NCBI RefSeq assembly: GCF_949628265.1
Contig: NC_088787.1
Coordinates: 33,468,844-33,532,843, forward strand
Direction: 5' to 3'
DNA length: 64,000 nucleotides
Origin: Cloeon dipterum
Taxonomy: Eukaryota; Arthropoda; Insecta; Ephemeroptera; Baetidae
Position numbers and translations under genes: made by a program. The notes beneath the pieces were generated by a model, which did not search any database, had not been told where the DNA came from, and saw only the letters and a list, made by a program, of their open reading frames with translations. Shown here in pieces: positions 1-64,000 of the stretch (its first letter is position 1; every line of letters starts with the position of its first letter).

Positions 1-664
1 TTTATGCGCTCAAGTGAGTGGCATTTCCTTTTTTATTAAGGCAAAAATACGAAGATTGAATTGGTGGGTCAGGGCCAGTCTTGCTGTTCAATCAGAATAA
101 AAGGAAATCAAGTAGTATTTTCCCAGTAAGTTGTTATTCTGCTCCATTTTATTTAGGATCCAGCTAAATTTCTTTGTGTTCAGAAAAAATTATCTGATTT
201 CGCTTTCAACATAAACATTATTTCGTAAGTTTTTCACCTAGGAAATAACAGCTGATACTGGCTGGTTTTCCGACGCTTTAGTAGAACAATTAATAATTTT
301 AAAATAATTCTTGGAAGTTTATGTTTTTTTAATTATTTAGGAATAGTTCTATAAGTTATTAATAAAATCTTGAGCATTGTGTTTTCCTTGCCTTCAAAAT
401 TCTAAAGCTGATCATTAATTAAGAAAGCCTGCCTGAATAGCTTGTGAAACGTTCGTGCAGGTTTTTGAAATCCTAAAATTTTTTTAACGCTGCATTTCAT
501 GTAAGAATTTCGCCCGTGGACAAATTTTAAAGGTATTTCCAAGTTCTGCTATTTTCTATTACAATTTGTTACTCATAGAGAATCAAAATTTTCTCTGAAT
601 GGCAAACAAGGGAAATTTTTATTATACGCTTACTAAATTTGGAACATTTTCATTGGTGGTGCAG
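1..664 (+). other. Intronic sequence upstream of the first visible ataxin-2 exon
   Basis: AT-rich sequence with no supported exon. It ends in a pyrimidine-containing stretch and an AG at 663-664 that I use as the acceptor of the first visible ataxin-2 exon (AG at 665-666 is an equally possible alternative). The earlier exons, with the Lsm, LsmAD and PAM2 regions expected of ataxin-2, must lie left of the window. Confidence 0.5.
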
Positions 665-3600
665 AGGTCGCCAAGCACGCCGGGCACTTCGCGGCCGCAC
701 ACGCCACAGACGCCGCAGCAGTATACCGTGCCGCCGCAGAACGTGCAGGGCATCGCGCCTGTAGTCATGCTGATGAACCCGAACTACAACCAGGGCCGAA
801 ATCTGCGTAAGAGTAAGTACTCTAGGCCCTGGGTGCGATGCGCTAATCCGTCTGTTTTTCTGTCCGTACAGACATACCGACCATGCCCATCTCGGCACAC
901 CACAGGCCGGAGATGTCGCAGATCCAGGTGGCGGCCGCCACCGGCCAGCCGCTGATGGCGCCGCCCACCATGACCACCGCCCACTTCTACAACTTCTCCC
1001 AGGCCCCTAATGCTCAAATGATGCCAGCCTCGCAGGGCTACCATCCTCCAGTAAGTGTTTATAATAGTTATATCTTTCAGAAAATATCGTTAAATGCTAC
1101 AAAAGGAAACATAAATAATATGAATGGTCGAGGAGTGTGGCCTGACTCTCAGGCTGCATTACAAAGTGTGGATTTTTCTTTAAATCTTTCACCAAGTCAT
1201 TTGGCGAGTGAATGGCCTGAAGAGTAGTTGTAGATCCACGTTTGCTGATTAATTGGCCAAAATTGTGATGCAAACCAGTGCTAGAGATCATTGTTTTATT
1301 CACATTGCTTAATTTTCTCATATTTACCACTTCGAAATTCCATGAAAATCCTAGCGGTTTCATTTCATCTTGAAATCAATTATCCCCTGTAATAAATGAA
1401 TTTGATTTGTGTCTTCAGCAACTGGTACGGATGACAATGCAGAACCCAGGCATCATGAACATGCCGTACCACACGGAGGCGCCGCCGCAGCAGATCTACA
1501 TGGCGTCGCCGATGGCGCACCCGCACATGCACCACCCACACCCTCCACCACCGAATGCGGCGGCGCCGCAGGGTCCGCCCCCGCAGGGCGGGCCGTCGCA
1601 GCAGTCGAACCAGCAGACGCCGTCGCCGTCGCAGCCCCAAGGACAGGGTCAGGGGCAACAGGGAGCCGGCAGCGGGGGCCCGCCGCCGTCATCAGCATAC
1701 CAGCAGCCGCCGCCGCCGGTGCAGCAACAGCAGGCGGCGCCTCCGCCGCAGGTGCCGCCGCCGCAGCAGCAGGTTTACTCCATGTTCCCCAGCATGCACC
1801 AACAGATGCCTCCGCCGGGCGGCGCCCCCGGCGTGCCTGCCGCCCAGCTCGTGCAGCAGCCCTACATGCAGCCCCACCCGCAGCAGCAGATGTGGCAGGG
1901 CCCAGCAGGTGAGTTCCGCTACGTCCGCCGCTGAGAGAACCCGCCCCCGCTCCGCTGCCGCCACCGCCGGTGCTCTTGTGATGACGTGCCGATTCTAATT
2001 GTTCGTGACTGGGGCTAACGAAAAAATAGCGACTGATGGATGGATGGGAGGTTGCAAGGGTCTGCTCTGCAGCTCTTGTGCGACGCTTTCTGCTCCGACA
2101 CCGACTGACCGTCTTATGGACAGCGCCGCCACCTCTGAGATCCTTTCGAGGCCGGTGCCGCGGCCCTCTAACTTGGGCTTTTAAATTTGAGCAATTCTGG
2201 CAGATTTGCATTTCGTGGAAACCCTGATTTTAAAACTAGTATTCCTCTAGAACCGTCTGAATTATGAGCTAGAGCCTAATTACTGAAATTTCCTCAGAGT
2301 ATCAAATTCCAAGAATTTTTTCCAACGTTTGGCACGTATTCTTTATACAGTCTTTTCTTAACCGACGCTGTTTTCAACCCAATCATCAGGACTGCTAAAT
2401 TTTGCGCATTTTTTTCTGTTATGCATTACTCTGTTTCCCCTTACACCAATGTCTTGCAAATAATACTTAATTTATTAGTCAGCAAGTCACCTTGAACCTT
2501 TCATTTGGACAGAAAAAATCATTTGCCAAAGGAATTTTCGAAGAAAACTATTTGAATTAGTGCTCTTAGCTTTCATAAATTAAATAATATCTTGAAATTT
2601 TTATCCGGATGGTTTAAAAAAGATTAACCAGTTGTAACCTGTGGCGTGAAAACCAAAGGAAGAACAGTGCAACCTTGCAAATACTGTCTCATTTTTTTCT
2701 GTCTGAAAACCTTTATTCAGATAAATCTTGTGGCAAAGTCGCGGCACTCGCCCTTCGAAGGCTCTCAGGAAGTGCGGAGGTCATCGGGAATGATTTTGGG
2801 CTGGCTGTTTTGTAAACTGTGTGTAAATTTGAGAGGTTCTGTGTTTGTGATACTGTACAGTACATCCTTCTCACTCAATGCGTGCAATGGGTAGCTGTAA
2901 AATTCTGTCTGTCCTGAAATGTAATTTGTAATTTATGTAGATACACTGGCAGTGGTTGATTTGAACACTTTGATTTCGCTCTTTGCGTGTTCCCGTGCGT
3001 ATTACAGCAATATCGCCGATTGTAAAAATTTGATAACAAGGACATCGGCTCACAATCAGTTTGAGTTTGCCCATCTCACGCATTACATTAATTTATTCAG
3101 ACATGACCAGCCCAAGTCTTGCCGAACGCTGACCTAGACTGACAAAAATGTTGTGCGAGCCCCCAAGTGATCAGTGGCGAAAGAAATAATTCTGTTTCTT
3201 CTCAACCGACGTAATTCGTTTTCAATGAAACCAAGACAGAAAACCCCGTACTAACCACATGGCTTCTTGTAACATCTGCTCCTGGATTTTGTACAATGAA
3301 TAAAACCGACCATTCCATCAACTTTGCTTTTGGACCGCAATTATTTTGAAAACTTCCTGTGAAGTTTTTTCCATCACACACCTAGAAAAGAAACACACTC
3401 TCGATCCTCCGCATCTACCAACTTCAATTCTAACACCAATTTGGTTTCCTACTCTCCCAAAAGCAAAGTTTTTGCTCTTGACGACTATGGAAAGTAATTT
3501 CACGTTTGTCTTGGTTTCAAACCTCGATCAAAACTTTTACTTTAAAACGTTTTTTCGGGCGCTTTTCGTTCAATCACAAATCATTTTGGTTTGACACCCA

Positions 3601-3751
3601 CCCTGAATTTTGTCTTTTCTTTGGCGATTCTCACCATGGCGCCACCTTACTGCCCGTTTACGCGACCTTACTTTTTGATTTGTCGACTCATCACGGTATT
3701 ATTTTTTATTTTTCAGTCATGGTGATGCAGCCTCCGCAGCACAATCAGTGA
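665..3751 (+). CDS. Atx2: Ataxin-2 homologue, C-terminal exons (5' part outside window)
   Basis: Four exons in consistent phase: 665-806, 872-1050, 1419-1908 and 3717-3751, ending in TGA at 3749-3751. Introns are 65, 368 and 1808 nt. The product is proline/glutamine-rich low-complexity sequence. I call it ataxin-2 because the segments APVVMLM and TTAHFYNF, in this order, resemble APMMLM and TTAHFPYM near the C-terminus of human ATXN2 as I remember it. Ataxin-2 is an RNA-binding translation and stress-granule factor that binds poly(A)-binding protein; those domains would be upstream. The third exon is strikingly GC-rich, with Gln/Pro/His runs. If the donor at 1909 is not used, the frame closes after GEFRYVRR at 1932-1934, giving a possible alternative C-terminus. 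The alternative is some other Q/P-rich RNA-binding protein. Confidence 0.6.
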
Positions 3752-4159
3752 AGAGGCGGCGCGAGTAGCAAACAGTAAATTATCAGAACACAACCGAGAC
3801 ACACTCGTCTCACAACCGCTGGGCGATGATGAAAAATGAATGAAAAAAACGGACAAACAAACCCAACAAACGAACATGAATTTTTCACTCGCCTATGTTG
3901 AGGAGGTGGCAGAAATTAGACACACGTATTTATTGCAATCCCTGGCGAGGACACGGAAAGCAAACGACGGTCTGTGATATTATCTTCTGTCTCAGCCTCG
4001 GGTCCCACGCCTTGTCCCGAGACGGACCCTGCCTGGTCCCGTCGCACGCGGCAGGGCTGGACCCCGATTTTCCAAGTGCTGTGATAGGGTATAGTTCACG
4101 CCCCTCGTCGTCCTCGCCCGATTTATTAATTTCTCGCCACTTCCGCCCTCTCTCTCCAC

Positions 4160-4200
4160 TCACACACACATAAAAAAAACACACACACACACACACACGC
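4160..4200. repeat. (CA)n microsatellite
   Basis: Two blocks of CA dinucleotides separated by a short A-rich interruption (taaaaaaa), in the presumed 3' UTR of ataxin-2. Visible directly in the sequence. Confidence 0.85.
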
Positions 4201-5810
4201 ATTGTAACAGTTTTGGTTCTCCAGAGGAAGCGAAAACAATAGCCTTACGAAACACAGAATGATAAAAACGTAAAAAATGAATATAAAAATTTTAAAAGTG
4301 AGAAAAACGCGACAGCCGAGGGTGTGATTGCGTCGGCACGCGCCGAGCGCAACGTCATCCCCGGGAAAAAATATTCCTGCAATTGTAGAGCATCCGTCAT
4401 GCGAAATTCTGACCCGAGATGAAAAACACTCATTTGGCTACCGACCCAAGGTTCGGGCAGAAATCTCGATTCGTGTCCCGAGTCGACATTTTATAAATGC
4501 CGGCTCGCCAGCCTGGTTGCCTTGATTGTTGCAGGCGCTGGTTCGAACTGTTTATTTTTATAAGCGACTACCGATTGATTTTGGATCCACGCGCACCACT
4601 TGTTAGCGTGGCTTTTTTTCTACAGAATCGAGCGAATATGAAAAAAGAAAATAATGAAATAGAAACTACGGAAACATCACGCCTGTAACGCGTTCCGAGG
4701 GATTTCCGTTGAGATTTCTGCGCGAACCTTGAGCCCCATCTGTAAATTGCACTCGGCTCCCGGCACGCGCCTCATTTGAACCCATCAAGCAATAAATTTC
4801 GTTGAGGAATGTGTATGGTAAATTATCAGTCTCCTGTATTTGTACATAATATATATGATCGAACACAATGAAACTCGCAATTCAATTCGCTACCGAGGAA
4901 TCCGGAGCCGCGTGTAGTCACCGAGACAAATTTCTTTCATACAATGTAATTTTGCTTATCCGAGAGCTCTTCAATTCCCTTCCCGTAGAATGTAATACAT
5001 TTTTATATGAAAACAAAAAAAGAATAAAAAGAACTTAAAACCTTACTTTTCTGGTGTCTTCATTCCTACTTCACTTTTGAATTTGTCAAAGATCTCTTAA
5101 AACTAATTATTGGAATTAAGAATCTAAAATGGTATTCTTTGATTAGAAGCAAGCTTATTGGCTAGTTTAGGTTGTCATGATTGGAATACATTTCTTTGTG
5201 ACCTACATTGGAAAATTTGACTCCTGTAATTTTAGTAAAATTTGGTTCAAATTGATGCACTTTTATAAAGTTAGCCGTGCACATGTCTTAAAACAATAAT
5301 TAAGGAATTATTCTTGGCTCTTTATATGCCTTATGAACTCCTCACTCAAGTGTTACAAATTGCACATTAACAAAAAAAGTGATATTTTTTATGGCAACTA
5401 AAATTTGCTTTTGTGAGCCGTGCATTGAACAAAATACATAATGATTTTTAAATATTCTTGGACTGTTGAAAAGGTAAAGGAGGATTTAATTTAGAAGGAA
5501 AATAAGAAGTACAATAATTATTAATCCCTATTGATGTTACCAAGTCAGGCTCGTGTTAGTTGAATTTTTAATATGATGATAAATTACAAGTTCAGGCTAC
5601 TCTAAATGATTTTTCAACTAAAACTGGTTTTACCTGATGTCCCTAAGAAATACTTTTGTAATCATTGTTAATTGGGAAGGAAATTAAAAATCTATTATGT
5701 GTTGTCGAACTATTTATATTTCTATCCATTAACGATAACAGCAGCATGAGATAAAGCAGATACACCTTACACACGATTTTGACGATACACATAGGTAGTA
5801 TGTTTTTAAT

Positions 5811-5816
5811 TTTATT
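5811..5816 (-). promoter_or_regulatory. Poly(A) signal of AP-1-2beta
   Basis: AATAAA on the minus strand, about 65 nt downstream of the AP-1-2beta stop codon. Position and sequence fit a cleavage/polyadenylation signal. Confidence 0.55.
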
Positions 5817-5878
5817 AAATATGCATGAATCAATCAACTAGCAGAGATGGCCCCCTCTTGCTAATTCCTGGAATGTTT

Positions 5879-8800
5879 TTAACCATGGAGGATGTTGTCG
5901 TAAGCTTGGAAAACGCCCTCAGCGACGTTTGGAGTTCTGGATTTCAGCGACAGCTGCAACAAAGAAAGAAACGCTCTTGAGAACGAAACAATGGCTTTGG
6001 TTTGCAGACAGCTTACCGTGATGTTGGGATTTCCTGGCTGAATTTTGAGCTCGTTCAGCACCCAAATGCCGTTGGTCAGCTTCAGAGACTGGTAAAGCAT
6101 GTCCTGGCCCTCGACGTTGCGCTTGGCAATCGTGAACACGTTGTTCTGCTGCATCCTCGAAACCACGGTATCTGTGAAGTTGGAGTCTACATGAATAAGC
6201 GTGGTACTGTAAACCAGCTGACAATGCTCTAAAATATATTTAATCAACAAATAAATCAAAAGGATTTATGAATTGCGTTCATTTCTGGTTCTTGTGATTT
6301 TCCTTAAGCCCCCAACAGTTTTACACCTTACTCCATTTCTTCTGATTTAGAGTATTATTCATTTAAGTCTAAATTTCTATAAATTTGAGGTTCTATAAAT
6401 TTTTCTTGATTTTTTTTTAAGATTTTATACACGCTCTTAAAATCCAATAAATAAAATTCTGTCGAACAATAGGATATTAAAATACTAACCTGCACTGTGC
6501 ATAACGTTGGTAATTGTGTATTGAACCTCGTTCTGGGCAGGGATCTCCTTCCAGGTGGCAAGGAAGACACGTTTATCCATCTGACCGTCTTCGACAAACA
6601 AGGCGTGCATTGGGATTTGACAAGCAAAGTACATCACGTCGACGTTGTTCTTCACAGCGACCTGAATTAAAAAAAAAATGGCAATCTCAATAATGTGACC
6701 TGTTTTTCCTCTGCCATTATTTGCTTCTTGACTGTTCCCAGTTGAAATTTTTCCAACTAAAACTCCCTAAGTACATGCTACAATGCTTACCTGAAGGGTG
6801 GTGAGAGGCTCCATTTTCTGGACAGGCCCAGTGGTGGCCAAGGGCAGAGAAGCATCCGCAGCCACGCCAGGTGGCAGAGGGCTCTGCACTTGCAGCGGCG
6901 ACGCAGGAGTAATGCCGAAACTGGTGTCAAAAATCACAATTAACGCATAACCAGATCACTCAATCAAATGAAAAAAAATGGGACACAGGAATAACAAAAA
7001 ACATAAGTTAAATTTAAAATATTCTAAATACTGGCAGAAGATATAAAAAATCCAATAAAAATTAATTAACCAGGCCATATATTCAAGAATGTTATTTACT
7101 GGGAGTAAAAACGGAGAGAAATCGTGGAAAAAGTATTATTTCTGGGAGATGAAAAAAGGCTGTAAAAGTGTCACCTGTTCTTGTTGAACTGAATAGCAAA
7201 GCCCAACATCGGCTGCATGGCCTTGTTGGAGAAAGTGAGGTCCATGAAAAGCTGTCCGTTTCTGCGCACGAAGGAGCCGCTGATGTCCAGCCCCTTGCCC
7301 TTTTCCGCGGGCAACCATGTTGTCTTGGGCGCGACGTAGGTGGCGGAAGCAGCCGGGGCGCCAAAGATGTCACCCAGCAACGCGGCAGACGACGCCGGCA
7401 GGGCGCTCGGAGGCGCAGGCGAGCTGCTCGTCTCACCCAGCTGCAAATCGGCACAAAAAATTTAGAGTTTTGGCAACTGACAAGTGGGGACTCCAGAGAC
7501 GCGTCGAAACAAAAAATTGTGGTTTTTAAAAACACTTTTACAAGCTGCAAAAATACATCTCTGCAAGGAAGCGTGTAACTCATTTTTCAAGCCATGAGCA
7601 AAACTTTTGCTTCTTTAATAAGACCCACAACAGATTCGTTGCGTTTTGTTTAGATCTCAACACAAAAACAAAACAAATGATAAACAAAACTCACCAGCGT
7701 GTCAAGACCGCCACCAAGCAGGTCCATGGCGGCGCTTCCGAAGGGGGCAGCAGGCGCTGCCGCAACAGGTGCCACGGTAGGTCCACCTATGTCCATGCTG
7801 AGGAGGTCGCCGATCAGGGAGTCCTGCGCTGGAATGACTGCGGGCGCGGCCTGACTCTCTGTAGATTCAACACCCTCGGAGCCAGCGCGGGCGCTGGCCG
7901 GCAGACTCTTGCGGATGCCAGAGCGGCCCTCAACGAAGGCTGATGGCGGCTTGTGGTAGACTGAGGCCAGGCTTGAGATGTGGCAGATCAGTTCATCCAG
8001 CAGAGTCGGCTCCAGCAGGTCCGTCTCCTCCGAGATGAGCGGCTTCTCAGCCAGAACAACCTCCTTGGCCGCGGCTGGGTCAGTTGACAGCAGTCGCCAG
8101 TAAATGAAGCCGCGGTCGCGAAGATCTGGGTTGTCAGAATCTTGCGTTGCCAGACTCAGTACCTAAAATTGAAACGCACAAGGTTTTATATAAAATAAAA
8201 AGTTGTAATATATATTATGTACTACTTTTAATTTAAAGAGGATATTTTATATACCTGCTGAACGAGTTCCTGGGTGTCAGAAGGTCGCTTCAGGAAAAGC
8301 TTGACGATGGCTGTCAGGAGCTGCAGCTGCACCTGAGAGTTCTCGTCAGCAAATCCTTCCAGGAATGACTCGAGCAACTCGTCTGCGTTGTCAATGCGCT
8401 CGGCATACTCGCCAATGATCCAGATCATTGAAGCTCTGTCCCGAAAATTAATTATTTAGCAATACTCGTGTGAATGGAGATTAGGTACCTGGCTTCCGGC
8501 TCATCCAGAGTGTCGAGATTCTCGCACAGAGTAGAGATAATGCTCTCGTACTTGTTGGGATATTTGCGGAAAATGTCTTTGATCACAACAATCGCCTCTT
8601 GCACCACGTAGTTGACCTGAAAAAAAAATCATCATTAATTTAACCTCAATCCCAGAGAAAATTGCTTTACTAATATGGCAATAATTTGATTGGAAAAAAT
8701 AAAAAACGATTTTAAACAAATTTCAATTCAATATTTTTATCCATTAGAAAAGATTATATTATTTCATAATAAATGAAAATTATGTATAATTTTCATTTTA

Positions 8801-11316
8801 TAATATATTGTTAAGTAAAAAAGGATAAGAGAATGGATTGTCAGTTAACTTTTAATATAAATTTAAGTCTGCAGCTAGTTGGAGGTAAAAAAATCACTTA
8901 CTTTGGTCTGGATAAGGTCCAGCAGGGTGGAAACACATCTTTCAGCAGACTGCTCGACCTTGATGGCGCACCTGCCGATGGCCCTCACAGCTTTCCTCAC
9001 AAAGTCGACATCAACCTCAGTGGCGTATCTAAATAATTTACAAAATTAGACACATTTAAGAAGCTTGATATTAATGATATTTGAGAAACAAAAAATCTGC
9101 AACTTTAAAATTTAACCTTCTGTGGTTTTTTAATTAAGAAGATATTTCAGTGATATCTAAAAAAGGCCAAGACAGGAGGATATCTAATTAAACTCACTCT
9201 TTCAGCTCAGACAAGACTTGAGCAACGTTGGCCTGCGACGCGAGGCGGATCATGATGTCCAGCTTCTCGAGTTTGACGTAGATTGGGTCGTTGTACTTGA
9301 CGAAGAAGACCTTCATCTCATGTTTTAGAATATCCGGCCGCTTCTGCACGATCAGGTTGATGTTGCGCAGCGCCACGTACTGCACCTCTGGCTCAGAGGA
9401 GAGCAGCGTGACCAGAGGCGGCGCCAGCTTCTTGGTCAACGACGTTACAAACTCCGAGTCTGACGGCAACATTTCCATGAACTTCATCAGCACCTTCACG
9501 GCTGACAACACCACCGCGGCGTTTGCGTGCGCCAAACGAGGAGTGATACGCTCGCAAGTGCTGAAATCCAGATTTTATTTTGGACGTTTTGAAAATTTTA
9601 TTGGTCACATCAGAACTTCATGAACTTTTTGATGTTACTGTGGTTTAAAAAGATACTGAAACCCTTTAATTTTAAATTTTCCTACAGGGCAACTTTTAAG
9701 AAAATTATAATCAAGTTGAAAATACAAAAATAAAATTACCGCCGTCATTAGGACACGGGATATTGCTGGAGAAATTAGAGCGTAATCTAAATTAATGTTC
9801 TAGTGAGTTTTTGGTTTGCCCAATGGAAAAATATAAGTGTTAAATTAAATATTTTCCAATTTAAGTTTGTTCTCGCAGCAGAAAATTGAAAAAAAAATCC
9901 AAAAATACGTAAAAACGGCAAGAAAACATACCTTTGAGCCTCTCGCTCATCCCGAGGGGAGTAGTTGGCGAGCGAGTCGAGGATGAACACCTGTCCCCAC
10001 TCGGTGCACTCGTTGAGGGCGGTCAGCAGCTTGTTGACAGTCTGCGGAGTCATTTCGACCAGAGGGGACCCGCTTGAACTGGACTCGTTGATCTCTGAGA
10101 GTGCTGCCACGGCGTTAGCCACGACCTATATTTACGATAATTATTATTTTGAGGAATTTATGTCGCGTTGAAATAAGATTTTTATTGATTGACCTCCAAA
10201 GCCAGCTTTTAAGTGTCTTTAACGGATTCTTTACCAATCCAGATCATATTAAGAGTTCAAATAAGTGAAATTTGAAGGCAAATCAAAATATTGAACTGCA
10301 CTTAAATTTGCAACTCTCTTAAAAATCAAAAGAGCAAGAAAATGATTTTAAAAATTTATAGAGGTATGCCCGTAACTTAATAACCTTTAATCGCAGAGTA
10401 AAAATTATTTAATTATATTTTTTGCATAGGCTTAATCCTACAATATTTTAATTATTGAAAAAATGAGTAAAATCTATTCTACTGTGAATTTGCAGAAAAT
10501 AGGGCATTAATTAAGGTAAAAATTGACTGATTTCCTGACCCTGAATAAAATTTTTGAATAGGTTGTATAATTCTTATGAATTTCCAGCTCATTGGCAGTG
10601 CGACAAGATCACAAGTTCAAAGGGATTTCATCAGTCATCACAGCTCTGCGCGAATAATGATTTAATAGTTACCATAGGATTGGAGTCGGAGAGCAAATCC
10701 TTGAGCTGGTCCAAGAAGCCCTGGTCCTCGACCATGGACGAGTTGATATCGTACAGTTTGGCCACGCACACGGCCGCGGTCTTGCGCACATACGGGTCCT
10801 CGTCCTTCAAACATTTGCGCAGGGGCTCGCACAGGTACTCGGTGATCTTGTCCACCCTGATGCAGCCCATCGTGCGCACGGCCAACGCCCTGATTAGAGG
10901 GTTGGGGTCCTCGCAATCCTGTCCAACATTACCGGCATGCAATTAAAATTTGGAACGAGGAAAACAAACAAGTTATCACACCTTAACGAAGGTGTTGACT
11001 GCCATGATGGCCATATCCGGCTGACTCTTGGCGTAATTCATTAAATACAGGTAAACTAGCTTCTTCAGCTCCAAATTATCCGTCTGCATGCAGTTCACGA
11101 CGTCGGGGAACAGTGCCGAAACATCTTTGCCGACGGTCATGGACGCGATGACCTGTTAAAAACGCTTCCGTTATAAACATCCCATTTCTCTGAGTGCGTG
11201 AAATTTGCCTTCTTCACTGCTTCTTTCTTTTTCTCCTTCTTGTCATTGTTCAATTCTGACTTCAACTCGAAAATTTCACCTTTTTTGGTGGTGGTAAAAT
11301 ATTTGGAATCTGTCAT
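5879..11316 (-). CDS. AP-1-2beta: AP-1/AP-2 shared beta-adaptin (AP-1-2beta)
   Basis: Fourteen coding exons, 946 aa: 11316-11209, 11152-10982, 10918-10673, 10125-9932, 9560-9198, 9028-8902, 8616-8489, 8435-8255, 8162-7695, 7440-7175, 6920-6791, 6661-6490, 6228-6017, 5953-5879. The start [18 protein letters not shown] and the trunk (for example [37 protein letters not shown]) match mammalian AP1B1/AP2B1 nearly residue for residue. Order: N-terminal HEAT-repeat trunk (about residues 1-590), a Pro/Ala/Gly-rich hinge with DLLGG-type motifs, then the ear with YVAPK and the C-terminal platform ([16 protein letters not shown]-type). Beta-adaptin is a large subunit of clathrin adaptors at the trans-Golgi and plasma membrane; its trunk binds dileucine sorting signals and its hinge binds clathrin. 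Insects generally have one gene serving both complexes. Intron 1 has a GC donor. Confidence 0.97.
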
Positions 11317-11340
11317 CTTTGGATTGATCAATCCACTTTA

Positions 11341-11396
11341 TCTGAAAATAAATATTTTAGAGAACAATAACTTGGTGATGGCGAGGATTAGTTACC
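11341..11396 (-). other. Candidate 54-nt 5' UTR intron of AP-1-2beta
   Basis: On the minus strand, GTAACT follows an exon end at 11396 and a pyrimidine-containing TTTTCAG ends at 11342, so the exon holding the start codon would begin at 11341. The length matches the many 54-62 nt introns in this window. It is non-coding, so it rests on splice signals only. Confidence 0.4.
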
Positions 11397-12087
11397 ACTA
11401 ACGAGTAATCCCACACTTAAGGGCTTGTGTTGCGGAAAATTTCCTTGAGAAAAACAATAAAATCGCAGAATCAATTTTGACTCTTGACAAGGGATCCGCC
11501 TCCTATGAGTTCGAGTTGTTGGCCGACCGATCAAGGCGATTAAAATGCACAGCACTGAGCACTGATTGTGAGAACTGAAAAGAAATAAGAGATAAACGTT
11601 AACAAGTCTTGTAAAAACGCCATATTGTCATACAAGTAATACTTAGAAATCGTGCAGTCTGAGCCCCTCCTGGAATGACGTAATTATTTGGTACTGTGTC
11701 TTGCTGTCGTGCAAAGTTTGGGAGGGTTTTTTGAACTCTCCTTTAATAACAATGGCGCCATTACATGTCTTGTGGAAGTTATTCCCTTGTAATTTCCACC
11801 TACCAACATTTCAAAATAACAAAATACAACAACAAAATGAAAAAGGTGATTTCCTGGATGTATTTCAAGAAAATCTAAGTATTACTAAAAAGATTAATAC
11901 TCAAAATATCTAAAAATAATTTCCCTCTGCATTTAAATTCTACAACCAACATGATTATTGATTTTAGTAAAGATTTTCTTCTTGTGTGGTTGGCAGCAGT
12001 TACCCTTCGTGGACAACAGCCAATCGATTGGTGTGCTGTGCGGCGAGCCAGGAAGAGAGGCAAGAAAGCAAGAGGCAGAAGATAAAC
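11397..12087. promoter_or_regulatory. Divergent promoter region between AP-1-2beta and RSRC2-like
   Basis: About 0.7 kb separates the 5' ends of two head-to-head genes. No TATA element stands out. A possible 5' UTR splice acceptor (gttggcag) lies at about 11989-11996, upstream of the RSRC2-like ATG. Transcription start sites cannot be placed from the sequence alone. Confidence 0.4.
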
Positions 12088-14618
12088 ATGGACGCCCTTG
12101 CCGATTACAGCAGCGACGAGGATAGCAATTCAGTCAAAGATCAGAACGAGGTTTGCATTGAAACATTCTGACGATTTTTTTACTTTCACGGTCCTGTTTT
12201 TCCTCGTGTGTCCGTAGCTCGTGGTTTCCAATTTGAAGCGGATAATTATAATCAAAAAATAAATTTGTGGTACCTTCTAGTGAGAACATTGCTGGGTTTC
12301 CCATTCTATTTTTAGACAGCCGTCTCTTTTATGGTTGTTTTCCAATCTGGGGCCGGTGTTTATAAATTTAATTTTTGGGTGTGTGTGTGTGATTGCAGGC
12401 CAAGAAAAAATCTGGCGGGCAGGGTGACAACTATGAAAACGTCACCATGGACCTGAGTGAGGTATAAATTTCTGTCTTCTCTCTTTCTGGAATTATTCCT
12501 GCTCTTCTCTATTTTATCCTTTTTCTCTCAATTATGCATACATATCACATCAGTCGTAGATTTTCTCCTCCCATCCTCAAATTGCGTTGCTAAAAGATGA
12601 TTTTCCCTAAAAAAAAATGAAAAAATATTTATTAGTGGAATTTTTATTAAATAATATTGGGTGTAAATTTTTGATGAAAAACAAATTTGAGAAATCCACT
12701 CGGGGACAGGGGACACTGTGTTTTCGTTAGAATATTAATATGCTTTGTTGTGAAATGCACTACGCAGTGGTGTTGTTCAATCGAGATTCCACCTCAGGCC
12801 GAAGCGCAACCAAAGCTTGGTGAGTAGCCACTGAATTGGTGCAAGACGATTCGATAACAATCCCTCTGCTGACCTAAGGTAACCAAACGCACCTTCGCTC
12901 GCCCTGAGCTCCATTACAAAGGGCAGTCTGCTGTCGGCGACTCGAATCTCAGACCAGAATTCTCTCTTCCTAAATTTATTTGCTCTCATCTCTCTCGACC
13001 ATTCAAGGGTTAATTTCCTGGGAGGGGCGTTTTCAAATTCCTCAAACTCTGGTTTGTTTGGTAGTTTCCCTTCTCAAGTCACTTATTTTCTATATTTTTT
13101 ATATATCTTTATTTTGCTGAGTTTTGAGATCAGTTGTGGAAGGGAATGGTTTTTATTATGTGCAGGGCAGCGACGACAACAAGGAGTCTTCCAGCAGGCC
13201 CTCGAAAGATAGGGAGAGAAGCAAGAGTGGCAGGTAGGAAACGCGCTTTTTTAATCGCTGCAAATTAAAGTAAAATTAATCGTGTGATTCAGGCATGAGA
13301 AGAGGCACCACAAAAACAAACACTCAAGAAGGGAGGATCGAGAAAGGAGAGACAACCGGAGAGAGGACAGACACAGATCTGGTCAGTATTGTTTTTATTT
13401 GTGACAAGTTTGGAAATTATTATTGTCTTGTCATTCTTATCAATTGATATTTGTACTTACTCTCTTATTTATTTACTATGGAAAGAACAAAACCAATACG
13501 ACCAATTACAAGCTTTCTAGATATTTTTGTTTTTTAGATTTCTTAATTTCCAACATTGGTTAATGTAGCGCGAGAAAACCTTCCCAGCAATCTAATTTAA
13601 AACTGTCGTAGACCGGGACAGGAAATACTCAAGGCGCTCGAGAAGCAGGTCCAGGTCTCCTAGGCGAAGGTCCAGGAGCAGGGAGAGACACAGGGACAGG
13701 AACCGGGACCACAAGTTTAAGAGAAGTCCCCCAACAATCCCAGAATTGGTTCCTAGCAGCAGCGCCGCAATTAACACAGGTCCGTTGTCAAAATTTCTTA
13801 TTCTCCATTTTTTTTATGACCGTCCAATATAAAAGTCATTTTTTCATCTTATTTATTTATTTGTAAATTCAACAGCAGAAAAATGTAGGCCAAACTATTT
13901 GAATTCAGGGAGCTTAAGCGAAGCCGCTCGAAGTAGCGGAGTCTTAGGTGAAAAAGATAGAAGCATTTCTCCGCCAGCAACTAAAAGTCAGGAGGCGATC
14001 CAGCTGTCGAGCGGAATAGTTCCTGGTCTGACCAATAACCCTACCCTCTCCAGAATTCAGGAGCAGCTTCAAAAGAGGAGAGCTTTGTGGTCAACTAAGG
14101 TAAACAAAGCAGTTTTGTGAATTGTTTGAACAGCACTGACCTCACCTAATTGCAGTCTGCAGTTGCCAAAGAAACGTGTGCAAAGTCAGGTAACAATTGG
14201 GAGAGCACAACGCTCCCCAAGGACAATGACGGCAAGATGACTGCCAAATTTAAAAGGCTGATGGGCATGAAGGGCGTTGAAGGTATATTTTTCCCTGCTT
14301 GTCTTGAATATTGTCAAATATTTTTTCAACTTATGTTGATAATTTGGTTTTATTATCTTTCAAAGAATATTCATAGTAATTTTAGACAATTTTAACTGTT
14401 CCTTCCTAAGTTTGTAGTTTTAAAATTGATTTTTAACTTCTGTAGCTGAGCCCGAACCAAGAGGTCCGAAGAAGCCGCCGGCTGCCGCCGAGCAGCACAA
14501 GCAGCAGGATGAGATGTTCAATAAGATGGAGAGGCAGTACGAGGTGGCGAGGCTGGCCACCCACTCGTACCGCGGCATCGGCCTTGGCTTCGGCACCTTC
14601 CAGTGCAATCCCCGTTAA
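12088..14618 (+). CDS. RSRC2: RSRC2-like arginine/serine-rich protein
   Basis: Eight coding exons, 313 aa: 12088-12150, 12399-12461, 13166-13233, 13293-13381, 13612-13779, 13909-14099, 14156-14282, 14446-14618 (stop TAA 14616-14618). The start MDALADYSSDEDS leads into an RS/RE/RD-rich region (exons 3-5), then a short helix-prone segment (SRIQEQLQKRRALW). The C-terminus contains KFKRLMGMKG followed by a glutamine/glutamate-rich helix and THSYRGIGLGFG. This end fits the SMAP-like domain of RSRC2 proteins (arginine/serine-rich coiled-coil 2), nuclear proteins associated with splicing. The precise molecular function is not established. An alternative acceptor six bases downstream in exon 7 (tgcagtctgcag) would delete two residues. 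Confidence 0.8.
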
Positions 14619-14741
14619 GTTTTACTCCTTATGGTGTTTAATTTTTGGAATCATGCAGACCTTGAAATCCATCCACCGTTGATGAACAGTGCACCGTGAT
14701 TGCTTTTCGGAAATTTACTTGTATAATGTATCGACGAAAAC

Positions 14742-14747
14742 ATTAAA
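14742..14747 (+). promoter_or_regulatory. Poly(A) signal of RSRC2-like gene
   Basis: ATTAAA about 124 nt after the stop codon; the common variant hexamer. Confidence 0.45.
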
Positions 14748-14778
14748 TGTTCAAGCCAAGGAAATCGATTTCGTATTT

Positions 14779-14784
14779 TTTATT
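14779..14784 (-). promoter_or_regulatory. Poly(A) signal of methuselah-like GPCR
   Basis: AATAAA on the minus strand about 80 nt beyond the GPCR stop codon, only about 32 bp from the RSRC2 hexamer on the other strand. Confidence 0.5.
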
Positions 14785-14861
14785 TACGCACTTAACTAAA
14801 CAAAATACGGTTAATTTTGATTACGATATATGAGAGTCATTGGAGTTCTAAATGCACATTG

Positions 14862-17800
14862 TCACTGGTGGACGCTGCGGCGAGGAGCTGGCTGCAGGTC
14901 CACAGCCAGGGTCTCCATCGACACTCCATTCATTGTCTCAGCGTAACTTTCATTTGGATTCGATCTGCTTGACTCTGTGGCAGTGTTGCTCGCCGGCTGC
15001 CGTCCCATCATCAAGGCGAGCTCTTTGATCTTGGGATACTTTTCACACAGCAGGCGCCAAACCTACGATGAAGAGTAATCATTATACTTGCTAACCCGTC
15101 CTTGAAAATTCAAGCTCCGTCATTGACACCACAGAAGAAAAAAATATCGATCTAATTTTTTCTTCGTATAATTTATCATTTAAAGGAATCAAGCGATTTT
15201 TAACTTTAATATAACGCTAAATAATTGTTTCTAAAGATTCAGATCTTTAAGTGGGTAGCATTATATAAGCTTTTATCCACAGCTAATTTTTCCTCAAAAT
15301 AAATAGTTTGCCAGTTCTATACTGAAATTGCTGGGTTAAAACTGTGTGGGATCATCAGGGATCTTTTTCAACAGCGAGTACATAACGCTAAAATTACAAA
15401 ACATTTATTTTAAAAAAGCCTTTTCATAAGGTTGCTTAAAAAATAATTATTATATACCTTTCGCTTGCAGCAGAAAGTAGTGAAGATGAAGACAGAGCGG
15501 AGGATGTTGATGGCATCTGTGAAGTACCAGTACTCGTCAGCTCCCTTGACCTTCCAGGAGATGATCTCGAATACCCAGGGGATGCCCATCAGGCCAAACA
15601 GTTTCAAGAAGAGTATGAACCTTTGTTTTTGAGACAGGGTTCTATTAGCCGACTTAGGACAATCATGAACTGCTTCTTTGCTGAACGGGTACCTTTTGTG
15701 CTCCGAGTTGTGGCGCTGACTGTTGTCGTTCTGGTTGATCATGTTGGCGGCGCGCGACAACTTGCAGATCTTGTACGTGGTGAACAGGAACAGTGTCAGG
15801 TTGATCAGCAGCAGGATGCCGATCGGCCCGTAGAAGAAAACCAAAATTCCGTTTCGTTCTGAAAATATGCTGCAAATTTAAAAGACTCTATTTTGGGTGA
15901 TATTTTTTCATTTAAAAATTTGGCATTCGTAAGTGAAAAATAATATTGGATAAGAGTGAATAAATTTTTGTTGAAAAAGAATAATAGCAAGATATTATAA
16001 AAAAATTCATTTTTCGTATATTCCCTTAATTTTTTGTTTCTAGGAGTTAACTTGAATTGCTTTTTCAAAGAGGAGATTGACAGTTAAATCTGCGTTTGTA
16101 TTATCATATATCCTAAAAAGAGATTCGAACTTCTCACTTCATGTTTTCCTGTCAATGGAGTTATCAGGAATGTGTTAAACTCATTAGTTTTGTGTGATAA
16201 TGTTACAATAAAATTGAATGGTTTGTTGATTTTTTAAATCAGCTGTGATACAAATTATTCCGATCTTTCTGAACTGACTCTCCAAGTTTCTTACATCAAA
16301 TTCAAAATAATTTTATTTATGGTGAAATATTTACAGGTTCCATTATACATAATGAATACGTCGAAATGTTTAATGTACATAATAATATCCATCGTTGATG
16401 TCTCCACCTTTTCCCAGTATCTTATAACAATGAAAAACAAATTCGAGTGTTGCAAAAATAGAAATCTAACCCTTTGTCGAAGGTTACTGGCCTACTGGGA
16501 AAAGGCGGTGCCACCATGAAGCGATGCTGAATTCCCTGCTTGCAATATGCAACCCGCTCGGCTGTGGTGTGTGGCAAGTGGTTTTAGTTGCGCAGTGATT
16601 TACAACCAAGAGATGATTAAATTTAATTTACAAAAATTAATGTAAACACGCTCGCTTGTTACAAACAACTTTAGCTAATACAAAATTTCAAGCCTTTTTA
16701 TTAGACTTAATATCACTGATAAAAAATAATTTTGAATATTTATCAAACATTTTTTCCCTTTTCATTTTGACTACGCAACATTTAACTTTTTAGCTAAAAC
16801 TGTAGTACTAACCGATTTGATTTATTTAATTTTTGTAATTAAAACATGATTAATGGTCTCACCTGCATCAAACCAGCACGTACTGATGCCTATTTGCGGG
16901 TCGGCCAGCCAAAAGTTGGCGTCAGGATCGGGCGACCCTCTGTAGGCGTGATTCAGCGAGATGGTGACCACAAAAATGATGAACGGCCCGCCGACAGCGT
17001 AGACGGTGTACCAAGCGAATTGCTTTCGCTCTGACAGCATCCCACGGGGCACCATGCTCTGCAGAGATCTGCACGCGGATTTCAATAAGCAAATAATGCG
17101 TTCAAGGAGGAGACCCTTTCGCTTTCCGGCCGTAAACGTGTTGGAAAATAAAGTAGTGTGAGGTCGGCGACTGCTTATTTATGAAAATTATAATTGCTGC
17201 CGCCCTTTGTGCAATAAAAGAAAACGCTTTTTCGGCGCCGGTCTATATTATATATGTTTTTGCTCACCTGAAAGTCATTGAGATGTCGAAGCACATTACG
17301 TTGAGCCAGAAGAATCCTGCCAGCAGAGTGAACTGGATCAGATACGCTGAAAGCACGAAAATGTCTCGTTTTTAAAGTTGCAAAAATGGTAAATCCTCAA
17401 ATTTACGGAAGGATTTCACAGGGAACGTTCGAGATTTGTAAAATCCCCTCTCCTAGCAAAAAGGGGTTCAACACCGCTTCCTTGTCAAGTTTAACAAAAT
17501 TTTATGAGAGTTGAGCTAACTTTTTTAATGGCTGTACTGTACATACAGGAGGAAAAATTATATTTTTTTATAATTTTACCTAGAATTCTTTAATTATAAG
17601 AGATTAGATAATGTCTCTCTTAATTGTGCACTGAAAATGCAGTGTAAATGGCTTTAATTGGTTTCAGACCAAACCGCAAATTATTTTGTTAATTTTTGGA
17701 ATCCATTAAGACTTTTCCATTTAACACAAAGATGAAGCAACAAAACTCATTAAATCAATGAAGATCTTAAAGAATTTTTATTTTGGTAAAATTTAAAATT

Positions 17801-20800
17801 TATAACTGGTTGAGAAAACTTGATTTTAAAAAGTATTTTTGCAGATTTTCAACAGCAAAAATTCTTCAAATTTAAAATTTGAGCAGAAAATCAAGCAAAT
17901 ATCTGCATTGGCCCTGCCTCCTTTCAAAGCGATAGAATTTTAATCGTTTTACAAGACAGCCGAACAGAGAGAAATGCGACAAGTCATTTGTAAATGTTTT
18001 ATTATCGACGCACAGTAGTCGCGAAATCGAAGCGTCCGCGGTAGCCGCCGCGCTATCCGTTAGACCTGATTTTACGAGCAGCGTACACGGCAGAGCGACA
18101 ATCATCAGCGAAAATGCTTTCAATCATCGGTCGCCACCCATAACAGCCCGGCGTGGATAATAAAACACAAACCGGGTTTTGGCTGTGCGCGGCGCGCGGT
18201 CGTTAAAACTTGGCCTGGGCGTCGGAGGACTCGGCCTTGGCAATGCCCGAACGTGATCGCGATGGATTTGGGCCCGAACCCAACAACACACTAAAGATCG
18301 AGAGAGAGAGAGAGAACGTTTTCCTTGTAATTGTTTCTCGGCAGCGCATTCACCGAGAGAGAAAAATAAAAAAGAACTTTCGCAAGAGCCCATAATTTTA
18401 ATCGCGCGCCGATCTGCAGGTGCGAATGGAATTCCGACGCAGGGCCGTTTTGTGGGAATTTGCGGCCTTGACTCCGAGATGGGCTCAAAAACCTGTTTTC
18501 GGCCGATGTGTAAAATAACTGTTTGCGTCTCTCGTCTTTTTGCTTGGCTCTCTCCCGTGTTTGCGTGTATATACCCGGTGGAAACCTGAGTTTCCAGTCG
18601 CAATTGCGTCGGCCAAAGCACCTCGTGTGTCTCAAGACGTCTGAATTTTCGTCTTTTGCTCATTCCTGACCCCCGGAATGTTTGATTTGTCACTGAAGCG
18701 TAAATTTCTTGCACAATAAACGTAGGATTTTTTTATTAAAAAAATATTATTGGCTACAGTAGGTTGTGAATAGTCTCTTTGATATTTTTAAATTTTAAAA
18801 GTTGTTCTTCCTTTCTGAGTGTATACGAAAGGCTTTTCTGCTTATTCATGAGTGTGCCTTGTGAGGACAAATTAAATTCACACGCTACAGCTAATTGTAA
18901 AATGCATTTTCCTACTTCACAGTAGGCGTAACATTCAAATCCGGTTGAAAAGCAGGAAAACCTTTCAGTTAACGGCTAATCATGCCGCAAGCATGATTGT
19001 TTTGGTCATTATGCCAAACCTAGGCAGCTTTGATTCCCGGCTATTAAATAGAATAGACTGCTGTGGAAGCAAATAAAAATGGCGTGCCCCTCCGATATGT
19101 TGTGGCTTTAGGATTTCTCTTTTCTGAATATATAAAATTCTTCCGTCTGCCGCTATTGTCTGGATAAAACCGGAATGAATTTGAACAAAGGTCGTGAATA
19201 CCTGAGAATATTTCAAGAGAAACGCTCCGCGAATTAAAATTTTATTATGTCCTTAAATGTTTAAAGTTGTTTAAAAGTACATAATATGTTTCTTTTTACT
19301 CAATCGGTAAATAATGAAAAGCTGTCAGTGTTTCATGGAGAGACAACTGCATAATTAACACACATCTTGAACGCAACAGAATACCATATCCATCTCTGCT
19401 GACTACGTGTTCGCCTGTGCTGTGCATCATCTCTAAACTTGAAAAAGGTTTGAGCGAGGAATGTGCAATTGGAAAACTTAAATTATACACACATGATCAA
19501 CAACCAAGGCTTTGCGGTGTCGTAAAAAGCACAATTATACGTTTTCAAGCGTCGAGTGAGACCATTGGTGTATAATCTAATTTTCATTTATTTGTTTATT
19601 GTGGGTTGTCCGCGTCCGCGCACAGGAAGCAAAAAGTGGCCTATATTCCGCGAGCAGCCCAACGAGAATCAGCTGCGATTGACTAATAATGCTCCAGTTC
19701 AGAATCGTTTAAACCCTATACTGCTCACTGGCGGCACAAATACAAATATGCATCTATCGTAATGAGCTCCGCGGAGGTCAGCCGAAGAAATAAATGACCA
19801 TTGTCAACGCTCATTCCATCATATTTAAGGTCCGCTGGAATTCAGATTGAAATACTGAGACGTGGCATTTTATTAAAACGCGCAGTCGGATTAATGGCAA
19901 CAGCATTCCGCAGCCGCTCATTCCGATTTGACGCTGCGTTTAATTCGATTATACGACGCCGTTAGCGCACCTCGCCGGATTTATCTTCTCGCTGCTCACC
20001 GAGAGCGATAAATCTCTCAGTCAGTGGCTTGACAGCCACGATGCCTTGATTATGTTCTTTTGTATGCAAATCATTTCGCGAATCTCTCTATACATCCGAG
20101 CGGCCTTCGCCAAATTGATGGATTCCTTGAATCTTCTCCCATCATCCTTCGTCGGTTTTTACTGTTCAAAATTAGTTTTATGTGCCAGTTCACCTAGAAA
20201 ATTGTGAAATGACTGCCTAGACAACATTTGCATACTGTCCTAGAGCTTTGCTATTAAATTTCAAAATAAAATAAGCCTATAAAGCGATTAAAAAGAGATC
20301 AGATTAATAATTTAGAGCATTTTTATGATTTTTATATTACAAATCTCGTACCATTTTAAATTTCAGACGTAGTGTTTTTATCATGCGTATATTTACACTA
20401 GAGGCGAGTTAATTAAATCGCTGATATTTCCGCAAACTATTTTCAGTCTGATCAAAAACCAACAAATTATATTAATGTTTCCCTGGAAAGTGTTCGTTTT
20501 ATAGGGGAAATGGAATAAAAAAAATTTTAAGCTCCCTAAACTACTTGCGCAGTTAAAAAACTTTCAATTCTTCCAATCCTCATAAATTGTATTGTTCCCC
20601 TATTCAAAAATATGTCCAAAATTCGTCTAAAAAGGTTTGAAAACCATTAGGGAAAAAATGGATAAGTAATTAAAGGCACATTTTGTAATTTTGTAAAATA
20701 AAATTTGCAACTAGTTTCTTCAGGACCGGGAATCGAACCCGTGACCCCTATAGCGCAAGCGAAGGGACTGGCCACTAGGTCACTATACACCACACGACCT

Positions 20801-23800
20801 TGACTGGAATTCACAATCAGGAATCAGGGAGAGGAAAGTGTTCGACATAATTATATCGTGCGTAACTGAGCAGCACTAAAATCTCGACCAACAAACTACA
20901 CCCCCACCCTTTCTTTTGTCAGCGTGTTGTCTCCTTTCAAAGAAACGTATGGAAAACGTTTCATTGTACCTTTAATTTATCCTTCATAAAAGATTCTGCA
21001 AAATTACTTTGATTTTGAATTTCAAAATTTTTACATGTGTCCTTTTAAATTAATTTCTATTTTAAAATTATCAGGAGTGTGAAGATTTTTAAATTAAATT
21101 ATTTTCTTCATCCTTCACTAACTATATAGCTAAAAACATTTTACAATGTGTTGGGTGGGGATTTTAAGTTCTTGGGGGAGTCAAGAAATATTCACATTTT
21201 GAGTCCCCTGGGAATCAAGATAATATCACCGATTTAGGTTGTTTTTCATTTTAGAAAAATATGGTCTTTTTCAAATCAAGAAAAATGGGTTAAATACGAT
21301 TTGAACTAATTAATTTTGAATTATTATCATACGGACGTGATTTGTAAAGAGAAGGTGTCAGTCATCGTCAAGGATTAAAGCTGGAAAAATTGATGATTGA
21401 ATTTGGAATTCCTTAAAGCCTGAACGTCATTTAGTTGTTAAATAAAATGTTCTAAAATATAATATTTCGGTTCATAAATTCTATATCTCACGGCAAAGTG
21501 TAAAATTTAACTTTCAATTTCCACCCGAATCAAAGCGTGATGAAAATATAACCCGAATTTAGGAATATCAGGTATGTAATCATTGACTTTTACAGGACCT
21601 GATCTCATGAATACTATTATTTTTCACCCAGGGAACCATTAAATTATGATGATACACTATTATTTATGTTATCACAGTGTTTTTCTCAGGAAATCAGCGT
21701 TAATTTCAGAAAATTAGAGTCCAGAGGAGGATTCGCTCAGGGCATTTCATACTTAATTGCACAAATTTAACAAATCGAAAATTCCGCTCACGTCAGTCCG
21801 TCAGTGGCTAACTTCTCTGACGCCGTTTTGAAGGTTCCTCACGTCAGTATCCTGTCGAAATTTGGCCGCGAAGAACCTAATACGATCGCCAAGCCGCGCG
21901 AGATATCAATTTCATTTTGGCGCCGGCCAACCTCCAAGTCGCGCGCGGCGTGGGAACCGCGGGGCCTGCCGATTGTCTCGGCGCAGCGGCCAAGCAGGCG
22001 AGTGAGCGAACATTACAAAATCCGAGCACGTCAATTGTTGGATCACGCTGCACCGAGGCCCTCGACTCGAGTGTCCGGTGCATATAGAATCGATAAGTGC
22101 ACCGCTTAATTGAGTCAAGGGTACGTGCACGCGTAATTTCGAGAAGTTGTATCTATTAAAAATCCGACGAGAGCGCAGCTTGCGCTCGCGGACGTGTAAA
22201 AATAATATATATTGTGAATAAATCGAGCTAGTGCACTGCACTGCACGCGGTTAATTATACATTTATAATACGCGTGCACAATAATCGAGCCGCCAGATCA
22301 ACGAAACACGATTTATGGCTTTCATTGATGCATTCAATGTTGCTCCGATTGCCGCTGCCCGAGTGCTGACTGCGACTGAGACACATATACTCGAGAGATG
22401 CAATAATTGCCCGCGCCGATCGGCCGAGATTGTAAAATTATGTGCCTATCCGCACGCACTCGCGATTTATATATACGAGGCTTGTGCAAAATTGTTGTTC
22501 TTTCTTGTCTTTACAGAGGCCCTTTCGAATGCGTGCTGCGGCAATTTCGTCCCTCTATTATGATTTATCGTTTTACTATACCTCGCGCTGCCTTGTAAAC
22601 CTATTATTTCTGCTCGGAATTGGATCAGGAGCGATCATGTCACAACAACGCGCCGATTGGCTGGCGAATTACGTGCAACTCGCTCTTGGAAAATGTTCAG
22701 TTAAGTATTTTGTGTGCGTCACGGGACAAGATTATATTTAGCATTTCGCCATAAATCAAATTCTATGCCTTTCATAACGGGCTAACAAGCTTAAAACACT
22801 CTAATTATTCCTCCGGGGGATATATTCATAATTATTTTGGCAAACAAATTGAATGTTTTTACATAATTGTGCAACATTGGTTTTTAATGAGGATTAATAA
22901 CGTTGAAATTATTCTTTTAATTAAGTTTTGAATTAAAATTTCAAATCAATATTACAAAAAAACAATATATTCAACTAACAAGCTCCTAAATTTATTTTAG
23001 ACCAAAACCTTTGATCCTATTTAAACTTGTGTTTGTATAAACATATAATAATTCTTTTGTATTCTTAATTTTGGTTTAATATTCCAAGTCAATTGCATTA
23101 TTTATTTGTAAAATTCAGCCAGCAGCCCCATTAGCTATTCTGTATTTTTAACAAAATTAGATTAGGTTTATAAAGTCAGAATTTTGGTTTGTCTCACCCA
23201 TGAAGTGGCACGGCCCGTCGGACAAGGTGCTGCCCTCGAGTTGGACGACGATGAGGGCGATGTGGGCTACGAACATGGAGGCGCAGTGGGCCACGAGGCC
23301 CTTGCCGCGCACCCCCTTGGTTAGCACGGGCAGGGCGAGGTGCACGACGATGGTGGCGAGCAGGAAGACGGCGCCGATCAGGAATAAGATCGTGTAGATG
23401 ATGACGCGCGATAGTTTGAGCGGCGTGTGCCCGTCCTCAAGGCACTCAAGCAACAAGCGGGTCAGGTATGTCGAACTAGAGTCGCTGTCATTCTGCACCT
23501 CGTACAGTCCCAGACAAGACCGCGAGTCCATCTGAAGGATTTCGTAAGACTCCTCACTGAAACAAACGTTTTAAATTATTAATTTTTCTCTAGTTTTATT
23601 TCAATATGGGGTTGATAAATAATTCATTTGTTAATATATGTGTTCAAATTGAATTTATTTTGCCTGGATATTGCAATATATGGGGCAAAATAGCCCTGCA
23701 GGACCATAATAAAGATGACTTTGAAAATAAATTCAAACAATGATTGCATTCAACGAGATTAATAAATTAAGCGGCGAATCGATCAGGAGTTCCGTTTTCC

Positions 23801-25587
23801 TATTCAAGGATTCTAGGTCACCTATACCAAAGATTTTCCATTTCTGGTGCCAATAACAGTTTCTACAGCGTGTTTGTTCAAACAGTACTCGGTATTATTT
23901 GCACAAGGATGCAGAGTCAGCCGAATTAATCATCTCCGGCTGCAGAGACAAACGTGCTGATTGATGACAGTAAATAATGTTTTACGAAATCGCGAACGGG
24001 GATTTCCTTTTAGCTGCGAGCAGGGGAAATTTTATATTTTGTTCACACGCACGAATAAAATATGCATGGTTTCTCAACTTACGTCTCGATCGAAACGTTT
24101 CCGTCTGAGGCGATGGTAAGTGAAAGGATCGGGAGTTTTGTGAGACGCTCATCCCCCATGCACTTAGGCACCGCTTCCAAAGGATAATAGCCGTTGTTGT
24201 TGGACTCGGCAGAGTCTAATGGGCTCCAGTGCCTCCATTCGTCGTCAGTGACGCTGTCGCAAAACCTGAAAGCAAAAATTCGCAGGTGGAGGTCGCACAC
24301 TCAAAGGTCAATTGGCATGCAGCACGAACAATAAATCATCGTGTCCGGGTTTATGTTTAACGAATTTTGAAGGAAATCATATATAAAATCCTAAACGGTG
24401 GTTAACACAAAATTTTATATAAAATCGGAGAGGGAAAGGCGCGGGAAAATAATGGTGAATTTTAAGGCATTTTTAAAATATTAAAATTTTTTGATATTCA
24501 TGAGCACTTAGAGGAAGAAATAAATTTCTAAATTAAATCTCAGAAATATTATCCAACTTCATTGCGGGGACAACTTGAAAAATGTTTCACGTCTTACGAC
24601 CAGCTCAATAATCTAGCTAAAAAAGGCAAACCAACCCGCATAGTAGAAATTAGGAATGCATTAAATTAGCTACGAGTTGAAATGTCGTCTTGCCTTATTT
24701 GCAGATCTTACACAAATTCTAAATATTCGGCACTGAGAGCCTGCTAAAATTAGACGACATGTTTTCAGATCCGTTACAAAAACATCATCCGTTTTCAGGT
24801 TTTGAAAGCTGCTTAAATGTAACTGCCAAAAACAAGTACATATACGCAAAGTTCGTAGAGAGACTACATAGATCTTACAGTAAAATTAAGTGAAAACATT
24901 TTTAAGAAAAATAGAATGGATAAAAACGGTGAATACGAAAAAATCTAAAAAAATTAGCAGCAAAACTAAATAACTCATTTTTTAGGTAAAACCAAGAAAA
25001 TAATTTCCTCATATAAATCTGGCAAATAAACATTTTGTTGATTTCAAGCTTTTGGATAGAAAAAAGTCTAAAAGATCAGGAAAATTGTCAGGGATAGTAA
25101 AATTTTTAAATTCGACTCACAATGCAGAATCATGGTGGGCGCTGGCTTTGCGGATGACCTTTCCGCGTCCGCAGCAGGTCCGGACGCAGACGCCGGCGAC
25201 GCAGGGACAGGTGAAGGCGATCCAGAGCGTGTCGTTGTTGACGGCGCTGACTTTGTCGATGCAGTAGGCGTCGACGGCGAACCTGTCGGCGCCCTTGACC
25301 ACGGACGGCAGCAGGTCGAGGGTGTCGGCGTCCAGCCGGAAGTTCATGTCTTCGCTGTTGAAGACGAGCGCGTCCGACTCGTCGGTCGGACAGGGCATGT
25401 TGAACTGGCCGCCGGTCTCGTTGCCAAACAGCAGAATGTGGCTCTGGAAGAAGTCGGCCGGCGCGTCCGACGCGATGCAGCTCTTCAGGTCCGGGTGCAG
25501 CTGCTGTCCGGCCGGACAGCATTTGTTGATGGCGGCCGACGCGGCGCCGGCCACCGTCAGCAGCAGCCACACCAGCCTCCTCCACAT
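14862..25587 (-). CDS. Methuselah-like class B (secretin-family) G-protein coupled receptor
   Basis: Seven coding exons, 631 aa: 25587-25121, 24265-24083, 23556-23198, 17346-17268, 17068-16863, 15858-15458, 15062-14862 (stop TGA). The start MWRRLVWLLLTVAGAASA is a signal peptide. The Cys-rich ectodomain (CCPAG, CPCVAGVCVRTCC) resembles the CVCKLKPCVRFCC core of methuselah. All seven membrane spans are visible: TM1 IIYTILFLIGAVFLLATIVV, TM2 GLVAHCASMFVAHIALIVV, TM3 FTLLAGFFWLNVMCFDIS, TM4 WYTVYAVGGPFIIFVVTIS, TM5 FFYGPIGILLLINLTLFLF, TM6 LFLKLFGLMGIPWVFEI and TM7 around ILRSVFIFTTFCC. The family acts at the plasma membrane; in flies, members influence lifespan, stress resistance and neuroendocrine signalling. 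The ligand cannot be deduced. The upstream in-frame codon is GTG, so ATG 25585-25587 is taken as start. Introns of 5.9, 1.0 and 0.8 kb contrast with the compact neighbours. Confidence 0.9.
17347..23197. other. 5.85-kb intron of the methuselah-like gene
   Basis: Mostly AT-rich. Two more GC-rich patches stand out (about 18000-18700, with a GA run at 18300-18318, and about 21800-22720). They contain several overlapping chance-length ORFs on both strands with no recognisable domain. A tRNA-derived SINE-like relic sits at 20720-20801. No internal exon of the receptor is needed, because exons 3 and 4 join in phase (F M A Y L I Q F). Confidence 0.6.
20720..20801 (-). mobile_element. tRNA-derived SINE-like relic
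   Basis: Read on the minus strand, the segment carries an internal Pol III box A-like TGACCTAGTGG and a perfect box B GGTTCGATTCC, about 35 bp apart, as in a tRNA. The T-arm (GGGTTCGATTCCC) is intact, but the 5' and 3' flanks do not pair as an acceptor stem and the anticodon arm is irregular. A functional tRNA is therefore unlikely. A tRNA-headed SINE fragment or tRNA pseudogene is the best reading. Only the tRNA-like head is recognisable. Confidence 0.55.
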
Positions 25588-26746
25588 GCTGACCACTGGC
25601 GCAGATTCGTGTCGCGAGACTCGCTGCTACATCTCGCGCCCGTGCACCGCCGCGCTGTGGAATGAGACTTCGGAGAGGCTGGTCAGTCTGCACGCGCGGT
25701 CCGGAGGTGGGGGTCTCCGCGCGCACGCCTCTCGAGGTCGCGACACCGGCGCCGGAGACACCTATTATAGGATCGCAAAGGCACTCGCCGTCTGCATTTC
25801 CCAGCCGTTTTGGAAGCCTGCTTTGCCTCACCAGCAGAAAAAGTACATTTTAAATTAATTAGTCCCCAACCTGCCTGCACTGCGACTGCATTTAGTTAAT
25901 AAAACGTGTATTGTGTTGTATTGAAATGCACGTGATTTCAAATCTTGTTCAGTGAAAGATATATGCTGCTTACTTAGGAGACAGTACAAATTGAAAATTT
26001 ACTAGACAATTTCAACTTTTTAAAAAGTAATGAGATGATGATTCTTAAAATTTTAAAAAATCTTTTCCAAAAGAAAAACAGTAATAATTGTAGTTGTTTA
26101 AAATTTTCACCAAAACCAATCCCCGATTATTAATGGACAAATTTAACTTAAACAAATCAAAAAATAATTTTAGTAAGAAAATTCCTGTGATTTCTAAAAA
26201 TTTGCAAATTTTCCTTTCACATAATATAGTGTCAGGTGCAAATAAATTGCATTTTTTAACCAAGCTTAAAACCGCATCAGACTTTTTACAGGTATCCATG
26301 TGGATTGTCAGTTTGGATTTCTCAGTTGACCATGAACTTTTAAATTTAGCAGGCTAAATAATAAACTTAAATTTTGAAACTAAATTTCAAAACCTGCTTT
26401 TCCTGCAAGAGTACTTTTCCCAATCAAAATCAACCTAATTCTCTATCGATTTTCCTATCCTTCATATTTTGCAGTCTTTATATATAAATGAACACTTTTA
26501 CAATTGTAAAGTTTTGTAATCGTATATAAGTAAATCATTCATTACTGAAAATAAGTGAATTTGTTATTATATTATCATAAGTGGTACATAAAGGACAAAA
26601 AATTAAAAAAACACAATTTCCTAGATTGCATCATTAAAAGATATTTATTATTGAAATAACCAAAACAATTTCATTTTAATTAACCAAATTAAAAGTAATC
26701 CACGAGCAATTGACTTCCAATGTGCTATCAACGCAACAAAATTAAT
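25588..26746. other. Intergenic region: GPCR upstream region and ELYS 3' region
   Basis: Positions 25588-25850 are GC-rich and probably hold the 5' UTR and promoter of the methuselah-like gene. The rest is AT-rich with no supported gene. The ELYS poly(A) signal is at 26644-26649. Confidence 0.5.
26644..26649 (-). promoter_or_regulatory. Poly(A) signal of ELYS
   Basis: AATAAA on the minus strand about 100 nt beyond the ELYS stop codon. Confidence 0.5.
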
Positions 26747-29700
26747 TCAAGCATTTTCCTCAGGTATAATAGACACTTTTGGGGCCCTGCAACAAAAATT
26801 TCACGTTTTAAATCATAAAATTGATTTTCTAAAATTAATATACCTCTTATTCTGAAGAGCCATTCTCTTCCTGGCGCTCCTCCTTGGTCCACTCTCAGAT
26901 GCAGTCGACTCGTCCTCAGACTCAGTGTCAGCCTTCCTTTTCCTGCTCATGGTGGAGGCCTGGCTAGCAAAAGAGGAGTCCGATGACACAGACGCGCTTC
27001 TGTTCCTTGTCTTTATGCTTTCAGAAGCAGGCTCAATCGATGCTGACCGCGAGCGACGCCTCGTCCTTACAGTGGCGCTCAGTGGCTCAGACAACTCTGC
27101 CACAGCTTTCCTGCTTCGAACTCTTCGAGGAGAGGTTGCCATCGGCTCTCTGGATGAGGCCTCAGGGGAATTCTCCTCCTTTTTCTTCCTGGGCATACTT
27201 TTAGGTTGCTTTTCTGGTAAGCTTGTTTCTGGCTGGGTCTTCTTCGCCCGAGATTTCACAGGACTCTTTTGAGGGGTAGCAACTTCGGGCAAGGATCTCG
27301 GCTCTTGGGAGGCACTCCTCAAGTTTCTCCTTGTGATAACAGGAGGTTCAGGCTTGGCTTCGACTTTCTCCACCTTTTTCTTCGCGGCTGTGGTCTTGGT
27401 TGGTGGTTTTGCCTCCTTCTTTACCACTGCACTTGCTGGTTTTGATGTGGAAGCAACCACTTCAGGCGCAGTTGGGCCAACTTGAGCCTTCTCTTCTTCA
27501 CGTTTTCCCTTTACTGATTTTGGTGCTGGCTTGGATTTCACAGGTTTTGGGGCAGGCTTCTCCTTACTCTTCATGGCAGTCTCTTTTTCTGCAAATAATT
27601 TAGAATTATTCTATAGGAGCTAAAAGTCCAATTATTTTAACCACAAGAGAATTTGTGGAATGAAGACCGCACCAGTATTGAAATCTCAAGGTGTTAATTA
27701 GACAAATTAATTCCTAGAGAAATAAAGACCTAACAGTAATTTAAAATTTTACTTTTCCATCTAAAAATTTCATTTCATTTTTGACACCGTATCAAACTAA
27801 AACACAAATCTTTTCACTTACCAGGCTTAGGCACTGTCTTTTTCTTCTCCATTACCATCTTCTTGGTCTTCTCGGGTTGCAGCTCCTTCTTTGCAACCTT
27901 CGTCTTAGGCATATCCATTAATTTCTTGCCTTCCTCAGTCTGAAGCAGATCATCCAACTGCGCCTCAAGTGTTAAGCCAAGAGCCTTGCTTCTCAAAGCT
28001 GGTGTTTCCTTTGCGCTCTCCTTAACTTTCGCTGGCTGCCTAGGACCAGGAGGTCTTCCCCGCGATCTTGGAGACTCTTTATTCGTAGTTTCTTCAGGCG
28101 CGGTTTCTTCCTCAATTGCAGCTAGCTCGTCTAGAGGCTGGGCAGATTCTTGAGGAGCTGGTTCTGTGGCCTTCTTCCCAGCTTGCCTAGAGGACGGGAG
28201 TCTTCTCCTCGGTCTTGGAGACTCAAGGGGTGGTGTCTGCTCTCTATTTAAAGTGTCTTCAGGCACGACTTCCTCCTTAATTTCAGCCAGCTCGTCTATT
28301 GGCTGGGCAGTTTCTTGAGGAACTGTTTCTGCCTCCTTCTTTGCAGGCTGCCTCAAAGTTTGAGGTCTTCCCCGCTTTCTTGGAGACTCAAGAGACGGCG
28401 TCTGCTCTCTTTTCCGTGTGTCTTCAGGCACCACTTCTTCCTCAATTTCAGCTGGCTCGTCTAGAGGCCGGACAGTTTCTTGAGGAGCTGGTTCTGTAGC
28501 CTTCTTCCCAGCTTGCCTTGAGGACGGGAGTCTTCTCCGCGGTCTTGGAGACTCAAGGGGCGGTGTCTGCTCTCTTTTCAGTGTGTCTTCAGGCACCACT
28601 TCTTCCTCAATTTCAGATGGCTCGTCTATTGGCTGGACAGATTCTTGAGGAGCTGATTCTGCCTCCTTCTTTGCAGGCTGCCTCAAAGTTTGAGGTCTTC
28701 CCCGCTTTCTTGGAGACTCAAGAGACGGCGTCTGCTCTCTTTTCCGTGTGTCTTCAGGCACCACTTCTTCCTCAATTTCAGCTGGCTCGTCTAGAGGCTG
28801 GGCAGTTTCTTGAGGAGCTGGTTCTGTAGCCTTCTTCCCAGCTTGCCTTGAGGACGGGAGTCTTCTCCGCGGTCTTGGAGACTCAAGGGGCGGTGTCTGC
28901 TCTCTTTTCAGTGTGTCTTCAGGCACCACTTCTTCCTCAATTTCAGATGGCTCGTCTATTGGCTGGACAGATTCTTGAGGAGCTGATTCTGCCTCCTTCT
29001 TTGCAGGCTGCCTCAAAGTTTGAGGTCTTCCCCGCTTTCTTGGAGACTCAAGAGACGGCGTCTGCTCTCTTTTCCGTGTGTCTTCAGGCACCACTTCTTC
29101 CTCAATTTCAGCTGGCTTGTCTAGAGGCTGGGCAGTTTCTTGAGGAGCTGGTTCTGTAGCCTTCTTCCCAGCTTGCCTTGAGGACGGGAGTCTTCTCCGC
29201 GGTCTTGGAGACTCAAGGGGCGGTGTCTGCTCTCTTTTCAGTGTGTCTTCAGGCACCACTTCTTCCTCAATTTCAGATGGCTTGTCTATTGGCTGGACAG
29301 ATTCTTGAGGAGCTGATTCTGCCTCCTTCTTTGCAGGCTGCCTCACAGTTTGAGGTCTTCCCTGCTTCCTTGGAGACTCAAGAGAAGGTGTCTCCTCTCT
29401 CTTCAGTGTAACTTCTGGCGCGGGATTTTCTTCAATTTCAGCCAGCTCATCTTCAGGCTGGGCGGTTTCTTGAGGAACTGGTTCTGTGGCCTTCTTTGCA
29501 GTCTGCCTTGAGGAAAGAGGTCTTCTCCGTGTTCTTGGAGGCTCAAGGGGTAGAGTCTGCTCTAAATTCGGAGTGTCTTCAGGTGCTGATTCTTCTATTG
29601 TGGCTGATCTGTCTGGAAGCTCAGCAGTCTCTTGAGGAACTGGTTCCATTGACTCCTCAATTGGCTTCTCTGGAACCACACTTTCAACTGGTGCGACAGG

Positions 29701-32700
29701 TGTAGTCTGCAACAAGAGAATAATAAATTGAATTACAACGTGGAAAAATTAAGTGTCAAAATACTAACAAAAAACAACAGAATAGATTTATAACTCACAA
29801 ATTCTGTCCATGCAAAGTTCGTTTTAAAAATCTTCAAAAGTTGGTTTTAATTGTTGTCTTATTGTTTAAATTAAGAATTCGTGAATTTTAGCATTCCTAA
29901 ACAATGCTATCTCCGAATTTAGAAATTGTTGGGTATACAGCATAAAAATCGAATAAAAATGTCACAATAATTCCTTAATTTTTCCAAATGGAAAATGTGT
30001 TTAGATTAAAATATTTTAAAATGCATAGGAAAAAAAATTTAATTTTTAATTTGATTTTTTTGCAAATCTGGAGACGATTTAGTCAGGCTTACGTCATTTA
30101 AAAATAATTTGAGTCAAAATTTTGCCCCTTTGGTCAGAAATCCTGCAAAATCCGAATTTATTATATCCTTAATTCCTTTTACTGACGAATTGTCCAAGTG
30201 TAAAACTTACCTGTATGGAATCCATTTCAAATGGTACATCTTCAATCTTGGGTTCAATTTCAGACTGAACATTTTCTTCAGCTTCTTCTAAAGGAGCTTC
30301 AATCTCCTCATCAACTTCCATGGGCTTCAAGAAGTGAAATCATAGTCAACATTTGATGGACATAAATTGTTGAAATCTTACTGTTAAGGATTCTCGCTCA
30401 GTTTTAATTTCAGTTGTCTCTTCAAGAGTGTCCAGAGAATCCACAATTTTTGAAGGAGAGAAACACGATTGAGAAGATTTACTAGAATTGGTATCAATGT
30501 CAGGAGAAACTGGCTCCATCTTCTGTAACAGCTGCATGTTAAAGACAAGAAATTTCTCATACAATCACTATCACACCATTTTAGAAATCTTAGTTGGCGA
30601 TTCTATACTTCCATCTGAGGAAACTAGTATCACAGTTTTATTGAGCGTTACGTCAAACTCATGGTCCACCTCAGCCAAGTCTTCAGCTGGCTTAGCATTG
30701 TGCTCCGCCTCTAGTTCCAACAAGTCTCGCTCAAGCGTGAGGTCAACGGTGCGGTGGAAAACAGAGTCATATAAATTGTCTTCTACAAATAAAGCAAAGT
30801 TTAAAATTTCAAGTTGGTTTGCTAATTGCCGGAAATTATTACTTTTAGCGACCGATTCAGACACTATTTCAGCAGTTACTTCTTGTTTGACGTTGATATC
30901 CGCCACCATTTCAGGTTCCAGTTCAGTCGCTGTACTTATGTTTTGACTGTAAGCACAGAATTCAGTAATTTATTCATTAGAAAGAGAAAATATTTATTTA
31001 CCTTATATGTGTGTCCGTTTCTTCTGAGGTCTCTGGTATAGATGGTTTCTCTTGGGTCTCAGGTGTGGACAGTTTTTCAGGGGTCAGCGGGACAAATGAC
31101 AAAGATACGGGGGCTTGGTCTTCATCAAACGGACTTCTGCGAATCGATTTTCGCGGGCTAGGTCTCTGTGGAGGTTTAGGCAACGAGCTGCAAAAGCAAT
31201 GGTTGAAAGAAAAAAATCATTTTAAAAACATTTTGCATCAAATTAAACACCAAGGTAGTATTTTTATAACCATCTATTTTTACTACTGGTTAGTCAAGCC
31301 CCTAATTAGTATTCATTTTTTAAGCAATGCAACTCAGGTTTTTTTTTCTCAAATTTTAAACATTGCAATTTCTGTTTATAGAAAGCAGCTTTCTCCCAAT
31401 CCTTGATTTTTAAGTCATTTTATTTCTTCCTCTAATTCAAGAGAAGGCAAACAACCGACACATAAATAAAAAAAAACGTAAGAAATCAACAGACATTAAA
31501 AAAGTTTATCTGTGACGTGTGCAGAAAACTTTAGTTTTTCTCTTGTAAACCTTACAGGAACTTTCCAACTTGTTTGCTTAGAGGTATGCAATTTAGTAAT
31601 TTCATTTATTATTCATAATATAAATAAAATCAATAAATAAAGGCTTATAAAATGACACTAAAATGAGTCCTTCCTATATCTTATAAATGAAAAATATGAA
31701 CTCTAAAATTATTTGAAAATCAAATAAACCACAATGGATTAGAATTTGCATGAAATTCTATTCAGCGGTTAAAAGGTAGCCAGGGGAAATAGGATGAATC
31801 CCATCTAGTAGACTCATTGTCGGAAATAAAGGTGTGTTGTTAAGGACAAACTTTGCATTGCAAGAACCTTCAATACTAAATGAACATACCTGTAATCTAT
31901 GGAGTCACAGGCACTTGGGCCAGGTGCCAGATCCATGGGAGCCAAGGCTGGGGGCTGCCAGAATTTGCTGGGGGAGAAATCCTGGTCGATCAAGTCGTCT
32001 GACTCGTCACCATCAGGCTTGGTGGGCGTGAGATCCGTGTGTTCAAACATCTCGGAGCGCCGCTTCTTGGTTATGGGACAGCCATTCTCATCCTCATCAT
32101 CAGGCAATGTGATAGTTACGTCCATGGCTGAGGTGAAGCTCGCAATGCTGGAGTTGGGAGAGGTTTTGTCCGAACAAATGGAGAAGAAGGATTCGTTTGA
32201 TGCGCTTTGCGGAGACAGCTTATCGCTTTCCGCTTCTGTCATTGAGGCATCTTCCTCGCATTCCGACAATACAATAGCAGGAACAGTCAGGATGTCCGCG
32301 GCGAGTTCGGTAAGCTTGCGCTTTCGCTGCGCAGTGTTGACGAACGGAGCGACCCGCTGGATCAACGGAGTGCGTGTCTCGTATTCAAACGAGTCCTCAT
32401 CTTCAATAAGAACCTCTTTCCTCTCTGGTGGAGCGTCTGTTTCAAAATACAGAGAGTTGTCTTTTTCGGCCACAGTTAAACCGGTATCAACGGGAGTCGA
32501 GGTGTTGTGCTCAACAATGTCAGCAACGAAATTGTGGTCAGGCTCCATGACGTCGCTCACGGTGGACAGGGAAGACTTGGACAGCGGCGAGAAAAAGGCT
32601 TCACCCTCCAGCTGCTTCACACTCTCCAGCCGCGGGTGCAGCACTGGGCTTGGATTGGAAAACTCGAACACTGAGTCAGGCTCTAGAGACGTTGCAGGTG

Positions 32701-35700
32701 CTTGAAATTGATCATAAAGGTCAAGCAACGTCCGACAGTATTTTAATTTTAATAAAATTACTTGATATGGGCGTGGAAGCCTGGTGCGGGGACTGAAACT
32801 GAAAGGGCGTCAGGTCCTCTACAACGGGAGAGCTTCCATTGCTACTTGAGGAGATTGAGGACAAATCAACTTGTTTTGGAAGTTGGAATCTGAGCCGCTT
32901 TAGAGATGGTGACATCCCTGATAGAATTTAAAGAGATTTGATTAATTCCTCAATTGCGGTTTTATAGTTGGAACGCTAATTACAATTTAAATAATAGAAA
33001 TTGTTTGAAATAAAAGACGATTAAGATAAATCACAATCATTGTGTTAAATATAAAATATTTACCTGGTGACATGTGCATAGGACTGGCAGCTGGAGAATC
33101 AGTGGTCTGGAAATTTGAAACCATTATGGTAGGACTCCTGAATGAAGTTGAGCGTGAGAACTACCTTCAATATGGATGGCTTGTATGCCTCAGGAAGAAT
33201 GCAGTTGGTGAGTGGTGTGCAGAACATTTGCTTCATGGTAGTAAAGCTGCCCTTCAGAAACTTCAATACCTCTACAGACTCAATAGGCTTTCCACTGAAA
33301 TTCATTATCAACTTTAGAATTTGATCCAACTGTGTACAATTTTAGAAACCTATTTCGAGTGAACACTTCAGGCAGCTTGAAATCCAGCACGTCATCATAT
33401 ATTTTTCCATCTTCCACTTCAGACGGTACAAAATTTGACATTCTACAAGTAAGTATTAAGTTAATTTTGAGAATTGTAATTCAAAGATAGTTTTCATACC
33501 CAATCTTTTCCTCAAGCTGTGTGACTAAGCCAGAGAGGTTGTGTCGTTTCAGGTAATTGTACAACATGGACAATTCTGGAGGGTTCAGCGACAGTTCCTT
33601 GGCAACCAGTTTGTCCAGGCCGCTCACCTCATGAGTTCCTGAAAACAGATTTTAGAATTATAAGGCAAACATAATTAATTTGTTTACTTTTCAAGAAGAA
33701 AGCAAAGCATGTACTGTCGAAAACGCCAGCATTGGTCGATCGAATCCATTTGAAGGCTGGCACGACCAACCCATTATCAAGGAAGAGAGAAATGACAAAC
33801 TTCTTTCTGTCAATGGTGTCGGTGTCAAGTCCAATGCAGCGGTACACTTCATAAAGGTCCTTAGACGTGCTCCTCAGGTTCAGATGGGCGAAAATGGTTT
33901 CAGTCCAGCTCGGGTCCAGCTTATCATTTCCCATACCCTTCAGGGCATCCTGGAAAGCAGCAGATTTTTTCTGTGTCAAGGTTTAAAATCTGGCTTATTT
34001 ACCAGTAGGTAGCCACGGTCAACAGACCACAGGAACTGAGCCGTGAATACTTGTTCATTGCATTCCTGGCTTGAGATCATCTCCTTATAACCAGCTGCCA
34101 AAGATCTGTTTCGAGAAGAAGATTAGCACATAACATTTATTTCTAACAATAGTTGAAAATTTGAAACCAGTAGATCATTGGAAATATTAAAAAAATGTTT
34201 GCAACTTGGTTTTTTTATTTGTAAAAGTTTTACTAACTCATTCATTCTAGACGCTTTAGTGATGTCGTTCAGGAAGTAGAGCATCAGGCAGTGTTTGTCT
34301 CTAATGTGAGCTGCATCCAGCAGGAAAATGACCAAGATGGAATGCATGGACGGCGGAGGGTAAATTCCATCCCCGCCCAAAGAAATCCACAGGTCTTTCA
34401 GCTCCTTGCCGAAACGATTCACAAGTAGATCAACCAGCAGCTCACCATCCTTCTGCCTCCTGTTAATAAAACAATGTTGCTTTAATTCAAGAATGATCAC
34501 ACCAATTTATAAACAGATGTGTAAACAGAGAAGAAATTATAATTTAAAAAACAAATACAAAAGCAGAAATTAATTTTACCCACCTTAAAGTGTACTCATT
34601 CTTGAGAAGGTCCAGTCTGCGGAGGCCCCTGCTCGCAGCGTTTGGTATTAGTCGGCACGTGCAGAAATACTGAACGCATCGCAGATAGTCATTGACCAGA
34701 CTAAGACCCCTGATGCGCTGCTGTAGCCCCCGCCGCGAATCTTCTAAGTGCAAAAGTTTCTCTTTCTCAACGTGTGAGAACAGTTTCGCAATGCATTTCA
34801 GGTCGCTCACATACTGGTTGTGACAGTTTTTGTCGCTCTGAGTCATTTCTTGGCCAGAGTACATCGAATTCACTATAAAAGTTAAATAATAAAAAATTTG
34901 TAATTCGGTCAATAGCTGAGTTTCATCCTGTTTTCTCAACTACTGAGGTGAAATTATTGTTTCCCCAGTGGAAAGAGCAACGAAATTTAACTTTTTACTT
35001 ACGCAAGTCATCGATTTTGGATTTAACCTCAACAGCTTTGTTCCAGGCCCACTCAAAGAGGTGCTGAGTTGAGAGCCCATCGTTTTCATACTTCCCGTCG
35101 AAGAATTCAGAGGCACAACGTCGCATGAACGCCAGTAGATTATGGTTGATGGCCACCTCGTAAATGGCTTCCACCATTTTTACCTTACAAATAAGCTTGA
35201 ATGAACAGCAATCAAATTAACCATGCAGAGAAGCGTGCAAAAACAAATAATATAAAAAACAGAAGAAATCAGCAATTCTTCACTTAATTAGGGCAATTTA
35301 AGTACACCAGTAAAATTTCATTAATTTAGCTTAAAGCGGTGCCCCACAGCATCAAAGCCCGTGTATCCTTACTTGAGGATGGTAACGCCAAAATTCTCAC
35401 TCTCCTAGAGAAGGACGAGCGAGGACGCCAACCCGACCATTTCCAGCAGTGGCATTGGGCTAGAGAATTGAAAGAAAGTGGTACCTTAGGATATATTTTC
35501 TTTGCAGAGTACATTCCCTCAGGCATCAGGCCAGCGACTATGCACTTGGTGAATAAGTTGTGTGGCTCAATCAGTTCCCAAGGTTTCATTTCATCGATTT
35601 TGTCAAACAGGAAGCTCTGGATGCCAGGGAAGTATATCTCCTGGATGTTTTTATTGGTGATGAGGAGCATGGCTGAGAACAACACACATAATAAAGAAAA

Positions 35701-37983
35701 GTATAAATCATTGACAAAATGCTTACAGAATGAGGTTGAGGCTGCAAAGCTGGTGACCTCTTCGTTGAGTTCCCAAATGTTCTTCTTGGTGCCGCTGGAG
35801 CAGACCTTGGCCTCTAGTAACTCACTCCTGCCAGTGTCCAGCTGCGCGTAGGCCAGGTAAGACTTGGGCACAATCTCCAACTCTGAGACGAGCGCTTGCT
35901 TGGGCATCTCCTCAGCGTACCACCGGCCGAGGTCGAAGATGGCTGAGTAGAACTTAAAATTCGTTCTTGGGCTCAAATTCTGTTCAGACCACACAAACGA
36001 GCACAGCCCGGTGCAGTTCAGCGAGGAGAGATCTGCGGAAAAAGGATTTGTTTGTTTGGGATTACGTCATTTTAAATAAGTTGGTTTTGTAGCAGATTCA
36101 CAGAAAAATATGTAGATATGGTTATCAAAGAAATAATACGTCCTGGTCCCGGCAAAATTGCGTAACTTTCAACAACTGAACGCGAATTTCCTTGTTGCAA
36201 CAAAAGGTCAACAATCAATTCGACAATGAAAATTTGGGTGTTTGTTGAACGTTGCGCAATTTTGCCGGGACCAGGACGAATAGCAAGCTCATTTTTAAAG
36301 ATCACAAATTGGTTTTTATGGTTTAGGAACTCACAGTGGTTGTTGATGTCGATACTGATTGGGGAAACGGACACGCATGTTGTTGTATATGTATCTGTTT
36401 CATTGCTGTCTCCCACCTTGTCGAACAACAGCCGAAACACGCAGTTCACTGATTCTAACTTCTGAAAAATAAAATTTATGCGTCCAATTTAAAGTATACA
36501 TACCACAGAATTTTGACAATAAACTAAGGTCGGTTTAATTGTTGATTTGACAAGCATGAACAGTTCCTTTCCACACTAATATTAAAAATAAACAATGTTT
36601 AACCAAGATTTTCTTATTCAAATTGGCTTGGTTTGGTTTGCGACAAATTGCAAGCCAATTATATCGTTTTTTTAATTTAAAATTTTTTTGCTCTGCCAAC
36701 GTATTGTTTTCCAGCGGTTATATTTACCTCATAATCATTGGAGACGTTCCCACCGGATTTGTAAGAGACGACATGCAAGTTGGCTGAGGCACAGACGTTG
36801 TGGTCATCAACAATGCTGTCTTCTGGTCTGCCGTTTTCTACGATCCAGATGTAAATCGACTTACGAGGATCATCCTCAGGCAGCATGCTCATAATGTGTG
36901 AAATCTTTCCTCCAGTCGGCTCTCCAGCGTAGCTACTCAACAAGTTCAAATTAATAACATTGCAAATTTAAATGTTGTAACGCACATTCTGGAAAGGGTC
37001 ATGAGGGACCAGATGTCAAAGTGTCCCGTGTTGTGTCCGACAATTAGGATATTTGGCTCTTTGCAGAATTGCATGCAGGTGACCTCGAGCGTTTCTGCAT
37101 TTCAAACATTAGAAGATTAATTGGACAACAAAAAGAGAAAAGTCACCATTATGCCCTCCGTCAAGGACAACAGCCAAATGGAGTCCCTTCTGCATCAAAG
37201 ACTCTGCTTTCTGCAGGACGACAGGGTCGCCGCAGCTCTCGCTGCCAACCATGCTCAGGTTTGTAGGGTTGAACTCTTCGTGCTTCCACCAGTTAGCGTG
37301 GTTGGTCTGCATGTCAATGAGCAGCACCTTGCCGCCAATCTGTCCAGCGGCGATCAGTCCACCGGAGTTGCGAAGGATGGGATGCACTTTCGCGGCAGCG
37401 CTTGGGAACAGGGATCCATGCCAGATCACCTTCAGCGTGGTCAGAGGCTGCCAGAATCAATATTAGATAAATTGACCTTCTTTCAAGCCATATTGGGCAT
37501 ACATATTTCTTGATCTTGATGGAATGCATCACTTTGGAAAGGCTCAGGTCAACGCAGCAGAGCAAACACCTGTTTTCGTAGCTGACAGCGCAGCAGGCCA
37601 GGTTGGTACCATTTTCAAACTCGACAACCGCTTCAATCTGATATGGATATTATTTTTAATTCTATTAAAAGTAATGTTTTGATTGGTCTCACAGCAGCGT
37701 TGTCTTTCACTCCGTCACCAAAGCTGTACTCTCCAAAATTGGTTCCGCTGACCGTGTCAAATCCCATCAAGTGACCCTCATTTTCATTCCATTGGTACGC
37801 AAACTTCAGATCTATGAAATCCAAATTAGCATTATAAAAGTTGGATATTGAGTTGAGATAATCTATTTTACCACTCGCAAATGATCCTCGCTTTTTCTTT
37901 TTCTTCTTCAGCGTTCCATCGTCGGATATTTTTAGAGGTACGCTGCGGACGACTTCGGTCGGCAGTTCGTTAGAAGTCAGCAT
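26747..37983 (-). CDS. AHCTF1: ELYS / AHCTF1-type nucleoporin
   Basis: 29 exons, 2517 aa: 37983-37872, 37811-37693, 37637-37503, 37447-37147, 37094-36986, 36932-36728, 36575-36504, 36461-36335, 36032-35727, 35672-35485, 35183-35003, 34872-34584, 34459-34238, 34105-34003, 33970-33688, 33638-33500, 33442-33350, 33294-33165, 33106-33064, 32917-32762, 32700-31890, 31187-31002, 30946-30843, 30782-30577, 30531-30382, 30324-30211, 29706-27822, 27588-26844, 26786-26747. Residues 1-495 form the N-terminal beta-propeller (DDPRKSIYIWIVEN matches human NDPRNCCYLWAVQS). Residues 496-1038 are the alpha-helical ELYS domain (IYPPPSMHSILVIFLLD versus KYPPASLHAVLDMYLLD; LFEWAWNKAV versus VLEWTWNKVV). The rest is disordered, acidic/basic and ends in AT-hook-like GRP repeats. 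ELYS binds chromatin and recruits the Nup107-160 complex during post-mitotic pore assembly. The start ATG directly follows an acceptor AG. Confidence 0.93.
28171..29490 (-). repeat. 330-bp coding tandem repeat array inside ELYS
   Basis: Four period-330 units begin at 28171, 28501, 28831 and 29161. Each encodes 110 aa made of two related 55-aa halves: one starts PRKRGRPQTLRQPAKKEAE, the other PRPRRRLPSSRQAGKKATE. Both end in an EIEEEVVPEDT-KREQTP-LES block. The two central units (28501-28830 and 28831-29160) are almost identical, and the outer units are more diverged. This pattern fits recent unequal exchange. The reading frame is preserved because 330 is divisible by three. Confidence 0.9.
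36139..36278. mobile_element. MITE-like hairpin element in an ELYS intron
   Basis: A perfect 24-bp inverted repeat (left arm 36139-36162, right arm 36255-36278, starting CGTCCTGGTCCCGGC) flanks about 92 bp of AT-rich sequence within the intron between ELYS exons 8 and 9. There is no coding capacity. The terminal inverted repeats and small size suggest a MITE. A short AATA flanks both ends approximately, but a target-site duplication is not certain. Confidence 0.65.
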
Positions 37984-38460
37984 CTGTAATTTTAAGCGAA
38001 AAAATGCAAACTATGCGAGCAATTTATCAATTCCACATCACAAATTCCCCAATACTTTTTTCCAATTCTAATTTATGATATGAAGATATCCGAGATCTGG
38101 GTTAACACGCATAGTTTTGCACGTTTTCTAAAAAATGTTAAGACTATAATTGATTACCTTGCAGCGATTCCAATTAATTTAGGGCTGTTCTTTCCATGAC
38201 TACACAACTTTAACAGTATTTTCGCGGCCTGTGTGAGGAAAACACATGTGAGTAAACAGGCGCCAACTGACTGAAACCGACACCGACCTCGCAGGTGTAA
38301 ACTTTGAAAGCGCAAGACTGCCAACCTGACCCTCTGCAGAAAAACAGTGGCGCCAACCACAAAATGTATGCACCCCGCGCAGCATCGCGGAGGAAAGGGT
38401 TGCATAACCAAGAAAACTGCAGGCGCTTTCGTCGTGAGCAATTTTATGAAAGGAAACGGA
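37984..38460 (-). promoter_or_regulatory. ELYS 5' UTR exon and promoter region
   Basis: On the minus strand a donor (GCAAG|GTAATC) at 38158/38157 pairs with the acceptor immediately before the start ATG (TTACAG|ATG), giving a 174-nt 5' UTR intron. The GC-richer stretch 38200-38440 would be the non-coding first exon and core promoter. A 95-codon minus ORF here cannot continue in frame across the junction. Confidence 0.4.
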
Positions 38461-40421
38461 ACGTAATTTCGTGATATTGTAACTTTATTTGCGTCTTATT
38501 CAACTAACACTATGAATTCCTCCTGATGGCAGCACTAATTTAATTTTAATTCAGTTATGGTACATATCGTATTAATTAGTGGTTCTAAAGTATAGCAGAT
38601 ATTAACTTTTTCAAGTTGGAACCATTCAAAGAATTTTTACAATCTCCTCTTTCTCTCTCGACTGCCGTCCTAAATTTCGGAGGCAGCGCAGCGCGAGATT
38701 TAAGTGCAGTAATATGTATATAATCTGTTTAAAACACATTCCTTCGGTTCGCATTTTCCCGAGTTCTGAATTTTTACACGTGTGTCTCTCGAATAACGAT
38801 CTATCTCAGCTTTCAGCTTCTCGACCTAGCTAAAACAATAATCGCGCTATATTTTCGCATAAACATCGTCCTATCTTGCTTGTCTCATTACATCACAAAT
38901 TATCTGAAAGTGCTTAGTTATTGAATTCCAATCCAGGAAACGATTAACTTCGATTGATTTTATTTGTTATTATAATAATTTCGTAATGCCGAGATATATT
39001 TGAAAAGAAGATCTAGCCTAACTATGATGGAAATTCCCAAGATAGACCAACATGCACTTGCGATGAACAGCGTTTTGGAGTACATATTGCTTTCGTAGTC
39101 CCAAACAAAAAATATTCATTCCGTTTATACTTTGATCGAAAACATTCAACAACGAGATTTTAACACAATAACTCTAACAGGCATTTCAAAGGTTTCGCAG
39201 ACTACTAAATTTAATTTAATTTGATACATAATAATATAATATGTATGTGTCTCGATCACCACTCATTGCAGATCAACGCGCGGCAAAAGAACAGACCGCT
39301 CTTTTGTTATTGCAACACCTAAATTGACTATTTTGACGACATACACGGGAGCATGCGGTGGACAACACGGGGCGGGGGCATCAGATAACATTCGACATTC
39401 ACGCGGTCCACGTTTGCATCTCGAGAAAACAGTGCTGGCGAATAAATGGAAATTGCTTGTCCGATTTTTGGCACTGCTAGCCCGAATCCATTATTTTGGC
39501 ATTCAAAATCGGTTGATTTATCTTAAGGATAAGACTGCGAGGATGAGCTGTTTCGTGAGATCATTTCACCGGCGCCGGTGGCAAGAACTCAAATCATAAG
39601 AGCAAGAAAATAAAACAAAACAAGGTAGTTGCATTGTTACATATGTATTATGGCTGACGATTTAATTAATGATTGTGATCAAAACTCTGTGTGTATGGTG
39701 TATTAGTGTCATAAAAAAACAATAACAATCGTGTTCCGTAGCCGAGTTCAAAAAATAATTTCATTGCGTTAATTGACACCTGCGGACATGTCAACCACTC
39801 ATCGTGTTAGGAAACTTTCATTTTATAAAAATGAAATGCAGCGTAAGCATTAAACACATTATTAAACCTATCAATTGATTACACCGTAACGGAATCATAA
39901 AAAGCACATTATATTTCTAGCCACTCGATATTTTTTGATCATACACTGGATGATATAAACTATAGATTATTCGTTTACATTCGAGAGTTAATGAGCAACA
40001 TTGCTAACTTGGGGCAAAGATTTTGGTTCATGACATCCTCTCCAGTGTACATGGTTTTATGAACGATTACAACTTGCGAACGAATTTTTAAAAAGAGAAA
40101 ATAGCCAGTGACTAGTAAAATGTAATCGAGGAACGACACTTCTCCCTACATTCTTCCAAGTAATCGACGGCATGTAAGAGAAAACAATTTTGTGTGTGTG
40201 TGTAGTGTAGCTTGCACTTGTTCAAGCACTCAATGACATAGATTGCAGTGAATCAACTACAAGGGACTGGGCAAGTGCAGACTCTCTTCTTATCGCAATT
40301 TCTTTTTTTTCTTGGGGAAAGGCGGCTGCACATACATACAGAACAATTTCATCGCCCTCCTAAGGGGACGCACGAGCTAAACAGGGGTGATGGGCAGAAG
40401 GATGGAGTCACAGCAGTTGGC
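38461..40421. other. Vibrator 3' region and ELYS/vibrator spacer
   Basis: No supported coding sequence. The part next to 40422 is the 3' UTR of vibrator. Its poly(A) site is not clear, with no well-placed AATAAA near the stop. A GT run sits at 40193-40206. Confidence 0.45.
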
Positions 40422-41864
40422 TTAGTCAGTTTCAGCCTTCATTCCTCGAACTTCACCCACGTTGCGTTGCTGCAGAGGACAAAATAATTAGATACGTGAA
40501 TGCAACATTCAGAGAGAGAAATCACTCTAATAAAGCAACTTGGGAAGTGAGAAGAGAAAGAGAAATTTTACCAACCTGGTCCAACTCCTTCTTCGTTTCA
40601 TCTTCGATTGCACGGATATCATCCATGGTGAGACCATGCCAGCGGTCCATCCAACAGAACACTTGTCTGCAATGGGGGAGTTATAAGATAATTTCGAGTT
40701 TCCTGCTAAAAACACGCACCTATGGAAATTAGTGAAAAGTCTTCTCTCCGACTTTTGGATAAAACTTTCGACTCGCCCTTGAAGTCCGAACCACTTGAAC
40801 TCGGCAGTGACAAGCTTGTAACAAGTCATAACAGGAGTGACCTGCGAACAAAAGCAAAGATTTATATTAGAAGTCTGATAGTAAGGTGAGCACCCACCTC
40901 GTTCTTCCAGGTTTTGGTTACGAGAGGACCTCGACCCGTCTTTTCCGACTTGAACTTCGTTGGGTCCTCGTCCGCCTTGTAGTCTGATGGCTGAACGGGA
41001 TCGTGAGCAATGTCAATGTGGACCACTTCGCGTTGCTTTAATCTGTCCTCGGGCAGCTGGTGCACCTGCGTTTTTGGAACGGAATCGAATTTGTATTGAT
41101 GCCAATCGACCGCGTAGGGTGTACTAGGAAAAGCAGAAACGGGGTTCTCAGTCATTAGCCTGGACTTGTGCATGGCAATGTGTTAGTACGTTTTAGTTCT
41201 ACTAATTTTGGGCTTGTTTATCTTAAAAATTTGCAAAAGCAGGATATCATGTGTCGCAGAATGGTGTCAAAATCAATGCTTTTTGAAACAAATTATGTCC
41301 TTTCAAATTATAAACCGATATTTGCAAATGAATGAAACCGCCAACAGGTGGTGGCGGTGGCGCCGCCGTTTATTTGCGAGTTTGGAGTTATCGCTCCCAC
41401 TCTAATTTTAGAGGAAATGATGCTTCCGAGAATTCTTTTCACTAGACTCGCTGAAAGCCAGTTTCCGTTTTTTCAAATGTTTCATCTACATCAATGTAAT
41501 TGGCTCCGGATAAATTATTCCTGGCGAAAGATTTTTTGTCTGCAATACAAAGCAGATTTTCAATACGGTTTTAAGGACAAAAACGTGTGTAAATGGCAGC
41601 TAAATAAATTATCTATAGCATGCAATAATAAAAAAAAAAAAATCTTTTCTCCCCGAAACTCGAGCTCTACACTTAGGAAAGCCATTCCGGCCCTGAAATG
41701 CATTGATACGGCAGACAGCCGTTACTTTGAAGTAGTCCAAGGCTTCGTCAAAACCCCGTTCTGGATGATAAGCATTCAAGCGCTACAGGTGCGTTTGTCT
41801 GGGCGGAAGCAAAAGCTCGTTTGCGGTTGCAACGAGTGCGAGGTAGACAGAGGACAAGAGAGCA

Positions 41865-41900
<36 letters not shown>

Positions 41901-44900
41901 GGTGGGCCGAGGGGGTCAGTCGTGTCATGCATTAGTGCGTGAGTCGAAAGGAGTAAAGAGTTGAGAAGCAGAGGCGGCCAGAAGCAAGTACCGACTTACA
42001 TTCTCCTGCTCGCCCGTATCACCCAAATGCAATGACTCAATGATTATATAAAAGTTTTCCTTCATGTACCCAGGGTTCTGGTGGACAGAGGCAGAGAAAG
42101 AGACATAAGACGATGATTAGAACCTTGAGTGGTGGCATTTCGGAACAGAGTACAAACGAGAGATAATCATAGAGATACTGGCTGGGGGGCGGGGGTGGAG
42201 GGCGAAACGGAAGAGACCCAGTGGAAAGCACCGCGGCGCTGTCGATGCGATTTTTATGTCATAAGAGAGAAAGAGAGGCGGGCGTCAACACTCACATTGT
42301 GCTGGTCGCCAACATCGTCGCGGTGCATTGTCTCTATCACAATTTTAAAGTTCTCCTTCATGTAACCTGGATTCTGAAAATGGGGTTAAGACACGCGAGC
42401 GTGCGTGTGATCGTCAGTTTGGCACTACCGACTTAAATAGGGGATGCGGTGTAGGAAGAGGGTGATTTGGAAATCACCGTGAAAGGCGATTTACCGTCAG
42501 GGTGGGGATTTTTTAACACTGTAAATCGTTTCATTTAAAATTACAAATTTAAATCAAAATAATTAAAACTTTGTTGGGCCTCAAACTGCAAACTTACAGT
42601 AATCACTGTCCTGCAGTAAGGATAAGCGTTCCATGCCTCCTCGTGAACTTCTAGAGATCCCTTGGGTGCCAACAACCTGATAAATTTCGGCACTTTACTG
42701 AAATCACACAAAAATATTTCATTAGTTTTTTTTTCACTAAATTAACAGACTTGAGAGTGAAATAATAAAATCGCAAGGAACGAGAGCAGACGTAAGACAA
42801 TTTCCGTTAATTAATCAGAGTGACTCAGTCTTCAACATGACCTGGGTTACCCAACTACAGCAATTGCAGATCGATTGGAAATGCCAATAATAATTATCAC
42901 TCAAGGCGGAGGATCGATCTGCCACTTGACCCGCCAGTCGGTCGTGTTTTGCGGAGCGCATTCATGTGTTTGCTCAGGTGAAACGAAGCTGGAATTCATT
43001 CTTTTGTTTCAGCCCTCTCGCACACGGCCGACGGTGCAGGTGTCGAGCCAACGACAGCGATAAAATAGAAACACGTGGCATGCGCCAAAATCAATACAAA
43101 GTGTGTCCGTCGGCCAAAGAGTGTGTGGGCAGAAGCGGTCATCTCGCGATTGCCTTGGCACCGGCCGCTCATCAATTGATCACCCTAGTCAGTCTATCCC
43201 TCTGCGGGGGGATCGGGCGGCAGGGAGGGAAACCGTACACTGCATCTCTCTCCATTGATATGCTCCGCCTTCACACCACCCGAGGGACTTCATTTGCATG
43301 TGGTGCGTGCACCTTTTTTCGCCAACCTTTTCAGTGACGTTGGTTTTCATGGTTTATTTTTTGTGCTACCTCCAGCTACAACTAAACGAAATCAGATTGT
43401 GAATATGACGATTTACGAAAATAAACCATATATGCAAGAACAAATATTTCGTAAGACAGATTGCAGGTTTAAAATTAAGATTTCTCATTAATTAATATTT
43501 AATGTACAAGAAAAATATAATTTTAATCCCCTTTTTTTCAACCATCGTCAAACAAATTTTGTTCACGTAGTTTAACATGTGTTTGACTTGATAAATAAGA
43601 TTTAGGCAAGAATTTACACTGTTAGTCTCATGTTGCGATCCCAAACGCATACCAAAACGCCTCTACACAGAGTGATAAGATTATTTGAGAGCGTCTTTAT
43701 CTCCACTCAAACGTGTTTGCTCTTTTAATTAGTAAGAGATCATTAACATATCCTCTACGATTGCACAAAAAATCATGCCCTAGCTGGTTGAGGTTAAAAA
43801 TTCAGCTAATGTGGAAAATCACCGTCCTGTGCATGTTCTTTTCAACAGCCAGAATTAACATTAGTGGCCACGCGACACGACGCCAACGGTGATCTTTTGT
43901 TGTCACTCAGCGACACGCTATCGTTGCACAGAAGATAATTTAAGTCGTCTACCAATCAAAAAGGCACCGTTTTTAATTACTGATAAGGAACGCAGCTTCA
44001 AAAGTCGCGGCAAGCAAATTTGCTTAGGCTTGAAATTGGTGACGTGCACGCACTGTTCGACACAATAAAATGAATTGGACAAAACATGTATTTAACGATG
44101 TGACGAAATATTATATAATATGTTACAGTATAGGCTCAAAATTGTTCACTGTCATGCAATATCGATAGTTTATTCCAATATTGAAAAAAAAAACTCAGCG
44201 GTTAAATAAATGTTTTAACTCGGAAAATCAATACTAAATATTTAATTATCTTCCGATCTTGGCTGAACTATTATTATTTCATGTTTATCCAATTCTACCA
44301 CCTATCACGTTGCTTACAAATTCCAATGCAATGATTGCCAAGAAAAGGCTGCGATTGCAACACAATAGACAAGTTAAAAAAATTATGAAGGAGTTTGCCT
44401 GCTTGAGCCAGACCGGGATAGGCCAGGAGACTAAACCAAGCCCCAGTGTCGCAAGACAATTTCGTAACTTCCCAATTTCATTGAAACATGGCCTGTGTAG
44501 CTTTGAGCCTTTGAAAACCGAACGGAACGTTTCCGTTTCTATCAAAGGATTCCTCTCGCGGATAGATCTCCAATGGGATTTTGGTCATTCCGAGCCAAAG
44601 CTGCGGCCTCCTACTGGCTGGCTACGAACAAGTCGGATAAACGAGCCGCAAATGAAACTACCTGCACAAGTGGACTTCAAACTGCATCGATAAAGAATGC
44701 AGGTATGATTGACTCTAGTGTTCAGTGCGCCATACGCCTTAAACTTTGTTTCATTTTTAGATTTTTTTTTAAAATATAAAATTATCAACATGATCTTTCG
44801 TAAACTTAGAAGTAAGTGATATTCTCTTGTGTTATGTAAAAGTCACTTAGAATCGAAACCTACTTTAAAGATAAACATTCAAGATTTTCTTTTTTGAGGT

Positions 44901-46938
44901 AATTCATAATATTTACTTCAATGGCCGTAACAGTTTCTAAGAATTAAAATGAGTATTATTTAAGAATGACAGCAACTGAGTTTGCCACATAGAACAGTTG
45001 CTGATGGATCAAGCAAATTTTATCAGTAGATGGGATAATAACTGAACTCCTAGCTTATCATATTGAAAATAGAGTATTATTCTGGTAGAAATTGAAGAAA
45101 AATATTTCAATGATTGTTATTGGCTATTTTGACGTGAAAATAGAAATAAACAGCAGAAAAGTGCCACCATATTATTTTGTATACTGAAATTGTTTTCCGT
45201 TAAACCATTTCTATTTTCGAGATATCCAAAGCAAACAGCCTTTTTCATTACGGAGCACGGTTGTAACCGTTCAAAAGAAGCTCATTCTTAGGAAGAGAGT
45301 GTTAATCTTTTTTGTTTAAAATGTTTGGCGAATGGATATCGCGAAATGTTCTTCCCTATTTTTTTGATATTACTCAAGGCAACTCAAAAAGTAAGTAACT
45401 GAGTTTTAATTTGGCTAAATTTGGAAAAATGTAATTTCCGTATTATTTTGCGGGTTAGCACTGAAATATGAACTGCTCGGAGCAGAATTATTGAAAGCCA
45501 GACCGAATTCCTGAACCGACGATTCATTTGATCACGGCGACGCAGAAACGGGCGTCCTTGACCCGGCGAGTGCTTTGGCACGCTCGCTCCTTCGCCGCCG
45601 CCGCTAAAGAGGACACGGCTTATCTGCTTCGGGACTAATGTTTGATGCATGAGCCACCGCGATTTTATTCCACCTTGTTTGAACAGGAGCAAGTGCTGAG
45701 CGCTCCAAGAGAATGCGCACGGGGCTCAAAAGGCGCAAGCATATTTCCGACAAGTTCAAAAGACACTTATTAACTCTTCTCGAAAACGCTCATTTCCTCA
45801 TAATTCATGCAGGAAATCGGTCATCTTTTCACACAAAGAATATGAAGATTAAGATTCTTCTCGTATTTTCAGGCCCGAACAAGCTGTTTTGATATTTTAG
45901 AGACGAGATAATAATTATGCTTTACAAGCATAAACATTTACCTTTGAAAAAAAAACAAGTAATTAAAATCAGAAAACGGTCCCGCATACCTTGCTAGATG
46001 ATAAATCTTGTAAGTGTACTGGCCCTGGCTATATTGGCCATTGAGGAGAGGGTGGTTGTCGAAGGGTTCGTTGCGGAGAACTTCGATGCCCTCGCCGCCG
46101 CCTGTGTTGTTCTTGCTGGCCTCTGCGACCGAGTACAGCTGAGCCACTTGGTACTGAAAAAAATCAGGGGCAGTGAACGTTAGCTAGACAATGACCAGGG
46201 TTTCCTGCTCTTCACCCACCTCTTCCACGGTCAAGGGAAGCGTCACACGACTGAAACAGACAAGATTAGAGGAAATCAGTGAAGGGAAAAATTGAGCCGT
46301 ACTATTCGTAGCATTTTTCGGATTTTTTGGACATGATTGGAGCCGAGCACGCACACACGTCTGCACAGGAGCGAAGCAACGGAGTGACTAATTTTAAGGC
46401 TTAAGGCTGGCTCGGTGAGTGATTCACACACCTGTCTGATTAGGGCTGATTGAGGAACAAGGGACCAATCAACGGATTGAACTAAAAAAAAATCAGTTTT
46501 CCCCCCACTTTCTCATTAGGGTTTTCGGGACTGATTAGAAGCATCGAAGGCGTGGTCCGTTTCGTTGTGTAAACGCAGAGGGATTGTTTGCACTCTGCAA
46601 TTAGGAGTCACGGCCCTGGGACTTGTCAAAATCGGAGCGGCGCGGTGTCGGCCGCTCAGATCACGTCGGATGCGGCGGCCACCGACGAGAAACGATGACC
46701 GTGGCCGTCGAGACGGTCGCACGGTGGAGGGCCCGGCAATTTGCTGAGATTTCCATTAATAATGACCAATTCGAACGATGACAGGGTTCAATCGGGTCAC
46801 TCTGGGGCACCGGCCGAAGGGTGCGAAAACACGCGTCCGCGGTCCGTTTTCGACGCCACTGAGCCCGCCGACCTGTGCCTAAAGGTGCTTGTCACGAGAA
46901 TTACCGGATAATTATACTTACAACTCTTTAATAAGCAT
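40422..46938 (-). CDS. vib: Class I phosphatidylinositol transfer protein (vibrator/PITP)
   Basis: Nine exons per isoform, 272 aa: 46938-46922, 46250-46220, 46153-45990, 42697-42598, then one of 42373-42296 or 42077-42000, then 41065-40898, 40841-40720, 40666-40576, 40469-40422 (stop TAA). The sequence follows PITP alpha/beta throughout: [97 protein letters not shown], and its length equals the mammalian proteins. PITPs exchange phosphatidylinositol and phosphatidylcholine between membranes and feed phosphoinositide synthesis. The fly orthologue is needed for cytokinesis and neuronal survival. Lipid-contact residues equivalent to Thr59, Lys61 and Asn90 are present. The first coding exon is only 17 nt. 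The 3.3-kb third intron carries no supported gene. Confidence 0.96.
41866..41898. repeat. (GA)n microsatellite in vibrator intron
   Basis: An uninterrupted run of GA dinucleotides about 30 bp long, 100 bp from alternative exon B. Confidence 0.85.
42000..42077 (-). CDS. vib: Vibrator alternative exon B (78 nt)
   Basis: 26 codons, phase 0 to 0, with acceptor CCACCAG before AACCCTGGG and donor AAT|GTAAGT. Encodes [18 protein letters not shown] then GDTGEQEN. It aligns over its full length with exon A and with human PITP residues 101-124. Compared with A it has Ser at the position of rat/human Thr114 and Leu where mammals have Trp. B lies downstream of A in the direction of transcription. Confidence 0.85.
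42296..42373 (-). CDS. vib: Vibrator alternative exon A (78 nt)
   Basis: 26 codons, phase 0 to 0, with acceptor TTTTCAG before AATCCAGG and donor AAT|GTGAGT. Encodes [18 protein letters not shown] then DDVGDQHN. It is the paralogous partner of exon B, 218 bp upstream in transcription order, and keeps Thr at the Thr114-equivalent position. Both exons are the same length, so either one joins the flanking exons in frame. Confidence 0.85.
42698..45989. other. 3.3-kb intron of vibrator
   Basis: Lies between the exon ending ...YHLA and the exon starting [10 protein letters not shown], which join in phase. A GC-richer patch (42900-43370), a 144-codon plus ORF (44259-44693) and a patch at 45480-45720 are present. 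I could not assign a domain, splice structure or homologue to any of these. Confidence 0.55.
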
Positions 46939-48069
46939 TTTATTGGCGTTTTATGTCACAGTCACAGACACACATCAGGCGATGTAGGAGAGATGGTTCA
47001 CTCTGACGTCACCGATTCAACGGAAGTAGGTGTATGCAGCGACGCCATCGACATCTGTCGATCACAGCTGGAACATAATTTTGTAAATTTTGACTTTTTC
47101 TCCGTCTCATCGACTTTAGATAAAAAAACACGAACTTAATTGTAAAGATAATAAATATCCAGTTATGTTTCACATTAAATTAATGTGAATTATTCAGTAC
47201 GGATGGCGCAAATTGGATAATTTCGGTCCGATTCAGCTTCACGCAGAACACCGCAACTACCGCAAGCGGCGCAAGCAGGTGTCGCTAGTGTCGTCACGGA
47301 GTGTGTATTTTTCGTCGTGCGTCGCCATTATGAGCATTTGTTATTGGTTCTGACTGTGCTCATAAAAATGGGCTTAATTCAGTGTTATCAGCAGTTGGTA
47401 TCGAAGGATCAGTAAGTCGAACGGCTGGCGGTGATTGCGGACAAATCGTCGGCACAGGAATTGTGGGGTGAGTGTCAGTCAAGGCGGACGTCACAGGACA
47501 ACAAATTGCCAAGGGTCATTATCATACTGCACAATATTGCAATGATTAGACGTTTCGTTTCACCATCACAAATGCACGCACGGCCAGCCACTGGCAGTGA
47601 CTGCTTTTGTAACCTCGACTGGCGACCGTGCCCTGGTCATCGTACCTTTTCTACCGTGATTATCATTTCGCGGACCGCACTTATCAGGCCGAATAATATC
47701 GAATGTTGAGAGTTGTATGTAATTGAGTAGGTCGTCAAACGCAGTAGGCGTGCCTACTCACTCTCAATTGTGCAGAAAGTGCCATTATTATTGTTATTGC
47801 TCTGCCTTTTTTGGATGCGTCCACTGTGCCAACATCCAACTTTCCATTTTCTCGGTTGTCGCGCCAAAGGAATGAAATACGCATTAATTAGCAGTCTAGT
47901 CGCCAACAAACTTTGCCTGATTGAATGAGAGCGCCCTGAGAGCCTTGGCGCGCTCAAGGTCGCTGTCTTTCTTTCATTCCATCTTCTTTTATTACCCGAC
48001 AAGTGTAACTCAATACGTAGTTTTCCCTCGGATGATCACGATTAATTCCTCTCTCTGTGCGCAGTGACG
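46939..48069. promoter_or_regulatory. Divergent promoter region between vibrator and the MTMR3/4-like gene
   Basis: About 1.1 kb separates the two ATGs. A plausible non-coding MTMR exon ends near 47411 (ATCA|GTAAGT) or 47467 (GGG|GTGAGT) and splices to the acceptor at 48064 (GCAG), six bases before the MTMR start. GC-richer patches lie at 46600-46880 and 47220-47330. No clear TATA box. Confidence 0.4.
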
Positions 48070-51000
48070 ATGACCACGGAGCTGGACGAGCCGTCAGGTG
48101 CGCCGTCTCTCTGCGAGGTCAGCGCCTCTGAGCTGTACCCGAAGCATGGCCTGCAGGAGGCCACCCTGGTGGAGGATGTGCAGCAGGCCGAATGCAACGT
48201 TCCTTTCCCGCTCGTCTTCGGCGAGAATGTCGATTATTTGAGCCGAGTCGGCGACAACGGCCTTTTGGCCCTGTCCAATTACAGGTCATCCTTGCAAATT
48301 CGAGTAAAAACAGCAGCTGACTGAATTTAATCGCTTCTTTCAGATGTTTCTTGCAAAGCAATCGCTGCACTTACAACATACCTCTGACTGTGATAGACGT
48401 GGTAGAAGTGAGAGATCTTTTAGACCTGCATATATTATGCAAAGACGTGCAGTCAGTAAGGTAGTGTACTGAAACAACTTGCTACATTACCCGGTTGACC
48501 TTTAATTTTATTAAGAAGCTCTGATGATTTAACCGTGCACAGCAGAGTTATTGTATCATTCTAAAAGCTGTCACTGGCAATGAAACCTTAGAAGGGGTTT
48601 TCTTATTGCAACCCATTTCATGCGGTGCATTATGAGAAAAAACCATTGTGAAATAAGAGAAGCTTTTCTTTCAATTTTAAAAAGAATCTGCTTCCGCGTC
48701 AATGAGCAAGCCGTTCTTGCTTGAAAGTGAAGAAATGGAAAATTAATTAGTTAAATAATTTTTCTTCCAGGTGTTCCTTCAGCTCTAGCGAGGCTTGTAC
48801 TGAGTGGCAAAGGAGAATTAGTCGGGCGGCCACTCAGCCTCGAGAGTTGGAGCGAGTTTTCGCTTTGCCATTCTACGCTTGGGCCTGCGAAGAAGGTGAT
48901 GAGGAGGCGTGGAGCAAATTGGGAGGCCGCAATGACAGTGCGGCATTGGTTGGAAGTGTCGATTCCAGTGAGACAAATTTCTATGCAGAGGTGATTTTGA
49001 AGTGATCAAAGACAAACAAAGTTAAGTTGAATTTTCCCTCTTTTCGCGCAGATTGCGAGACTCGGCTTTGACTTGGCAGGAGCCTGGAGAGTGAGCCAGT
49101 TGAATTACGAATATAATCTATGTCAATCATATCCACGGCTGATATTACTGCCGTCGTGCATCAATGATGTGACATTGGAGGCTGTGGCCCGCTTCCGCAG
49201 CGCTCGCAGAGTACCTGCTGTCGTTTGGAGGTATATTAATATATATATACTTTTTGTGCATCTTCAATAATTATTATTTATGGCCTTTTGGTCTGTGTTT
49301 CTTACGTTTGAATCGCACGCAAGCCAAGCATATCAGCTGTTAATATCAGTTCAGGATTTCACTTTTTATCTGCTGCAGTGTTGAATGAAGATTAGGATTG
49401 TTTGGGCACTTAGTTTTGCTGTGCTCCTTACAATTAGCCGCTTAGCAACTAATGCATCTATTTGTGCAATACATGTACAATTGTGCTGTTTTATTTAATA
49501 TTTTTGGAACATACTTTTCTTCTCTCAGAGCCAAAAATTCCTATTCTGTTATACATTATGTATTCTTTTTATCTATTTCAATTTAAAGATATCTAATTTT
49601 TTAGGGGGAATGAACTGTTGTTGCGCTCTAAATTGATAAAAACAAACTAAGAACAGTTCTGCTTTCTTCTTGAGTAACCAAAAAAAAATCCTCTTAACAA
49701 ATTTAATCTTTATAACTACCCATGCAAAGCTCAAACGATTTAAAAAAATCATTAATACACTTAGAATTTTTTTTTAATTAAATTTTTGCTCTTGGAAATG
49801 TGACAGGCACTCAAATGGCGCCGTTCTGGCGAGGAGCAGTCAGCCAGAGGTTGGTTGGCTAGGTTGGCGGTCTCCAGAGGATGAGGATCTGATGAAAGCG
49901 TTCGCAGAAGCCTGTGCCTGCTCTGAAACGACCCCGAATATTGAAGGCGAGCTTGCCGACGAGCCGCAGCCACAGCCCTCGTCTAAAGTAAGTGTGCTTA
50001 AGAAAGCTTGATGAATCAGTGAAAGATGATAATAATATGTTTCCAGAACGTAGTGATCGTGGACGCCCGTTCATACACAACCGCTGTGGCCAACCGGGCT
50101 AGAGGGGGTGGCTGCGAATGTGCAGAGTACTACCCCAATTGTATTATCGCCTTCATGAACCTCTCCAACATTCACGCTGTCCGCAAAAGCTGTCAGGTTC
50201 TGAGGACCTTATGCGCCCTTGATGACCCTCAAAAGTAATTCTAATTGGCTTTTGTTTTTGATAAACTTGCTTAACTTGTTTTCCACACAGTTGGTTCAGT
50301 CAGCTTGAAGGATGCAAGTGGTTCCAACTTTTGGCTTCCATCTTAAGAGCGGCAGTGACAGTGGCTGTGGCCCTGGACAGGGACGCGACGCCTGTGTTGG
50401 TTCACTGCTCGGATGGTTGGGACCGGACTCCTCAAATCACGGCTTTAGCTCAGCTGTTGTTAGATCCATACTACAGAACCATTGAGGCAAGATGAATGAT
50501 TTAAATTTTTATTTGAGGTAGTCAAAATATCTTATTTTGTTTATCAGGGGTTCCAAGTGCTGGTTGAGCGTGAATGGATTGATTTTGGCCACAAATTCGC
50601 CGACCGGTGTGGACTGGGAGCTGGAGCCACAGACGACATAAACGAGCGAAGTCCGGTGTTTTTACAGTGGCTTGACTGCGTCCATCAGCTTCTAATTCAG
50701 TTTCCGTGCGCATTCCAGTTCAGCCACGCGTATCTGGTAAGAATCAAACAGCTGCTTTTGGAAAAACAAATAATTATCTTTTGCAAAGGTGCGGCTGGCG
50801 CAACACGTTTACTCCAACATGTTTGGCACATTCTTGTGCAACTCTCAGAGGGAGAGAGCTAAGCTCAGAGTGGCGGAAAGAACTCTGTCGGTGTGGCGGT
50901 TCCTCAAGGCAAACCCTGATTGCCACAATTTATTGTATTCGTGCAACCAACAGGTAAAATAATGTTTTTTGATAAAATATAATATCTCCCTCAAAACATG

Positions 51001-53791
51001 TTTTCTGCAGATTATTGAAACACATAAATTTAAACATGATCTCATAAAGTTAAAACTATCTTATTCTTGTTATTGGATGCGCTAAATATTTCTTGTTACA
51101 TACATGTGTTTTTTTTTTGTTACTCTACGTTGTTTTCCTGCAGGTGTTGTGGCCATTGTGCAGTTTGCGTGATTTAAGATTATGGACTGAGGTATACTTG
51201 GGTGGCGTGGTGCGAGCAGTGGACGCAGTACCCCCCACGTCGCCGCCGCCAAACCTCACCAAGTCGACTTCATGTGAGGATCTGCAGCAAGCTCTCCATT
51301 CCTCTGCAGTCCAGACGAGGAGAAACAGTCAACCAAGTCTAACAGACAGGTGCGTGTACCTGCACCAGTATTTTCCATTTTTAACCCTGCTTTCTTCATT
51401 TCACAGCACCATTGAAAGTCTACTGTTTGACAGTGACCCAGTTACCAAGGACGAGCAGCAGGAGGGGAAGGAAGAGGCTGAGAGCGCGGAAAATGGCGAT
51501 GTTGTCGACGGCTTAGTTCCTAGCCCAGAAATTCCACCTCCGCCACCGCTGCCCTCGGTGGAAAGTTCAACAGATACTCTGGTCCCGGTCGAGATGACCA
51601 ACGGGACCTGCGTCAGAGAGGATTCACCAAAGTTGCAGCAGAATCAGCAAATACTGGTTAGAATGGATTGAATTTAAAATATGAACAAATCAGAATTAGC
51701 TGAAACTTCCGTGTTTGCCAGATATGTTTTTTCTTCCATTGGAAATTTGATAATTTCCTTATAATTTTTTGAGGGGAGATGTGATCTTATTCCCTATATT
51801 CATAAAATTAGCTTATTAACCAAATATCCTCATTTTGTTTGCAGATCGAACAAAATCCAACAGAATGCCATGTGTGTGCGTCCAGTCGGAGGTTTTTGCT
51901 TGAGTCAAACGCTCTTGGACTTAGCAGTAATGGGAATGGAGCACTGCCTAATGGCCATACAAGAACTAGCTCTCATTATTCTACTCCTACCAGTTACCCG
52001 CCCACCCCAGGTAAGAGCACCTAACATGATGGTCTGGAGTGGAAATATTTTTAACAGAACCATTTAAATTTGCAGGGAGCGACAGCACAGCAGGGGAGGA
52101 AGAGGCTCAAAGAGCCAGCCACAGATGTCATCTCCCTGACCGGCCCTTACCTATACTTACTTCTAAGATGGACTTAGACGGACTGTCCACAATCCAGTCT
52201 GACATTCAAACACGCTTAAGACATATTTTTGCCGACTTCCAAGTAAGTTCCACAAAGATAACTGTTATTAAAAGGGAAATTCAATTGGTATTTCCAGAGT
52301 CAAGTTGATGCTCTCCAAAGAGAACTGCACACGACGCGTATGGCTCTGATCCAACAAGTGTGTCACCACTGCAGTCCAGGGACGTCCAATGGCGACCACC
52401 GGACTGACGAAACGGTGAGTGGATTTTTCTCTATTATTAATATTAGTTTGGATGCTGTGATATTGTCCTGCCGTACAATGTCCTAACAGAAATTTCTTAA
52501 TGACTATGTCCTAAAGTACAAAGCACTAAAAATATGTACTGTCCTTGGTCCTTGCACCCCATTTCATGATAAAGCTTGTAATACACTTAAATATAAAATC
52601 TTAACAAAAATCCTACAGCATTTTAAATCAAACATACAGTTACTCATATCTACTCATGTAAATACACAACTGTCTTCAACAGCAGCCAACAACAGAATAA
52701 ATATAAAAATTCCGATATTTAAATTTAAAAAGCAGGCTTATCATTTTAATGTGTTCTTACAAAACAAACGATCTAAATATATGACGCTGAATCTATCTAA
52801 TAATTCAATCAGTGTGATGAAATATAATATTAGTTCATAATCTGTTTTTTCTGTAGAATTTATTTTTAGGACAATGTCGGTGGACTCGCTTGAGGATATT
52901 ATTTTAGGACGATTTTTAATTTTGGACTTTGTCTCAAAGACAATGTATGGCACCTCATTAATTTATTGATAATTTCGGCCATAGGGATCAATACCAGAGA
53001 GCGTGGACAGCATCGCGGAGAACGCCGCTAACGGAAGTCTGAGCTCAAGACCTGCGTCAGACGTTTCTTGGGAAACGGTGGAGGAGAAAGACGTGTTTCC
53101 GACGCGGTGGATACCTGACCACGCCGTCACGAGATGCATGGGATGTGATACCGAATTCTGGCTAGGCAGACGGAAACACCACTGCAGGTTCTGTCATGAT
53201 GATGTTATAAATTAGGCTTGTCTATTATACACTCTTTTTGAGCCCCTGTTTACTACGCCATGATTTCAAATAAACATTATACTCTTCTAGATTTTCTGCT
53301 TTGGTTAAGTTTTTTAAGATCCAGTTTATTTATTTTATTAGGACGTGCATGGATTTTTCTTCTCTTTGCAAGTGAGTGGCATGAGCTGTATACTCCACCT
53401 TATCATCATTTAAAACCACGTTCTCTCTCTCCCTCATAAATGGGAACTTGCATGACAAATGAATGAGGCAGGAAGTGTACCGCATTTGTAATGTAGCGTT
53501 GCCCGCGTAACCATTAGCGCCTGTTGCAGGAACTGCGGACAGATTTTCTGCAACGACTGCTCATGGAACACGGCCCCGTTGCCGTCAGAGCAGCTGTACG
53601 AGCCAGTGCGGGTGTGCGCCAACTGCTACCGCCAGATTTCCGCCGCCGGTGGCTGCACGCTCATTTTGAATGGCGGCGCGCAGCCGATGCCCAATGGACA
53701 GCAGGCGTGCAAGCAGCAGAGCACCGCCGCTGCCAACGCCGCGCACCACGACAAACTGCAGAAGCCGATTGTGTCCGCCGGCAGCACCTAA
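48070..53791 (+). CDS. MTMR3/4-type myotubularin phosphoinositide 3-phosphatase with FYVE domain
   Basis: Sixteen exons, 1006 aa: 48070-48284, 48344-48460, 48771-48990, 49052-49230, 49807-49987, 50047-50234, 50291-50486, 50548-50736, 50789-50953, 51144-51349, 51407-51656, 51845-52010, 52076-52242, 52298-52414, 52985-53187, 53530-53791. PH-GRAM comes first (LALSNYR), then the phosphatase core with [14 protein letters not shown], matching the C-x5-R myotubularin signature (catalytic Cys406, codon 50406-50408). [20 protein letters not shown] and [16 protein letters not shown] match human MTMR3. A low-complexity linker and a coiled coil (exons 13-14) precede a C-terminal FYVE finger, [17 protein letters not shown]. 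The family removes the 3-phosphate from PI3P and PI(3,5)P2 on endosomes and autophagic membranes. It is predicted to be active. Intron 7 has a GC donor. The preceding in-frame codon is GTG, so ATG 48070 is chosen. Confidence 0.95.
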
Positions 53792-53879
53792 CTCCGTCTC
53801 TGAGGCGTTATGATGATATAAATTATTTCTCAAGGTTTCTGGTCCGAATGGAGTTTTTCCAAAATGTGTGATTTGAGGA

Positions 53880-53885
53880 AATAAA
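53880..53885 (+). promoter_or_regulatory. Poly(A) signal of MTMR3/4-like gene
   Basis: AATAAA about 90 nt after the stop codon. Further hexamers lie downstream (for example near 54406 and 54861), so a longer 3' UTR is possible. Confidence 0.45.
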
Positions 53886-55187
53886 ATCGGTTGTTTGTGT
53901 TTAATTTGTCCAGGAAATTTGCTACATGAGATGCCCATTTTATGGCAATGATGATACTTTTTAAAATTAAATTATTCTTGCCTGTTTTGTTGCGTTTCAA
54001 AAAAAGATTTTTAAAACCAACTTGTTGGCATTGGGATTGAGTGTGAATCAATGCACCATTTTCGGATGAATTCCGCTCGGACGATGTAGCACGCGCTGCC
54101 GATTGTCATGGCTCTCGATTGTCTTGCTTCCATGTTAGATTTCAAAGCATTTTTGTAAGACGGTGTGATCAGGTCCCCCGCCCTCCCCAAAAATTATTGT
54201 ACTATCTCGAAGGAAAAAAAGTGAAATTAATTTATTCTTATTTACTCTGTATAGCATCGTTAAACAAAGCATGTATCGCGTGGTGTATTTAATCAGTTTG
54301 ATTTCTGCAAATTGTGCGAATAACCAGGGAAGAAGAATGTTGCCTTTTCCCAGATTTCACTGGTCCACCTAGAGTTAATACGATCAATGCGCGTAATTAT
54401 GTGATAATAAAATGTGATGGGTCAAAATTAATAGAAAAAAATATGCTGGAGTCCTTCTTGGCTTTACTTTATAAGCATTTTGTGTGATCATTTTATCTCT
54501 ACGTAGTCTCTATCTGCTGTCTTGATTTGCCTCCGCCGCAATTCTTTCTTGTCTAGCTGTGAGATTTTATTATTTATTCTTTGCATCTACGCTCTTCGTT
54601 TTAGCTAAAGGCTTTTAGTTGTGAGGGCAACCAAAGATTTGTTGCAAATTTTTATTTTTCTGTATGTACTAATTTCAGTCATGGTAACTTGGAATTTATG
54701 ATTTACTAACGACTCCCTTAGTAGAAACTTGTAACAGGCCAAGTTGAAATTCAAGAAAGGCAATGTTCTTGACTACGAGACTGCATTCTATGGATTTTGT
54801 GGTGAAGAAAGGATAATCTATTGTGTAGCATATTAGTGTATATTTAGTCCTTGTAAAAATCAATAAAATCATATAATTGAAAATAATTTGTTGGCGTATC
54901 TTATATTTTAGTGACAGTTCTGAAGAAAAAGAAATTGACTGAGTGGGGTTTCCAGTTTTATTTACCTTAGTAGACAATTACAATTTGTGTATGTAATTGG
55001 ATTTGTTTGGGAGTGACAAGGAATAACCGTCGAAATCTATTTGTTCCTCTCTACAGACAAATTCACAGAAAAAAAATAATAGATGATGTGCTTGCTGTTA
55101 AAAGAGGACTCTTCATTCCTCACTAATACGAGTTGGAAGTGAAAAATATGAACGCGAAGCAAGCCAGTGAGATGCAGGATCAGCTTT
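53886..55187. other. Convergent 3' region of MTMR3/4-like gene and SmD3
   Basis: No coding sequence supported. AT-rich, with alternative poly(A) hexamers on the plus strand and the SmD3 poly(A) signal at 54957-54962 on the minus strand. Confidence 0.5.
54957..54962 (-). promoter_or_regulatory. Poly(A) signal of SmD3
   Basis: AATAAA on the minus strand, about 225 nt beyond the SmD3 stop codon. Confidence 0.4.
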
Positions 55188-55666
55188 TCATCGCCGGCCA
55201 CCCTTGTCGCCGCCACCGCCGCCTCCCGGGCCACCCTGGCCTTGCCAACTGCCTCCTCTTCCTCTGCCTCCACGCCCTCGACCTCTCGCGGCTGCAATTA
55301 AAAAGTTATTTAGTTTCCAGATGAATGCACCAAGAAATTTCTGTTACCTTGCGCCCTGAGAATGGCTGACTTTCCTCTGCCGGCTGCACCACCACCGCCC
55401 TTTTGTCCTTGTCTTTTGAACATTGGTGCGTTTTTTAACATGTCAGGCAGTATCAAGAATCTAATTTTCGAGCCTCTAATAAAAACATTTTCCAGTTCAG
55501 CTGTGCGACCGTCTCTGTAAGTGACCACAATGTTTGTCATTTGACAGTTCATGTTGTCTTCAGCCTCGATCAGTTTGCCGCGGTACACTTCGCCGGTGTT
55601 GGTTTCGCACGTCACGATATGGCCTTCGGCCTCGTGAAGCACTTTAATCGGCACGCCGATCGACAT
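55188..55666 (-). CDS. SmD3: Small nuclear ribonucleoprotein Sm D3
   Basis: Two exons, 140 aa: 55666-55348 and 55291-55188 (stop TGA 55188-55190), joined by a 56-nt intron. The first 86 residues are almost identical to human SNRPD3 ([54 protein letters not shown]) and carry the Sm1 and Sm2 motifs. The tail is a Gly/Arg-rich RG repeat ([14 protein letters not shown]), the usual substrate for symmetric dimethylation by PRMT5 before loading by SMN. SmD3 pairs with SmB in the heptameric Sm ring on U1, U2, U4 and U5 snRNAs. The tail is longer and more Gly-rich than the human one. Confidence 0.98.
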
Positions 55667-57261
55667 AGTTCTTTTTTGCGATTAAATTCACTCGCGAATT
55701 AAGTCTGTGGTCACAGATGATCGCGGATTTTCCAAAATTCGCCGGCTAACGTACAGACGCTTTGTTTACAAACTACGGCGGAGGCAACACAATACGATGG
55801 TGCTGCCACCAAGGTGTCAATAAGGAGAGTAAAGGTAGGAGATGCGAAGCAACAGCCAGAGTCACCAAGAGAGGGGCAGGAGTGGGGGGCGAACGTTGTT
55901 CGCTCGCTGATTGTCGGTGTTGCATATTGTTTGATCATTGTTGAACCTAACGGAACTCAATCGCAAATTTAATAAAGAAATTCGCATTTAAACTTGTTGT
56001 TTCATTTCAAAGCAGAAGCTAATGAACATTCAGTCTTTTGTAATTAGAGGTGCGTAAAATTTCATACTTTATTCCAGAGCGTATTCCTGACAGGAAATGG
56101 AAACAGGGAAACAAGAATTCCTGCTTAGGCCTGGAATTACGGCAGGACAGGAAAATATTGTTCAGGAATTTTTCTTCAAAACAATTCCATTCTTGGTCAA
56201 TTTTATATCAAATATTTCATAAAACGACTTTTCATTCTGATGCTGTTTTAAAAAGTTTGCTTTATTTCACGTAATTAAATATTCAGCCAAAAAATTATCC
56301 ACGGCGTTTACAATTTTGCTGTAAAATTAAAAAAAAGCACAATTTTAGTCGAAGAAACAAGCATTTTACCGACAAAATCTACTTTATTAAAAACATTTTG
56401 TCGGGGTTTTCTGCAATATTTTTTGTGTTTTAAATATTCTAAATATTTTGTTGGATGCTAAATTCTGTGCGGGGTGTGTATTATTTTTTCCGTTTAGTTC
56501 ATAAAGGGGAATTAGATGAATTAGGAATTATATATCAACTCAGACACAATTCAAAAACTTTGAAATTCTTTTAAAATGTCAAAATGGAAGTTTCAAATAA
56601 TTAAAAGAAAACAAAAACAGATATAAAAAGTTATAAAAATAGATGAAAGACCATTTTATTTCATGGAATTAAATTTAAGAAGAAAAACAGGAATATAGCT
56701 GACGGGGGAGGAAAGGGCCGGAAAAACCTTTCTTGCATACGCTCTACATATTTACTTGAACCATATAATTTGAAAATTGAAAAATTCCTGACCAATACTG
56801 AATACGAATTTTCAGTTAGAGTAATTTTATTTCAATTATTCTGTAACTAATTTTTTTTGTTACCTAATTATTCTCAAATTTCAAGTTCAATCAAATTCTT
56901 TCGAGCAAAAATTTAATGTTAAATTACCGAATCCTAATTATTCTCAAATTTCAAGTTCAATCAAATTCTTTCGAGCAAAAAATTTAATGTTAAATTACCG
57001 AATTTAAAAATCTGCGAATGATGTTAGTTGGTAAATCACAACTAAACAAGCCTGATATGAACATGCCTTACAAGCTATAGATAAACAAGCAGCAAAATTT
57101 TTCAAATTGAAAAGTTTGGCAAGATTTTTTTTAGTTTATTAAGGAATTTGCAATCCAGAGTTGTTTGGTAAACATTTCTCCCAACATATAAGCTAATTGA
57201 TTACTTGGTCTAGTTATTGTGCTTTATTCTAATTTATTATAGTAGGTACCCACTTCTATAA
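55667..57261. promoter_or_regulatory. Divergent spacer between SmD3 and the THAP-transposase-USP gene
   Basis: The SmD3 promoter and 5' UTR lie at about 55667-55930. The remainder is AT-rich with no supported exon. A tandem 70-bp duplication is at 56863-57003. No obvious terminal inverted repeat of a P-type transposon was seen. Confidence 0.4.
56863..57003. repeat. Tandem direct duplication, 2 x 70/71 bp
   Basis: Copy 1 (56863-56932) and copy 2 (56933-57003) both run from CCTAATTATTCTCAAATTTC to ATTACCGAAT. They differ by one extra A in an A-run, so the duplication is recent. It ends about 260 bp upstream of the THAP-transposase-USP start codon. Confidence 0.9.
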
Positions 57262-60200
57262 ATGCATATCTGCAAAGTGTGCAAAATAAAGCGGAGCCAG
57301 AACCAAGGATTATCTGTCGGGGAGAATCCTAGTCTGTTCAAATTCCCAAAAAATGGGGACCTTTATAATCTCTGGAGGTCCTATTGTGGAGATGAAGAAC
57401 CAACAGCATCGTCACGCTTGTGTCACGTAATCAGAGTGCAGAAACTTTTATAATATATTATTAATGAGTTAACAAAATTTAGCTCGAATTTCATCCGTGC
57501 ATGTATTCGGTGTCGACCGAATCTGGGCGCACCATACGAAAACTGTGCCCTGGGGCCGTCCCAGGTATAATTCAAATATATCTGATTGAATTTAATTTTA
57601 ATTTAGTTTCACAAAACTACACCCCTCTGTAGGACCGTTTGTTCCATGCTTGGATGAAGGGATTCGTGTGGAATATGACAAGAAGGAAGCGTACAGTGAG
57701 TCTCACACCACAGGAGTTACCTATTTCTTAATATAAATCGCCTCTTTAGTTCTGGGTCTCGGCCATCAAGAACTGAATCCGTCTAAACAGGTCGCCTTTC
57801 TCGAAAATTGCTTGTGGGAGCTCAAGAAAGAGGTAAATCCAAGTTGGAATGTAATAAATATAAAGTATAAAATTTTAAAATTAAGTACGACAAGTTGGAA
57901 GAAGGCTTAAGCCGTTTCCTGAATAAGGACCAATTGGAAAGAATTAAAGCGGACCAAACCAAAAGATGTAACAAGCCGTGGAGCGCAGACACAGTAAATA
58001 AATGCATGAAGCTGTGGCTGAGGATGGGCACAACGGGCTACGAAGAAGCCCGAAATGGCAACAAGTGGCCATTAGTGAGCCTGAGGACTCTACAAGAAAA
58101 CCTAGAAAAGATTGATTTTGAGCCAGGCTGTTTGGATGCTGCCTTGAAAGTAATTCAAGAAAAGGTGAAGAAGGTCCCTGATATGAACATTGGAATACTT
58201 TCCCTTGACGAGATGGCAGTGAGGTGAAATTTCTGTAATTTACTTTGAATATTTTCTGATAACAATTTTCAGGCAAGGAATCTTTTATGACAAGAGATTT
58301 AAAAGGCTCATTGGTCTCGAAGCTGAAAGCCTCACTAAGTCGTCAGAGGGAGAAATTAAAGCAGCCACTCATGTGAACACAGTAATGCTTCGCTCAGTGA
58401 AGTATCATACGAAGCAACTTATTGCATACGACTTCACAGGTATAGAATTAGATATTTAGGATATTTAGTTGTTGACGAAAAAATAAATTTGTAAATTTTT
58501 TTAAAATAATTATAGGCCCTTCAATGGACGGACAGAAATTGTGGACATATTTGTGCAGCGTAATTTCCCAGCTGCATAATCATGGTTGCTTCGTCGCAGC
58601 AATATCCTCCGACATGGGATCAAGCAATATAGCCATGTGGCGGTGCGCAAACATTTATGCCAACCGCTCTGGCGTGAATGTGACTACTGCACATCCAGCA
58701 GACCCATCCCGTGATTTAGTAGTTACGTCTGATCCGCCACACGCATTGAAAGCTGTGAAGCGCATGGCGCTGAAGTACAACATATTTGTGCCCCAATGGT
58801 TCCAGGAAAAATACACATTACCCACGAGAACTGTGAAATTGCGAGAGCACTTGTCACAACTTATAGAAATTCAAGAACAGCACAGTCTCTTTCTGGTACC
58901 TAATCTTTCAAGACAACAGCTTGTTCCGAAGAACTGGGAGAGCATGAGGGTTTCAGATGCATTGGCTGTTTTCAACAAAAAAGTAATATATTATATTATA
59001 CTTGTTTTAATTAATATTTTAGGAGTAGAATCGCTTTCTGTTTGAAAATTCTGTTCTTTTAACTAATTTTGAAGCGCAAAAATGGTTCAACTGGAGTAAA
59101 TATTATGATAATTCAAAGAGCAGCTTTCCTTCCACTTAAAATAATGTGCAAAAACTTCTATGAACCAATTTGTTTTCAGCGTGGCATCAATTTTGTTTCT
59201 AAAGTTTGTATTTCATTTTTACTTGATATCAATTTTAAATGTGCCTATTACAAAATTGATTTAGAGAAAACCATATTTTTATTTTTTCTAGATGGAGTTA
59301 TCGAATTTGATATAGAAAAAAGAGATTTTGTTAGCCATTAACTACGGGGGCGCATGATTAATTATCAGAATTCATTTTCAAAACTCGCATCCATTTTTAC
59401 TTTTATGTTCAAAAAATGTTTGATAATTCATACTAAAATTTACTAAATATATTTAGAGCATTTCATTATATTTTAAGTTCAATTTTTTATAGTTACACGC
59501 GTTTCAGGTGTCGGTGGCCATTGAAGTATGCGTCACAAAGCAACTGCTTCCGACAGAAGCTCTCACGACTTCGCAGTTTATATCTACAGTAACCAGCTGG
59601 TATGACATTTTGACTGCGAGGTGCAAGAGCGATGGCTTGAAGAATGATGGCAGCAAAGACAAACTGGAGCTCCTGAACATGACAAAATTGTTATTTCAGC
59701 AGATCGTGCCCCTCGACTCAAAGCAGCAGTGGCTGCAAGCAATGACTGCAGTCATCATTTGCACCGAAGCCGTGCTGACATTATATAGAATGTTGGTTAC
59801 AGAAGGTATATTTATCACTTTAAGATCCTGCATTTTCGATTAATTGCAGCTACCTAATTCTAGAGCTGTGATATATTTTATCAGCTATAGTAAAATAAAA
59901 AATGCGAAATTAAACAAAAAAAATATATTTTAGGGCAATCATATTGATTGGAGTCACATCTTAAGACAGCAAAAAGGTTTGAAATTAAATATGTTCAGCT
60001 TTAATTTGACTAAATATAGTTCGCTTTCATGCATCTGGTAATTCCTAATAATAATTTTTAATCGTGTGATCGGCATGACTGTATATTCTCTTACAACCTG
60101 CATGATAAAACCTTCGCTCTATATCTTTTAATTGGTAATTTAATCTTTTGCATTTGGATATCTCTAAGTCGATTTTGCATGATACTTTTTGAAAGTCTCA

Positions 60201-62477
60201 CCAATCATACGTAATTTTTAACGAAAATACTATTTCAGGCGATTTGGAATACCTGCTGCCAAGCAGAGTAACAACCGAGTGCAACGAAAATATATTTTCA
60301 CAAATTCGAGTGGGTGGCGGCGACGCATACCCTACCGCACCACAAGTGATTTCTTCATTGAAGAAAATAATGGTAACTCAGGCTCTGCAGCACCCAAGAG
60401 GCTCAAGTTACTCGGAGAGCGGTGATGAAAATCTCGCTACTTTACAAGACTATCTCTCCAACTCCCGGCCCACTCCAAGTCCAAACCCAAACGACGAGAG
60501 TCTGCCAACGACTGAAGACATGTCTGAAGTCTCCTCCTCAGACTTTGAGCAGTTGGCAACATTCCACATGGCTGGTTGGGCCATGAGAAAGGTAAAATTC
60601 ATTATTAACTTTAAAAGTAAATTTATTCTTTATAATTTTCACCAAATAGGTTTTCAAGCTGTCCGAATTGAAAACATGCGAACAATGCTTGGACAACATT
60701 TTCTGCACGGCAGAGGAAACAACAGTAGCTGTGCCACCCCTACCGTATCTATTCACCTTAACACTATCTAACGGCTATTTGAAATACGTTGGGTACGAGA
60801 CCTATATGGTGGCACAAAAGCTCGTGGAATGTTTCAAGGCCGCTTTCAAATCATCAGAGTCAACTGTCAACCCTGAGCTTGCAGGGCAATTCCGATTACA
60901 GTTCGAGAAGACCCAAGTTGCGGTTAACTTTGCTACCACAAAAGATCATCATGGTCCAAAAATAGTGGCAAAGTTTACTGAGTATCTGACTGAAAGTCTG
61001 ATTAAGCGCCACTGCAAAATCAGAAACAAGGAGTCCTCAGCAAAAAATGTGACAAACTATGCAGGGAAGAGTTCCCAAATGCGGACGTCAGTCGAAACTG
61101 TACGAGTTGCCGGTAAGCTGATAAATTTATTGATATTTCTAGTATTTAACAAATCACACTAATTTATAGAAAAACGGGGAGCTCCCGAGAGCAGCAATGA
61201 GACAGCCAAAAGGAAAAAGACTTCTGCAGTAAATTCAAAGAAAAGTTAGTGATTACTCTATTAATGAACAATTATTCGTTACACAGGGGATTCCAAGTGA
61301 CGTAGGATTGAGCCTCGGAGGGAGCTCAGCCCTGAACTCATTACTACAAATCCTGTACTCCAACGACCGAGCAGTGCAGAGAGTGTTGGATCAGGAAATC
61401 GAGTATGAGTAAGATTTAAATTAATTATGCAATGTGTAAATGTATTTGGTTAACTTTTTAACATTAGAATTTTGAATATTAATCTCGGATTCCATTACTT
61501 CTCTATTCAGAAACAACCAAGATGGTTCCAAGCTGACTGAAGAATTAAGCAACATGTTTAAAAAGATGAGGGATTCTAGTCTCCAAGTGGAGCAGGCAAA
61601 GTCACTAGAGCAGCACTTGACTCAGTTGTTTGGATCCTTGGAAATGTCAGGAGAAGAGTTGTGCAAGTTAATTTTCCAACGCCTTGCTGAGGTGAAAATC
61701 CCAAATACTTTTAGTTTAGTATATAAATTAATCGGCGCTGATTTTATTTATAGGAGCCCAAAGGAAAGCCACTGACTGACCTCATCCAAGGCGAAATAAC
61801 GTCCAAACTCAGTTGCTATGTGTGTGACATATTTGAACTGGTAGTCGAAAGATTTACAGTCCTCAATTGTGCACCAAATAATACTGATCATCTTCAGGTA
61901 ATGCCATGATAATCACTTAAAAATTTAATGTCCATATAAATTTATATATAATGTATTTAGAAAATGGTTAATCAACTGAACGTGACCGAGACTCGAGACG
62001 AGAAAGAGTGCAAGACTTGCCAAATCACAGGGGGAATGTGCAGCACCAGCTACATTTCAAAGTCTCCACAATTGCTAGTTGTTTATGTTGACAGGCAAGT
62101 GACTTAAATAGAGCTTACTTGTTTTATTTTTAAATGTTTTCTTAATTTAATAGGAAGGATCACAACTTGTCGATAAACACGACGCCCCTTAAAATTGAGG
62201 ACGTTCTGAACATCACCCTCCATTCTGGTAGGAAAATAAAATACCAGCTCTTTGGAGCTTTCATATACCAGGGTCATGACCGATATCTAGCTTTGGCAAA
62301 GCGAAGGAACAGGTAATAATAAATCTAAAAGGTTCAGCAGTGTTATCACATTTGTTATTTAAAAATACTTTCAGATGGTGCTTGTATGAAAATGAGCTGT
62401 GCAAAAAAATCTCCAAAGCAGAATTCGACAAGTGCTTTTCTGCCTATGTTAGCATTTTATTTTATGCTGTATTGTGA
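57262..62477 (+). CDS. THAP-like finger / P-element (THAP9-type) transposase / inactive USP-fold fusion
   Basis: 17 exons, 1126 aa, all phases compatible: 57262-57426, 57483-57564, 57633-57695, 57750-57832, 57886-58223, 58273-58439, 58516-58982, 59508-59805, 60239-60591, 60650-61112, 61170-61228, 61287-61408, 61511-61691, 61754-61897, 61961-62094, 62154-62312, 62375-62477. Residues 1-84 are THAP-like (C4, C7, FKFPKN, W38, C54, AVP). Residues 100-826 are a P-element/THAP9 RNase H-like transposase: SLDEM (D239), SSDMGSSN (D332), NENIFSQIRVGGG (E571), then the family's C-terminal MAGWAMRK...CEQC motif. After a basic linker (KRKK), residues 847-1126 look like a ubiquitin-specific protease: LGGSSALNSLLQIL at the Cys box with Ser860 for Cys, CYVC and CKTC finger pairs, SPQLLVVYVDR, GHD (His1081) and AYVSILFY. 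Whether it is an active element or domesticated is not known. Exons 15-16 are joined by a GC-AG intron. Confidence 0.8.
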
Positions 62478-62521
62478 GACTACACAACCCGCCCAACGTT
62501 TTCAATTTTTTTTTGTTAATG

Positions 62522-62527
62522 AATAAA
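62522..62527 (+). promoter_or_regulatory. Poly(A) signal of the THAP-transposase-USP gene
   Basis: AATAAA only 45 nt after the stop codon of the USP-like exon. I see no such hexamer between the transposase and USP-like parts (61113-61286). Confidence 0.6.
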
Positions 62528-62969
62528 GATTTTCATTACTTTACCAGTGGAAACTTTTTCTATTAGAGTGGAAATAAAAAAGATCCCTATATTTGAATGA
62601 ACTCTAATTATGTTGTTGGTTTTCAACGCTCAGAGGTTCGCTTGATTTTTTTTTATGATTTAACATCGAGCAATATTTTTTTAATTATTTTTAATAAACT
62701 TATATTTTTAGTGTTTTACCCCGTGATCACAACTTAAGTGGGTAATTTGATTGTAATGCGTTTATTTAAAAATTTAGAGGCAACACTTTCGTACGATATC
62801 ATTTTGAGTATCACATACGGTGGCAGTCTATTAAAAGTAAAATAATATTACCTGAAGTACAGCGACTTGTTTGTTTATAATGTGGCCTCTTTGATGATCT
62901 TCTTGCCTCGGCACACCTGCCTGATACCCGTCTTTCTCAGCCATGACCTCGCCCTCTCCGCTGCAGTCG
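62528..62969. other. Convergent intergenic spacer
   Basis: AT-rich, with no supported gene. It separates the THAP-transposase-USP gene from the 3' end of the partial right-edge gene. Confidence 0.5.
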
Positions 62970-63924
62970 TCAGGACAAATAATGCTCTATCTGCTGGGTT
63001 ATGCCTGGGCCCAGCTGATTCCTTTCGCCCGCATCCACGACATCCCCGGCAAGACTGCACTTGGCTTGATCCTTCCCTCCTGTCAAATTGATATAAATAA
63101 AGGATGAGTTTATTTGTTATTTTTTCCAAAGGTTGACTGACCCATCAAAGGCGCTCTCGTGGATCTGTAGTTTTCAAGTCTATCCATTATAAATATATCC
63201 AAAGGAACACTCTGCAAAGAGATATTTAAAATAGCATTTACATAGTGCCTTCAACCTCTCAATATTCATGTCCTAAATGATATTGATGCATATAATAGTC
63301 CCATTAAGATATATCAGACAAATTATGAAGTAATGACAAGAATTTAAATTAACAAATAAAAGCAACCCAGGCATTTAAACGGTTGCTTGCATAGAAACGA
63401 AAGTTCAACCTTCAAACAGCCCATTCTCAGTGTGTTCTTAAAAACCATGCAATTTAAGTGAAGAGAAAATGGAAGTCCACTATTATTATTTTCAAGGGGT
63501 GGCTCAGGTATCTATTGCTGAGAGCATCTATTGCTTTAAATTTGCATTTGCGTGTACGGATCGTAAAATACCATAATACATAACAAACATAATGATGATC
63601 ATAATTGACAAATAATAAAAAATATCGTACCTAGTCGAATAATATATTATAATTACGACGTTAATAATTATTATCGCTCTATTTGAATAAAAGGTGGCAT
63701 GCTAATATATTTAATCAATGATAAAATGAACGCTCTTAATTTGTAATGCTGGCAACTAGCTTTTAAATCCCATTTTCAAAAATCGAGATGAGCCTTGCAA
63801 AAACAATTTGCAATCTTACCTACGCGCAGGGAAAGCGTCTGCAAACGTGGATGTTCATACAATCTCATACTTTTCAACGTTCAATGACGACTCTTCCAAA
63901 TCGTAAACAACACCATCATCAAAC
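62970..63924 (-). CDS. Unrecognised gene, 3' end only (runs off right edge)
   Basis: Three exons with canonical GT-AG junctions and matching phases: 63924-63871, 63209-63142, 63079-62970 (stop TGA 62970-62972). They encode an acidic stretch (FDDGVVYDLEESSLNVE), then VPLDIFIMDRLENYRSTRAP, then a Gly/Ala-rich end finishing in GITQQIEHYLS. I do not recognise the family. The model rests on splice signals and phase consistency across three exons. Exon 2 needs the second of two closely spaced AGs (CAGAG|TGTTCC). The 5' part would be right of position 64000. An overlapping 84-codon minus ORF and a 74-codon plus ORF over the last exon are probably shadows. Confidence 0.45.
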
Positions 63925-64000
63925 CTAAAAGTTAATCGTGATGTAAATAATTGAAAGGAATATAGTTTTGTATATTCGTACATATATAATAATTTTTTCC

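Follow-up and report, generated by a model that had tools for sequence, protein, structure and literature searches.

A predicted single-copy gene joining a P-element/THAP9-type transposase to a catalytically dead USP domain in Cloeon dipterum

In many host-transposase fusions, what has been retained of the transposase is chiefly its DNA-binding region. Within the ubiquitin system, USP39, PAN2, and USP53/54 are inactive USP-fold proteins, none of which, to our knowledge, is joined to a transposase. According to the excerpted text of PMC7776569, the catalytic residues of the Drosophila P transposase are D230, D303, and E531, P derivatives are often internally deleted, and human THAP9 has no inverted repeats flanking it. 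In CSB-PGBD3, splicing puts a host part and a transposase in one coding sequence, as described in the excerpted text of PMC3459987. Here, we analysed a 64,000-nucleotide stretch of Cloeon dipterum DNA (the window, whose positions are used throughout; all features lie on the + strand). Its predicted gene resembles the Drosophila P transposase (PDB 6P5A) and vertebrate THAP9 in combining a THAP-like finger, a DDE RNase H core, and a GTP-binding insertion domain, but differs from both by spreading the transposase over ten exons and by adding a C-terminal USP domain. As with human THAP9, no flanking inverted repeats were found at the locus. It shares with CSB-PGBD3 and other host-transposase fusions the host part and transposase in one spliced coding sequence. 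Whereas the host exons precede the transposase in CSB-PGBD3, the transposase comes first here, with its own start codon and its catalytic acids kept, and the host part, unlike that of CSB-PGBD3, is a dead USP. In this respect the C-terminal half is comparable to USP39, PAN2, and USP53/54, having the USP fold without active catalysis, likely for binding.

The gene model predicts an open reading frame of 1,126 residues in 17 exons (57262–62477), in which all phases match and both parts are spliced together in a single frame, as in host-transposase fusions. The earlier note, made from the letters of this stretch, had described ten exons with a THAP-like finger and a P-element/THAP9-type transposase, continuing in phase through seven further exons into a USP fold devoid of catalysis, with a poly(A) hexamer soon after the stop, none between the halves, and linking introns of the usual 57–60 nt. 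Our analysis confirmed these observations, and the interpretation placed on them is partly supported: the support covers the type of transposase, the USP fold with its catalytic Cys and His lost, and the single in-frame gene model, with no sign of mobility. The codon directly 5' of the ATG at 57262 is TAA; the stop codon TGA (62475–62477) is followed by an AATAAA hexamer at 62522–62527. The introns of the model range from 49 to 525 nt, and the one after exon 15 (62095–62153) requires a GC donor (CAG|GCAAGT), making it a GC-AG intron. Earlier edges of exons 15–17 were out of frame and were discarded; the GC donor together with shifted exon edges restores the frame. GC at third codon positions is nearly equal in the two halves (0.506 and 0.502).

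The first ten exons (57262–61112) encode the transposase half, residues 1–846, which passed the Pfam cut-offs for the THAP, TNP-like RNase H, and GTP-binding domains. Exon 1 (57262–57426, phase 0) contributes the N-terminal half of the THAP-like finger and exon 2 (57483–57564) its remainder, including Glu57 at the aligned His position and AVPG at residues 80–83; the finger matches PF05485 over residues 7–82 with 26.5 bits against a cut-off of 23.9. After exons 3 (57633–57695) and 4 (57750–57832), the N-terminal domain of the RNase H begins in exon 5 (57886–58223), which bears the first catalytic acid, D239, and continues in exon 6 (58273–58439). Exon 7 (58516–58982) carries the second acid, D332, and the beginning of the match to the GTP-binding insertion domain, the remainder of which (410–494) lies in exon 8 (59508–59805). 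The third acid, E571, is found in exon 9 (60239–60591), followed by an acidic stretch, and exon 10 (60650–61112) encodes the C-terminal region of the transposase. The RNase H-like core scored 80.7 bits with PF21787, and the insertion domain 29.2 bits with PF21788 (cut-off 24.8), covering positions 27–110 of the 119 in the sequence profile. Residues 26–601 could be aligned with the solved structure 6P5A, placing D239, D332, and E571 on D230, D303, and E531; all three catalytic acids are thus kept, and the full DDE triad, on which the earlier note is silent, would allow DNA cutting, beyond binding. The THAP finger is degenerate, with Glu57 aligned to a zinc-ligand His and flanked by His55 and His59. 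With one of the four THAP zinc-ligand positions substituted, a DNA-binding role of the transposase must be viewed with caution. Among the other P-like genes in the genome, the top scorer (L021, C4:31.43 Mb) is 22–23% identical.

The two halves are connected by exon 11 (61170–61228), a 59-nt exon that encodes the basic linker EKRGAPESSNETAKRKKTSA and bridges them in phase between introns of 57 and 58 nt. Its GC content is 0.49, compared with 0.21 and 0.26 in the flanking introns. Among 6,340 control stretches, 41 contained an in-phase bridging exon as good as this one, as did 30 of the 3,254 with a GC content of 25–42%. The matching phase is weak evidence by itself, with a chance that we estimate at about 1 in 3; the bridging-exon test and the GC content of exon 11 are stronger. 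For exon 11, the splice donor at 61229 agrees with the reading frame, the exon length, and the site score. An exon end at 61245 was rejected for its non-GT join, and the GT at 61245 was rejected as a donor, since it scores 2.1 and loses the frame.

The same junction bears on the idea of two products or two genes, with the transposase ending near 61249 and the USP exons either read from an internal start or left over as the 3' portion of a USP gene that has been broken. Retention of the junction intron (61229–61286, 58 nt) would run into an in-frame TAG at 61247–61249 after exon 11, making a transposase-only product ending at 61249 possible, and the phase match could then be fortuitous. In the USP frame, no ATG occurs from the last stop (61230) to exon 12. 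Twelve ATGs within 60300–61286 have a phase-0 GT donor potentially reaching exon 12, e.g., the ATG at 61059, which combined with the real exon-10 donor at 61113 gives an 18-codon leader; therefore, an internal promoter could yield a product with the USP part alone. However, all twelve sit in transposase exons 9 or 10, where any start used by the USP part on its own would necessarily fall within transposase coding sequence. Moreover, the + strand has no AATAAA or ATTAAA beginning anywhere from 59985 to 62234, the bridging exon is well formed and in phase, and each of the six USP exons is open and can be spliced. We consider two products or two genes unlikely, even though this arrangement deserves some weight.

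The USP half comprises exons 12–17 (61287–62477). Exon 12 (61287–61408, phase 0) encodes the Cys box GLSLGGSSALNSLLQ with Ser860 replacing the catalytic Cys, and exon 13 (61511–61691) the stretch from the Cys box to the zinc ribbon. The ribbon has both of its CxxC motifs, CYVC (968–971) in exon 14 (61754–61897) and CKTC (1012–1015) in exon 15 (61961–62094), the latter exon preceding the GC-AG intron. Some USPs do not have these two motifs. Exon 16 (62154–62312) encodes the His box, in which Arg1083 takes the place of His, and exon 17 (62375–62477) the Asp/Asn box (Asn1099) and the C-terminus. Both catalytic substitutions were evident in comparison with USP21 and with USP exons at three places in the same genome. 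Residues 856–1123 exceed the Pfam cut-off for UCH/USP (PF00443, 59.2 bits against 23.9), spanning positions 6–254 of the 254 in the sequence profile. The joined model is needed for the UCH match because exons 12, 14, and 16, three of the six USP exons, gave none when scanned singly. The best PDB match was USP47 with an E-value of 0.014, and the USP part is, judged by its sequence, too distant from solved USPs for placement. A tblastn search of the USP half against 21 USP places in the genome (8 + 8 + 5) gave no match better than E 0.25 that might point to a parent USP; at least 60 exon-level USP matches were listed in the genome, so the comparison covers some of its USP genes.

Exon 12 starts in phase 0, and the Cys box stands near the start of the domain with hardly any N-terminal extension, so that a missing 5' exon is conceivable. 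The transposase gene might accordingly be nested within an intron of a USP-like gene whose 5' exons lie upstream of 57262. Such nesting would take an intron of 4 kb or more, compared with 49–525 nt for the introns of the model, as well as an exon that was not observed, and it leaves exon 11 unexplained. We regard it as very improbable.

Close relatives of the transposase are present at two places in the genome as broken fragments of about 88–92% identity, one of them internally deleted. In one of the relative searches, 40 of 71 candidates were scored, and 36 of 36 in the protein search; among these, no other intact transposase copy was found. Neither DNA nor protein searches of the genome found a second USP copy, and in the protein search the sole match of exon 10 in the genome was exon 10 itself. 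No relatives of transposase exon 7 or of the USP half were found in viral_contigs. A run of six TTAGG units was looked for and not found. The two genomic relatives are uninformative on the junction because both end before 60255.

The fragments, together with the intact DDE triad, could be taken to mean that a P-family DNA transposon captured the USP domain and moved as a unit, the present locus being its last intact copy. That no other USP copy was found argues against such a capture. A mobile P element is expected to carry terminal inverted repeats, to be flanked by 8-bp target duplications, and to occur as several copies with common ends, whereas we found at least two fragments, whose ends are ragged and unlike each other. 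Among the candidates scored, the extra copies that the earlier note had suggested looking for amounted to these broken transposase pieces. No convincing terminal inverted repeat was present at the unit among the 25 longest of 86 inverted pairs, and visual inspection of the two relatives showed none at their ends. The longest exact inverted match between the flanks of the unit is 12 nt, in line with a simulated mean of 12.1; this length was reached in 37 of 60 simulations, and in 20 of 60 for a narrower 3' flank. A mobile element was dismissed as the main reading for want of terminal inverted repeats, common ends, and intact copies, and we find a USP-carrying transposon improbable.

Compared with the relatives, the transposase shows a pN/pS of 0.34 (24 over 632.5 sites versus 19 over 168.5 sites, Fisher p 0.0004), a value that mixes lineages because both relatives are themselves dead. 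Only one of 15 indel events fell in exons (p 0.0008). Together, these comparisons suggest selection at the protein level on the transposase during part of its past, and the pN/pS signal may instead reflect selection on a then-mobile element.

Taken together, we slightly favour an immobile, domesticated single-copy fusion gene, composed of a P-element/THAP9-type transposase and a catalytically dead, docking USP, as the reading that the sequence makes probable. A single promoter upstream of 57262 would give rise to a single mRNA, in which exon 11 presumably supplies a basic linker resembling a nuclear-localisation signal. The THAP-like finger and the core would take the protein to particular DNA sites, where the transposase part might have kept its ability to nick or synapse DNA. 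The pseudo-USP could offer a surface on which ubiquitin, or a partner on chromatin that carries it, docks, thereby controlling the site of the transposase or recruiting other proteins to old transposon ends. The protein would thus act like other host-transposase fusions in one respect and like scaffold pseudo-USPs in another. A bolder version, to which we give little credence, is a domesticated transposase still competent in cutting and sited by the dead USP reading ubiquitin on chromatin; by analogy with Drosophila P intron 3, splicing or retention of the 58-nt intron would switch between the fusion and a transposase-only form.

No P-element/THAP9-USP fusion is described in the available portions of the literature matches listed, and PMC12062965 contains none of the terms UCH, USP, deubiquitin, THAP, and P element. 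If made as one protein, the fusion would be an unusual host gene derived from a jumping gene, in which a whole transposase, DDE triad included, would join a ubiquitin-system fold without catalysis of its own. If it is transcribed and conserved, it would directly link transposon-derived DNA targeting or cutting to ubiquitin signalling.

The gene under study (57262-62477, forward strand) is modeled as 17 exons, which join into a single frame of 1,126 residues. All introns follow the GT-AG rule, except one GC-AG intron (62095-62153). The ATG lies immediately 3' of a TAA, and the frame closes at a TGA (62475-62477) with an AATAAA downstream at 62522. No AATAAA or ATTAAA starts on the forward strand within 59985-62234, in agreement with the earlier note that no poly(A) hexamer separates the two halves. 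Judged from the sequence, the transposase-USP fusion is a strong gene model rather than a proven gene. Just upstream lies a dispersed repeat (56500-56694), found at 75–81% identity in at least 37 other places in the genome.

The transposase half (residues 1-846) contains the Pfam domains TNP-like_RNaseH_N (80.7 bits, cut-off 24.6), TNP-like_GBD (29.2 bits, cut-off 24.8) and THAP (26.5 bits, cut-off 23.9). The Drosophila P transposase was its sole PDB sequence match at the E-value cut-off of 0.001 (E = 4e-23, query residues 26-601). The catalytic acids of that enzyme, named as D230, D303 and E531 in PMC7776569, align with D239, D332 and E571 of the fusion protein. With the first two domains above cut-off and the three acids kept, the earlier description as a full P-element/THAP9-type transposase holds. 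The THAP finger departs at one aligned zinc-binding His position, occupied by Glu57.

The USP half (residues 847-1126; exons 12-17, 61287-62477) matches Pfam UCH above cut-off with 59.2 bits over profile positions 6-254 of 254. This match needs the joined model, because exons 12, 14 and 16 scanned singly gave none. No PDB sequence matched this half at E = 0.001, the best weak matches being USP47 (E = 0.014) and USP21 (E = 0.024). Alignment with USP21 and with USP exons from three places in the same genome puts Ser860 at the catalytic Cys position, Arg1083 at the His position and Asn1099 at the Asp/Asn position. The predicted USP fold without catalysis, likewise proposed before, is supported by the UCH match and the first two substitutions. 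Because a three-residue alignment gap precedes the His position, there is a small chance that the adjoining His1081 is a shifted equivalent of the catalytic His; loss of the catalytic Cys is independent of this question. The half also bears two zinc-ribbon CxxC motifs.

Exon 11 (61170-61228), flanked by introns of 57 and 58 nt, bridges the ten transposase exons (57262-61112) and the USP exons. Its donor scores 5.1 bits (the other donors of the gene span 3.5–10.6) and is the best GT within 61100-61287 after the donor at 61113. The signals are fair, not outstanding, since this donor ranks 21st among 256 GT sites of the gene and the acceptor at 61286 ranks 47th among 347 AG sites. With introns 10 and 11 left out of the splice scores, a bridging exon that was stop-free, in phase and of equal or better quality turned up in 41 of the 6,340 control stretches taken from the window (any phase: 200; in phase at 25–42% GC: 30 of 3,254). 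This is a descriptive rate because the controls overlap (20-nt steps, both strands, the gene itself included) and the thresholds were placed just under the observed values. GC content is 0.49 in exon 11 and 0.21 and 0.26 in its flanking introns; GC3 is alike in both halves (0.50–0.51).

Separate products from the locus were also considered. Read back from exon 12, the USP frame meets a stop at 61230, with no ATG in between. A USP-only product from an internal start is possible because 12 ATGs within 60300-61286, as single start exons with a phase-0 GT, lie in transposase exons 9 or 10; from ATG 61059, for example, splicing at the genuine donor of exon 10 (61113) would give an 18-codon leader. 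However, such a product would have exons in common with the transposase. Retention of the 58-nt junction intron (61229-61286) could yield a transposase-only form ending at TAG 61247-61249, formally like retention of intron 3 in the Drosophila P element (PMC7776569).

Extra copies were sought in the same genome (190 Mb, 10 contigs), in which the window is C2:33468844-33532843, and the only close relatives found were broken. The close DNA relatives of the transposase part are two broken loci (40 of 71 candidates scored): L037, which is internally deleted and carries a nested insertion, matches 56751-57648 and 60050-60254, and L038, with stops at residues 139 and 213, matches 57800-58484. The junction (61112-61287) lies outside both. 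The remaining protein matches reach at most 37% identity (36 of 36 candidates scored). The roughly 0.8-kb insertion in L037 (about 4853-5678) shows, by eye, 12-nt terminal inverted repeats and has an 8-bp overlap resembling a target duplication. Upstream of the ATG of the gene, a 70-bp segment is duplicated in tandem (56863-57003); the L037 relic has a single copy of it.

At the gene itself, terminal inverted repeats above chance were absent: exact inverted matches of the 5' flank (55000-57261) were no longer than 12 nt, both against 61113-64000 (simulated mean 12.1; 12 nt reached in 37 of 60 simulations) and against 62478-64000 (mean 11.4; 20 of 60), and the 25 longest of 86 pairs included none that was convincing. 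Human THAP9 also lacks terminal repeats according to PMC7776569, and the fusion locus is in a similar state. Other P-like genes form pairs with identical Pfam scores on different contigs (L016/L017 and L025/L026), which suggests that the genome holds P-type families that were mobile until recently.

Over the exons that the gene shares with L037 and with L038, pN/pS was 0.34 (24/632.5 nonsynonymous vs 19/168.5 synonymous; Fisher p = 0.0004), and 1 of 15 indel events relative to these loci fell in exons (p = 0.0008), exons accounting for 814 of the 1,700 columns of the alignment. This suggests protein-level selection on the transposase, as host gene or element, for part of its past, a reading confined to part of the time because both relatives are now dead. 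For the USP half, protein and DNA searches of the genome returned only the self-match. It is far from the other USPs compared (21 places, same genome), and has probably been maintained, because an open frame and usable splice sites extend over six exons despite that distance. The 3' DNA query had a single other match, at 62864-63519, downstream of the gene; this segment has a 77.5% copy on contig C1 near 11.836 Mb (L039, 3972-4641), and its open frame at 62878-63144 (reverse strand) has no Pfam match. Elsewhere in the window, a 644-residue open frame (27814-29748, reverse strand) consists of Pro/Glu/Lys-rich internal repeats of about 80 residues by eye, with no Pfam match at E = 0.01.

Fusions of host genes with transposases are well known, but none that joins a complete P-type transposase to a USP fold was found among the literature matches listed. 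The product would most likely be a nuclear protein, in which the transposase part would, by homology, find DNA and might retain the ability to cut or pair it, the basic linker of exon 11 would hold the two parts apart, and the dead USP may bind ubiquitin or another partner.
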